Positions 1 through 64,000 of a stretch of DNA of 64,000 bases are shown here, one piece after another; positions within the stretch are counted from its first letter, which is position 1, and each line of letters opens with the position of its first letter. The DNA is from Ahaetulla prasina (taxonomy: Eukaryota > Chordata > Lepidosauria > Squamata > Colubridae). The stretch lies in assembly GCF_028640845.1 (NCBI RefSeq), contig NC_080539.1, positions 103,318,554 to 103,382,553 of the forward strand. The letters run 5' to 3'. The translations under genes were made by a program, and so were the position numbers. The notes beneath the pieces are model-generated. The model had not been told where the DNA came from and ran no database searches. It saw nothing but the letters and a program-made list of their open reading frames with translations.

Positions 1-113
1 TCAGCAAAAATTCCTCTGGACGCCTCCCCCAGCTCAGCCGGCAGCAGGCCTTCCATCACATTTGGGTTTTCTCCCCCCCCGGTATTGCAATTGCAATCCT
101 GGTTGGTAGACAT
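1..113 (-). CDS. Partial gag-like ORF start of an LTR retrotransposon, cut by the window edge
   Basis: Read on the minus strand, an ATG at 113-111 opens a frame that stays open to position 1, about 37 codons. It begins MSTNQDCNCN and includes a Gly-Glu-Asn-Pro stretch. It lies about 20 bases downstream of a sequence ending in CTTGACA, as a gag start lies just after an LTR and primer-binding site. No conserved domain is visible in so short a piece, so gag identity rests on position. A different frame of the same stretch also gives a 72-codon ORF (252-34), which crosses the LTR and is probably a shadow. The rest of the element would lie left of the window. Confidence 0.4.
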   Translation of the reverse strand, partial: MSTNQDCNCNTGGGENPNVMEGLLPAELGEASRGIFA

Positions 114-132
114 GATGTGAGTTCCAGCTTAA

Positions 133-531
133 TGTCAAGCTACCTCCGACAATAAAAAGGAAAGAATTCACCTTGACTTCATTTGGAATGAAAACAAGTA
201 CTTTTACTTTTACAGTCTGGATTGCAGCCAAGCAAAGCTGGAACTGAGACAAAATATAGCTAACATATCATATCCCCCCAATTGTCCCTCCTCCTCCAGG
301 AGGTCAGGCTGGTCTGGTCCAATGCCAACTCCTTCACGGCCCCTCGTGGTAATCTTCTTCCACAGGTCTCTGGATGTCAGTCAACTTAGGAATGCAGTGT
401 CGGTTAGAAAAGCGCGCGCTGATAAAACACAGTAGTTAATTATCCCTCCCCCTGTTATGTCAGCCGACACCCTTAATAGGCTCCTTTCCTTCACCCTGGA
501 CGGAGGTATGATACATCTCATTTCCTTAACA
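133..531 (-). repeat. Probable LTR of a minus-strand LTR retrotransposon
   Basis: On the minus strand the interval begins TGTTAAGGAAATG (531) and ends GGTAGCTTGACA (133), giving TG...CA ends. It holds a GC-rich upstream half, a TATA-like run near 265-255 and a short T/A-rich polyadenylation-like stretch near 150. The minus-strand ATG at 113 follows. The 5' boundary is uncertain: an alternative TGTCGGCTGACATAAC start lies near 475. No second LTR is in the window, so boundaries are provisional. Confidence 0.45.
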
Positions 532-1509
532 GTTTATAATACAGAAATAAACAGTTTACATTCTATCTACTGATATAATCATTCAAAAGCATATGAAGAC
601 TGGAGTGGAGGCTGACACTATCTTTTGTAATATCTTGCCTGCCAAAATTTGTAAAATTATTTATAATTGCATTTTTTGCTCATTCCTTTAATAACGTTCG
701 AAAAGTAGACCAAGAGCAATTTATAAAAGCATTAAACATAAATAATATGAAACACAAAAGCTAAAATCTCAACATTAAAAAAAAGTTTTATATTTATTTT
801 TGAAGGAACAAATCAAACAGCTATGGAAAATGGGGAGGGGAGCTACCCTGTAGTTATTTTCTATATTTCATGTTATATACCAAAAGCTCAATTTAGAGGA
901 TTAAAAGAAGTGAAGAAGATTAATGGCTGCTTATAGCTATAGTATTTAATATTTTTCCAACTATTTGAAACCATATGACCATATGAAAATTGAAACCAAT
1001 TTACCTTTTAGCTTCCTTTCATTGTAGGAAGAGTTGTGTTAATCTATGGTAGTAAAAGTGGAGAGGTGGAAAGGATATGGTAGCACCTTCTCTGACTAAC
1101 ACATTTTATTAAAAGACATAATTAATAGGAAAATATTCCTGATATAAAAATTCAGAATTCTTCTGAGAAACCCAGCTCTCACTGTTATATTTGACGGTGA
1201 CCAGAAGAGGGCAATATAGGACAGCAAAGTCAGCTGAATTTTTTTTTGGCTAGTTTGATCTGCTGGGAATATTGCAAGTTCACCATTCTCCCAGGACTGA
1301 TAGATTCTATTTATAGTGGATTTTTATTTATTTTTGTAAAAAAGTAAAACAGGAACCATTCAGAGTAACTGTGGCCATTTACCTACAAATATTTGAAAAC
1401 AGTGAAAATTTATGTGGGCTGCTTAGCCTTATAAACCTTTATACAATGCACAAGTTTTCTTCAAAATAGCACAAACCTTGAACATGTGCAAAGAATCTTG
1501 TTTTCTCTA
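532..1509. other. AT-rich stretch without recognised features
   Basis: No long ORF, RNA gene or transposon end was recognised on either strand. Confidence 0.5.
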
Positions 1510-1757
1510 TTAACAGTATCCAAATCTTACAATTAGGGATCCAGTGGGAGAAAATTGATCTGATTTCTTGTTTTCAGAAAATATGACTTCTGTAACAGAA
1601 TCATCAGTGCCTGGAATACTTTACCTGACTCTGTGGTCTCTTCCCATAATCCCAAAAGCTTTAACCAAAAACTTTCTATTATTGACCTCACCCCTTTCCT
1701 AAGAGGACCATAAGGGGCGTGCATAAGTTCCTGACCTATTGTTTTCGTTTTCTTCTT

Positions 1758-1790
<33 letters not shown>
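1510..1790 (+). repeat. LINE 3' fragment (CR1/Jockey-like), followed by (AT)n
   Basis: The stretch from about 1533 to 1724 matches, on the same sense, the end of the LINE at 41.2-42.2 kb: both contain the segment read antisense as EETTESG.VFQAL. It also shares GGGGCGTGCATAAG with the fragment at 49.94 kb. The coding frame carries stops, so only the end of ORF2 and the start of the 3' UTR remain. Position 1760-1790 is an (AT)n run, and the 3' UTR resumes at about 2076 after an inserted unit. Confidence 0.6.
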
Positions 1791-1793
<3 letters not shown>

Positions 1794-1946
1794 GATCTTT
1801 GGTTATTCGGAGGCTTCAGCTTCGTGCTTCTGGGAGCAATTGCTCCCAGAAGCACGGCTGAAGCCTGAAGATGACGAATGAGACTTCGAAGCGTCGCCAA
1901 GACACTTCCAATTTTACGGAGAAAACCCGAATAACCAAAGATCTAC
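1791..1946. repeat. Inverted-repeat unit, Penelope-like element end candidate
   Basis: The outer ends GTAGATCTTTGGTTATTCGG (1791) and CGAATAACCAAAGATCTAC (1928-1946) are reverse complements. The core at 1823-1856 is a perfect 34-bp palindrome centred on GCAATTGC. The right arm has about 57 extra bases between its AAGCCT and CCGAATAACC, absent from the left arm, so it reads as two inverted copies of one unit, the left one internally deleted. The extra segment has CTGAAGA (1865-1871) and GAAGCGTC (1888-1895), which resemble the conserved strands of a hammerhead ribozyme (CUGANGA and GAAA), a motif known from Penelope-like retroelements. The family assignment is inference. Confidence 0.45.
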
Positions 1947-1970
1947 ATACAAACACCATGAAAACCTCAG

Positions 1971-2187
<217 letters not shown>

Positions 2188-2368
2188 CTGACTTCCACAA
2201 TGTCTTATTTCTTCGCAACTATTCTTTAGGGTGGCCTTGCTAAACATAAGAATCTCAGAATATAGATCTACAAGAATGTAGATCCTTCTACAATTCCTGT
2301 CATTCTCAATCAGCATGGCCATTAGATGATCCATTGAATCATTTTGGAGGCCATCAAATCTGGAGAAC

Positions 2369-2537
2369 CAGTGGTGGTATTCAGCCGGTTCTATCCGGTT
2401 CAGGCAAACCGGTAGCAGCGGCAGCGAGAGGCTCCACCCACCCGCCTGAATATAATCACGTCCCATTTTTTATGCTCTGCGCATGTGCGCACTCACATTT
2501 GCAAACTGGTAGTGAAGGTAAGTGAATACCACTCCTG
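2369..2537. mobile_element. hAT-type MITE (169 bp) with perfect 8-bp TSD
   Basis: Ends CAGTGGTGGTATTCAG and GTGAATACCACTCCTG are imperfect inverted repeats of CAG...CTG type. The direct repeats TGGAGAAC at 2361-2368 and 2538-2545 are a perfect 8-bp target duplication, the hAT hallmark. The interior contains CGGTTC repeats and a GC-rich middle and codes for nothing. Confidence 0.85.
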
Positions 2538-2545
2538 TGGAGAAC

Positions 2546-2740
2546 TCTGCAAGGTAAGGTAACAGTAACAGGGTTGGAAGGGACCTTGGAGGTAATCTAG
2601 TCCAACCCCCTGCTCATGCAGGAGACCTATACTAGGGATTCGAACCACCGGACTGCTGACCTTTTTGATCGACAAGCTCAGCATCTTAGCCACTGAGCCA
2701 CCTAGCCAGTCTATGCCACCTAGCCACTGCATGAGAATAT
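2546..2740 (-). repeat. tRNA-derived SINE with CR1-like tail
   Basis: On the minus strand it reads GGCTCAGTGGCTAAGATGC (A-box region), then GGTTCGAATCCC (B-box), then GGGGGTTGGACTAGATTACC and TCCCTTCCAACCC, the last resembling the 3' end of CR1 LINEs of sauropsids. The head end near 2715-2740 is partly duplicated. Such SINEs are transcribed by RNA polymerase III and mobilised by a LINE. Confidence 0.75.
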
Positions 2741-2854
2741 AGACCAACACTGAATCACATGCTTTTGCCAAAAAGCTTTTTACGCTTATTATTTATTTTA
2801 TATTATTTATGCTTCCGATTTAAAGTCTTGATTTATATTGTTGTATTTCTGTTA

Positions 2855-2945
2855 CAGGTAGTTCTCCTTTGATGACTGTTTGACGTTACAAAGGTGATGA
2901 AGAAGGAAATTTGCAATCAATCCCTGCATTTATGACCTGTAAAGC
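2855..2945 (+). repeat. Fragment of a dispersed repeat starting ACAGGTAGTTCTCC
   Basis: The start resembles the end of the element at 39.93 kb (CAGGTAAGTCCTCG). Only one end is visible. Confidence 0.4.
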
Positions 2946-3049
2946 AAAGCAAAGTTGCTTTATATGAACAATGAAGCTTAAAAGGTTAAATTGATGAACT
3001 AGCATTGAGATTGTTCGTGAGAATCAATATATATTCACATTCAGCACTA

Positions 3050-3377
3050 ATTTATAGCATTATTGTTGACAAAGCTACATGTGCTCACTTGAGCCCCAAG
3101 ATAAAAGGGGGAAGATAGATGCAATTAATTTATCAATTATAGAAATACACAGTCTTCTTATGGGCATCTCATTCACCTTTATTTGAAAATTATAATGTGT
3201 ACAATGATAGCACATTTATCTTTTATTCTGGAGATGTGGAACCAACTTTCTAAAAAAAAGGAAGACCAAAGGGAAAAAAAATATCTGTTGGCATAGACAT
3301 ATAGCAGCTGCTTAACATGCATTATGTACCTATATCTGAAATGTTATATGCAAAAGAAAATAGGGAGGAAATATGCA
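3050..3377 (+). repeat. Local duplication, copy 1
   Basis: From ATTTATAGCATTATTGTT to AAATATGC this stretch aligns with 5373-5740 in the same orientation, with scattered substitutions and indels. Shared blocks include GCTACATGTGCTCACTTGAG and GGCATAGACATATAGCAGCT. Nothing coding is visible. 3378-3788 holds no recognised feature. Confidence 0.8.
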
Positions 3378-3788
3378 CAAACACATAGCTCTCATATGCT
3401 AATCAAAACTAGCCTTGTAAATCATGGCATTTTGTACAACACAGTTTATTTATCAATGGAGAAAAATGGAAATTTAAGCACATTGATTGCTGTAGATTGT
3501 CTGATTTCTTAAAATGTTTTAGCTGCCTGTTTTATCAGTGATGAGGAGGAGACTCTCCCAGTCTATATGACTGATTGTTAGATGATATATAGAATTGAAG
3601 GCACGCATTCTGGTTCAGTGGAGGTGGATAGTTTTGGTGACTTTCAATTATATGTATGGGGGCGGTGGGGGGGCAGAGTTATTGATCCACCTTAATGCCA
3701 CTAAGCTGGAAATGTGACAATAGCACCCCAGATGTACTCTTCCAACTATAGGTGGCCACTTTGTTATTCAGATACATCCGGCTCAAAT

Positions 3789-3866
3789 AGCTTTTATTAC
3801 GTTATAAAATGCAAAATACAAAAGTAAATAGAAGAGCAGGGAGGGGGGGAGGGGAAAGGGGAAAGA
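3789..3866 (-). repeat. L1 3' UTR fragment, distal part
   Basis: AAAATGCAAAATACAAAAGT and the following G-rich run match the 3' end of the L1 remnant at 10.32 kb in the same orientation. The sequence resumes at about 4597, so an L2 fragment interrupts it. Confidence 0.7.
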
Positions 3867-4594
3867 ATAGAATAGAATAGAATAGAATTTCTTATTGGCC
3901 AAGTGTGATTGGACACACAAGGAATTTGTCTTGGTGCATATGCTCTCAGTGTACATAAAAGAAAAGATACGTTCATCAAGGTACAACATTTACAACACAA
4001 TTGATGATCAATATATCAATATAAATCATAAGGATTGCCAGCAACAAGTTATAGTCATACAGTCATAAGTGGAAAGAGATTGGTGATGGGAACTATGAAA
4101 CGATTAATAGTAGTGCAGATTCAGTAAATAGTCTGACAGTGTTGAGGGAATTATTTGTTTAGCAGAGTGATGGCCTTCGGGAAAAAACTGTTCTTGTGTC
4201 TAGTTGTTCTGGTGTGCAGTGCTCTATAGCGTCGTTTTGAGGGTAGGAGTTGAAACAGTTTATGTCCAGGATGCGAGGGATCTGCAAATATTTTCACGGC
4301 CCTCTTCTTGATTCGTGCAGTATACAGGTCCTCAGTGGAAGGCAGGTTGGTAGCAATTATTTTTTCTGCAGTTCTAATTATCCTCTGAAGTCTGTGTTTT
4401 TCTTGTTGGGTTGCAGAACCGAACCAGACAGTTATAGAGGTGCAAATGACAGACTCAATAATTCCTCTGTAGAACTGGATCAGCAGCTCTTTGGGCAGTT
4501 TGAGCTTACTGAGTTGGCGCAGAAAGAACATTCTTTGTTGTCCTTTTTTAATGATGTTTTTGATGTTAGCTGTCCATTTGAGAAGCGAGAGAAG
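3867..4594 (-). pseudogene. L2/CR1-group LINE fragment: reverse transcriptase C-terminal part and 3' tail
   Basis: On the minus strand a frame open from about 4592 to 4151 encodes the C-terminal part of a LINE ORF2, ending RTTRHKNSFFPKAITLLNK with PSHPGHKLF and LLPSKRRYR upstream, a block characteristic of L2-type elements. The catalytic FADD box is missing, so the copy is 5'-truncated. The 3' UTR follows (ACACAAGGAATTTGTCTTGG) and ends in (TTCTA)n, on the plus strand TAGAA repeats at 3867-3889. The same tail structure recurs at 43.29 kb. It lies within an L1 3' UTR. The clade name rests on remembered similarity. Confidence 0.75.
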
Positions 4595-4596
4595 CG

Positions 4597-5332
4597 AGGA
4601 AAGATAGGAAAAAGAAAAGAAAAAGAAACATTGACTTCTGACTCTCTGCTGCCGTAGAATAAGGCATTAACATCAAATCACAGCCTTTTGTTTTTCCATA
4701 ATAATATGAACAGGTCGTTTCTATAAAGATCTATCAATCTAATCTATAAAACCCAAAATCAAAGTTGCATTCTTTTCCATATCAAGCATGAAATTCAGAA
4801 GCGGTTTCCATGTGAAGTACTTATGTTCTTTTCTTTAATAAGAGTAATCATTTTTGCCATTTCAGCCAACTCCATCAACTTCTGTATCCATTCTTCCATG
4901 GTAGGTATCAAAGTCTCTTTCCATTTTTGTGCATGCAATAGTCTTGCTGCTGCCAACATATATAGTAACAAAGTTCCAAATTTTTTCTCCAATTCTTTTT
5001 CTATTAGTCCCAAAAGGAAAAGTTCTGGTTTTATTTCTATCTTCCTTTTCAGGATTTTCTGTGTTAGAATATTGTATTAGTGTGAATCATACTCCCAATT
5101 TTTTTTTTTGCTTTATCACATGTCCATCATAAATAATAAAAAGTCCCTTCTTTATTTTTACATAATAAAAAGTCCCTTCTTTATTTTTACACTTCCAACG
5201 TTCATTTGACATGCCTTTATACATCTTAGATAGCTTATCTGGTGCTAAATATATTCTTACTATAACATACAAATTTATTACAAAATTACAATTTATAAAA
5301 TCCTGGCACAAAACAAAGCTAGGTATGAAATG
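4597..5332 (-). pseudogene. L1 ORF2 C-terminal remnant
   Basis: Minus-strand frames preserve pieces typical of the L1 ORF2 C-terminus: KMYKGMSNERWKCKNKEGTF (near 5220) and, further downstream, MLAAARLLHAQKWKETLIPT with EEWIQKLMELAEMAK (near 4940-4860). The two pieces lie in different frames or are split by stops. A 30-bp direct duplication (about 5133-5162 and 5163-5190, containing AAAAAGTCCCTTC) disrupts the frame. The 3' UTR continues to 4597 and then beyond the L2 insertion at 3866. The reverse transcriptase catalytic domain is absent; this is a dead 5'-truncated copy. Confidence 0.8.
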
Positions 5333-5372
5333 GCAAAGCGTACCAGGGTGGATCTGAGCCTGAACCTACATA

Positions 5373-5740
5373 CATTTATAGCATTATTGTTAACAAAGCT
5401 ACATGTGCTCACTTGAGCCCCAAGATAAAAGGGGGAAAGATAATTAATTAATCAATCAATAATAGAAGTTAGCAGTCTTCTTAAGGGCATTTTAAGATGC
5501 TGTCATCTGCCTTTATTTTGTGGTTTTAGTTTATTTTAACACAAAAACAGACATTGGCATGGAAACAATATAATGTATACAATGGTAGCACACTTATCTT
5601 TTATTCTGGACACTCGGAACAAACTTTCTAACAAAAAGAAAGAGCAAAGAAAAAAAATCTCTGTTGGCATAGACATATAGCAGCTGTTTAACATGAATAA
5701 TGTACCTGTATCTGCAAAAGGAAATAGGGGGAAATATGCT
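5373..5740 (+). repeat. Local duplication, copy 2
   Basis: Direct-orientation partner of 3050-3377. It holds about 45 extra bases in the middle (around 5500-5560). The L1/L2 nest separates the copies. Confidence 0.8.
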
Positions 5741-7363
5741 TACATTTGCTTCTTACATTTGCTTATATTAGTAAGGAGACAAGGGAGGTAAGTTGCAAAG
5801 TGATATAGATACAGTTGTTAAAAAACAGGGAATGCCTGACATTAACTGGTGGAAGAGGCTTCTTGACATGAATTGAACTCTTTTTGTAATTCTTTAACTC
5901 TTTCTGTAATACCTAAAGAGAACTACTGTCTGTTCTTTTCAATCTTTTCCTTTCCAGTTATCTCCATTCCTTCATCTTTATTCTATTGTGCTTCTACTTT
6001 TATCTTTCCTCCCCACTTCTAATTCCCCCCCCACATTCCTTTGACTGTTTCTTCTGGATGGATGGCGCATGTGTGTGCATGTATCCATACAAGTGAAGAC
6101 CCTGGGATTATGCTTTTCTATGTGACAGTGATTTGTGTACAGGAGAGAGAATGGTATATACAGATGGAAGACCAAATAATTTTATAAATGGGGCATTTTG
6201 TTTGGCAGGCAATTAATTTTAATCAGTCATTCAGTTAATTGAATTAACTGAGGATTTTGGGGGGGGGGTTTCTGGTCCTGCCTTTTGGGGGGATGTGGAT
6301 TCTGTACACACCAACAAATGTGACATACTGTAGGCACAATTAATTATTGTGAAGAAGGAAAAATCTCCGGGATTAGTTTCAGATAGATAGACAGATAGAT
6401 AGTACTGTTAGAACCATGGATGATTAGATAATGTTAAAAAAACTGTTAAGTCACTAGTGCAGATCTAGACTATCAACAGAATCTATCTGCCTTCCTCTGA
6501 AACAAATAGTACCATGGTTCCTAAGTTCAGCACAGAAATACTGCTGGATTCAGAAGAGTTATACCAGTCTTTCTCCATCCTTCTTGGCCTTCACACTGGC
6601 TGAAATGCAGTGTTAAATTCAAATCCTTGCCTGCAAAATCCAAGAATTACAATAGTTGCAGTTATAGGGTTTTCCGTATGTCTTTGCTGCCACCTAATGA
6701 TTAACTGGATATTGCAGACCAGTTCTGTTAGGCTTACTGTAGAGCTGGGGAATGCGCATCTGGAGTACACCAACTTGGAGAATGTTGCATTGCAACAACT
6801 GAGTCCAGATGTGCATTTTCAAACTTGCAATTTCCCCATTTACCCAAATGGGGAAAAAAAAAGTAATTAGACAAGCAGTTCAGTTCTTTCAAGTTACTGA
6901 ACTGTCATTCATGTGAAGCAAATACAGTAGGTAATTCCCACCCAGCCACCCCTCCCTAGAATGGAGGTTGCCAACAAGACGACAATGAACTCAAGATATT
7001 CAGTGTTCTAATAAAATAGTAATGCTGCAAGCTCAGCGTCTCATAAAACATTTACAATCTGTAGCTAATAAAGTGTAAACAAGAGACTTAAGTCCTGCTG
7101 CTGTTTAGGCTGATAAGAAAGAAGTTTGGAGATTAGTGGAAAGATTATTCCACACAGGTTACATTGAGGTTCATTAAATGCCTATCTATCTTCTCATTTG
7201 TTCCTGAAAACTTGGAGGGATATGGAATTGGACCCTTGGAAAGAAGACTGTCTCTTAACAAATGTTACCGCCATCCTGTCAGGAGCGAGTTGCCAAGCAG
7301 CAGAGGGATGTTATAATCAATGAACCCAAAGAAGGGGACTTGCCAGGGAAAGACATCATTTAG
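5741..7363. other. Stretch without recognised genes
   Basis: No convincing exon, RNA gene or transposon. A short GATA run lies at about 6386-6402 and a G-run at about 6260-6270. Confidence 0.5.
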
Positions 7364-7540
7364 AACATAGAGTAAGAGCTGTGCTGGATTAAACCAAGGA
7401 TCCAGCATCCTGTTTCCCACAGTGGCCAGTCAGAAGCCTCAGCACAGATGACATGAGGGTTATGAGCTTCCTTCAAAAGCATTCGCACATGCAAACAGGA
7501 GAAACTGCTTTGTGACATGCAGTTGCCCCTTCCAGGGTTC
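7364..7540 (+). repeat. Old dispersed repeat fragment
   Basis: AGAGCTGTGCTGGATTAAAC and CATCCTGTTTCCCACAGTGG resemble a repeat common in sauropsid genomes whose consensus includes a 'gctggatcagaccaa' block. Identification is from memory and boundaries are approximate. Confidence 0.4.
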
Positions 7541-9930
7541 TCAGGAGTGCCTAACAAAGGTTTTCTAAGGGAACGGTGTGAAGATTCGGTTAAAGGAGAG
7601 CTAAACCAAATCTCCAAATTGGACTGTTCTTTTGGATCAAATCCTAAAGACAGTTTGGCTCATCGGATTCAAGATTAGATTGACTTTTGCACATCCATTT
7701 GGTTTTTCTGAATGAGATGGAGTTTTTGAATGTGATTTCACAATCAGGTTCAGATTCGTTTGACCATCTGATTCAGAATTCTAAATTGGGCTGGATCTCC
7801 CAACTTGTTTAGATACAATCTCACAAATCTGGATTGTGCGTTGCCTGATTTACACACAGCCTGCTTTCCAGGCTTCCAAACCAGAACTTTTCTGTCTTCC
7901 TTGGAGATGCTGCAAATTAAATCTTAAGCCGTTTGCTGGTAAATCAGGACCTGTATCACTAAGCTATGACCCTCTTTCAATCCACTCTCAAAGAGCTAAG
8001 ATGGAGATGTGCACAAATGACTCTAATATTTGTTATCCCTATAAAGCGTGGGTGTGTTAGTCTGCTATGTATATGCTCCATATGCACTCGATATTGTTTG
8101 TTTCCAGTGATGCCCATTTGATCTTAAACATTGGGCCAGATACCATGCATGTTCTAGAATTGACAATGAGAAGATAATTCTTCTTCTTCTTCCTTTTCCA
8201 TCTCCTCCTCCCTTCTCTCTCTTCTCCCTTCCTGGGCATCACTAGCCTCTGTTGAACTGTTATAAATCCAAGAGCAGTCACTAACACTCCAGTTAATCCC
8301 CATCCCTGCCAGCAGTGCTCAGGATGATACCGTTCTCTTGCAGAGATTTGCATGTTTAGTGCAGGACCGAAGCCTTTGGACGAACAATTGCACGTAAGTG
8401 ATTCCTGGAATCATGGCTCATGCAGAAGCCAATGCATATTGAATGCACACCCGGCAGGCCAATATCATTTCAGAAACATCAGGTTATCGAGAGCTTAAAG
8501 GGGACTTATCCAGAGCACCCACATAATTAACACTCTGATTTTAGCAAACCATGAACAAGTTGTTTTTTTTAAGGAGTGTCATATCACAAAGATAAACGTT
8601 GTTTATCCTGAACATAAAATAAAGACGGATGATCAGCCTCCAAACACAAACTTACTCATCCTTTCTTATTTAGAACCACTCTCCTCACCTAGAAAACTAC
8701 AATTATTTGCATGATTCCTAAAGGCCAGTTGGTCACATGAATGGTTTCCTTTGAAGTGTGTACTATTGCTCACCAAAAAAACCCATAAAAACAATTTAAA
8801 AAATTCAAGACTTCTTAGTGATCTACCCGTACATAATTGCTTGTACTGTTTGTTTATATTTTTCTTTTTCAATTAATTAAATAAATGGACATTTTATCTT
8901 TTTTAAAAAAGCAAAAAAAGAACAACAACTGGGAGGACAAATAATGCTAGGATGTTCTGTCTGTCTGCTTTCATCTGGGTTTTCTGCCAGTTTGCATGTG
9001 TGATTTGCTTTTTTCTTTGTGCAAATGGCTGTTTTGCCTTCTGTGAAGTTGGCATTTTGTTGTACCGTACAAGGACAAACGTCTGATTGGAACTGAAGCT
9101 TACACTCTTTGTTGCCTGAACCCATTTTTGTGGCCAAGTTAATTTTCACTGACTTTCATCAGTTTGACTTCTGATATTGCAAACAGAAAAGAGATTCCGT
9201 TTTTATTCTACGACACAGAAGTTACCATTCCTTCGTATTTAAGTAAAAAATGTGATTTTTCACTTTTTTGTCTCCTGGTTTGTATTTTGTCATTTCCACC
9301 ATGATTGTCATTTTCTGAAATGCAGACCCTTCTAAGTAGTTGAGCATGCCTGCTATATATTCTTTTTTATATTTTGATACACTAGTATTGTAACGTTGTT
9401 TTATGCATGGACAATTTAATTGCTTTGTATCAGTACTTTGGGTCATTTTAAACAATGAAACAGAAAGAACCTTTGTAATGTTTAATTGTGACTATAATTA
9501 CTTTCAATATTGTTGTACTTCAGTTTGGCTTATTAATGAAATGTTTACTTTGATTGGTCTGTTAGTCAAGTGTTCACTTTTTAAGTTATATTGCAACATA
9601 CCATCTGAAAAAGAGAAATGTTGGCTCAATAAAACCCCAACATCTTCAGGATAAACCTCAACTTCAATACATCATTAAAAAAAATTTAAATGTTTGTTCT
9701 TTGCATTTCTTTTATGATCAATTCTAACAATTTTTTCAGATATGCAAAGATGCCAGAAACAAAGAATGAATAAATTATAATTTGGAGAGATTCTATTATA
9801 TATAAAAATGATATTTTTTTTAAAAAAAAGGGGGGGATCCTAAATGATGGTGAAGAAAGTCCCCATTGTTTTGGAGACTCATCTCTGTACTATGTAAATG
9901 GCTTAATGGTTGAGTACTGCTGCACATTAA
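7541..9930. other. Stretch without recognised genes
   Basis: Several 60-100-codon ORFs exist on the minus strand around 8.06-9.46 kb but show no domain and have AT-rich composition like the surroundings. A pyrimidine-rich run lies at about 8176-8235. I see no gene. Confidence 0.5.
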
Positions 9931-10283
9931 TTAAGGGACATGGTGGCTCAGTGGCTAAGACACTGAGCTTGCAGATCAGAAGGTCAGCAGTTCAGCAGTT
10001 CGAATCCCTAGTGCCCCGTAACGGCGTGAGCTCCCGTTACTTGTCCCAGCTTCTGCCAACCTAGCAGTTCGAAAGCATGTAAAAAATGCAAGTAGAAAAA
10101 TAAGAACCACTTTGGTGGGAAGGTAACAGTGTTCTGTGAGCTTTTGGCATTTAGTCATGCCGGCCACATGACCACGCAGACATCTTCAGACAGCGCTGGC
10201 TCTTCAGCTTAGAAACGGAGATGAGCACCTGCCCTAGAGCCGGAAACGACTAGCACACATGTGCAGGGGAACTTTTACCTTTA
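9931..10283 (+). repeat. Sauria-type SINE (tRNA-derived, Bov-B-like tail)
   Basis: The head reads TGGTGGCTCAGTGGCTAAG (A-box region) and AGCAGTTCGAATCCC (B-box). The tail reads CGGAAACGACTAGCACACAT, then GTGCAGGGGAACTTTTACCT, the 3' end shared with Bov-B LINEs that defines Sauria SINEs. Candidate target duplications CACATTAA occur at 9923-9930 and 10284-10291. The small minus-strand ORF inside is a shadow. Confidence 0.88.
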
Positions 10284-10317
10284 CACATTAAGTTCTTCTT
10301 GTTTGTTTATTTCCCCC

Positions 10318-10985
10318 AAGCTTTAAACATTTTATTAGACTATGGAATAAAATACAAAAGCAAACAGGACAATACAGTGGGGAGGAGAAGGGAAAAGAAA
10401 AGTGAGGGGGGAAGGAGAAAAGAATAGAAAAAGCATTGACTTCGACTCTATTGCAGTAGAATAAAACATTAACACTGAACCTCTACTTTTTACTTTTCTA
10501 TAATAATATAAACTAGCCATTTCTATAACAACACATCAATCTAATCAGTAAAACCTAAAATCAAAGTTTCCTTTATTTCCACCTCAAGCACAAAGTTCAG
10601 AAGCAGTCTCCATATAGTAACGAAAGTACTTATATTCTTTTCTTTGATCAAAATGGTCACTTTAGCCATCTCTGCCAACTCCATCAACTTCTGTAGACAT
10701 TCGTCCATGGTGGAAATCAAAACCTCCTTCCATTTTTGTGCGTACAGTAGTCAACCTATATAAGACCAAAGTTCCAAGTTTTTTCTCCCAAGTCTTTTTC
10801 CATTAACCTCAAAAGAAAAGTTTCTGGTTTCCTCTTTATTTTCATTTTAAGAATTTTCTGTATTAAAATATAAATCTTACTCTAAAATGTCTTTACTTGA
10901 TCACATATCTCCCATAAATGATAAAAAGTCCCTTCTTTACTTTTACATTTCCAACATTCATTTGAATGCTACACATTCATTTCTG
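10318..10985 (-). pseudogene. L1 ORF2 3'-end remnant, second copy
   Basis: It aligns in the same orientation with the L1 remnant at 3.79-5.33 kb: ACTCCATCAACTTCTGTA and CCTTCCATTTTTGTGCGTAC are the antisense of the ORF2 C-terminal region. The 3' UTR starts at AGCTTTAAACATTTTATTAG. Unlike the first copy, its G-rich run passes directly into AAAGAATAGAAAAAGCATTG with no L2 insertion. Many stops and indels; not functional. Confidence 0.75.
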
Positions 10986-11002
10986 TAATAAGGTTCACAT
11001 TA

Positions 11003-11227
11003 TTCTCTCTCTCTCTCTCTCAGCAAACAATTGTAGGCCAATTCTATACAGATGTATGGTATGTGGAAGCAAGTCTTTCTGATTTTGTTAAGACCAGAAT
11101 GCATAAATTTCCTTGGTTTTAAATAGGTAAAAAGTAGTTTTTGTCCAAAATAAAATGACCCAGGTCGTACAATCATACAATCCAATAATAGAGAATCAAT
11201 ATTTCTCTCCATCCCTCTCTCTCTCTC

Positions 11228-11267
<40 letters not shown>

Positions 11268-11500
11268 ATCCACAGTTACTCATGCCCTAATCTAAGCTGC
11301 ACAAGGGAGAGAGAGAGGGGGAGGGGAGAGAGAGAGAGATTTTATTATTTGATTGTACGACCTGGGTCATTTTATTTTGGACAAAATATACTTTTTACCT
11401 ATTTAAAACCTAGGAAATTTATGCATTCTGGTCTTAACAAAATCAGAAAGACTTGCTTCTACATACATCTGTGTCGAATTGGCCTACTATTGTGCAGTTG
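11003..11500. repeat. Imperfect inverted repeat with microsatellite loop
   Basis: The left arm (about 11023-11189) and right arm (about 11341-11498) are reverse complements with few mismatches. Both encode, on opposite strands, a frame with MIVRPGSFYFGQ and LKPRKFMHSGLNKIRKTCF. (CT)n at 11004-11021, (CT)n(AC)n at 11215-11264 and (GA)n at 11306-11339 border the arms. A transcript across it could fold into a hairpin of about 150 bp. Confidence 0.85.
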
Positions 11501-14500
11501 TGCCTATGGAAATGTAGTCAAGCTATACCGTGTGGTACTGTATATGATATAGTCATAAGTAAGTCTTGGATTCTTCATAGCTGGTTTTGCAGCGCGTGAG
11601 TTCGCATATTGAAAATGAGATTTTATTTCAGAATTCAGACCGGTATCTGGCGTGTGCATTGCTTAGCTGTGAGAGAAAGGGTTTGGGTCACTTAGGGAAA
11701 GGGAGGCATTGCTTGTTCCTGCATCGATAACTGATAAGGAGGCATAAGGGAATAAGAGCAAGGCAACAGGCTGAAGTTTTGCTACTAAGGATTTTGCGGT
11801 AAAACAATAGACTTCAGGCAATCTACCATTTCCTGACAATTCAACTTTTTCTTTGGCTAGATCCATTTAAAAAGGAGCATAACCAGTTGTTTAACCATGG
11901 CTAAACCTGGCTAAAATCATGACTAACCAAACTAAAAAAGGACAACCAGGCAAAGTAAAAACATAGAATCTTTTAATGAGGACAGCACTGAAATCATTGT
12001 AATAAAATAATTTACACTGCTGTAGAGATGCAATTAACCTGAAATAGCTGGGTAATCTGTGTTAGAAAGGAGTTATATTAGTAAGGAGATGCCACTTTAC
12101 AGCACAGCAGAGAGATAGAAGATGTGAAAAGTATGTCAGTAGAACAAAATCCAAAAAAGAAGTGGGTGGGAGGGGGAAGGGCTTTACCTCATTATTGGCA
12201 GGCCAATTAAGTTTCCATCCTACCTAAACTCTTACTAGCTGACATTGAACAGAGGAGAGACTAGACATCCTCCCTGCCACTCCTTGACCTTAGTAGAATA
12301 GAAAATTTCAACACATGAAAATTTGCATATTGCACGATTGTGTTACCTAGTTTGGGTAATGAAACATCTACAAGAAAACAACCAAGCTCAGAGAGCACCA
12401 AGGACCCTTCATTTCAACCGTGAACTACAAGTATTCTACTCTACCAGTAATTTCACAACTTGCATGAGAAAGAGACCGATGGAACAACCTCGGCAAGCAA
12501 CAATGTCAAGCTTCAGATAGCACCAGTGATGGACATGAAAGAGGGGATGGATTAAGGTAAAAAATTAAGTGGCATTTTAACATCTTTTAAAGCAGCCATC
12601 CCCATGTTAGTATCCATCCAGAATTATGGGCAGGGCAGCAATCTATTAAGGAAGTTTGATTTGGATTCTTGCCAGGAGTAGTACTTTGGCCAGAAGGTTA
12701 AAACAGCCCTTACCAATCCTGATTCTCTATTTCCTATTTTTGTAGCAATCTCTCCTCTCTATAGCAATCCCACAGAAAACGGAGCTTTTTATGGTCAAAT
12801 GCTACATTTGACATTTCAGTGGCATTTCATGGGCCACATTTCATAAAGGAGTGTGTTGAGCCAGTGTAAGAACTAAATTTCATTTCATCTGCACGGTTTA
12901 AATTAATGCAATCAATATGGTGACCTTCCTCCAGTCACGTTTTTCTTTATTTCCCCCATCTATTGTAATAAATTCTAGAAAAGAAATCGTCTTTTAAAGC
13001 TGCAAGTAGCCTTGGGTTTTTTTGCTCATGTACTCTGCTCCAGAAGGATGCTCTGACATCCAGTTTGGTCCATGGTTTCCTCCACCTACCCAATTAGCAG
13101 TCCTGATTATTGTATCTAAAATAATACAGGACAAATAAAGATACGAGGACCCAATCCTTCCTTCCAGCTCACTATATCCTTGTGACCTTTTTGAGTCCTT
13201 TCCATCTTCACTATCCCAATGAGATGGCGATGGTTGCGGTAATAATTTCAGATAGGCGATGGATCAGGCCCAAATATGTTCCCCTCCTGCTTTGCTTAAT
13301 GTAGACAGTCATCATGTGGGATTGCTATAATCGCTGCTAGCTACTGGGCAGCTACCTGTAATTATTTCTTTTTTTAGTGAGGATGCATAAAACTTTCTGA
13401 CTGCATTTAATTCCACACAAAACAATTTCTATATTTCATGTCGTGGTCCCGAATGAAATGGAGATAGTTCATCAATGCTGATGTGTGGTATAAAAAGAGC
13501 TGAGCAGCTCAGGGGTATGAGAGTGCATAAAAATGTTTTGTGTCCTGACCAGTACATTGCTTTAAACATTTTTACAATCAGCCCCAATTGTTCATTCTTC
13601 CCATGCAGAAGATACTCACATATTCATTTTTAAAAGGGCAAATCAACCATAATTCAGTTTATAAACTGTGGAGCCGGTTGTGAATGTCTGGATGAATATT
13701 CATTAGAATCTCTTAATCTGCCATCGATGGTGATTCATTAGGCATATGTAAATATCATTCACTTTAATTGCCCCTAAACTGACTTAACATAATATTGTCA
13801 TTAGCAAATTATTAGTTATTTGTGTAACTAATGGTACATTATGGTGCACACGTTAAATGGTCAAATATATGATTCTAATTATGAAGATATTTTATGTTGG
13901 GTGTTTTCTAAACTGTTTGATGAAATACAAAGGAGTTGAAGGAAATGTGGCATGTTAATAGGGAAGTTGCAGAACTTCATTATAGTTGTTAGTTTGCACC
14001 TTTGTGCAATAGACAAGCCATTTATTGAGGCCAAGGCTTTGATTGGTTATATATTGCTGACCCTTTTCTTCCCCTATCAAAGGTCTTGGAGAATTTCAAA
14101 TGGATGCCAATCTGTTTTTAACTGATGAAATCAGTCATCAGTTAATTATTGGTAGAGCTCCAGTAATATGACCTTTTAACTGGGCAATTGTAAGATAGGG
14201 AGGGGTGGGGAAAGTAATGGAGAGGGTGAAAGGCATCTATCTAAGATTAGACCTCAATGCCACCTACACCCGCGTCTGGCCAAAATACAGCATTTGGGTG
14301 TTTTTTCGTTAGATTGTAATAAATAAAGATGTTTAGAAATATAATTGCAATAGGGTTTAACAATTATCCTGAATCAGCTGAACTTCCTATTTTGGTTTTA
14401 TTTGATTTATAGTGCAATCATATCCCAAAATATCTCATCAATTTCTATTGTTTATTCCTAGATAAGTGCCGTGTAGAGTTACAATCTGAAACTTCTATTC

Positions 14501-14627
14501 GATAAAGGTTTGTTTTGCTTGTTTGTTCTATACTTCTCCCCTTCCTCTTCCTGTCCTTTTTTTTTATTGGGCTGGGGAGGGATCTTTCCCACACTAAAAA
14601 TGTGTGTGATTACTTTTTGTCACAAAT

Positions 14628-14684
<57 letters not shown>

Positions 14685-15055
14685 GCTCTCCACAATTTCC
14701 CAAATTTCTCCAGGAAAGGAATTAACAAATGTTGTATATAAGCCTTGTGTTGTTTTTGTTTTTGTTTTTGTTTTTGTATAAACATTTGTGGGTTTCTTAT
14801 GACAATCATTTACTTCTCTTTAAACACCAACTCAGTGAAATGACATCTTATAGATAAATTGATAAAATGCTTTAATATCTGTTTAGATTGATGTTAGTAT
14901 CTGCAGGTATATTTTGGAAATCTTACATTTCAAGTTTGTGAGTTTATTTTCTGATTGTACACAGTAATTCTTAATGTTTACTGACATCTTTCTTACTTTT
15001 ATTCTTCAATGGAACTTATTTTTTAAAATAAGAAATGGTACTCTAATGGGGATTA
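11501..15055. other. Mostly unique AT-rich sequence
   Basis: No gene recognised. 13440-13900 is AT-rich, free of visible repeats and dense in ATTA-type motifs, so it may be non-coding conserved DNA. (AC)n lies at about 14630-14678 and (GTTTTT)n at about 14749-14775; the ORFs across them are repeat artefacts. Confidence 0.45.
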
Positions 15056-15082
15056 GATAGAGAGATAGAGAGATGATAGATA

Positions 15083-15215
15083 CTGTGTTTCCCCAAAAAT
15101 AAGTCCCTGTCTTATATATTTTTGAACCCTGAAATAAGTGCTTGGCCTTATTGCCATGCGCTCAAAAGCCAGATTGGGCTTATTATCAGGGGATGTCTTA
15201 TTTTGGGAAAAACAG

Positions 15216-15217
<2 letters not shown>
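15083..15217 (+). mobile_element. TTTCCCC-family MITE, copy 1 (TA target)
   Basis: It starts CTGTGTTTCCCCAAAAATAA and ends TTATTTTGGGAAAAACAGG, nearly inverted, flanked by TA. The interior contains GAACCCTGAAATAAGTGC and GGGCTTATTATCAGGGGATG, shared with copies at 15.28, 29.25 and 59.86 kb. The TA flank suggests a Tc1/mariner-type source. Confidence 0.75.
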
Positions 15218-15261
<44 letters not shown>

Positions 15262-15283
15262 CAGACAGATAGATAGATAGATA

Positions 15284-15411
15284 CCATGTTTACCCAAAAA
15301 TAAGATCCTGTCTTATATTTTTTTTGAACCCTGAAATAAGTGCTTGGCCATGTGTTCAAAAGCCCGATTGGGCTTATTATCAGGGGATGTCTTATTTGGG
15401 GGGAAGCAGGA
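15284..15411 (+). mobile_element. TTTCCCC-family MITE, copy 2
   Basis: Same family and orientation as the copy 67 bases upstream, separated only by GATA repeats. The end is degraded (GGGGGGAAGCAGGA, then TA). Confidence 0.72.
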
Positions 15412-15490
15412 TAGATCTAGATATAGATAACCGGTAGATGATAGATAGATAAGACTGACAGACAGACAGACAGATAGACAGACGGATGAT

Positions 15491-15716
15491 AGCCAGTTTG
15501 GTGTTGTGGTTGAGTTGCTGACCTAGAAACCATGAGACTATGAATTCAGGTCCTGCCTTAGGCATGAAAACCAGCTGGATGACTTTGGACCAATCACTAT
15601 CAGCCCAATCTACTTCACCAGGTTGTTGTTTTGGGGAAAATAGAAAGAGGAAGAAGCATCATGTATGTTCTACCTTGAGTTATTTATAAATATGGGATAA
15701 AAATCTAATAAATAAA
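15491..15716 (+). repeat. tRNA-derived SINE
   Basis: The head AGCCAGTTTGGTGTTGTGGT and CTATGAATTCAGGTCCTGCC resemble A and B boxes. The body has CAGCTGGATGACTTTGGACC and CAGGTTGTTGTTTTGGGG, and the tail is AATAAATAAA. A related 5'-truncated copy lies at 17.79 kb. Confidence 0.7.
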
Positions 15717-16226
15717 CTGCCTGATTTGATCCCTGTCTTCTCTTTTCCAAAGCTGCAGTTGAAGGAATTTTTGGAAATTGATCATAAACATTTTTGAGGA
15801 ATTCCATGTCACCATGGTTATGGTCATGTTAGTGAAATTTTTGTAAAGGTGCTCAAGTCCATTTGTACCATATCCTCCTGCTGGATAGATAGTACAAGCG
15901 ACAATGTCATAGACAATGAGATAAAGCAGTTGATTGCCATTCAGTTACTGGATATAATCTATTAGCAACAGATTGAGAAAGAAATATTGAAGTTGCATAT
16001 CACATTAAGATCAAAATCATGCCTTACTGTTTGCTTGGTTTATATGACGTAGTAAGGTAAAACCAAGCAAACAAAAATATTGCTCATATTTATGGATAAT
16101 ATTATTAGAGATTATATTATAAACCAAAGCAATGTAGTACAATATTGTTTCGTACAAATGAATCAATAGCCCGGCTCAAGGCAAGGCAGGTTCTTAACCT
16201 CTTTCAACTGGTTGCCCTGTAATATA
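15717..16226. other. Stretch without recognised features
   Basis: AT-rich, no gene. A short inverted pair around TTGCTTGGTTT (about 16032) and AACCAAGCAAAC (about 16062) is visible but not otherwise interpretable. Confidence 0.45.
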
Positions 16227-16670
16227 CCATATTTTTCGGAGTATAAGATGCACCTTTTTTCCCAAAAAAAGAGGGTGAAAATCTGGGTGCGTCTTGTACC
16301 CGAATGTAGCCCCACCCAGCTTTTCAAACGGAGGCTTCAGAGGCTGAAAAAAGCATCAGAAACGGAGCTTCAGAAAAAAAGCCCCAAACGGAGCTTCACG
16401 GAGCTTAGAAAAAAAGCCCCAAACAGAGCTTCAGAAGCTTTCAGAGGCAGAAAAAAGTTTTTTCTGAAACAGAGTTTCAGAGGCAGAAAAAAAAAAAGAA
16501 AAAAAAAAGCAAGGCACAGAGCTCACAACCAAGGAACCTGTTGCTAAAATTCACCTCTGGGAACAGCTGATTGGGGGGGTATTCCGGGAGGCCGATCCAC
16601 CTGCCAATCAGCTTTTTCCTTATTTTCGTCCCCAAAAACTAAGGTGTGTCTTATATTCTGAAAAATACGG
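16227..16670. mobile_element. MITE with CCATATTTTTCGGAG ends, 444 bp (TA target)
   Basis: It starts CCATATTTTTCGGAGTATAA and ends TTATATTCTGAAAAATACGG, inverted repeats flanked by TA on both sides. The interior has tandem GAGCTTCAGAAAAAAAGCCC-like units and GGAACCTGTTGCTAAAATTC. The copy at 57.38 kb carries the same interior in the opposite orientation. The 111-codon ORF inside is a Lys-rich shadow of the repeats. Confidence 0.8.
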
Positions 16671-16761
16671 TAAAATGCAACTTCCATGTACAATCATCCT
16701 AGTTAATGTGGCAATTATGAGAATGAAAACCAACATGTTTGGAAAGAATCAGGTTCCTTTT

Positions 16762-16818
16762 TCCAGTTTGTATACACACACACACATGCACACATGCACA
16801 CACACACACATACACATT
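16762..16818. repeat. (CA)n microsatellite, interrupted
   Basis: CA dinucleotides with ATGC and CATA interruptions. Confidence 0.85.
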
Positions 16819-16832
16819 TACACTTAGCAATA

Positions 16833-16985
16833 GTGTTTAGACTTACATACCACCCCATAGTGCTTTACAGCATTCTCTGGGGGCCTTTATAATGTAAGCG
16901 TTATTAGCATATTGCCCCCAACAATCTGGGTCCTCCTTCAGTAAGATGGAAGGTTGAGTCAACCTTGATGAATCAAGATTATACC
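16833..16985 (+). repeat. Old LINE/SINE-like fragment
   Basis: CATACCACCCCATAGTGCTT, ATATTGCCCCCAACAATCTG and GGAAGGTTGAGTCAACCTTG form a block I recognise as a dispersed squamate repeat, probably a LINE 3' region. The family is not assigned. Confidence 0.45.
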
Positions 16986-17784
16986 TCCTAATAATAAATA
17001 CATAAAGAATTTCCACAAATGCAAGGACGAGAACAAAATTGAGGGAGCAACAATTTGCCTGTGGCAGTTTCAGAAAGCAGGGAAACTTAAACATGGAGAT
17101 TTGGAGTCTCTGAAAAGCCAGAGAGCTGAATCCTAGCAATAAAATGTTTCTGTCTGAGAAGACACCAAAGGCTGACATATGCCATATTTCTCCATTAGGA
17201 TTATGTGCTCTTTGATGGGTACACATCTGTGTACTCTGATACACAATAATGGGATACTTCTTGCAAGGGGATTTAAAGCATAAGGGTATTGCCTTCATCC
17301 ATAAGGGTATCCTCCTTTGGGGGATTGGGGGAGACCCATTCATATTCTATTCATTTCAGATGTATTACCGGTTTTTCAGATGTATTACTTCTTTTTCCAT
17401 GTGTCACTCAGTCTTAGACCCTGGTCTCACTTGCACTTGACTATATAAAATCTTCTTTCCTCCCTCTTAACTCTGACTATGCAAAATATCTTTTTTCTCT
17501 TTTGCCCCCAAAGGAATTGTCCTTTTCTTACCTTCAATCATTAGGACATCATTAGCTATAATTGTATAATAGCCATTTCTCTCTTATTCTGAGACCCTAC
17601 GAAAATAGCCTCAAGATGTGTAGAACCTGTTATTCTTCGTTACCAGTTGTCTTGAGGGTGAAATCAAATGACATCTTGTAGATATGATCAGAAATCTATT
17701 TTGGAAATGTTGACAGAGCCCTCCCACTGGTTACTACCTGCCCTACAAAATAGCCATTTTATTTATTCCTTTATAAAAAATATA
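16986..17784. other. Stretch without recognised genes
   Basis: The minus-strand 166-codon ORF that spans 17343-16843 overlaps the repeat fragment at its 3' end and shows no domain. I do not support it as a gene. Confidence 0.45.
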
Positions 17785-17948
17785 GTTCAGATTCCCCCTT
17801 AGCCATGAAAACCAGTTGGGCCAGCCACACTCCCTCAGCCCACTGCCCACAAGGTTGTTGTTGTTATGGGGGAAATAGGAGGACGATACATTTGCTGCCG
17901 TATTAATTGTAAAATTAATAAAGGCAGGCAATAAATAAATAAATAAAA
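17785..17948 (+). repeat. SINE fragment, same family as 15.49 kb
   Basis: CCTTAGCCATGAAAACCAGT, AAGGTTGTTGTTGTTATGGG and an AATAAATAAATAAA tail match the body of the SINE at 15.49 kb. The tRNA-like head is lost. The next 60 bases (CACCCATCTCACAAAATGTG) match another dispersed fragment near 40.53 kb. Confidence 0.65.
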
Positions 17949-18010
17949 TGTAGCCACCCATCTCACAAAATGTGGGTGGCATACAGCAAAAATAATAAAA
18001 ACAATAAACA

Positions 18011-18768
18011 TGTCAAACCTTTTTTTCCCCCTCACAGCTTTTTCCTTCTTCATCTCTAAATTGCTTCCTGAACGCTTTTCATATCCACCATGTCTCCCCA
18101 CCCTCCTGTGTTTGCTCCAGGCTTCCGACAAGATAGAGAAGATCTAAGGAGGGAACACGTTTTAACTACTCTGCTTTAACATATTTTAAAATAGACCTTA
18201 TCTTTGGGTACAACAACTCTACTTTTCTTCTATTTGAAAAATAATGAAAGATGTTTAGCTACAATTTTATTGTTCGTGGGGCAATTTTTCTATATTTGTT
18301 TTTCAATCTCTTCTGTTTCCCTCATTATGAAATAAGGAAGTGGTTGTCAGCAGCTAATTCCCTTTGATTCTCCTATGGAGTAGAACATAGCTACAGGTAC
18401 AATCATGACAGAGTCAGCCTCTCTAAGAGCCTGTCCTCACTTAGGAAATGATGTCTTCTGATTCGTTTTCTGTGTTAATTATTTTAACCTAGGATAATCC
18501 TAAACTGAGGGTTTGCGTGTGTTGGACTAAACAATTTAGGAAACCTGAGTGCTGTTCCTGCTGTATAATCGTTCTTGATATATGCCCTCCCTGCTAACTG
18601 ATAATATGCCGAAAAGAGTTGTTATCAAAAAAGAGAAAATAATTCTTATTGCTAATAACTAATGGTACCCTCAAAATTCATTTAACATTGTTTGGATTAA
18701 AATGGTGGGTTTCCTTCTGAAGAAGCAACCATCTCTTAGTCTGCCTTCTGAGTCAACTAGCAGCTGAT
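18011..18768. other. Unique sequence left of the hAT/gypsy nest
   Basis: No feature recognised. Confidence 0.4.
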
Positions 18769-18948
18769 CAGTATGGGATTCAAAACATTTTCCTACCGGT
18801 TCTGTGGGCATGGCATGGCTTGGAGGGCATGGCAGGGGAAGGACACTGTAAAATCTCCATTCCTTCCCCAATCCAGGGGAAGGTTATTGCAAAATCCCCA
18901 TTTCCTCCTGATCAGCTGGGACTCAGGAAGCAGAGAATAGATGGGGGC

Positions 18949-19137
18949 TGTAATGTATTTGAATTTTAGGAGGGAAATTTGAGCGGGGAAAATGCACATT
19001 GCTGATTGGCTGATGCCTTAGCCAAAATACTATTTAAAGAGGGGTTTTTGCCTGTTGGCTTTTGCTGGGATCACAATAAACTAAAGAACTGTTGTCACTT
19101 GTATCGTCTCTTGCCTCTTCATTGCCCGAACTTAACA
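18949..19137 (+). repeat. 5' LTR of gypsy element 1
   Basis: TGTAATGTATTT...CCGAACTTAACA, 189 bp. TATTTAAA at 19031 is a TATA-like box and AATAAA at 19075-19080 a polyadenylation signal, so U3-R-U5 organisation is plausible. Six differences from the 3' LTR. Confidence 0.95.
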
Positions 19138-19156
19138 TTGGCGATGAAGGTGGGAT
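19138..19156 (+). promoter_or_regulatory. Primer-binding site of gypsy element 1
   Basis: TTGGCGATGAAGGTGGGAT directly follows the 5' LTR, where minus-strand DNA synthesis is primed. I cannot name the complementary tRNA with certainty. Confidence 0.6.
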
Positions 19157-19238
19157 GTTGAAGGCAGTGAGACAGGAAAAGAGCTGAAGGAGCAACTTAG
19201 TTTCAACCCCAGCCAGTATCAAGAGCGGATACATAGCG

Positions 19239-19901
19239 ATGTCTAGCTATACGCCGCCAGCGCCATTCGACCCAGCCAAGGAGAAATGGGGGTCGTACAT
19301 GGCTCATTTTGAGTGTTTCCTTGAGGCGAACGAACTGCAAGGAGTATCGGATAATCGGAAGCGCGCTTACTTCCTGAGCCACTGTGGGCCAGAAGTCTTC
19401 GATACCGCCGAATCGCTGTTGGAACCAACGCCTGTACAATCGGTGCCATGGCAAACGCTACAGACGACGCTACGAGCACACTACGCGTCGGTGCCATCGA
19501 AGTTTGTACAACGGTTCGAGTTGAGGCAAAGAGTTCAGCGAGAGGGCGAATCGATAAGCGTGTACATGGCCGCATTAAGGAAAGCCGCAACCCACTGTGA
19601 GTATAGAGACTTGGAGGACTCTTTATTAGAACAACTCATTTGTGGGGTCAGGGACATCCGACTACAGAGGCGGCTGCTGTCAAAAAGCAACCTAACCCTG
19701 GCGATAGCCCTGGATGAGGCCGGGCACACGAGATGTCCACCAAAGCGGCGGAAACCTTACAAAAGCCAAACACGCCGAATGCCGCGGCGAAAGCAACGCC
19801 AGTCCACAGCAAAGAAATCCAGGCCGAATCAGACAGTGAAGAAGAGGAAGAGGTTTTCTACACCAGGAGGCTGGAGAGAGGTGACCGGGACGAGTGCGTG
19901 A
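19239..19901 (+). pseudogene. gag: Gypsy gag (N-terminal and capsid-like part), frame broken
   Basis: The frame starts MSSYTPPAPFDPAKEKWGSY at the first ATG after the primer-binding site. Its first 160 or so residues look like a retrotransposon gag domain: helical, with HFECFLEANEL, an AYFLSHCGPEVFD block and FELRQRVQREGESISVYMAA, the pattern of the retrotrans_gag family, which forms the particle. After about 19720 this frame turns into low-complexity Lys/Arg-rich sequence, while the neighbouring frame takes over with zinc knuckles. So the end to 19901 is probably out-of-frame translation after a one-base loss near 19722. In the family gag and pol often share one frame. Confidence 0.85.
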
Positions 19902-22165
19902 GTTGCGGAGGCCAACACCAACGACAGAATTGCAGGTTCAAAGACGCGATTTGTCAGCGGTGTGAAAAGAAAGGACACATAGCTCAGGCCTGTCGAGCCT
20001 CCCAACCTTCCCGCCAAAAATTCAAACCAGCCAATCAACAGGGCGCCGGTTCAGCGAAGCAGCCAGAGATTGGCCAGTTCAAAAAAGGCGTGAAGTCGAA
20101 TCACACCACTGTGCGAGTGGGCCACGCATCGACACGACTAGAAAAGAAAATATTCACTAAGACCTACATCGAAGGAGTGCAGTGTAAAATGGAGGTGGAT
20201 ACCAGCTCATCAATCACGATTATGTCCTGGGACACGGTTGCACAGGACCTGCCAGAAGTCGCGAAACGACAGCTGCAACCCCAAAAGCTGAGAGTGCAAG
20301 ACTACCAGGGAAACCGGATCCCCGTTAAAGGAGCCACAACGGTCAGAGTAAGATATGGACAATTCAAGAAAACCCTGCCGATCACCATCATTGATGGAAA
20401 CCTGCCCAGTTTACTGGGACTGGACTGGTTTCGAGCCCTAAGAATGGGCATAACCGGGATCCACAGCAATGGAGTCAACCTGAAGGACGAATTGTTGAAG
20501 GAATTTGAGGACGTTTTTCAAGACAGCCTGGGCAAGTACGTGGGGACCCCCATATCATTCAGTTTAGACCCCCAGGTAGTTCCCATTAGATTAAAAGCTA
20601 GGAGAGTTCCGTTCGCTCTCAAACCCAAGGTAGACAGGGAATTAGACAAACTAGTAGACCAAGGAATACTAGTCCCTGTCGACCATGCAAAATGGGAGAC
20701 ACCGATAGTGACACCAGTCAAACCAGACGGATCGGTCCGGATTTGTGCTGATTATAAGGCAATGCTTAACAGGGCATTGCAGAAGAGTGCTTACCCTGTC
20801 CCCATAGTCCAACATTTGTTGCATTCATTAGGACAGGGACAGGTTTTTGCCAAACTAGACCTGGCTCAAGCATACCAACAACTACCAGTTGACAACGAAA
20901 CGGCCGAAGCACAGACGATTGTCACACACCGGGGCACTTTTAAATGCACTCGACTTCAGTTCGGAGTTAGTGTAGCCCCCGGATTATTCCAAAACCTAAT
21001 GGAACAGCTCCTACAAGGTCTACCAGGAGTAGTTCCATATTTCGATGATGTACTGGTATCAGCAGAAAACTTGGAAGAATTAGGGGTCAAATTGCGGAAG
21101 GTTTTGGGCATTTTCAGGTCTGCGGGGCTTAAGGTTAAACTCAACAAATGCCAGATAGGAGTTGAATCTGTAGAATTCTTGGGTTACCGGATAGACAAGG
21201 AAGGCATCCACCCAACCGAGAGCAAAGTGCGAGCAATTAGAAAGGCTCCAACCCCAAAAAACAAAACAGAATTACAAGCATTTTTGGGGCTTGTAAACTT
21301 CTATGCGGTATTTTTAAAAAATAAGGCAACGGTAGCCGAACCGCTACATAAACTGCTAGTGAAAAAATCTGTTTGGACTTGGGGCAGGGTTGAGGCTAAG
21401 GCATTTGAAGAAGTTAAGAACCTCTTGTCCAGCGAGAGCCTTCTTATTCAGTACAATGGGACATTGCCACTGGTACTAGTTTGTGATGCAACACCTTATG
21501 GGGTAGGGGCTGTCCTCAGCCACAGGTTACCGAATGGTTCAGAAGCCCCTATCGCATATTTTTCCCGCACGATGTCTGCAGTGGAAAGGAACTATAGCCA
21601 ACTAGACCGGGAAGCCCTGGCTATAGTTTCTGGGGTTAAAAAATTCCACGAGTACCTGTTTGGGCGGCAATTTGAAATAGTCACAGACCACAGACCTTTA
21701 TTGGGACTCTTGGCGGGGGACCATCCAACACCGGTTGCGTTATCACCCAGGCTGACCCGTTGGACTATTTTCCTGGCAGCATATTCGTACCAACTGTCTC
21801 ACCGACCGGGCAAGGACTTGGGACATGCGGACGCTTTAAGTAGATGCCCATTGCCAGAGACTATTGAAAACCCGACCCCAGGGACGCCTGTCTTGTTAAC
21901 TGACTCTTTGGACTCTGGCCCAGTCACATCCACGGAAGTGACTAGGGCATCTTACAAAGATATTATTGTGAGAACTGTGATTGGTTGGGTGCAGAGGGGA
22001 TGGTCCGCTGCACCGGGGGATCATTTCAAAGAGTTTACAAAGAAGCGTTCGGAACTGTCGGTACAAGGGGGTTGTCTGTTATGTGGGGGGATAGAGTGGT
22101 TATTCCGGAGAAATTATGAGGGCATGTGTTGGAGCTATTGCATGTGGGCCACCCAGGGATTGTGA
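19733..22165 (+). pseudogene. pol: Gypsy gag-pol: zinc knuckles, protease, reverse transcriptase, RNase H
   Basis: The 810-codon frame has, in order: two zinc knuckles (C55-C58-H62-C67; C74-C77-H82-C87); an aspartic-protease region in which the active-site triplet reads D156-T-S instead of the usual D-T/S-G; reverse transcriptase with FAKLDLAQAY (D376) and YFDD (436-439); RNase H with D585, E627 and D652 and the closing HADALSR. The start at 19733 is the first ATG after the gag frame break, not a proven start. Past about residue 780 the frame leaves pol because of an indel near 22085; the tail to 22165 is out of frame. The reverse transcriptase and RNase H part looks otherwise intact; the protease substitution should inactivate processing. 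Confidence 0.92.
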
Positions 22166-22767
22166 GGATGATAAGCCTAGCGAGAAGTTATGTGTGGTGG
22201 CCACAAATGGATAAAGATATTAGCGACCGGGTAGGGAAATGCCAAGCTTGTCAGGAATCAAGGCCACTACCCCCAACAGCCCCCATCAGGGAATGGGAGA
22301 AACCCCAGGGTCCTTGGTCCAGGATCCACATAGATTTTGCCAGGCTGTTCCATGGGCAGACCTTCTTAATTGTGGTAGATGCCTACTCGAAGTGGTTAGA
22401 AATTTTACTCATGAAAACCACAACAGCGGAAGCCGTCATCACAGTCTTGAGGCATCTTTTTGTGACACACGGGTTGCCCGACACTCTAGTATCCGATAAC
22501 GGCCCACAATTCACGGCCACCCAGTTTGAGGGGTACTTGGCAGGAGAGGGCATCCGACATGTCCTCTCGGCACCTTTCCACCCAGCGACGAACGGACTTG
22601 CAGAACATTTCGTACGCAGTGCCAAGGAAGCGCTATCTAGAATTAGCCCAGGAGATTGGCAATCCAAAATTGATACCTTCTTGGCAGTCCAACATAGAAC
22701 TCCCTTTGTAACCACCAGCCGCAGCCCATCGGAGTTATTAATGGGTAGAAGACTCCGGTGCCCCTAG
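22126..22767 (+). pseudogene. pol: Gypsy integrase core
   Basis: The 213-codon frame resumes pol after the break near 22085; an in-frame TGA at about 22115 also separates it. It carries an HHCC zinc-binding module (HVGHPG and CQAC) and a DD35E core: HIDF, VSDNG and the Glu of GLAE, with exactly 35 residues between the second Asp and the Glu. The HIDFA motif is followed by RLF where element 2 has GPF, perhaps damage. The frame ends at a TAG caused by a one-base shift near 22760. Confidence 0.9.
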
Positions 22768-23294
22768 ATTGGTTAAACCCAACATACTCCCCTGATGGGT
22801 ACCAAAGCACGAAGGGAAAAACCAGAACAATGACAACAGGTGACCCGGTATGGGCACATAACTATAGTGACGGGCCAGCGTGGCTAAGGGGAACAATTGT
22901 AGGAGTGACGGGCCCAAAGTCATACTTAGTGGACATGGGGGATGGCAGAGTGTGGAGACGCCACATAGATCAATTAAGAAAAAGAATACAAAACAATCCA
23001 GAAACCAAACAACCAGACCCTGACTACCAAATATTTGAACCAACAACTAGCTCAACCCCAAGGCGATCGGAGGACTTAGCTGAGTCTGAAGAAGTCCAGA
23101 GACACCAACCGGTTCCTCCAGAGGACAGTAGGGACGACTCTGCCAATAATCCAGGGCCAGAGGGCCCAGAGGAGGAGCTGGGAGGAACAAACAGTCCCTC
23201 CGACCAGCTCGACTCACTCCCAGGGAATGAATTGCGCAGGTCAGAAAGAGTTAGGAGACGCCCTGTCTACCTGCGTGACTACGTGGAGAAATAA
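22758..23294 (+). pseudogene. pol: Gypsy integrase C-terminal region
   Basis: This frame continues integrase after the shift near 22760. It has a GPY/F-like module (TGPKSYLVDMGDGRVWRRHI at about residues 50-70), a DNA-binding part of gypsy integrases. An acidic and Pro-rich tail follows, ending VYLRDYVEK before TAA at 23292-23294. The same ending occurs in element 2, so it is the native pol end. No chromodomain is seen. Confidence 0.88.
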
Positions 23295-23322
23295 CATGCA
23301 AATATTATGTAAAAAGTGTTCT

Positions 23323-23335
23323 GGGAGGGGAGGAG
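23323..23335 (+). promoter_or_regulatory. Polypurine tract of gypsy element 1
   Basis: GGGAGGGGAGGAG directly precedes the 3' LTR, the usual site for plus-strand priming. Confidence 0.8.
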
Positions 23336-23524
23336 TGTAATGTATTTGAATTTTAGGAGGGAAATTTGAGCGGGAAAAATGCACGTTGCTGATTGGCTGA
23401 TGCCTCAGCCAAATTACTATTTAAAGAGGGGTTTTTGCCTGTTGGCTTTTGCTGGGATCACAATAAACTAAAGAGCTGTTGTCACTTGTATCGTCTCCTG
23501 CCTCTTCATTGCCCGAACTTAACA
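23336..23524 (+). repeat. 3' LTR of gypsy element 1
   Basis: 189 bp, TGTAATG...CTTAACA, with AATAAA at 23462-23467. It differs from the 5' LTR at six positions by eye. Confidence 0.95.
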
Positions 23525-23629
23525 GGGACGGGGCCAATCAGAGGTGGTATTTACCAGTTCACCAAACTACTCAACATTTCCGCTACCGGTTCTCCAGAAC
23601 TGGTCAGAACCTGCTGAAACACACCTCTG

Positions 23630-26600
23630 AAGCTAATGTCCCCCACCTTCCCTTCCTTTAGAGACCTACTGCAGTCAGAATTCAGACCTGGATGTGGGAC
23701 TGATAAAGTACTGGTTGCCTTTGGGGTGACCTTTTTGTTGGGACTTTGATGGACCTGGTCTTTTAGAACCTTTTCATACCCTTCGCCACCACCAACCATG
23801 ACATCTCTGTGAACTGCCTACAAGAGTTTGAGCTTGGAGGCACTGAATTGCAATGATTCTAGGGTTGTTGTTTTTTCTAAAGGGATCAATTCCAGTTTGT
23901 ATGCATAAAGGAAAAGTGGTCATGGACATAGGGATTTCAAATGGAACTTGATTGGGCTTGGTTCCCATTCCCCCTGGGCTGTTTAACATTGACATGAAGC
24001 TTCTAGAGAAGATCTTCTGTCACTTTGGGGGTGAGATTTTAATATGCTGATGGTACGCAGTTGTCCATCTGCATCTCAGACCAGATAAGAGATGCTGTGT
24101 AGAGATGCTAACCTAATGCCTGGAAAGTATAAGAATCTGGAAGGGTCAAAACAAGCACGGATTAAATCCTTGCAAGACGCAGTTGCTTTTTGTTGATGAT
24201 TGTTTGCCTGGCTTGATCCCAGCTCCATCTTCGTCTTTGGAAGGAATTACAGTACTGTACACACTTTCTGAAGGTGAATTCATGATTTGGGGGCAGGTAA
24301 GTGGTTTCCATTAGAGACAGCAAATTTTCATATACCAACTCAAAAATGGGAGATAACATTTTAACCCAGCATGTTGAAAAGCCTTTAAAAATATTTACAA
24401 GGTAGTTTTATTTTATATGTGTGAATTCAAGGAATTAAAATAGCATAGGGTTATAACCATAACACACAGCACCATATATTTATTCAGAAATCTTTTTCAC
24501 TGGAACCTCTGTAGAACTTCAGTTACACAACCCAATTCTATAGAAATATATTTAGCATAAGATTGCTAGAGATAATTTAATTCAGACCTGGACATTTTAC
24601 ACCCCTGTCCCTATCCAACCCCCATGGATTGCTTTTATTTTGAAGGCAGCTGCTATTTTTTTAAATTTACATATGTGCGTGCGTGCACGCCTAGGTACTT
24701 CCACAGCCTTATTGGTTCAGCTCTCCATATCAGTCCCAGTTTTTCCTGTGCCCCTTTGGGAAAATTAATTTCCCACCCTTGATCTAATCCAGCCGAAGGT
24801 CCAGTGCAGAAATCCACTATTATAGCATGTTCCATTGCTTTACTCCACATTGGACTGTAAATAGCCTCTATATATTCAAGGGTGGGTATATGAATTTTGC
24901 TGTAAGTCTATGTTGTGGACCTTTTGATGAACTCTCGCTCTCATTTATCTCCAAAGTAGATCTCCTGCTGGTATCACATAAGTATTTGGTTTTGCTTCCC
25001 TCCCACCCCTCCTCCCGTTCTAATTCATATTCCTCTAAGCCAGCTGCTGAGCACAGGAGAGAAATGAGGGAGTTTCCATTCTGAAAATACAAGCTGGACA
25101 GTATCAAGTATACATCGTATACTACTTGGGCCACTAAAACCAAATGAAAAGATGAGCTTTTAATAGATCTGAGGAGCTTCTCTTGGCTAAACATTTTGAG
25201 AGAGTGAAAAAAAAGGGCTGAATCGAAAGTAATTCAGTCAAAGATATCCCTATACTTGTTAGTTGTGAGACCTTTCAGATTTTGACAAACACAAATAAAC
25301 CCGATTAAAATATCACCCCAGCCCTAGGATGTAATAACAAGCTTGTTGCCCATAATGACTATAATCACCAGGGAGCTAAAACGGCATTCTTTCTCTCTAC
25401 CAAAATCCTGGAAGGGATTGGATGTTCACGGATAATAAATCACATGAAACTAAGCATATCTGAATTGCAATAGTATTTAAAACCCATCATTGCCACTGAT
25501 TAGAATTCAGTCCAGGACTATGCATGATGTTGAGAGCGGTGAACCCTTTTCCTGAGATGCTCGGGTGTGATTGCTGAGGCCCCAGTTACAAACTCCGAAT
25601 GTCACTTCCCAATAGAATGACAGATCTCTGATATGCAAAGGTTTACAGCAGAGCAATTAAGCCGTTTAGATTTTTACGACAGCGGTTGAGCTCTGTGTAA
25701 CCACCAGAAAGGGGCCGGAGAAAGGCCAGTGATGGATGGGCCAATCCACACTGGAAAATATACCCTGCAATCGAGCCGAGTCAATGCCTTATGGATTGCA
25801 TTGTGATTATTGGTTGTTAATCCTCTCCTCGTTTTTTTGCTAGTTCTCTTCCCCACCCCCACCCCTTGATGGATAAAAAAAAATGAAAAAACCCCCCGAC
25901 ATGGCTGCCACATTGTTGAGGACACGAGCCTTGGATGCAGATGGAAAAGTTCAACCCTTGCAATCTGCTCTGCGTAAGGACGGCCGTGAAAGAGGGCTGC
26001 AGCTAGGCCGCCTGTCAGCAGGGGACAGAACTGGGGGCCATATGCCTCTCTTCTTCTCCCTTCTGTCGCCAAGTCTGCTGCCTTGTCCTTCTGTCAAGGG
26101 ACACTTTAATGATGAACATGTTTTAAACAGTTTTGTTTACCTAGCAGCGGCCTTAATTAGACACCTTAAAGCGGATTTTTTTTTTTTTTTAGCTTGGATT
26201 TGTGCCTGTGAGAGTGAGAACCACTCAGCGTCTGGTTCCCTCCCTCGGTTTTGCTTCCTCCAATGCAACAAATTATTTCTCATTTTCTTTTTCAGAGTGT
26301 CAGGAAGTATTTATGGCAACAAACTACACAGTGCAGCACAACACTGAGCAGAAGAAACCTTAGCACCATCCCTTTCTCGCACACACATACAGAGAGAGAG
26401 AGAGAGAGAGACAAACAGACACACACACACACACACACACACACATGGTGGGGGGCGGGGCTTTGTTATACTCAGAGTATCAGGATGCGGACAGAAAAGG
26501 TTGCCTTTGAATTCAGTAGCTTGGTTGCAGGAAACGGACATAGGATGATAGTTAGAGATATACAGTATAAATGGATATGTTCTACAGAACAACAAGTCCC

Positions 26601-26807
26601 AGCAAAGCAGCAACAATTATGTATTTGATTATGTACCGCTCTTCACTAATTTCACTAACAATTAAAAGAAAAAAGAGAATGCATACTACTTTCTAATGCA
26701 ATATATTTGCATCATTTTTGTTCTTGATGAAAGGATACCTTTAAATAACAATATTGAATTTGAATTTTTCCACATTGATAAAAAAATTTATGGTTTTCCT
26801 AAATTTG

Positions 26808-26873
<66 letters not shown>

Positions 26874-28390
26874 GTGTGTGTGTCTCTGTGTTTACATCTA
26901 TCCAATATCTATCCTTCATGTAGTTAATATATATTTATAGTGAATAATATTTTAATATTGTTTTGCTGAATAAAACCGTATCGCACGTTATTCTTAACAC
27001 TTTACATATATATATCTCCAAAAACAAATGGCCATATCTTTACGTTCTCTGTGATGTAAGTGTAGAAAACTTTTGTTTCTGTTATTTCATCGGAAACCTG
27101 ACAGAAAAACAGTGTTTAAATCCCTCGGGTATCTGGCTGCCTTTAAAATGCCACAGCAGGCAACCAGTGTTGGGGGGCGGGGAGGGCAGGCGGGGATTGT
27201 CATTTCATTTATCGAAGAAGCAGACTGTACATTTCAGGAAAGAATCTCTCCGTCTGTTAACTCATAAAGCAGACTGTAGTACAATAATATTAAAGTCTTT
27301 AATTTGTTTTTCATGATTTGGGTGGTTTGTTAGTTGTTTTAAATGTCAAAACAAAACAATTCAGTTTTATGCTTTTGGGGGGGTGTTGTTTCTGTGAAGC
27401 ACTTATTTTGGCTGTCGCACACTGGCCCGCTGCCAGAGTGAATATGTGTCAGCTGGGACAGGGGAACGTTTGTTAAGTGAGCTTGTTTAATTCCAAGTGC
27501 ATAAAAAGGGCTCCACATCTTTTCTTATGCCTGGAAAGGAAAGAGATAGGACTTGTTCTACAAAGAGGTGTACACACAGGAAAATTGAGGTGGGACATTT
27601 CCTGATACTATCGTTTTTCTCAAGAAAATAGCACACAACCTTAGCAATATATTGTTTCGCAAAATCATTTAGCAGCATAATAAATTAATCTGAGCTGTAT
27701 CTGCTAAGTGGAATGAGCAGAATTCTGAGTAGATCTAAAATTAAAGTTAGAACTATATTTCTTAGATGACAGTATTTAGGAATCCAGTACTGATGGACAT
27801 TCTTTTTCAATTAAAATAAGCATATTAAAAATGTTGGCAACATAGCTTCTAAAAAACATAAAGTGAATGCCATCATGTACTTATATCTTAAATGACTTGG
27901 ACAGATTTTTTTATTATTCTAGTTTAAAAATAATTGCCAGATAAAGCTCTGAATTTGTAAAGCTTTTCAATTTAAATTGCATATTTCCCCTACTCCACTA
28001 TTTCACATAATTCGTTACTAACGTTTAAAAACATCTATGTGTGTCTGTGTTTATTGACTGATTATACGCCATCAAGGTGATGTCAGCTCTTAGTCAGCTC
28101 CACATATATAGATCTTCTCCAAGATGAACGTGTACACATGAAGAGAAGCCATATTTAGGGATTGCAAAATTATCAAATTAATTTTATTCACTACCAGAAA
28201 TAGGTTCATCAGATGTGATTAAGTGTACAATTGCCATCCTCTCATGGATTTTTGGGGAGGAGACAGGAGAGAAAAGAACATTTCAAAAATGTTGCCTTTA
28301 GTTTACAATCCTCCCGTTTCTCCCCAATACTTACATTTTTTTCTTATTAATAGAGAAAATTAGCATCTTGATTAACTGCATGTTCTAGAA
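23630..28390. other. Mostly unique sequence with microsatellites
   Basis: No gene or transposon recognised. Simple repeats: (GA)n(CA)n at about 26391-26445 and (CT)n at about 26813-26870. ORFs over these (RERERDKQTHTHTH, SLSLSLSL) are artefacts. Around 25.5-26.2 kb and 27.4-27.65 kb the sequence has no visible repeats and moderate GC, so could hold regulatory DNA; nothing direct supports it. Confidence 0.45.
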
Positions 28391-28735
28391 CCATGATGGC
28401 GAGCCTATGGCATGCGTGCTGGCACGCAGCACCCTCTCTGTGGGCACGCAAGCCGTCGCCCCGGTTCAGCTCCACCGTGCATGCGCATGCACCTCCCGCC
28501 AGCCAGCTGGTCTTCGAGTCTCTGCCGCACATGCGCAGGGGGTGGGGGTGTGTGCAGGGGCCCCACGTGTGCATGTGGGGAGGATCACATGCAGGGAGCA
28601 CGTGCACGCACAGGGGGCAGTGGGCATGTGTGGGGGGCATGCATTCATTGCGTTTTGGGGGTTTGGGCACATGCACATTCGTGCACACACAGGCACACTT
28701 TGGGCACTCAGTCCGGAAAAGATTACCTATCACTG
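28391..28735. mobile_element. GC-rich hAT-type element (345 bp) with perfect 8-bp TSD
   Basis: It starts CCATGATGGCGAGCCTATGG and ends GATTACCTATCACTG; the ends are imperfect inverted repeats. TTCTAGAA flanks both sides (28383-28390 and 28736-28743). The interior is GC- and CpG-rich with GCACGC/ATGCGCATGC motifs, unlike the AT-rich surroundings. The ORFs of 100-150 codons in four or five frames are consequences of the stop-poor GC-rich sequence. Confidence 0.85.
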
Positions 28736-29253
28736 TTCTAGAATCATCAAAGCATCGTTGTGTTGCAATGAAAATAACGAAAATAGGATTTACCTTGTTC
28801 AATAATCACTGAGTTATGCTAGCTAGAAGATGCTATCCATCACTAATGGGGATTCTTCAAAATGAAAGAACAGCAGCTATCCAATGCTTCTAGGATGGAA
28901 AATATCCTAAATCCAATATGCTAAAATAAATTTCAATTACTTTGCTTACTCTTTTAATTCAAAATTTTGTGGAAAGTCCACAACACTAGATTGACTGGGC
29001 ACACTTCAGGTTTCATGAAACTGGGCACCAAGCAAACCTGTCTGAGCACTCATGCAGACATATAGATCAAAGTATAAGTCAGGTTTCAAAACAAACATTT
29101 AAGCAAAAAAGGCAACCCTTGACTCATGCAATAGTTAACATAGAAGTTAATCTTCTGGAATCAACGCTTTACCACGCAACTTTCTGGAGTGTGTGTTTAA
29201 TAAACATTGGGAAGTTCAATTTATCAGGGGAAGTCACTTTGCATGAATATGTA

Positions 29254-29384
29254 CCGTGTTTCCCCGAAAATAAGACCCTGTCTTATATTTTGAACCCTGA
29301 AATAAGCGCTTGGCCTTATTGCCATGCGCTCAAAAGCCGACTGGGCTTATTATTAGGGGATGTCTTATTTTGGGGGAAACAGGG
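29254..29384 (+). mobile_element. TTTCCCC-family MITE, copy 3 (131 bp)
   Basis: CCGTGTTTCCCCGAAAATAA to TTATTTTGGGGGAAACAGGG, with TA at both flanks (29252-29253, 29385-29386). This is the cleanest copy of the family in the window. Confidence 0.85.
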
Positions 29385-30272
29385 TAGATGGTCACATAAC
29401 CCACAAATTTTCAGCCAATTTTGTATTGGACAATCCATTAGGGGTTTGTGCAAATTGGCATAATACTCAGGTGAAAGAGACCTGTTCTAAACCAGGGCTT
29501 GGCAGCATTTTTTCTACCGTGGATCATATTTCCCCATAGACATTTGGAGGTGGTATCTTGAGACTGGAGAGAGCGATGGTGGGCAACCAAGAACCTATGT
29601 ATTGTCACCTTACCCAATACCAAAATGAAACACCATTTGAAGGCACCGATGTCTCCACTCCATTCTAGCGATAGTGAAATAATTAGTAGCTGCATCTGGA
29701 TATTACAGATGAACAAATAAGAAAACAAGATAAGAACAAGATAAAACGAATCCCTTACTCTCCTCCAAGTCCCCTGTTATCTTTCCCATCATCATCTTCA
29801 GCCATCAACATACTCTCAATTAAGCCACTTTTCCTTTTTCAGAAGCAGCTGGCACACTTCAAAACAAAGTACCCAGCTGCAGCTAACTTCCATTTTATTT
29901 TGAAAGAATGCCTCTGGAGCATAAGACTTTGGCATTAGACTTTGTTTCTTGACTTGAATATTCTAGTAAACTAGATACTGTATATCTTTTGCCTAATATC
30001 ATTTGCCCAAGAAAGTTTATTACTTTTTGTTAGTTGGGGGAGGGTTGATTGATTTAAAATGTAAATATTTTAATGTCTATTGAATATTCAATATATTATC
30101 ATGGGAAGAAAAGGGGATCAACTGTTACCTATATACAGATATTAATGCATCTCAAAATCCAGGTCCACTTTTCCAAAGACGTCAGGTATATCTTAAAGAG
30201 TGTAAGGAAGAAAATTAACCTTGATATATCATTGGCCAATAGTCAAAACATTAAACAGAAGCCTATAGAATC
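29385..30272. other. Unique sequence left of the duplication
   Basis: No feature recognised. A degraded hAT-like piece (CAGGGCTTGGCAGCATTTTT) may start near 29495. Confidence 0.4.
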
Positions 30273-31959
30273 AGCTTCTGAAATCCCACTTGCAAGAAAG
30301 TTGGGAACACTATACAAAAGCACCTCCAAAATCCTGTCACTTAGGCATCTCAGGCAAAAAGGGCCAACACATGAGTATCTTTCAGTTTGGCAGTCTAGTT
30401 GCCGACACAATACATTCATCAAAACAATCAAAGCATTTAATTTCATAAACTGCTCTGAAGCCAAGTTGAAATGGATCTAGAGTTGTAGACAATCCATATT
30501 ACCCAGAAATTCTTATAACTGAGATGTTACCACATGCTCCATCCAGCACTTTGATCGAGAATGAAATATTAGAGATGGACTAGGAATTCTTTAATATTGT
30601 AGAATTCAAGGAGATTTAAAATAACCACACAGTTTAGTCCATGCTTCTTTACAAAATGAAGAAATCATATTTAATTGCATAGAAATATTTCCCATTAGAT
30701 TTATTTTCCTAACTAAATGTAACTCCACCCTTCTTTTGTAATTTTCATGCATTTCCTACATTTGCACTCTTAATTAAGTTGTGCTGATTTTCAAATTGTT
30801 TTTATTGACTGCTGGTTGTCTTGAGAGCATATTACAACAGGACAGGCTATACATATTTAAACAAACTAGCAAACAAGACACTGCATGACACATTAAATGG
30901 CAAAACCAACACATTAATTGGTGTTAACCACTGAATTAACACCACTTGTGCGACCATCATTGGCTGCTAAATCAACCACTTAGAGTAAACAGATCTCAAA
31001 GTAACAGAAGTTGTCCTATCAGTTGGACTTTATTTTGCCTTTCAACGATCCGCTGGACTGTTAACTTAAAGTTTACATCCTTCTGCACAAAAATTAATTT
31101 CTATTTCACAAGTTCCACTCAGATTTTGTGGCTAATAAAATCAAGAATGTAAATACTATTAAATACAAAACAGCCTGCAGCATAACTGTTTCCAAGAAAA
31201 TTACAGATTATATCAAGCCATTCCTTCTACAGAAACTGTGTTTCTTTTTCAAGACAGTGCAGTTCCCTGTACCTTGGAATTTTATTAGGCTAAGAATTTC
31301 ATTCACCATATGTTATAGTATGAGACTAGCTGCAATTGAAAAAAACAACTTTCTGATATATAAGTGAATGATAACCTGATTTTAAATGTGTTTATCTAAT
31401 GAGATAGTAACCTTAATTTACAGCAAATATAAAAACTCCCACTGTTACACTTGGTGCACCTTTTTGGCTAAAAAGGGTGATGCACTGAGATATGCTAATG
31501 AATATGTCTTGGTTTTTTCCAAGTCAGTAATAAAATTTGCATGTGATATTGTGCACAGTAAACTGGGTTATTAGCTTTGAAAATGAGTCTCATAAAATTT
31601 AAATATAGGCTTAAATCATGTTAACTGTCCTGTAGAATTTCTGAGAGGCTTTAAAGCATTGTGTTTTGTTTCCATAGCAGTGAGGCTACAGATGTCATGG
31701 ATTTTTTTGGAGGGTGGGTATCCCAAAATGATAGTGGTTTTTTTATGGGGGGGGGGGAGACTCAGAAGAAAACAGCAAAGATCTCTATCTATCTTCAATT
31801 TACAAAAACTGCGGGCCACAGACTAGATAAAACATAGATATAGAAATTCATATTTTAAAGATTGCTAGTACAAATCGCTGCAACTAACATAGGGGAATAC
31901 TAGCAACGTGTCCTATAAAACTAGTAATCTCTGAGAAGATTATTAATCCAATTGAATTC

Positions 31960-32559
31960 TGTTGAAAGAAATATCCATATGGTTCAGTTCCAAGCCAGGA
32001 GAAAGACACTGGAAACATGGAGGCTGGTTGGAAAGATGGTTTAACGATGAAGCAGAACCACTTGGGTTCTGGGTAGCTGACAACATGGACTTGAGAGTGG
32101 GGTGGCTTTTTATACCTTCTCTTGGGCTTTGCACTTGAACTTCCTGTTCCTGTGGAAGAACATGTATTCTATTGGTTGTTGTAGCGCTCATAGCTGGCTC
32201 TATAAGCTGTCTGAGCTAAGTTTGTTGAAGTTTGGAGGGTGATGCAATGTCCTTAGGAGATTGTGCAATGTGGTGAGCTCTGCTGCTAGATGGTAGTAGG
32301 TTAATCCTATTATGTCCTGAAGGGTTGTGTCTTAATCCCATCACCCTGGAGCTGAAGGTCTTTTGCTTTGTAGATAGGCTGGCCCAGTCTTTCTCAATGG
32401 GCACAAAATATCTGCTGGTGGGAGGGAGGGAGTTGGGGTTCTGAGTTACTGTCTTCCTTAAGGTTTTAATTTCTCTTTTAGGGGAAATATTTTATCCTGC
32501 CTTTTTTAATATTTCTCAAAATATTTCATTCTTCTAGGAAAGTGGGGTAGCTTCCCACA
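31960..32559 (-). repeat. Solo ERV-type LTR (600 bp)
   Basis: On the minus strand it starts TGTGGGAAGCTACCCC and ends ATATTTCTTTCAACA. It has a TATA-like GGTATAAAAAG, and its 3' part (CATGTTTCCAGTGTCTTT, TTGGAACTGAACC) aligns with the LTRs at 32.7 and 38.6 kb. No internal retroviral sequence adjoins. The assignment to a retrovirus-type LTR is by structure only. Confidence 0.7.
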
Positions 32560-32671
32560 GTTCTGTGAAAAAAAAATAAAACAATTCATTTCTCTTGTAT
32601 TTGTGTATCTAAAGTATATCCTATCATCCACTCAGTTGTTCCTTGACTTCCAGTTAAAACTACTAAGCTTG

Positions 32672-33132
32672 TGTGGGAAGTTAGCACCCACCCCTCTCCT
32701 AGGAAAATGAGATATTTTAGAAAATATTAAAAGGGCAGACTATTTCCCCTAAAAGGGAGGCAGAAACTTAATTCCCCCACCTTTGTCAATGGACTATTAA
32801 GGCCCGGGCGAAGCCATAGTAGGGATTGCCCAAAGCCCTTTCATTACATCATCACCCAGCAAGAGTCAACCAAGCCTGGGATTTAAAAGACAATCTACAA
32901 AGTTACCCCTGCATGGCCCCACGGGAGTCTGACAACCAATCAGAACACAAGCTCAAATTCAAAAGCCCACAGAGGGCATAAAACCCAGACACTCTTAGCA
33001 TCTCTGCCCTTTTTGCCCAGGATTTCAAGCCATCTGATCCTGTTCATCAATAAACCTTCTTTCCAAGCAACTTCCATGAATCCAGTGTCTTTTCCCCCAC
33101 TTGGAACTGTAACCAGATGGACATTTCTTCCA
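32672..33132 (+). repeat. Solo ERV-type LTR, head-to-head with its neighbour
   Basis: It starts TGTGGGAAGTTAGCACCC, has GCATAAAACCCAGAC (TATA-like), AATAAA near 33049 and CCAGTGTCTTTTCCCCCACT toward the end. It is shorter than the 600-bp minus-strand LTR because a middle segment is missing. The 3' end is approximate. Confidence 0.68.
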
Positions 33133-33353
33133 ACCCTTGCTTACTGTTTTAATGCAAACACAACTTCGAAATCATGTGAAGTCTGGCAAAGAGTTTTTGT
33201 TTTCCTCGTTAGGCGCTCAGAGAACTGGAAGGGTAAAGCGCACCTATTGTTGTTGGCAAAATGGCATCAGATCTGATAGCAGCCTTCTGGGGGAGCCGAA
33301 AGCACAGACTCTCTGTTTTAAAACTGCTTTCTTGTGTTTGATAATCGTTTATG

Positions 33354-33533
33354 TGTTAAGTTCGGGAAGTAACGAGGCTGGAGACCAGGGTAGTGACAAC
33401 AGCTCTTTAATATATGGTGAACCCAGCAACCAGGCTGGGGAAAAAACCTCTCCTTATATACAGTTCTACCGGCGGCTTTAACCAATCAGCAACGTGCTTG
33501 TTTCCCGCCAAAACCATTTAAAGATACATTACA
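33354..33533 (-). repeat. 3' LTR of gypsy element 2
   Basis: On the minus strand TGTAATGTATCTTTAAATGG to CCCGAACTTAACA. It lies directly after CGTTTATG, the sequence that in copy A2 runs on uninterrupted. Confidence 0.88.
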
Positions 33534-33583
33534 CTCCTTCCCCCCAGAAAACACTTTACCCATATTTACATTATATTTACAGA

Positions 33584-35140
33584 TTATTTTTCAACGTAAT
33601 CACGCAAATAGACTGGGCGTCTCCTGACTCTTTCGGACCTGCGCAGTACATTCCCTGGGAGTGGGTCGAGCTGACCGGAGGGGCTGTTTGCTCCTCTCAG
33701 CTCTTTCTCTAGGCCATCCGGCCCTGGATTATTAGCAGAGTCGTCCCTGCTGTTTTCTACTGGAACCTGTGGGCGTCGCTGGACCTCCGGAATTTCAGCT
33801 AAGTCCTGCGAGTTCTCCGGGTTTGAGTCAGCTGTGGAATCAAACATTGTGTAGTCAGGGCCCGTTTCTATTGATTCAGATTGTTCAGCTATGCGTTTTC
33901 GTATTTGGTCTATGTGGCGCCTCCATACTCGGCCGTCCCTTAATTCTACTAAGTATGATTTTGGACCTGTTCTGTTTAGGATTTGTCCTGCTATCCAGGT
34001 TGGGCCTTCACCATAGTTGTATGCCCACACTCGGTCGCCTATGTCCATTTCTCTTGTTTTTCCTATTTCCCCCTTGTAACCCTCCGGCGTATAGTTTGGA
34101 TGTAGGCGGTCTAGGGCGCACCTGAGCTTCGGCCCATTAATAATTCGGCTGGGCTTCTGCGGTTGTGACACAGGGGTTCTGTGTTGGACTGCCAGGAAAA
34201 TATCTATTTTTGTTTGCCAGTCGCCTGGCTTAAGTCTGGACAATGCCTCTTTAGCGCTCCGGACGGAACGCTCTGCAAGGCCATTCGTCGCAGGGTGGAA
34301 AGGCGCCGAGAGGGCATGTCGGATGCCCTCCTCTGCCAAGTATTCTTCAAATTGGGTTGCCGTGAATTGTGGACCGTTATCGGACACTAGCGTGTCGGGC
34401 AACCCATGGGTTACAAATAGGTGCCTTAGGACTGAGATCACGGCCTCGGCTGTCATGGATCTCATGAGAATGATTTCCAGCCATTTGGAGTAGGCATCTA
34501 CTACGACCAGGAAGGTTTGGCCGTGGAAGGGGCCGGCAAAATCAATGTGTATTCTAGACCAGGGGCCCTGGGGTTTCTCCCATTCCCGAACCGGGGCCGT
34601 TGGGGGTAGCGGTCTGGACTCCTGGCAGGCCTGGCATTTCCCTACCCTTTCAGCAATTTCTGAGTCCATTAAGGGCCACCACACATAGCTTCTCGCTAGA
34701 CCCTTCATCCTAACGATCCCTGGGTGACCCTCGTGGAGGAGGTCCAACACCCTTTTCCTCAATTTTTCTGGGATCACCACTCTATCCCCCCATAGCAGGC
34801 ACCCCCCTTGAGCCGACAGTTCCCCACGTTTTTTTACAAATTCTTTAAAACGCTCGCCCGGCGCAGCGGGCCACCCTCTTTGTACCCAACCGAGTACAGT
34901 TCTCAAAGTAATGTCCCGGTATGATGCCCGAGCCACCTCCTTAGATGTGACTGGGCCAGAGTCCAGAGAGTCAATTAACAGTATGGGCGTCCCCGGAGTG
35001 GGGTCTTCGATCGCCCCTGGTAGTGGGCATCTGCTTAATGCGTCCGCATGCCCCAACTCTTTTCCGGGCCGATGCTGCAGTTTGTAGGAATAGGCGGCTA
35101 AGAAGATAGTCCATCGGGTCAATCGTGGCGAAAGTGCCAC
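33584..35140 (-). pseudogene. pol: Gypsy element 2 pol: RNase H end and integrase
   Basis: The 518-codon minus-strand frame begins in RNase H (LTRWTIFLAAYSYKLQ, HADALSR at 31-37), then carries the integrase HHCC module (H136, H139, C169, C172), and the DD35E core D200, D254, E290. TGPKSYLVELRDGRVWRRHI (about 391-410) is a GPY/F-like module; the acidic tail ends VYLRDYVEK. All visible integrase residues are present. Residues about 324-338 do not resemble element 1, and the adjacent frame does, so two compensating indels seem to enclose a short out-of-frame island. The first Met is not a native start. Confidence 0.92.
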
Positions 35141-35449
35141 AGGCGTTGGTGATCGCCTGCCAGTATCCCTAACAGTGGTCTATGGTCTGTCACAATTTCA
35201 AAGTCTCTACCAAAAACGTATTCGTGAAACTTTTTTACCCCTGACACAATAGCTAGCGCTTCCTTATCCAACTGGCTATAGTTCCTCTCTGTCGAGGACA
35301 TCGTTCTGGAGTAGAAGGCTATTGGGGCTTCTGTGCCATTTGGAAACCTGTGGCTGAGCACAGCCCCCACCCCGTAAGGGGAAGCATCGCAGACTAATAC
35401 CAATGGCAATGAGCTATGATACTGAACCAGTAAGCTATCGCTCGAGAGT
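35119..35449 (-). pseudogene. pol: Gypsy element 2 RNase H fragment
   Basis: On the minus strand it carries VLVCDASPYGVGAVLSHRF, DKEALAIVSGVKKFHEYVF and VTDHRPLLG, the core of gypsy RNase H. A one-base loss near 35140 shifts it out of frame with the integrase ORF. At its N-terminal side the open frame runs past 35449 into copy A2 sequence (to 35517), where the residues are meaningless. Confidence 0.9.
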
Positions 35450-37134
35450 AGCTTCTGAAATCCCACTTGCAAGAAAGTTGGGAACACTATACAAAAGCAC
35501 CTCCAAAATCCTGTCACTTAGGCATCTCAGGCAAAAAGGGCCAACACATGAGTATCTTTCAGTTCTGCAGTCTAGTTGCCGACACAATACATTCATCAAA
35601 ACAATCAAAGCATTTAATTTCATAAACTGCTCTGAAGCCAAGTTGAAATGGATCTAGAGTTGTAGACAATCCATATTGCCCAGAAATTCTTATAACTGAG
35701 ATGTTACCACATGCTCCATCCAGCACTTTGATCGAGAATGAAATATTAGAGATGGACTAGGAGTTCTTTAATATTGTAGAATTCAAGGAGATTTAAAATA
35801 ACCACACAGTTTAGTCCATGCTTCTTTACAAAATGAAGAAATCATATTTAATTGCATAGAAATATTTCCCATTAGATTTATTTTCCTAACTAAATGTAAC
35901 TCCACCCCTCTTTGTAATTTTCATGCATTTCCTACATTTGCACTCTTAATTAAGTTGTGCTGATTTTCAAATTGTTTTTATTGACTGCTGGTTGTCTTGA
36001 GAGCATATTACAACAGGACAGGCTATACATATTTTAAACAAACTAGCAAACAAGACACTGCATGACACATTAAATGGCAAAACCAACACATTAATTGGTG
36101 TTAACCACTGAATTAACACCACTTGTGCGACCATCATTGGCTGCTAAATCAACCACTTAGAGTAAACAGATCTCAAAGTAACAGAAGTTGTCCTATCAGT
36201 TGGACTTTATTTTGCCTTTCAACGATCCGCTGGACTGTTAACTTAAAGTTTACATCCTTCTGCACAAAAATTAATTTCTATTTCACAAGTTCCACTCAGA
36301 TTTTGTGGCTAATAAAATCAAGAATGTAAATACTATTAAATACAAAACAGCCTGCAGCATAACTGTTTCCAAGAAAATTACAGATTATATCAAGCCATTC
36401 CTTCTACAGAAACTGTGTTTCTTTTTCAAGACAGTGCAGTTCCCTGTACCTTGGAATTTTATTAGGCTAAGAATTTCATTCACCATATGTTATAGTATGA
36501 GACTAGCTGCAATTGAAAAAACAACTTTCTGATATATAAGTGAATGATAACCTGATTTTAAATGTGTTTATCTAATGAGATAGTAACCTTAATTTACAGC
36601 AAATATAAAAACTCCCACTGTTACACTTGGTGCACCTTTTTGGCTAAAAAGGGTGATGCACTGAGATATGCTAATGAATATGTCTTGGTTTTTTCCAAGT
36701 CAGTAATAAAATTTGCATGTGATATTGTGCACAGTAAACTGGGTTATTAGCTTTGAAAATGAGTCTCATAAAATTTAAATATAGGCTTAAATCATGTTAA
36801 CTGTCCTGTAGAATTTCTGAGAGGCTTTAAAGCATTGTGTTTTGTTTCCATAGCAGTGAGGCTACAGATGTCATGGATTTTTTTGGAGGGTGGGTATCCC
36901 AAAATGATAGTGGTTTTTTTATGGGGGGGGGGAGACTCAGAAGAAAACAGCAAAGATCTCTATCTATCTTCAATTTACAAAAACTGCGGGCCACAGACTA
37001 GATAAAACATAGATATAGAAATTCATATTTTAAAGATTGCTAGTACAAATCGCTACAACTAACATAGGGGAATACTAGCAACGCGTCCTATAAAATTAGT
37101 AATCTCTGAGAAGATTATTAATCCAATTGAATTC

Positions 37135-37734
37135 TGTTGAAAGAAATATCCATATGGTTCAGTTCCAAGCCAGGAGAAAGACACTGGAAACATGGAGGCT
37201 GGTTGGAAAGATGGTTTAACGATGAAGCAGAACCACTTGGGTTCTGGGTAGCTGACAACATGGACTTGAGAGTGAGGTGGCTTTTTATACCTTCTCTTGG
37301 GCTTTGCACTTGAACTTCCTGTTCCTGTGGAAGAACATGTATTCTATTGGTTGTTGTAGAGCTCATAGATGGCTCTATAAGCTGTCTGAGCTAAGTTTGT
37401 TGAAGTTTGGAGGGTGATGCAATGTCCTTAGGAGATTGTGCAATGTGGTGAGCTCTGCTGCTAGATGGTAGTGGGTTAATCCTATTATGTCCTGAAGGGT
37501 TGTGTCTTAATCCCATCACCCTGGAGCTGAAGGTCTTTTGCTTTGTAGATAGGCTGGCCCAGTCTTTCTCAATGGGCACAAAATATCTGCTGGTGGGCGG
37601 GAGGGAGTTGGGGTTCTGAGTTACTGTCTTCCTTAAGGTTTTAATTTCTCTTTTAGGGGAAATATTTTATCCTGCCTTTTTTAATATTTCTCAAAATATT
37701 TCATTCTTCTAGGAAAGTGGGGTAGCTTCCCACA
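37135..37734 (-). repeat. Solo ERV-type LTR in copy A2
   Basis: Counterpart of 31960-32559, with a few substitutions. Confidence 0.7.
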
Positions 37735-37846
37735 GTTCTGTGAAAAAAAAATAAAACAATTCATTTCTCTTGTATTTGTGTATCTAAAGTATATCCTATC
37801 ATCCACTCAGTTGTTCCTTGACTTCCAGTTAAAACTACTAAGCTTG

Positions 37847-38308
37847 TGTGGGAAGTTAGCACCCACCCCTCTCCTAGGAAAATGAGATATTTTAGAAAAT
37901 ATTAAAAGGGCAGACTATTTCCCCTAAAAGGGAGGCAGAAACTTAATTCCCCCACCTTTGTCAATGGACTATTAAGGCCCGGGCGAAGCCATAGTAGGGA
38001 TTGCCCAAAGCCCTTTCATTACATCATCACCCAGCAAGAGTCAACCAAGCCTGGGATTTAAAAGACAATCTACAAAGTTACCCCTGCATGGCCCCACGGG
38101 AGTCTGACAACCAATCAGAACACAAGCTCAAATTCAAAAGCCCACAGAGGGCATAAAACCCAGACACTCTTAGCATCTCTGCCCTTTTTGCCCAGGATTT
38201 CAAGCCATCTGATCCTGTTCATCAATAAACCTTCTTTCCAAGCAACTTCCATGAATCCAGTGTCTTTTCCCCCACTTGGAACTGTAACCAGATGGACATT
38301 TCTTCCAA
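37847..38308 (+). repeat. Solo ERV-type LTR in copy A2
   Basis: Counterpart of 32672-33132. Confidence 0.68.
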
Positions 38309-38564
38309 CCCTTGCTTACTGTTTTAATGCAAACACAACTTCGAAATCATGTGAAGTCTGGCAAAGAGTTTTTGTTTTCCTCGTTAGGCGCTCAGAGAAC
38401 TGGAAGGGTAAAGCGCACCTATTGTTGTTGGCAAAATGGCATCAGATCTGATAGCAGCCTTCTGGGGGAGCCGAAAGCACAGACCCTCTGTTTTAAAACT
38501 GCTTTCTTGTGTTTGATAATCGTTTATGTAAGAGTTTGGAAAATATAAAGTGGAAATTCACAGA

Positions 38565-39096
38565 TCTGGTCAGCCACTATTTGGGATCCCCTCTCCTAGA
38601 AGAATGAAATATTTTAGGAAATATTAAAAAAGCAAAATATTATGCTTCCCTGGATGAGAAAAGGAGAAGCATATTTTTAAAGATAAAGGAGCTCCCTGCA
38701 GCTCCCTGCTCCCCACTTCAGGTCCAGGGCGATGAGATTAAGACATGGCCCTCAGGACATGATAGGATTAGCCCTCTACCCATCTCACCACATGACACCT
38801 GGGAAAATTACATCATCCAGCAAAGCTCAACCAAGCCTGGGACTCAGGACAGCCTACAGAGTTGCCCCTGCAACCCCATGGGAGTCTGTCAACCAATCAG
38901 AATACAAGCTCAAATTCAAAAGCCCAAAGAGGATATAAAACTCAGGCACTCTCATCATCTCTTCCCTTTTTTTCTTATCATCAAGGCCTGTGATCCTGCC
39001 CACCATTAAAAACCATCTTTCTAAGCAGTCTCCATGTTTCCAGTGTCTTTTTCCCCACTTGGAACTGAACCCAGATGAACATTTCTTCCAAAACTA
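38565..39096 (+). repeat. Fifth related LTR, single-copy
   Basis: It aligns with the LTRs in A1/A2: CCTCTCCTAGAAGAATGAAA at the start, CAAGCCTGGGACTCAGGACA in the middle, CAGTGTCTTTTTCCCCACTT and ATTTCTTCCAA at the end. Some middle blocks (GATGAGATTAAGACATGGCC) match only the 600-bp minus-strand LTR. The start is degraded. Confidence 0.65.
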
Positions 39097-39930
39097 TCTT
39101 TTCAGTTATACTATAATTGTTGGATTTGCTTTAAAGAAAAGAAAAACATTATATAGTGTGGGAGAAATGGTACGAATGGCTAGAGGAGAGAGATAAAAGG
39201 CAAGGGAAGATCAAATAAAGAAAATATAGGAGTAGAAATGTAACCACAGATAAGAGGAAGCAGAAAAAACGTAGTTTGTAGAAATGAAATTGGGTACACT
39301 GTTATTTATATGTATATATGTAAATAAATTAATATTAGACTTGTATGTATAAAGGATACATTGAAATAAGGGAGAAAAAATGGGCAAGTAAGAAATGATT
39401 AACCATTGTGAAATTGTTGGAAAGAAACTATTGTTTAAAGATTCTTTTTTGTTTCTTGAAAAATGTTTAATAAAAATTATTTTTTTAAAAAAAGAAAAAA
39501 GAAAAGAAAAAAATGGAAGTTAATGTCTTATCCAATAATTTATCCATTGACTCATCCATCATAGAAATCATTGCATTTATAGTTTCTATGAAGAATGAGG
39601 GGATGGGAGATGGGGATCAGGGCTATATTTGATCACAATGTTGTTCCAGGGCTGGAATTCCCACACCCACCCAAAAAAAAGGAAAAATCCAACAAAGAAC
39701 TGTGGGAGCAATTTTTCTTTAATGGAACGGAATATAATTTAAATTAATCTACCACAATCTTGTAGAATAAGTGTGTTTATTAAACAATTCTTTAACTGTA
39801 TAAGACATAGATATGATTTCTCCTATTTATCACGTTGAAAATAACAGATTGGTGATACTTTGTGGAACAGCTCTGGGAATCACAGCTATGGATCTGATGG
39901 CCAAATATGGCCCTACAATCTCACGGTGCA
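39097..39930. other. Stretch without recognised features
   Basis: AT-rich, no gene. Confidence 0.45.
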
Positions 39931-40145
39931 CAGGTAAGTCCTCGTTTAACAATTGACTCATTTAGCAACCATTTGCTGTTACAATGGGGATGGAAACATA
40001 ATTGTGCAACCGGTCCTTGCATTTAAAACTTCACAACTAAGTAAAGGAAAGGAAAGCTGAAGTAGGATAATAAGCTAAGTTGGGGTTTCACTTAGTGACC
40101 GCTTTGCTTAGCAACTGAGTTACCAATCCCAATTTTATTCACTAA
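39931..40145 (+). repeat. Dispersed squamate repeat fragment (CAGGTAAGTCCTCG end)
   Basis: CAGGTAAGTCCTCGTTTAAC, CATTTAGCAACC and CACTTAGTGACCGC resemble one end of a repeat I know from squamates. The opposite end is not found. Confidence 0.5.
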
Positions 40146-41160
40146 GTCTGGTGTAAAGAAAGATGATCTTGAGTGCTGAAGTTTTAGGGATAAGAAAGAA
40201 ATGTTGATGCTCATTCAAAATGAATCTCACCAAACACTTCCAAGGAAGGACCAGTTGTACAGGAATTTGAAATCCTGGCAGACAAATTGTATTCTTTCTG
40301 TTCCCATTAGCCTTTTCTGACTAGCAGTACCAAAGAAACCTTTGCAAGTTTCAGTCTGCAACTGTGTGACCTTGTGTGAAGGCAAAATCTCCCTAAAACA
40401 TGTTTTAAGAGAAGAAGAAAAAGTAGAAAGAGTCATTTCAGCCAAGAGTAATTTGAGCAAATATTAAAGTCACTCAGTCCCAGGCTTCTTCATTACTTAT
40501 TTATTTTATTCATCAAATTTATACTACTGCCCATCTCACAAAAATGTGAATGTGGGCAGCGTACAAGAAGATATAAAACACTTAACATATAGAAACAATT
40601 ATTTTTTTTTAAAAAAAAATTAAAACCACATATTTTATTCATTCATCAAATTTATCCCATACTTTATTTATTCGTTATGAGATACATTGCATTGATAAAT
40701 GATAAATATATTCCTAAATGGTAAATATATTGCTAAATTACAAACTCTCCAAATTAGGATCTACAATGGTTGTGTTAACTGCATTGCTTTAGGAGTAAGT
40801 GCAAAGATGTATCTGGTTGTTGTTTTTTAAAATTGTGACCCTTTTCTAATTTTTTTTGCTCCCAGTGAACTATCCCACCCACCAACTGTCCGACCCTTCT
40901 GATTTTTCACCAACCTGGATGTGTCACGCAAGGGACACTGTTGTCTTTTTCATGCAGTGTAAATGCTTAGAGTGAAACTGAATTATAGCACTAGGCTGAA
41001 GTTGATATAACGAAGAATGAAGCTGGCGCATAAGCAGAGAGGACCAAAAGGCAGGAATCTTGTCTAAAAGGTCCCGAAAAGAAGAGAACAAGTCATTAAA
41101 GAAACAAAGGAAAATGTAACCTGCACAGGGGTGAAAAAACCTTCAATCTCAGTCATTCAA
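40146..41160. other. Stretch without recognised genes
   Basis: A dispersed-repeat piece lies near 40500-40580 (CTGCCCATCTCACAAAAATG). No gene. Confidence 0.45.
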
Positions 41161-41172
41161 CAAACTCAAGAC

Positions 41173-41241
<69 letters not shown>

Positions 41242-42175
41242 GTCACACGGTATATATAATCGTAAGCATGAAATAACTATACAATATATAAGCATATATA
41301 TAAGTATGAATATGTAATAACTATATAATTGGATATAACGAAAGGAAACAATAGGACAATAGGACAGGAACGGTAGGCACTCTTGTGCTCTTATGCACAC
41401 ACCTTACAGACCTCTTAGGAATGGGGTGAGGTCAATAGTAGACAGTTTTTGGTTGAAGCTTTGGGGATTTTGGGAAGAGACCACAGAGTCAGGTAGTGTA
41501 TTCCAAGCATTAACAACTCTGTTACTGAAGTCATATTTTCTGCAATCAAGATTGGAGCGGTTAACATTAAGCTTAAATCTATTGTGTGTTCATGTATTGG
41601 TGCAATTGAAGCTGAAGTAGTCTTCGACAGGAAGGACATTGTAATAAATGATTCTATGAGTTAAACTCAAGTCATGTCGAAGACAGCGTAGTTGTAAATT
41701 TTCTAAACCCAGGATTTCAAGTCTGGTGGCATAAAGTATTTTGTTGTATTCAGAGGAGTGGAGAACTCTTTTTGTAAAATATTTCTGGACACGTTCAATT
41801 GTATTGATGTCAGAAATGTGGTATGGATTCCAGACAGTCGAGCTGTATTCAAGGATTGGTATAGCAAATGTTTTATATGCTCTGGTTAGTAGTGTAGTGT
41901 TTTTGGAGAAGAAGCTACGCAAGATTAGGTTTACAACTCTTAAAGCTTTTTTTGTGATGTAGTTGCAGTGAGCTTTGGCACTTAGATCATTTGATATGAA
42001 AACTCCAAGGTCTTTAACAGGGTGGGGGTCATCTGTAAGGTAATGTCCATCAAGCTTGTACTTAGTGTTTAGGTTCTTTTTTCCAATATATCCAATACCT
42101 TCTTGAGTCAATCTTGAATCCTGACTTAATAGCTTCCATCCCTGTAGGTAGTGCAGCTTAGATGAGGACATGAGT
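41161..42175 (-). pseudogene. CR1/Jockey-group LINE fragment with reverse transcriptase thumb region
   Basis: On the minus strand the 193-codon frame (42171-41590) has KDLGVFISNDLSAKAHCNYI, ILEYSSTVWNPYHISDINTI and ERVQKYFTKRVLH, the conserved C-terminal part of reverse transcriptase in CR1/Jockey-type LINEs. Catalytic boxes are absent. The frame meets a stop after FSFNCTNT; the adjacent sequence continues ORF2-like to about 41410. The 3' UTR follows, ending in ATATATACCGTGTGACTAAA, then (TAAA)n and (GAAA)n (41171-41243). Fragments of the same family lie at 1.51-2.19 and 49.94-50.10 kb. 5'-truncated, dead. Confidence 0.8.
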
Positions 42176-42187
42176 AAAGGTGGATGT

Positions 42188-42209
42188 GTGTGTGTGTGTG
42201 TGTGTGTGT

Positions 42210-42245
<36 letters not shown>
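42188..42245. repeat. (GT)n(GA)n microsatellite
   Basis: GT repeats pass into GA repeats directly upstream of the truncated 5' end of the LINE. (GGAT)n lies at about 42677-42703. Confidence 0.9.
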
Positions 42246-42248
<3 letters not shown>

Positions 42249-43285
42249 TACATTATAACTGATAAAGTTTTTCTGTTATTTTAAATTCACCAGGTCTTTG
42301 TATTCCAAAGTACTTGTTGCATCCCAGTATTTGTTTGGAGGTGATTTGTGTGTGTTGACCAGGTTGTGTGTTTTGTCTGTGCTAAGCACACCTCTTTGGA
42401 AAAAGGAGGCTTACAAGATCTGCATGCCTCAACAGGCTGTAAGTATGAATGACCATAAGCCAGACTTGGGAATGTGTGCAACAGCACCTCCAATAAATAA
42501 ATCAGTCCCCTCATATTAAGAACTTAAATGTGCGTACTGCCTCATAAGGGATCTAAGTGACACTGTCACTGAATTCCTTTATTCCATAACTTTTTTGTCT
42601 TTGTTAGTTCCTTGAATAGTTTTCTTTTTCCAATAAAAAACTATCTCACTATCTGAGAATTGACAAGGAATGTGGATAGATGGATGGATGGATGGATGGA
42701 TGGACATATGAGTGAGTTTTTGCTTGTGCTTCCAAAAGGCAGAACTTCCTCTGGAACAGAATGATAGAAACCTTGTACTTCCTAATCACTTAAAGTGTTA
42801 TTAGGGAAATTTAAAATCTATGTTTGATAAGAAGTATTAAACTAAATGCTTCAGAACTCCTCAAAAGGCTAAGATAACAAATGGCCCTTCCCTTCTTTTT
42901 TTAAAAGGCATCCTTAAGCTATTTGTATTTTGGTCCCATAAATGTCATCCAGATGTAAAGAGAGAGACACTTGTCTCACTTCTTTTTGCATGCTGAGCAA
43001 ACACAGTTAACATAAGCATCAGGGCCCAGGGATTCTTCATTTGGTTAGGCTGGCTGCCAAGAATTCATTTTGATTAAAAGTACTAGAATTGCAAGACATA
43101 GGGAACCAAAAGCATCTTCTCCGGGCTTTTAAATGGGGAAGTTTTTGGCTGGTGGCTTTAGCAACTCCCAGTATAATTCTAATCCGCACCAACACTTAAT
43201 CAGTGGCACATATACTATAAAACAAACTGCTATATCAGAGGAATCAAGATTATTTCATATCATTATTTAAGGAGGGAGTTCAGAG
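42246..43285. other. Stretch without recognised genes
   Basis: No exon or element recognised apart from the GGAT run. Confidence 0.45.
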
Positions 43286-43861
43286 CGAATAGAATAGAAT
43301 AGAATAGAATAGAATAGAATAGAATAGAATAGAATAGAATAGAATAGAATAGAATAGAATAGAATAGAATAGAATAGACCAAGTGTGATTGGACACACAA
43401 GGAATTTGTCTTGGTGCATACGCTCTAGATGTACATAAAAGAAAAGATACATTCATCAAGAATCATAAGGTACAACACTTAATGATAGTCATAGAATACA
43501 AATAAGCAATCAAATCATATTAGGAAACAGTCAATATAAATCGTAAGGATACCAGCAACAAGGTTACAGTCATACAGTCATAAGTGGGAGGAGATGGGTG
43601 ATAGGAGCAATGACAAGATTAATAGTAGTGCAGACTTAGTGAATAGTTTGAAAGTGTTGAGGGAACTGTTTGTTTAGCAGAGTGATGGCCTTCGGGGAAA
43701 AACTGTTCTTGTGTCTAGTTGTTCTGTTGTGCAGTGCTCTATAGCGTCGTTTTGAGGGTAGGAATTGAAACAGTTTATGTCCAGGATGCGAGGGTTCTGT
43801 AAATATTTTCACAGCCCTCTTTTTGACTCATGCAGTATACAGGTCCTCAATGGAAGGCATC
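43286..43861 (-). repeat. L2/CR1-group LINE 3' fragment with long (TTCTA)n tail
   Basis: (GAATA)n at 43286-43378 is the tail on the minus strand. The body 43379-43861 matches 3897-4345 in the same orientation (ACACAAGGAATTTGTCTTGG, GTTTAGCAGAGTGATGGCC). It stops at about 43861, in the middle of the coding end. Confidence 0.85.
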
Positions 43862-44335
43862 TCCACAATGTGGTCTTTTAGAGTGTTATGTCTTTTATGA
43901 TTTTTATATAAATCACCCAGAATGATTTTGATTCAATAACTTATACCATTTCTAAATAAATAAGTCTTACGCATAAATCAATTTGAGGTATGGCGTCTGG
44001 AACACAGTAATATGGAAGTGAAAAAATGTAGATGTATGTAGATCAGAATACCTTAGGAGCTTTGCTATCACTCTACATAAAGCAAAGGACAAACCATGGA
44101 GAATGTGATGATTTATCTGAAGAAACTAATTTCAGCAGGAGCAACTGTATGTCATTTTAAGCCAAAGAAAAAGTGAAAAAGTTAAGATATTTTTAAAGAC
44201 TGGCAGATCAATCACAAATGTTGCCATCAAAAGTGTCCTTTGTTGAAAGCATCTACATTTCTCTTGTTGTGCATTTTCTTTAATAAAATGATGCTTTTTT
44301 CTTTTCTTTTAAAACAAAAACAATTCACCTATGGC
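43862..44335. other. Stretch without recognised features
   Basis: Nothing recognised between the two pentanucleotide arrays. Confidence 0.4.
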
Positions 44336-44417
44336 TATTCTATTCTATTCTATTCTATTCTATTCTATTCTATTCTATTCTATTCTATTCTATTCTATTC
44401 TATTCTATTCTATTCTA
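44336..44417 (+). repeat. (TATTC)n array without LINE body
   Basis: About sixteen TATTC units grade into CCATTCCATTCCCATCCCAT. The pentamer is the complement of the array 1 kb upstream. No LINE sequence precedes it. Confidence 0.9.
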
Positions 44418-45778
44418 TACCATTCCATTCCCATCCCATCTCTCTTTAGGTAAGGAAATATCTCTGGAAGAATGACCCAACCGGTATGGGTTGTCAAGTA
44501 AAACCCTAATAATGTAAGTTCTATACCTCCTTTTACCAGCTGTGCAAAAGAAGAAATCCTAGATGTGTAAGAACAGGATGAGCACTCATGATTTAATATC
44601 CAGTGAATTATCCAAAAAGATATCTGTTTGTCTTTATTATAGTAATTTTTAAATAAACCACAATAAATTGTGAAAAGTCCTTAAAAACATGAGCATTACC
44701 AGCCTACCATATCTGCTTTTACCTAGTCATGAAGAAAGGAAGTAAGAAGAAACAAAGCAAAAGAAACTACTAATGCAGAAACAACTAATGTCAACATTCT
44801 GAAGGATATTTTTTTAAATCCCATGGTCTGATTATCTTGCTGTGAAAATGTAAGTTTCACACAGCATTTTCCTTCCTTCCTTTCTTCCTCCCTCCCTCCC
44901 TCCCTCCCTCAGCAATGGAGGACTAAGCCAAGCTTAATTTGACCCAGCATTAAAGGCCTTCAGAGAGGCAGCCTAGAGTTGCCGCCTAGCCACGTTTGGC
45001 CCAAGCTGCGGAGAGGCAGGAGCTGTGATTGCAAAGAAGTCTGCTGCCTGCCACGGTTGGACCATTAGTATGGAAATGAGGCAGGCATGTGACAGGTGGC
45101 CTTACAACCAACACAATTAACTTTCTTCATTAGCTGACGTACTGACAAAACAGATGCAGCATCAATAAGCAAGAGGAGGGGGGGAAAAGGGGGGAACCCC
45201 ACAAACATTGAATAGAAATGACATTTTGTACATCCCTATTATTTACAAGGCGTAACAGCTAGTGCACATTAGTTAATAGTGATATTTTTTTTAAAAAATA
45301 ATAAAATAGGAGGGTTAGTTTACATTACTATTCCATTAATAGTTCTATTGAGAGATGACAATGCAATAAAATATGATTTGCCTCAGCTGTTCAAAAACAT
45401 ACTGGCACATTTAAAAATCCAAACAATTGGTCACTTCATCTGGGTCAATTCAAGAATTTAGAAGTCTGAAAATGGAGATTCAGGTTGCAGTGCAGGAACC
45501 CAGAATTACCCAAGAACCTTATGTAAAGAAAATAAGAATTGATACAATGAATGATCCATCTAGCCTAGTTTTTCCCAACTGTAGTCCACTTAACTTGTAG
45601 ACACCAAGGTAGGGAAGGCCTTGTTCTATTGCTTACAGTGGCTCAAGTATTCATATGTGAGAAGATGATGGAGGAAGAAGAAGCAATCTACTGGAATGTT
45701 CTTGGAATTTTTTAAAAAGATGGCTTGGATTCACAGTTAGGTTATGCTCAGTGGCATCATAACTTCCTGAGAAAAAAG
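44418..45778. other. Mostly unique sequence
   Basis: A (CCTT)n(CCTC)n run lies at about 44871-44910. 44920-45200 is repeat-free, GC-moderate and a candidate conserved non-coding segment. No gene. Confidence 0.4.
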
Positions 45779-46013
45779 CAGGGGTGAAATCTACTTACCT
45801 TCCTTACTGGCTCGGAAGTGGATGCCTGCTTTGCGCATGCGCCCACGTGACATGTGCGTGCAGACCTTCTGCACACGCACAGAAGGTAAAAAACACATTA
45901 CTTACTGGTTAAAATCAGGAAGTAATGACACCCAGGCAGTGTCGCTACTGGATCGCTGAATTACCGGCCACGATCACTACTGGATCGTGTGATCTGGGAG
46001 CATTTCACCCTTG
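45779..46013. mobile_element. hAT-type MITE (235 bp) with perfect 8-bp TSD
   Basis: CAGGGGTGAAATCTACTTAC at the start and GAGCATTTCACCCTTG at the end are inverted repeats. GAAAAAAG flanks both sides (45771-45778, 46014-46021). The interior has GCGCATGCGCCC and inverted CACACGCA motifs. Confidence 0.87.
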
Positions 46014-46222
46014 GAAAAAAGTATTCAAGGTTAAACTGTATGAGAGAGCATAATTAGAAAGCAAAGGAAAAGACTAACCAATAAAGCTGGAATTTAATTA
46101 TGTTTTTTAAGTAAATCTGGATCAAAAAAGGAAGCTATACTCTTCCTTATCTCAAAGAATCCAATGGCCAGTTTCAATGGAGGACTGGCCTAAATATAAG
46201 CTAGGAGAGATTCAGTTCAGAG

Positions 46223-46469
46223 CAGAGGTGGTATTCAGCAGGTTCTGACCAGTTCTGGAGAACCAGTAGTGAAAATTTTGAGTAGTTCCGAGGAGCGGTA
46301 AATACCACCTCTGACTGGCCCCGCCCCATCTATTCTCCGCCTCCCGAGTCCCAGCTGATCGGGAGGAAATGGGGATTTTGCAGTACCCTTCCTGTGCCAT
46401 GCCCACCAAGCCACGCCCATCAAGCCATGCCCACAGAACTGTAGTAAAAAAATTTGAATCCCACCATTG
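46223..46469 (-). mobile_element. hAT-type MITE (247 bp) with perfect 8-bp TSD
   Basis: Starts CAGAGGTGGTATTCAGCAGG, ends TTTGAATCCCACCATTG. GTTCAGAG flanks both sides (46215-46222, 46470-46477). Same family as 18769/23629, 47533 and 56023; orientation is set opposite to the copy at 47533. Confidence 0.9.
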
Positions 46470-46812
46470 GTTCAGAGTAAATAGGAACAGAAAGACAGAT
46501 GAATGCCTGCCATTTTTAGAGCATGTGCCACTGAGGTCTCACTATGGGAGAATCATGATGTCAGCTGAATGATAAGAGATCCTTCAATAATGCTGGATGA
46601 TGACGTATCTACATTTCCTAAGAAGGTGGCTCCTTTATCAAATTATTTCCTTATCATTTTGCAGTGTAAAAATTCTTATCCTGTGTGTAGCTCCTAAGAC
46701 AAATCTTCTTTAGATTAGATTAAAGTGGTCAAGCACTTTACAACCTCACAAACTGTTTATAAGGGCAATAATCTATTTATGCTGGGTTTTTTTTAACAGA
46801 TGCTATCTAGAG

Positions 46813-46911
46813 CAGGGATCTCCAACCTTGGCAACTTTAAGACTTGCTGGCTGTGGAATTCTGGGAGTAGAAGTCCACAAGTCTTAAAGTTGCCAAGGTT
46901 GGAGACCTCTG
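46813..46911. mobile_element. Palindromic hAT MITE (99 bp) with perfect TSD
   Basis: CAGGGATCTCCAACCTTGGC and GCCAAGGTTGGAGACCTCTG are inverted ends extending over most of the element. ATCTAGAG flanks both sides (46805-46812, 46912-46919). A transcript would fold into a hairpin. Confidence 0.9.
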
Positions 46912-47194
46912 ATCTAGAGACTCCCTCTAATTCTGCAGGTAATATTAGTTTGTATGATTGGTAGCCATCAATACCTTTCCCGTTCATAAGTTTCCCTTTT
47001 TAGAACTCTTATCACCTCTTGTGACAGGGAATCCCATAATTTAACTCTGCAGCATTTTGGAAAGTACAATTTTTCCAGTTGGCCATTCAGTTTCACCCTG
47101 CAACATTTTCTCCAAAGATACAAAAATTGTTATCCTTTTATCTTGTCCCTATTAATCCTTTCCAAACAAATAACATTTCCATTTTCCCTTAGAG

Positions 47195-47281
47195 CAGAGG
47201 TCTCCAACCAGCTTTGCTGGCTGGGGAATTCTGGGAGTTGAGGTCCGCCAGGCTTAAAGTTGCCAAGGTTGGAGACCCCTC
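47195..47281. mobile_element. Palindromic hAT MITE (87 bp), same family
   Basis: CAGAGGTCTCCAACCAGCTT and GCCAAGGTTGGAGACCCCTC. Flanks CCTTAGAG (47187-47194) and CCTTGGAG (47282-47289) agree at 7 of 8 bases. The left arm has lost part of its inverted repeat. Confidence 0.85.
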
Positions 47282-47532
47282 CCTTGGAGGTTCATAATAA
47301 TTGTAATTGCCTTTTTGTGCCTTTTCCAATTTTCCAGGATATTTTTGATAATGTGGTAATCAAAAAATCATTGCCTAACATTTTAGATGCAATTGTGCCA
47401 CACATTTCTATAATGCGATTAAGTTTGGTTGACCCACCACAAAATATATACTCAAATATTTTTATAAGCAACCAAAGAAATGCATTCGGCATGTACATGG
47501 AAGCTGACACTGGCATATTTTGGAGCTTGAGG

Positions 47533-47840
47533 CAGTGGTGAGTTTCAATTTTTTTTACTGCTGGTTCTGTGGGTGTGGCTTGATGGGCGTGGCATGGCTT
47601 GGTGGGCGTGGCTTGGTGGGCGTGGCAGGGGAAGGATACTGTAAAATCTCCATTCCGTCCCCAATCCAGGAGAAGGTTACTGGAAAATCCCCATTTCCTC
47701 CCAATCAGCTGGGACTTGGGAGGCAGAGAATAGATAGGGGTGGGGCCAGTCAGAATTTTTACCACTGGTTCTCCAAACTACTCAAAATTTCCGCTACCAG
47801 TTCTTCAGAACTGGTCAGAACCTGCTGAAACCCACCTCTG
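47533..47840 (+). mobile_element. hAT-type MITE (308 bp) with perfect 8-bp TSD
   Basis: CAGTGGTGAGTTTCAATTTT to TGAAACCCACCTCTG. GCTTGAGG flanks both sides (47525-47532, 47841-47848). It includes several GGGCGTGGCTTGG repeats and TCCCAATCAGCTGGGAC. This is the best uninterrupted relative of the element split by gypsy 1. Confidence 0.92.
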
Positions 47841-47848
47841 GCTTGAGG

Positions 47849-48365
47849 GGAGATTTGTTACTTCAAGAACTGTGGCAGCCAAGTGGATTGAGCCTCTCAA
47901 TTTTGCATTCTTCTCTTCATCAGATGGAGGAAGCCCAGTTTGGTTCATGATGGTCTCTGCCTGTTCTCAGTATTTCAAGGCCTGCAGAAGTTAACTTCTT
48001 CTGAAGACCTGAGGAATAAGAACAGTGTTGTTGATGTCAAAGCACTTTGACTTATTTTGGATTTTATCGTCTTATTGACCCAGTTTGCGGGGGGGGGGGA
48101 TCCTCCAGAATGCTTCTTGCTTTTACATCTCCTATTTATTTTATTAGCCTAATCCATAAATTTGGCCAACATCCTGGTCACTCGATGTAGGAGCTCTCAT
48201 TCAAATAAATATAAAAAGCAACCACTCCAGTAAAGTCTTCTCTCATCTTTCAGATGCTTAGTATTCCACAGTTAGGGAAGGTTTAAAGTTGGAAAAAAGA
48301 ACAAGAAAAATGAAAAGATATAAGTAAAATTGGCTTGAGGAAGAATACAGATTTCCTGCTTAAAC
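47849..48365. other. Stretch without recognised features
   Basis: Nothing recognised. Confidence 0.4.
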
Positions 48366-48425
48366 CAAGACAAATTCCTTGTGTGTCCAATCACACTTGG
48401 CCAATTAAAAAAAAATTCTAACTAC
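48366..48425 (+). repeat. Very short L2/CR1-group 3' tip
   Basis: AAGACAAATTCCTTGTGTGT and CCAATCACACTTGGCCAAT are the plus-sense counterpart of the tail of the LINE fragments at 3.9 and 43.4 kb. It is an extremely 5'-truncated copy or a relic. Confidence 0.75.
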
Positions 48426-49938
48426 AACTACACTTGTAAAAAGAGATGGAAATACATTTCTATAACAGGTTTAAGGCTATTGCTACTTATTTAAATTAGT
48501 GATAGAGAGTGTGCAAAATAAATAATCTGCTATCTCTAAAAAAATGAGAACAGTTGAGGTTGTAATTATTTATTTGGCAGTAAGTCTTCCAGAACTGAAG
48601 GAGACTAACTTCTGAATAGACGTGTGTAGAATCTTGTTAGTCAAGTATTTGAAACACACTCAATATTCGTTTTTTTCTTCCTAATTCATTGGGAATACTT
48701 TCTACTAATGTCAAATATTTCTCATGAAAGTTTCCAGGAATACCTGAAGCTCAAAGCCACAAGTAAAAAATAGTTCTGTACTACTTCATTTTGTCTTAAT
48801 TTTTAGAATACTGGAAGTAAGCAGATTCCACAAGTCACATTTGCAAAGGATTATAATCAATGGTGTTATTTAGGGCAGAAAAGCCAACATCTTTCTTTCT
48901 TCTGTAGCATCGTAGTAAGAGGATTAGATTGCTCGTAGAACAGCAATGACACCATTCAAACATTGTACAGGTCTTGCTGCACTGAGTAACTTCTTGCGGA
49001 AAGAGAACTTGTATTTGCATTTTTATTTTTAAAAAGGGCATAAAGAGATGTGCGTGGCATAAGGAGGAAGATAACATATCCTTACAAAGATAATTAATAT
49101 TCTAATACATATTTATTGAAGTCATTTTATATTCCTGACTTTAAAAAATGAGGGAAATATTTCCAAAATTCACAATGCCCTAACAGCAATAGGGTGAAAT
49201 CGTATGTGTATCTCGGAATAAATTCTGCCAAATAACCATGGCAGATGTCTATCATGGAAATGTAGCTTCAACTGCATAGTTCCTCAATATGAGTTTAGCT
49301 GTAGCTTTTGAATTTGAACAGATTGATTGGTGAGGTGCTTTTGGAATTTTATTCTACAAAGAATCCACAGGAAATGAATACAGAATTAATAAAAAACATT
49401 CCCGAGTGCTTTATACACATCATTCCATTGATATAAGAGAGTAGTGGCAAAAAAGATTGGAAAATCTAACTACAGATAATATTGAAGTTGAAATGGTTCT
49501 CAACATGCTTGTGACCCCAGCAAAGGAATTCCCCAACATCATCAGTGCAGTTCATTATAGCCTTTGTCCACAAGAAGTACTCTTGGATCGATTGCCTCTT
49601 CAACACCAAATGAACATCAATACACTTAAAGGCTAGAACAATGGGTCTCCCCAGTACAAAGGCTTCCAAAGGACTGTGGCAGTTGTTGAAACATGTTCTT
49701 CTCCCTTTTCTTCTTAAATGACTCAGAGGCTAAATGAGGAGAGATCTTAGGAAAGGAAGGAGATCCATTCATGTCTTTATGGAGCTTCTTGCAGGAAGTG
49801 AACAAAAGGTCACTTCTCTACACTGATTTTTTAAGTAAGCAGAATCACCTGAGTGGGGAAGATGAAAAGAATCAGGTAGACTCTTAAGAAGGCTGCTCAG
49901 GCCTGACCCACATCCTGCAAACAGAAGGAGGAACATAT
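48426..49938. other. Unique AT-rich stretch
   Basis: No feature recognised. Confidence 0.4.
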
Positions 49939-50103
49939 AAGGGGCGTGCATAAGAGCACAAAAGCGCCTACCGTTCCTGTCCTTTCATTATATCAAATTA
50001 ATATAGTTATTGCATACTTTTGCTCATATATATGCTTATATGATGTGTTGTTGTTTTATGTTGATGCTTGTGTATACTGTTGTGACAAAATAAATAAATA
50101 AAA
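49939..50103 (+). repeat. LINE 3' UTR fragment, family of 41.2 kb
   Basis: AAGGGGCGTGCATAAGAGCA, CGCCTACCGTTCCTGTCC and TGTTGTGACAAAATAAATAA match the 3' ends of the LINE copies at 41.2 (minus) and 1.5-2.2 kb. Confidence 0.78.
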
Positions 50104-50753
50104 GAACAGAGTCTTATGAGACTCCAGAAAACACAACTTTGTTTGTTGGAGCTTTGCTTTTCAGATGCAGCTGTTGCCGTACATAGCACTTCTTCCCTCC
50201 AGAGGGCTTGGTGCTTTAGAAGGTATAATATGACACACAATTATCCTTGGCAGCTAAATATCACATTAATGTTCTAAGACCGTATGACACTGAGGACTAC
50301 TTAGAAGAATTTTCTCCAATCCTGATGCCTTCTAATTTAAAGCAACGCAGACAGTAGCACTTGGGAGCCTAATTACCGAGGCAGAACTGGGATCACTTGT
50401 CAGCACAGTAAATGCTATATGTGAATCATATTTGAGTTATTTGAGTTTGGATGGCCAACCAACCATGATTTTTAAAAGTTATGCAGGTTGTGACCCCAGA
50501 CAGAGCCCAAGGCAGGTGTTTTTGTCTCTGTGTTGGAACCTGTGTGCATTGTTATTATCCTGGCCCTGAGTATCAGGGCAGGGTAGCAATTCAGACTGGG
50601 AGACAAAAGAGTGCTTCATGAGGCACAAGTGCATGCACTCCTTAAACCCCAAATGACTTCTCCTTAGTCAATGCTGAGGGTCCTGAGTAGAGACATAGCT
50701 GTTTCAATGCATTGCCAACAGGGATTACCTTTCTGGTCTTGCACATTCTAGAA
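50104..50753. other. Unique stretch
   Basis: No feature recognised. Confidence 0.4.
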
Positions 50754-51162
50754 CAGCAGTCACCAACTGGTGGTCCGTGAACCACTGGTGGTCTGCGAGA
50801 ACATTTTGGTGGTCCGCAGAAAAATTATTTGCATTTTTTATATTGCACTAAATCAGGGGTCCTCAAACTACAGCCCCTGGGACAGATACGTACAATGAAC
50901 GTTTGTGTTGCTGCAGAGAGTCTCCCCCTTCAAGGTCTTCTTGTGTTGGTTGGAATGGCAAGGAGTGGCTGAGAGGGGAGGGGAGACTATAGTCTGGCAA
51001 GGTGCCCCTCGACGTGACATCGAATTGGCCATGCCCACCTAGTCACATGACCACCTACCCACATCCACTCAGCCGGTTATTAGGCAGATCATGTTAGTGG
51101 TCCATGGGATTTAAAATTATGAATTTAGTGGTCCCTGAGGTCCAAAAGGTTGGGGACCCCTG
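50754..51162. mobile_element. hAT-type element (409 bp), probably nested
   Basis: Starts CAGCAGTCACCAACTGGTGG, ends AAGGTTGGGGACCCCTG. The flanks TTCTAGAA and CTCTGGAA agree at 6 of 8 bases. A second hAT-like start, CAGGGGTCCTCAAACTAC, lies near 50854, so a second element may be inserted or recombined inside. Confidence 0.7.
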
Positions 51163-52396
51163 CTCTGGAACATCTTTTCCCCTTCGACTCTAAAGCGCTA
51201 CATGGTACCATGGAACTTTTTGTTCAATTCAATTGACATTTGTTGCACTTTAGTTGCTGCTCACGTGACTAGTTTTAGGGTACGATGGCTTTTTAATGCA
51301 AATACCCTAAAGACCCTGAGGATGAGAAATGCACCAAAAATGAAAAAGCTGAACCTGCCAAACCACTCGCTGAAGTTCTTAAAAAGATGGTACCAACCCT
51401 TCTCCTTTCTTCCAAAGCTGGATAAGAGGGGCATGTTGGCAGGAGGGGTGGGAGCTGAGACCAAGATTGGTCCTGATTTTACTGCAAGCCTCCTTCTTTT
51501 CACAGTTCAGAGGTTGTTAGGCCATAAAACTGATTCCACGGTTAATTCTGAATGGGTCACCAGGAGATGCTTTCAGAAGGAGAAACTCTCCTCTCCTGAT
51601 GGGGCTTCTTGCTAATGCAGCATGCAGTACCAGTACCTGGATCAGTTGTCTGTTTTATGTCGGCCCAGCCTTTGTGTTGTGGGAGTTCATTGTGGAGAGT
51701 ATAAAGGAGCCGAGATGGCAGATGTGTGGTGTCAAGAGTCCCCCACTAGCCCTGTTTCTATAGGAGACCCTGTGTTCTCCTTCCCCATTCTGGCACCAGA
51801 TAATTTGTAACCAGGAGAGCCCTGGAAGGCAAGAATCTGAAAACCAAACATTTAGGTTCTTCCTGCAACCCGTGAAACATTTTAAAACAGCACATTAAGA
51901 GGATTGTTGAGTAATAATACCACCTGCACAGCAGCTCTAGTACCATTGCAAGCAAGCATGTATGTGTATGAGAGTCCTGCGCACAACCACATGCATGTTT
52001 TATTAATGTCATGATAAAAAAATCATAACAAAATACTTTTTTAAAAAAAGTAGAGAGAGCACGTGAAAATAGGAAGTCATTTGTTTTGTTACAGAGTTAA
52101 AATATGCTTTATCTCTTCTTCAACATCTCATCTGTATCACCTTCTCCACCCTATATTCCATTGAAATGTAGCCATTCTTATGTTTGTTGACAGCTCTCCC
52201 TACGTAATGAACTAAAGAGGTCCCCTGCAATCTTTAAAGACCTATTCATGTAAATATATGATGCCGCTTGAATGTTGCAAAATATCATGGTGATCAAGAA
52301 CTAACTACTAGTCAGAGTTAAGGAGCTGAGATGGCTGGGGTGCCATGAGAAGCGACAAGTACAAGTAGTTAGGTATCCCTCATCTATAGTATAGAT
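51163..52396. other. Stretch without recognised genes
   Basis: A 137-codon plus-strand ORF (51202-51615) has no recognisable domain, and its antisense also holds an ORF. I do not support a gene here. Confidence 0.4.
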
Positions 52397-52523
52397 CAGG
52401 GGTCTCCAACCTTGGGAATTTAAGACTTGTGGACTTCAACTCCTAGAGTTCCTCAGCCAGCTTTGCTCAAATCTAGGAGTTGAAGTCCACAGGTCTTAAA
52501 GTTCCCAAGGTTGGAGACCCCTG
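52397..52523. mobile_element. Palindromic hAT MITE (127 bp) with perfect TSD
   Basis: CAGGGGTCTCCAACCTTGGG and CCCAAGGTTGGAGACCCCTG, with inner arms GGACTTCAACTCCTAG and CTAGGAGTTGAAGTCC. GTATAGAT flanks both sides (52389-52396, 52524-52531). Confidence 0.92.
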
Positions 52524-55500
52524 GTATAGATACTGGACATATCCCTCTTCCTTACTAGGAAGGGAATGGTCAACAGATCTACTGCCCGCCAGTTGTGACC
52601 AATTTTGACAGTACATGCCAATAAAATCAGGTTCTTCAAAATCTTTGTCTTCAAATCTCCGAGCGCTCTTCCTATTAATGCAGATTCTTTTTGACTTATG
52701 GGTTCCAAGGAAGAGGATAGGGTTCAGACAGTGGTGAGAGAGTGGTGAGTGCTCGCTAGGATCCAGGAAATAATCAGTGCTTGACTTTGAGAGGATGTGG
52801 CCTTGAAGAACTCTACAGTGAAATGATGCTCAAGATCCATTTTGGATCCAGCTTTATTGGATAACAATTTCCAACTTTTGGAGAACTCTTTCCAACTTTT
52901 CCTTTCCAAAGAAGTTTGCTGTGTCAGTGATAGGAAGGCAACTGCATAGCAACTTAGAGGAAACAAGCTATCTGGAGTCTTCAGGTAGGAAGATCTTGCA
53001 ACGATAAATCATGCTCATTGGCTTTTTGTTTAACTATACACTGTCCATTTTAGCTTATTTTTGAATGGTTTTAAACATTATATGTATTGTTTTGTAATCG
53101 TAGTATGTGTAAAGTGTATATAGCTAAAACTAGGCAAATAAGCAATGCAACAGTTAGGACATTTCTCATGGCAGGGTTGAAATTCTATCCATCATCCTGC
53201 CTCTATTACCTCTATTTCCAGTCACCTGAATGGTCTCTAGGTTTGTGGGTAGCAAGGTTTAACAGATCTGACACACCATGAGACTATCCCTGGATGGTAT
53301 TGGAATTAGGAGAAAGTAATATTTTAACACAACTGACTCACAGCTATATCACCCATCGCCTGGGACAATGTCACAGCAAGTTGGCACCATGTTTCACCAT
53401 GATCTCCTTCATGATCCTTTGGTAAAGCAGATGTTCTCATTTAGAATTAGGTAAAGTTAACCTTTGCTATATAACATCTGCAAATGCATACACATAATAC
53501 TGTACCTTCTTTCAAAGCAATGCGTGAATAAGCTGATCAAAATGTGAGAGTGTTGAATGGCCAGGATGCATCTGGGTGAAGTCAAAATCTACTGTTCAAG
53601 CACATACTGTATGGTTGCCATTCATTATTTGGATTGACAGCCATAGAAAGGGATTGAGATAGAACTAATCATGCTAGTGATCTTACTGTACACTCTCTAA
53701 AAGGCAAAACGTATGACTGATTTGCCAGGGATAAGAAGCAAAATAATTTCTCCTTTGTAGAGGAAAAACTGGGAGCATTTGCTATCTTTATGCAAACACG
53801 TTTACTTTACTTCTGAAAGCAAATTGTAATATTGCATTTCCCTTTCCTACTTTTCACTGACCCAATGAAATGCTGCTGAACACCAGGGATTTCTCTTTCT
53901 TCACTCTTCACTTCCCAAGGAAAAATGCTTAAAGTCAAGCAGAAATAAGCCCATGGAGCTAGGAGGCAAAGAATATGGAGGTGACCCAGCTCTGCTGGCT
54001 TAATGTGTCTAAAAATGCATGACTCAATTACACAAGAGTTAGCTAATGAGGAATGCGGAAGATGCTATAGATTAAAACAAATGGCAACTCAATGAATCAG
54101 GGCTGCCTTTCAAACTGTGTCTGTTTAACAAAACCCTGGCAAGGCATTTTCTTCACAGGATATGAATCACCCACACTCAAAACAGCAAGACCAGGCCACC
54201 TACAATCAGAGTTTGTACAGTATGACCTTAAGGCCCAACATCTACCAGAAGTTGAGTAGAAAAAAGCCAAGCTTGGGAGAATAAAAGGGTTTACATCGGT
54301 ATTAAATAATTCTCTCTTAGATATGCAAATTTCTAATTAGTTACTGTGGAAACTGTAGGGGCCTGGAAGTAAGCCTTGCACAATGAGAATGAGAGTTTAC
54401 TTTTTTGATTTACTACGGGGCTGTAGAAGCAGAGGGAGGAGAGACAGAGAAGGGAGGGAAATAAATTCATTGCTTTTAACATGACAACGGAATAAAGTGC
54501 AGCGAATGAAGTGACTTTGTTTTGTATGTGGCTGTTGTTACGGACCCCAGAGGAACTTTATGTGACACGGTCTTACTCGTAATGTCTCTCTAGAATTGTA
54601 GATGACTACTTTACAGAGTTGAAATGAATATTCCCAGCAAGATTTGCATTCATCGTGATTTCATAAAATTCACAGGGTGTGAACTCAAAGGCCAATGGAT
54701 TTATCTATTCATGCACTTTGCATCTCAGTTTTTCTTTCTGAGTCATTATTTATGAATATGTCTTGGGTGGGGGAGATTTTAAAATTGCTTATCTTTATCA
54801 TATATTTTATTTTCCCCATTTTCTTAAATCCACAGCTCTTCCTTTACTACCTGAAAATGATCATAATTCAAAAATGTCATTAGTGATGCCATTTGAGGTA
54901 AAAATCTGTAAGTGATAAAATTTGACAAAGTTTTGAAGAGCAACATTTGAATTCTTTTAAGTTTAAAATACAGGAAGCTATCTTTTTTGGGTGGGATATT
55001 ATGTTTCAGTTTTATTATTTAGTTATTCTATTTATCAGTTATTCAGGTTTTTTTTAAAGAAAAGAACTGCAGTTAAATCACTTATTCTCTTCCTTTCATT
55101 TTGGCTTCTTATAATTTAAGATGATTAGTTGCCTAATATAAATATATAATGTGAGATATTGGATCAATGATTTAGCTTCAATTGTCTGCATTCTATTTTG
55201 CTAAATAGATTGACGTTTTCATATCAATAGAGAAATGTAAAGCTTTTTAATATATTTCATATATGTCTGAGAAAGTTAATTTTGATTTCCATAAAAATGA
55301 AACAGATGAAAAATAATTTGACATTGTCAGGCCATACTGTTAAAAGGATTATCATTTATCTATTGAAATCTTTGATCAGGCAATAATTACTGATTAACTC
55401 TATACCTTTGGTAGGCCCGATTGAACTGATAATCTGCTGCCTCTGAAGAAATTTTACTTGAGTTATTTGGGAACTCAGCACTAAGGTATAGAGCAGCATC

Positions 55501-56022
55501 TTGAAAGATGAAGGGGGAATAAGTGTTTTCTTAAGGAAAAAATCCAAATTACAATAGCTATAAATGATCAACTAGATATAGCTGTCACAAGGGCACACAT
55601 CTTTTTAGCTGAAAGATTAGGTGATGGCTTTATCTGCATATGGAAGAAGAATCAGATCATCACGTTGGTTCAGCCCATTAGGAAAAGAGTGAACTAGTTA
55701 AACCAATCTGAAGGTCAATCTTGACATTTCTGCTATTGGGGAAATTGCAGGGCAGTTTTTCAATTCATCCGTCCATAAAAGTCCCTCTCTATTACGCAGA
55801 TGTTCAGATGTGTTTAGGGCAAAGCAAGAAGTAGTGAGTCCTGTGAGGGTTGTGTTTTTTTTGTGTGTGTGCAAGAGTTTCCAGGCAAGTGGGTTGGTGA
55901 CCCCTTCCTTCTCTCTTTGCATGGAGAAATTAAGAATGCCAGGATTGGGGCTCTGTCTCTATGATGGCTTGATGTCATCTGGCCAAAAGAGTCGAGTGAG
56001 AAGATAGAATCTGCTTCCATAC
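52524..56022. other. Mostly unique AT-rich sequence
   Basis: No gene or element recognised. 53930-54560 is free of visible repeats and includes CATGACTCAATTACACAAGA; it might be conserved non-coding DNA. Confidence 0.4.
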
Positions 56023-56289
56023 CTGAGGTGGTATTCAGTAGGTTCCGTCCAGTTCTGGAGAATCAGTAGTGGAAATTTTGAGTAGTTCAGAGAACCAGTA
56101 AATACCATCTCTGATTGGCCCCGCCCACATCTATTTTCTGCCTCCCGAGTCCCAACTGATTGGGAGGAAATGAGGATTTTGCAGTAACCATCCCCTGACA
56201 CGCTCACCAAGCCACGCCCACCAAGCCACGCCATGCCCCCAAGTCATGCCCACAGAACTGGTAGTAAAAAAATTTGAATCCCGCCATTG
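56023..56289 (-). mobile_element. hAT-type MITE (267 bp)
   Basis: CTGAGGTGGTATTCAGTAGG to TTTGAATCCCGCCATTG; same family and orientation as the copy at 46223. No clear 8-bp duplication remains. Confidence 0.8.
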
Positions 56290-56865
56290 TATACCAAATC
56301 CCTTTCTTCACTCCTTGATGTAGAGTCCATAGAAAATATACAAATGAAGCTGCAATTATTTCTCTTAATGATTACTCTTTTGAGCAGGGTTGTAAAGAAA
56401 CTTCAAGACAAGGTCCTTAAATCTGTCCAGAATTTCTTTTGGCTTAATCAGACTATTAGTCAGGTGTTTACAGAAACTGAAACTTTGCATTATTCTCTTA
56501 TGTCAGTGAGGATCTATATCTTTATATTCTTTATTTGATTTATACCCCAACTTTATTTTGTGTAATTCAATAAGGCATATACAATAGTCCCTTCTGCTTT
56601 TTTCTCCACAGCAACAAGCCTATGAGATCAGCTGGTCTGGGAGAGAGTGAAGTTACTCAGCTGGCTTTGGTGCCAAAGGATGGGCAGGAACTCACAATAT
56701 CCAGGTTTCTAGTTGGGAGCCTTAACCATTTTAGTAAGATGTCTTGAAATGTTTTTTGAAAAGTTGTACAGTAAACAATAAAAAGAAAGATAATTAGGCA
56801 ATCAACTTGCTGTAAAGTGAATACAAAGAAGAAATAAGATTTGCACTCTGCCATCAAACTCATAA
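56290..56865. other. Stretch without recognised genes
   Basis: Nothing convincing, apart from a degraded dispersed-repeat piece near 56516-56585. Confidence 0.4.
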
Positions 56866-57248
56866 TGTCAGGGTTCCAAGTAACACCCCCAACTGAAGAT
56901 GACTCCGAGGCTAGAAATTCCTCAAAGTTCCATTTTATTAGAGCTGTCATATTGGCACATTTGGGAAAACCCGAATCTGAAAGCTTCCAGATTTTCCCCA
57001 CCCAAAAGAAAGTCCAAGTCCCTTCCCCTGCACCCACATGTCGATCACATGGACCAATCAATACACCGTCCCAACTGGAGATGCCTCCCAGTCATGCCAT
57101 TCCAGGTGCAGGCAAAATGTCCTTGACTCTCAGAGAAAAGAATGTTATTATGGCTAGATTTCTACAAAACTCCATGCAATCTCCCCTCCCAGTTTCCCAC
57201 AGCACTAAGTGTGGCATCCAAAGAAAAATATGGCCTCCAGAGCTGACA
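56866..57248 (-). repeat. Solo LTR (383 bp)
   Basis: On the minus strand it runs from TGTCAGCTCTGGAGGCC to TTGGAACCCTGACA, with TGTCA/TGACA ends and AATAAA in the last third. The flanks are CATAA (56861-56865) and CATTC (57249-57253); the paralogous sequence near 59.37 kb shows CTCATTCTTT without the insert. No internal retroviral sequence adjoins. Confidence 0.82.
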
Positions 57249-57376
57249 CATTCTTTTACTCCCATAAAGTCACTTTGCTTCAAAATGTTCTTTTGACAGG
57301 ACAAGAGAGGGTCTCATTCAGCTGGCTGGTAGAAACATCTGCATTTTTATCCCTAACCTCTTACTCATTGGGCATA

Positions 57377-57759
57377 CCATATTTTTCGGAGTATAAGACG
57401 CACCTGAGTATAAGAGGCACCTTTGTTTTTGGGGAGGAAAATAAGAAAAAAGCTGATTGGCAATACCCCCAATCAGCTGTTCCCAGAGGTGAATTTTAGC
57501 AACAGGTTCCTTGGTTGTGAGCTCTGTGCCTTGCTTTTTTTCCTGCCTCTGAAAGCCTCCGAAACAGAGCTTCAGAAAAAAAGCAAGGCACAGAGTTTGG
57601 GGCTCCTTTTCTGAAGCTTCGTTTGTGATGCTTTTTTCAGTCTCTGAAACCTCTGTTAGAGAAGCTGGGCGGGGTTACATTCGGAGTATAAGATGCACCC
57701 AGATTTTCACCCTCTTTTTTGGGGGGGAAAAGGTGCATCTTATACTCCAAAAAATATGG
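57377..57759. mobile_element. MITE with CCATATTTTTCGGAG ends (383 bp)
   Basis: CCATATTTTTCGGAGTATAA to TTATACTCCAAAAAATATGG, flanked by TA on both sides (57375-57376, 57760-57761). The interior (CAGAGGTGAATTTTAGCAAC) is that of the copy at 16.2 kb, reversed. The paralogous site at 59.49 kb lacks it. Confidence 0.87.
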
Positions 57760-57761
57760 TA

Positions 57762-59329
57762 GTTATTGTGTAATTAATTAAGGAAGTAATTAGATAGTCT
57801 TAGGTCTTCAACTAATTCCAGTTCTTAACATTTCTTGACACTCAGAAAGCACTGCCAGCAATGACTGATGTTTGTATACAACTCATGGATGGAATCAAGC
57901 TTTAAACAGTGATGATGGAATATATATTTTGAGAGACATATTTAAGAAGAAAAATGGATATGGTCTGACATAAACATAAATTGCATTTAGTTTTCCTCTT
58001 CAGCAAGTTGGAAAGCAGCTATGAAAAAGTTATGTATCAATGGCATTTAAATAAATTTAAACTCTTTCAAAATAAGGGAAACATATTATCTATCATTGGT
58101 GGAAAAGTGGTTCCCTAAGAGAGGGCTATTAACAGAACTTGTGGATATGTGGGAATATATTTATGTTTATATCTATTTGTTTTTGAAAGCTTTATTTAGA
58201 TGGTTATATTTTATACTAAAATGTAGTCGCATATCTTTGCCATTACAGCAAAAATTTCAGGGATGACACAAATAATCACAAATCTCTTCCTTTTTAATAC
58301 CAAAGAATTTTAATAGGAATAGTTGGGTGTTAACGCTACATGCTTATTGGTGATGCCCAAAAAATAAATTGATGGCTATCATCTATGGTGTTTATTAATA
58401 AACATAAATATTAGGAAACTGGTTTTCATCAAAACAATAAAAGCAAAACCTGCATTTTTACCACAACCACCACCACCCCAAGCAAAAAAAAGTGAAAAAG
58501 GAAAGTGGAATATAGATTCTTTTTTTATATTTCAAAATGCTTGTGAAAATGCTGATCTGGATCAACAATAAAATAATTAATTGCAACCAAGAATTAAAAG
58601 GGCTTGAAAATAGATTTCACTACAAGAGCTTGGTGTGGAGTGGAATGAAAGATGAAATGTTAAGTTCTTTACAGCTTTAAATGGTCATTTAGCATTCCAT
58701 TTTGGGATCCTTATTTTGGACAGTCTGCAAGCATAAAGCTATGCCTGAGGGTGTTACTGTAGTTGTAATTTCTATCATAGTAAAGTTAATCAGAATGCTG
58801 TGATGGGCTTTCCTAAACAATAACACTATGTTTGAAGCATTCACATGATGACACATTTTCCAAGTTTGTTCTTCTTTTGTGCCATACAGTTGGATGGAAG
58901 AAAGGCTTGGCTGCTCAATTTTATTGCAACTGTGCAGTACCAGTTAATAAAACAAGAACAGGTTCCCTGAGGGAACTTCACTGAAAGAACCATAAAAATT
59001 AAACACACAATAAAACAGTCAGGCTAGAAGAAAGGAAAGATCTGTTGAACCTACAGATGCTAATGCTTTCTACAGATGGTGCAAGCCCACTGCATATGAT
59101 AGGGATGGCAAAGGAAGCCATTTCAGCAAACCAACCTCTACTGTTTTCTTCTCCTGCTTTATCTTTCCCTGCAGGAATTCCAGCAGTTTGGCTGTTTTGT
59201 GTCCCATCTTTCAATTCATTCATGAACCACCTCCTCTTTTTAACCTGCTTTGATGACCCCAATGGAGTGGCCATGACAATGGATGTTCATTTTACTGCTA
59301 TAAAAGGGCTTAATGATTAAAAGACTGCA
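57762..59329. other. Unique sequence
   Basis: No gene recognised. The pair of 91-codon ORFs on opposite strands at 58999-59320 shows no domain. Confidence 0.4.
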
Positions 59330-59510
59330 TCATTGCACTCTGCCGCCAAACTCATTCTTTGACTCCCGTGAAGTCACTTTGATTCAAAATGTTCTGTTGA
59401 CAAGACAAGAGTAGGGTCCCATTCAGCTGGCTGGCAGAAACATCTGCATTTTTAAAAAATCCTTAACCTCTTACTCGTTGTGCATAATTATTGTGTAATT
59501 AATTAAACAT
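59330..59510 (+). repeat. Paralogue of 56840-57790 with empty sites
   Basis: ATTGCACTCTGCCGCCAAAC, CATTCAGCTGGCTGGCAGAA and TTATTGTGTAATTAATTAA match the flanks of the solo LTR and the MITE at 57 kb in the same orientation, without either insertion. Confidence 0.88.
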
Positions 59511-59856
59511 CCCTTCATGGAGTGGCACACAATTGCCTTGAATTTCCTTCTAACTCTGTTATTCTGTTACATAATGATGACCAGCAAATATCATTTTCCT
59601 TCTGAAAGAAAACAGAAGCAACACTGAAATTGAGTTCTGCTTTCTCACCATCATTATGACAATTCACCACCTTCTCTTCACAATGAGCCTACCCCTTTTA
59701 CAACTTTCCTTTTATTTCTAGCAAACCCAAAGAACTCTTTTTGCTATTTTCAATATTTTTGTTTAATTTTTTATTTTTATTTGTTTATCACATTTTTAAA
59801 TTGTCCACCTCCCAGACTGAGGGATTCTCACCAGCCTCAGTGTGTTCGGAGCTTTA

Positions 59857-60120
59857 CTGTGTTTCCCCGAAAATAAGGCCCTGTCTTATATTTTTTGAAC
59901 CCCAAAATAAGCGCTTGGCCTTATTTATGGGGAGGTCTTAGTATTTGGGGGCCCATAGGTCAAGAAGGGGCTCCTCTTGCCATCTTACCTGATTTCCAGC
60001 TCTGTGTTTAAATATTTTCGGGGAGGGCTTATTTTCGGGGGGAGGCTTATTTTAGTGCATGCGCTCAAAAGCTCGATTGGGCTTATTATCAGGGGAGGTC
60101 TTATTTTCAGGGAAACAGGG
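59857..60120 (+). mobile_element. Long TTTCCCC-family element (264 bp)
   Basis: Ends CTGTGTTTCCCCGAAAATAA and TTATTTTCAGGGAAACAGGG, flanked by TA. The middle has an extra segment with AGAAGGGGCTCCTCTTGCC and internal GCTTATTTTCGGGG repeats absent from the 131-bp copy at 29.25 kb, so it may be a longer parent form or a composite. Confidence 0.8.
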
Positions 60121-60783
60121 TAGCCTTTCTGACCAGTTCCTTCTGTTTCTGGAGATTACCTTGAATTCTTCCCTGGTTATCTTCCCCTCCTTCCTTTTCC
60201 TTTTAATGTCCCTCTTTCTCTTCAGCATTTTAGAGTAGCCATGTACCCACACTCGCCTCTTTTATTTTGTCCTATTTTCTTTTTGTGAGAACTGTTTGAG
60301 AAATTGTTTAATTCAGTAGTAATTTGTTTCACAGGGTTTACTATCCTTCCTGGATAATTTCCTTCTGAAAGATTTGAAGCCAATGGATCTCACCTGCCAT
60401 CTCTCAAAGTTTTAAAAACATATTCTCTTGTGAATCGCAACTGGAATACCATCAATGAACCAGTTCATTCCAAATAGGGTCAGTAAAATGAAAAGAAATA
60501 TAAATAGCCCTAGGGAACAATTGTACTGCAAGGTGAAGTATCTCAGAATGGCTCTTCAGGAGTGATGTGGGGAAAATTCAGCAGAAGTGTATTATTGTTT
60601 TAATTTCTGGTATGATTTTCCATGCCTAAATCCTGTGCAGTCACTTTTGATGGGAAGAATGGTGAAGGAAGGCAAAGGAAGAGTTGGTGGATCTCAAAGA
60701 AGGTGAGTCAAAATGAGCTATAAGTTCTATTGATCTACTCTGGTTCTAACAGCAGAGAATAATGGATCATAGTAATCCTACAT
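60121..60783. other. Unique stretch
   Basis: No feature recognised. Confidence 0.4.
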
Positions 60784-60963
60784 CAATAGTGGGTTTCAAA
60801 TCCCAGGGCTACCGGTTGCGGACACGCTCGTTTAGCAAAAGCACGGCAGTTCTGCGCATGCACAGAGCATTTTTGATGACATCTGGGCAGGTGGGTGGAG
60901 CCTCCCGCTGCTGCTGCTACCAGTTCGCCCAAACTGGGGCGAACCGGGAGCAATCCACTATTG
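60784..60963. mobile_element. hAT-type MITE (180 bp) with 7/8 TSD
   Basis: CAATAGTGGGTTTCAAATCC to GGGAGCAATCCACTATTG; the outer nine bases are perfect inverted repeats. Flanks TCCTACAT and TCCTACAC match at 7 of 8. Interior CGGTTGCGG and TGCGCATGCACAGAGC resemble the element at 2.37 kb. Confidence 0.87.
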
Positions 60964-60971
60964 TCCTACAC

Positions 60972-62614
60972 GTGTAAACTTCACCAAGTTTGGGTTGGTG
61001 ATTGGCGCTGAAAAACGTAAATCTCTCTTATCATTTTAAACCCTGAGTCAGTTTCCTGGGCCAAAGACTGTCTTTTATGTTCCAAAACTTGCACCATGTC
61101 GCCACCAGGAGTTACTTTCCAGAGGGAGATAGTGGCAAAGAAATTTAATAAATAAACAAAGCTGTAAATACTTAGTAACTTTTCCCTTCACTGCTTCATA
61201 AGCCAAGATGGAAAGAAATTTCTCTTCAGGTTTCAACCCTGGAACTCCCCATCCCTTCCCCACCCCACCCCCAACTTTCTCTTTTTAATACAAATTAAGC
61301 ACTGCCTACCCCACATAAAGGCCAAAGTTATTCAATTGTATTTCATTCGTTGTGAAGTCTGGCTCAAGATGGGAAGCTTAGGCCAGCTTGCCAACATATC
61401 TGTGTAGTGTGGAGTAAGGAGAAATCTTCAAAGCACTAACACCCTCCCCCTTGATTTCAAAGTATAAATGAGTCAGGAAAAGGATATAATGTTTGTCATG
61501 GGGATTAGACCCCTGCTGGTTCTGTTACATGTGAGCACATTGAACGCTGCCCGAATGCAGCAGAAACTCTTCTGCATCTCTGCGGCTGAATTCCAACTAT
61601 CAATAGCATGTGCCTATGCACAGGTGTGAACACACAGACACACACACACTTTCATAATAACAGAAAACGACAACCAAAGAGAGAGACTTAGCAAAAGCCC
61701 TGACCCAAATAAGAACAAAATTAAGCCTTGTGGAAAGGCCACGGATGGGTCTGTTGCAATGAGAATGTCATCATCATAATGTCTCATGAGATTTGGGAGT
61801 ATTTGAAGGGTGCTCGAAATTTCAAAAAACAAAGGGGAAACATGTTGACTTCCATCTGCAAAACCCAGCAAAACAAAAATCTAGCTTTTAGCATAGGAAC
61901 AGCTGAAGAATTTCAGTCATTGCATAGAAAGAGCTACTTTTTAAGAGTCCCCCACATAAATAAGACATGGAGTCTGCAATCTTCATTCTTTAATCCCACA
62001 TAATTCATTGGGGTTTAGTCTCAAATCTGGAGAAAACAGAGAAACATGGAATTTTAATGTTATCCTGACTATGTGTGCAAAGACGTGGTTGCAAGTCTAG
62101 ATGCATTTATTAGAGGATAAATATGATTGTACTTAATAGGACTTCTGAATTTGCATATTTAGCATAGTACTGCTTGTGTCTCTCTGTGTGTGCGTGCATG
62201 CATACATACACACTGTCATGGCAATGTTTGTGTTTCTTCCTCCAATCTCATTTACCACATAATCCTTGAATATTAAATGATTAACTGGTGTGTGTTAGAG
62301 ACACTTCAGAGACAACATGGACTACAGTTAACAATTCTGTGTTAAAGAGGAAAACTGAGTGTCTTTCAAAAAATAAGTTAGTGACAATAATGCAGTGTTA
62401 TCAGGACTTTCTGCAATAACAGCAATTTTATAGTTCACAAAATTAAATAGGTTGTACCACCACTTCACAGTAACTTTCTCCTGTGTGCTATTGTTGTAAT
62501 ATACTATCACCACCAAATAAGTTATTATATTATAGTATTTTGTTTCCATCTAGTTGAGCCTGTCCAACAGTTCAGCCCTTCTGCAAATCTATTGTTTATG
62601 CTCACACTCCTTTA
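60972..62614. other. Unique sequence
   Basis: No gene recognised. Confidence 0.4.
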
Positions 62615-62735
62615 TTTGCTGCCATCCAGGTACGTTGGACCACAACTCCCATAACACTTGAGCATGCTAACTGGGGATACTGGCAGTTGGAATTTAGCAC
62701 ATTTGGAAGGCATTTGGTTGGGAGAACCTGGCCTG
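62615..62735. repeat. Degraded palindromic repeat
   Basis: TTGGACCACAACTCCCATAA and ACTGGCAGTTGGAATTTAGC are imperfect inverted halves of a repeat type that is common in reptiles (hAT-like MITE). Ends are not well preserved. Confidence 0.5.
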
Positions 62736-62825
62736 AGATCTAATTAAAGGGAAAGAGGAGAAGGAGAAAATGCTTCCCCTTAGTAACTGCAGCTTTAAAG
62801 ACTTAATAAAAAAAGGCAAGGGGTG

Positions 62826-62884
62826 GGAAAGAAAAGAAAAGAAAGAAAGAGAAAAGAAAAAAGAAAGAGAAAGAGAGAAAGAAA

Positions 62885-62935
<51 letters not shown>

Positions 62936-62936
62936 C
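62826..62936. repeat. (GAAA)n microsatellite
   Basis: Purine-only run; ORFs across it (KERKKERKK and FLSFFLSFF) are artefacts. Confidence 0.95.
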
Positions 62937-64000
62937 ACTGTCCACCTCTTAAGGTGCTGAAAAGCAAAGCCAGCGCTCAGCTCCTTTTCTCTCTCTTGGT
63001 GGCATTTGAAAGTGTAAAGCTTTGAATACCAATTGCTTGAACTGGACATATGTGAATCTCTTCTAATCCTACTAATCCGGTCCCTGAGTGTTTCTTTGTA
63101 CTGGAGGCAACACACATAGATCTAAGTTAAAGTGGCCATAATCTTGGAAATGTGGAAAAATGTCCCAGTGTGAGAGTTGGGAGCCGCACTGGCTGCTTAA
63201 CAGAGGGGACCTGTTGGAAAAAGTATTGTCTGGGAGGGGTGAGAGGAGGGCGGGAGGGAATAAGATGACACGAAGCAGCAGCTCTCACCTTTTCTAAGCT
63301 GCTGGGAGAAAAGCAAACCCACCCAGCAGGAAAGCTCCCTTGCAAACAACCATCGCACACTTGAGCAAACCTACAGAACGGAGACAAAATTCTGGACGCT
63401 GGGAAACTCACCCACTGGCTGCTTTCAACTGTGTGAGCCCAGCAGGCCAGGCGCTAATGTGCTGCTTTCATTATCTGGGGGGGCCGCCCTTCCCACTCAC
63501 AAGCTCTGTTGCTGAATGGCAACAACTTGCTAGATAGAATTTGCCTCAATCCTCTTTTTCTCATGTACACCCAGACCTCTGAGAAGGGATAATTTCCACA
63601 ATGGCTGGGTTTCAGCCACAGGGTTTAAATCTGGGTTTAAAACGCTGCCTGCCACCATTGGAGAGTTGTTATCACGTGCTGTGTTCAAATAGGCTATGTT
63701 ATTGTTTAACATGGTCACACAACACGCTAAGAAAGAGGCTGAGTTTCCTGTTTGAGTATGTTTTGTAAATCCAGCCAGTTTTGCCTCAGGGAGCCAAAAG
63801 ACTTAAGAAGTTTTGCTGCCTTTTGTTGGCTGATTCTGCTGCCCCTGTGATACCACCATGGAAAACTCAAAGTCTCTGCTTTCTCATTTTGCCCAATGGC
63901 TGTGAGGAGGAGCTAAGGGGAGGAGCTATTGGAGCTCATGGCCCATCTCCAAGACAAAATGTCTACATTTCTACTCATCCTTATTTTTAAATGCCATTTT
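62937..64000. other. Unique right end of the window
   Basis: No exon or element recognised. Somewhat higher GC around 63.16-63.55 kb. Confidence 0.4.

What the first reader, a model, noticed from the sequence alone, without database searches (positions are those of the whole stretch)
30273..38528. Duplication whose junction lies inside a gypsy element, with the empty insertion site in the second copy
Seen: A1 (30273-33353) and A2 (35450-38528) are almost identical. Between them lies half of a minus-strand gypsy element, with one LTR abutting the end of A1 and an abrupt end in RNase H abutting the start of A2 at about six shared bases (AGCTTC). A2's right end runs through the insertion point uninterrupted. 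LTR retrotransposons do not normally integrate truncated. Inference: the structure joins a chromosome carrying the full insertion to one without it, by unequal exchange in a heterozygote. An assembler stitching two haplotypes would give the same picture, and the small divergence suits either.
Basis: partly seen in the sequence, partly recalled or inferred. Interest (0 to 1): 0.8.

Follow-up and report, generated by a model that had tools for sequence, protein, structure and literature searches.

The report
Half retrotransposon between duplicated host DNA
In a vine-snake genome, half of a jumping element sits between two copies of the same 3,081-base stretch, most likely because only one of its ends was inserted normally and the cell patched the other end by copying neighbouring DNA.

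Summary
The structure is in the assembly to the base: A1 (30273-33353), a minus-strand Ty3/gypsy 3' half (33354-35449) and A2 (35450-38528) with an empty insertion site. The six shared bases at the inner junction are not: the seven best-matching relatives (7 of 7) share only AG with the host. The window lies on the largest scaffold of Ahaetulla prasina (Asian vine snake; Nanopore, wtdbg2). Of 39 relatives examined, 33 have an exact 5-bp target duplication. One (L011) has the window's anatomy: intact 3' LTR end, 5' LTR lacking about 52 bp, and about 1.14 kb of flanking host DNA repeated at the truncated end. This matches the published signature of aberrant retroviral integration, one end inserted by integrase and the other by host repair. 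The element half has 5 private substitutions in 2,096 bp and A1/A2 differ by 14 in 3,081 bp, so insertion and duplication can be the same age. I prefer this one-event reading to unequal exchange in a heterozygote. Against it: the junction overlap is no better than chance, L011's host copies are too alike for its element's age, no old case was found, and no reads were available, so assembly error remains possible.

The parts
30273..33353 (+). A1: host segment, copy next to the intact LTR end
   Evidence: 99.4% to 35450-38528; ends exactly at the LTR terminus
33354..33533 (-). 3' LTR (180 bp) of the gypsy element, complete, terminus CTTAACA
   Evidence: 15 of the 20 relatives fetched with flanks end in the same seven bases, the other five differ by one base
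33354..35449 (-). 3' half of a Ty3/gypsy element: RNase H (cut near its start), integrase zinc-binding and core domains, LTR
   Evidence: Pfam RT_RNaseH, Integrase_H2C2, rve; at most 98.4% identical to other copies
35450..35451 (.). AG: the only bases shared exactly by element and host at the aberrant junction
   Evidence: 7 of 7 relatives against the native host start of A1
35450..38528 (+). A2: second host copy, running through the empty insertion site after 38528

Best explanation
One aberrant integration made the whole structure. Integrase joined the U5 end of the 3' LTR normally to host DNA at the end of A (shown: exact terminus). The other end of the element DNA was not inserted by integrase. 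It was lost back to RNase H (truncation shown, process inferred). Its free 3' end, on the window + strand, then primed copying of host DNA from 3,081 bp upstream of the insertion site on the same or sister molecule (inferred). Copying ran through A and across the still empty site and rejoined the chromosome, leaving A1 - truncated element - A2 - empty right flank. The host duplication is in effect an oversized target-site duplication.
For: The anatomy agrees with aberrant retroviral integration: one normal end, the other often truncated, host DNA duplicated for hundreds or thousands of bp at the aberrant end (PMC5041404, sections 10 and 12 read). The duplicated segment is the host DNA beside the intact end, as that model requires. 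One of 39 relatives examined (L011) has the same anatomy: exact 3' LTR end, 5' LTR lacking about 52 bp, about 1.14 kb of host DNA repeated and abutting the cut end, 3-bp overlap TTA (lengths of the gap and overlap counted by eye). The other relatives show the normal integrase step: 33 of 39 have exact 5-bp duplications and 1 has four of five bases. Dating of the window fits one event: 5 private substitutions in 2,096 bp of element and 14 differences between A1 and A2, rate test P = 1.0.
Against: The junction overlap is only 2 bp, no more than chance gives, while the model usually shows short homology. L011's host copies have no substitution apart from a 52-bp (TC)n length difference, while its element half has 6 private ones (P = 0.012); those copies may be younger, converted or an assembly duplicate. 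In unperturbed HIV infections 0 of 99 and 0 of 85 proviruses were aberrant, so the event should be rare. The A1/A2 differences are unevenly spread (two largest gaps, P = 0.0012, tested after seeing them). No reads were available. No old case with diverged host copies was found. Whether L011's host segment occurs elsewhere in the genome could not be searched (server busy).
Confidence: 0.57

Rival explanations
1. Unequal, non-homologous exchange or template switching between a chromosome with a full-length insertion and one without it.
For: Gives the same end product; explains the empty site in A2; an insertion twice as old as the duplication is not excluded (P = 0.15).
Against: An insertion four times older is unlikely (P = 0.006). 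L011's breakpoint lies within about 52 bp of the element end, roughly a 1% chance for a random position in 4.5 kb. Needs a pre-existing heterozygous insertion plus a rare join between homologues.
Confidence: 0.15
2. Assembly error that strings the two haplotypes (full insertion and empty site) together.
For: The assembly is Nanopore, wtdbg2 with --rescue-low-cov-edges, short-read polished (PMC9999515). A1/A2 differ by about 0.45%, possible for haplotypes. L011's host copies are nearly identical. All four length differences between A1 and A2 are homopolymer indels. False duplications are sometimes joined without a gap through wrongly filled sequence (PMC9516828, passages).
Against: False duplications are most often separated by a gap (PMC9516828, passages); the window holds no N. 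Only 2 or 3 bp are shared at the joins, too few for an overlap. From general knowledge, not tested: a fuzzy Bruijn graph merges copies this similar, so emitting A twice needs a spanning read. No third copy of A or of 273 bp of its left flank was listed in the genome (best 40 candidates scored).
Confidence: 0.2
3. Three steps: an older, larger tandem duplication; gypsy insertion into the first copy; a deletion from inside the element to the start of A2.
For: Yields the same sequence; the private-substitution count is an upper bound for the element's age, so it may be younger than the duplication.
Against: Three independent local events in a short time; does not explain L011's similar anatomy.
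Confidence: 0.06

Closest known systems
Aberrant HIV-1 / ASLV integrations with one integrase-inserted end (Varadarajan et al. 2016, PMC5041404, sections 10 and 12 read)
   Same: One exact LTR end, other end truncated, host DNA duplicated over hundreds to thousands of bp
   Different: A Ty3/gypsy element in a snake assembly, no drug or integrase mutation known; the overlap at the junction is only 2 bp
Normal Ty3/gypsy insertions of the same family in this genome (L009, L010, L012-L028 and others)
   Same: Same or nearly the same LTR termini; 96.7-98.4% DNA identity over the half
   Different: They have two LTRs, about 4.5 kb and a 5-bp target duplication (33 of 39 relatives exact)
False heterotype duplications in assemblies (PMC9516828, passages read)
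   Same: Adjacent near-identical copies in one scaffold
   Different: No gap here; read depth could not be checked

Membership tests
Aberrant one-good-end integration | One LTR end complete and joined to host at its exact terminus | tested here: met
   CTTAACA terminus abuts 33353; 15 of 20 relatives with flanks have the same terminus, 5 differ by one base
Aberrant one-good-end integration | Other end truncated | tested here: met
   Sequence stops in RNase H; 7 of 7 relatives continue
Aberrant one-good-end integration | Host DNA beside the good end duplicated at the aberrant end, far beyond 5 bp | tested here: met
   3,081 bp; about 1.14 kb in L011
Aberrant one-good-end integration | Short homology at the aberrant junction (usual, not always) | tested here: inconclusive
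   2 bp, chance 15.7%; 3 bp in L011
Aberrant one-good-end integration | Insertion and duplication of the same age | tested here: inconclusive
   Window fits, P = 1.0; L011 does not fit well, P = 0.012
Aberrant one-good-end integration | Junctions present in genomic DNA reads | not testable with these tools
   No reads held
Ty3/gypsy LTR retrotransposon | RNase H upstream of integrase; TG...CA LTR; 5-bp target duplication in intact copies | tested here: met
False heterotype duplication | Gap between the copies (usual, not always) | tested here: not met
   No N in the window
False heterotype duplication | Half read depth and one-copy k-mers | not testable with these tools
   No reads held
Unequal exchange in a heterozygote | Full-length insertion allele in the population | not testable with these tools
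   Only one assembly; no third copy of A or of 273 bp of left flank listed

The most novel reading that the evidence does not exclude
Young Ty3/gypsy copies in this snake are completed by host repair instead of integrase in a few per cent of insertions (besides the window itself, 1 of 39 relatives examined shows a kilobase-scale flanking duplication), so that retrotransposition itself makes tandem duplications that annotation pipelines would not recognise as target-site duplications.
Probability: 0.34. Interest if true: 0.65.

Novelty: new member of a known kind. Interest (0 to 1): 0.45.

Why it matters
If real, it carries a repair route known from perturbed retroviral infections over to natural retrotransposon copies in an animal genome, and gives a simple origin for tandem duplications with a truncated LTR element at the seam. 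It also offers a search rule: one exact LTR end, one cut end, host flank repeated. If it is an assembly error, the same rule finds errors.

Tried and rejected
Microhomology-driven join with six shared bases: rejected, relatives' DNA shows 2 bp. Protein evidence had already pointed that way: of 19 relatives at 85% identity or more, 16 have N and 3 have D where the window has K.

A third case, L055 with L076 and L077: its 5' end is missing, but the 249 bp at 89% shared by its flanks do not abut the truncation, so it is not counted. L061/62 has a truncated 5' LTR, but 187 bp of its 3' flank have no second local copy among the 40 matches scored of 78 candidates. L073-L075 has a truncated 3' LTR and a complex, unresolved flank; only the first 114 bp of its 5' LTR were seen. 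L053/54 appears from hit coordinates to be internally duplicated; its 5' end was not examined. L071/72 has a target duplication with one mismatch. L039/40 was counted as exact on the assumption that two unmatched terminal bases belong to its LTR. Flank-against-flank comparison of the 20 copies with flanks gave matches in six (L010, L011, L013, L019, L021, L022; at most three matches per copy were printed); apart from L011 the printed ones are 47-217 bp long and do not abut both element ends, as expected of interspersed repeats.

Frameshifts in the half as a clock: dropped, since only one indel is private and the assembly seems to have Nanopore-type indels in repeats.

Rfam: nothing. Literature: ten searches. 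Those aimed at natural LTR-element cases showed none that I recognised as such by title and abstract start; two searches listed only 20 of 30 and 15 of 107 papers, searches found none. PMC12132167 was seen in passages and not used.

Full report
Observation. A self-comparison of the window shows A1 (30273-33353) and A2 (35450-38528) at 99.4% identity over their whole length. They differ at 14 bases, two of them adjacent, and by four 1-bp homopolymer indels. Between them lies a minus-strand Ty3/gypsy 3' half with RNase H and integrase domains and a complete 180-bp LTR at 33354-33533. A2 passes the insertion point without interruption. A second, more distant gypsy element on the plus strand at 18949-23524 is 76% identical to the half.

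Where it is. The genome tool placed the window at C1:103318554-103382553 of a 1.77-Gb genome in 745 contigs. Contig lengths equal those attached to Ahaetulla prasina proteins and match the published assembly: 1.77 Gb, scaffolds up to 377.63 Mb, scaffold N50 231.95 Mb (PMC9999515, passages and section 18). It was made from Nanopore reads with NextDenovo and wtdbg2 and polished with long and short reads.

Junction. Seven of seven relatives (L002-L008, the best matches) continue GAGAGTAG|GTTTT where the window turns into host AG|CTTCTG. The exact overlap is AG; random joins reach 2 bp or more in 15.7% of trials.

Control copies. I examined the ends of the 39 relatives listed: 20 with flanks, 19 by short end pieces. 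Of the 39, 33 have both LTRs and an exact 5-bp target duplication (19, 14), and one (L071/72) has a duplication with one mismatch. One (L011) repeats the window's anatomy: about 1.14 kb of host DNA directly after the 3' LTR is repeated before a 5' LTR that lacks about 52 bp, with TTA shared at the join, and the left copy runs through the empty site. Two have one truncated end without a shown simple duplication (L061/62; L073-L075). Two are unresolved (L053/54; L055 with L076 and L077). These are the best-scoring matches of 7,949 candidates, so short or badly truncated copies are under-sampled.

Dating. Against the 20 relatives L009-L028, the window's element half has 5 private substitutions and 1 private indel in 2,096 bp. 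A1 and A2 differ by 14 substitutions in 3,081 bp, about 2.3 per kb per lineage; the half has 2.4 per kb. One common age fits (P = 1.0); an insertion twice as old is not excluded (P = 0.15), one four times as old is unlikely (P = 0.006). Private counts are upper bounds for age. LTR pairs of 19 relatives differ by 20 in 3,398 bp (L011 left out because its 5' LTR is truncated). L011 fits one age poorly: 6 private substitutions against none in its host copies (P = 0.012). The A1/A2 differences are clustered, which no model here predicts.

Mechanism. Varadarajan et al. (PMC5041404; sections 10 and 12 read in full; other passages) describe HIV proviruses with one normal end, another end often truncated, and most commonly a host duplication of hundreds or thousands of bp. 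They propose that the free 3' end primes copying of nearby host or viral DNA, followed by recombination, and that the result is a deletion if this happens on one side of the site and a duplication if on the other. The window has the polarity that this needs: the free 3' end is on the + strand and the duplicated segment is the host DNA beside the intact end. The sequence shows the end product; the steps are inferred.

Assembly error. PMC9516828 (passages) reports that false duplications are most often separated by a gap, sometimes joined through wrongly filled sequence, and have half depth. There is no gap here, but depth could not be tested, and this assembler setting rescues weakly supported edges. 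An old case with diverged host copies, which would speak against error for the class, was not found.

Verdict. A confirmed, odd structure in the assembly, best read as one aberrant integration event, with assembly error and heterozygote exchange as live rivals.

Noticed in passing
L011 and L061/L062 (5' LTR): Two copies have 5' LTRs cut at nearly the same place (about position 52-54, at TAAAG) and share the variant GCCGCGGTTGAACTG just after it; in L061/62 the cut end joins an (AAAT)n array.
   Followed up: partly
L073, L074, L075 (C1:145318500-145325840): A copy whose 3' LTR stops after about 11 bp next to a poly(A) run; about 1.2 kb away a solo LTR is followed by the same 51 bp of host DNA as the 5' LTR.
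   Followed up: partly
L053/L054 (C3:162383658-162388408): The hit coordinates suggest an internal tandem duplication of about 1.9 kb within one gypsy copy.
   Followed up: no
window 31961-32560, 32668-33140 and about 38575-39140: LTR-like repeats that share sequence, two of them in inverted orientation inside A; the first has many 80-88% relatives in the genome. Ends judged by eye.
   Followed up: partly
window 30388-33310: The A1/A2 differences are clustered: two stretches of 1,149 and 887 bp have no substitution (P = 0.0012 for the two largest gaps), perhaps gene conversion or haplotype mosaic.
   Followed up: partly
L014, L020: Six private indels each in 2.1 kb of gypsy sequence, possibly unpolished Nanopore errors in repeats.
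   Followed up: no
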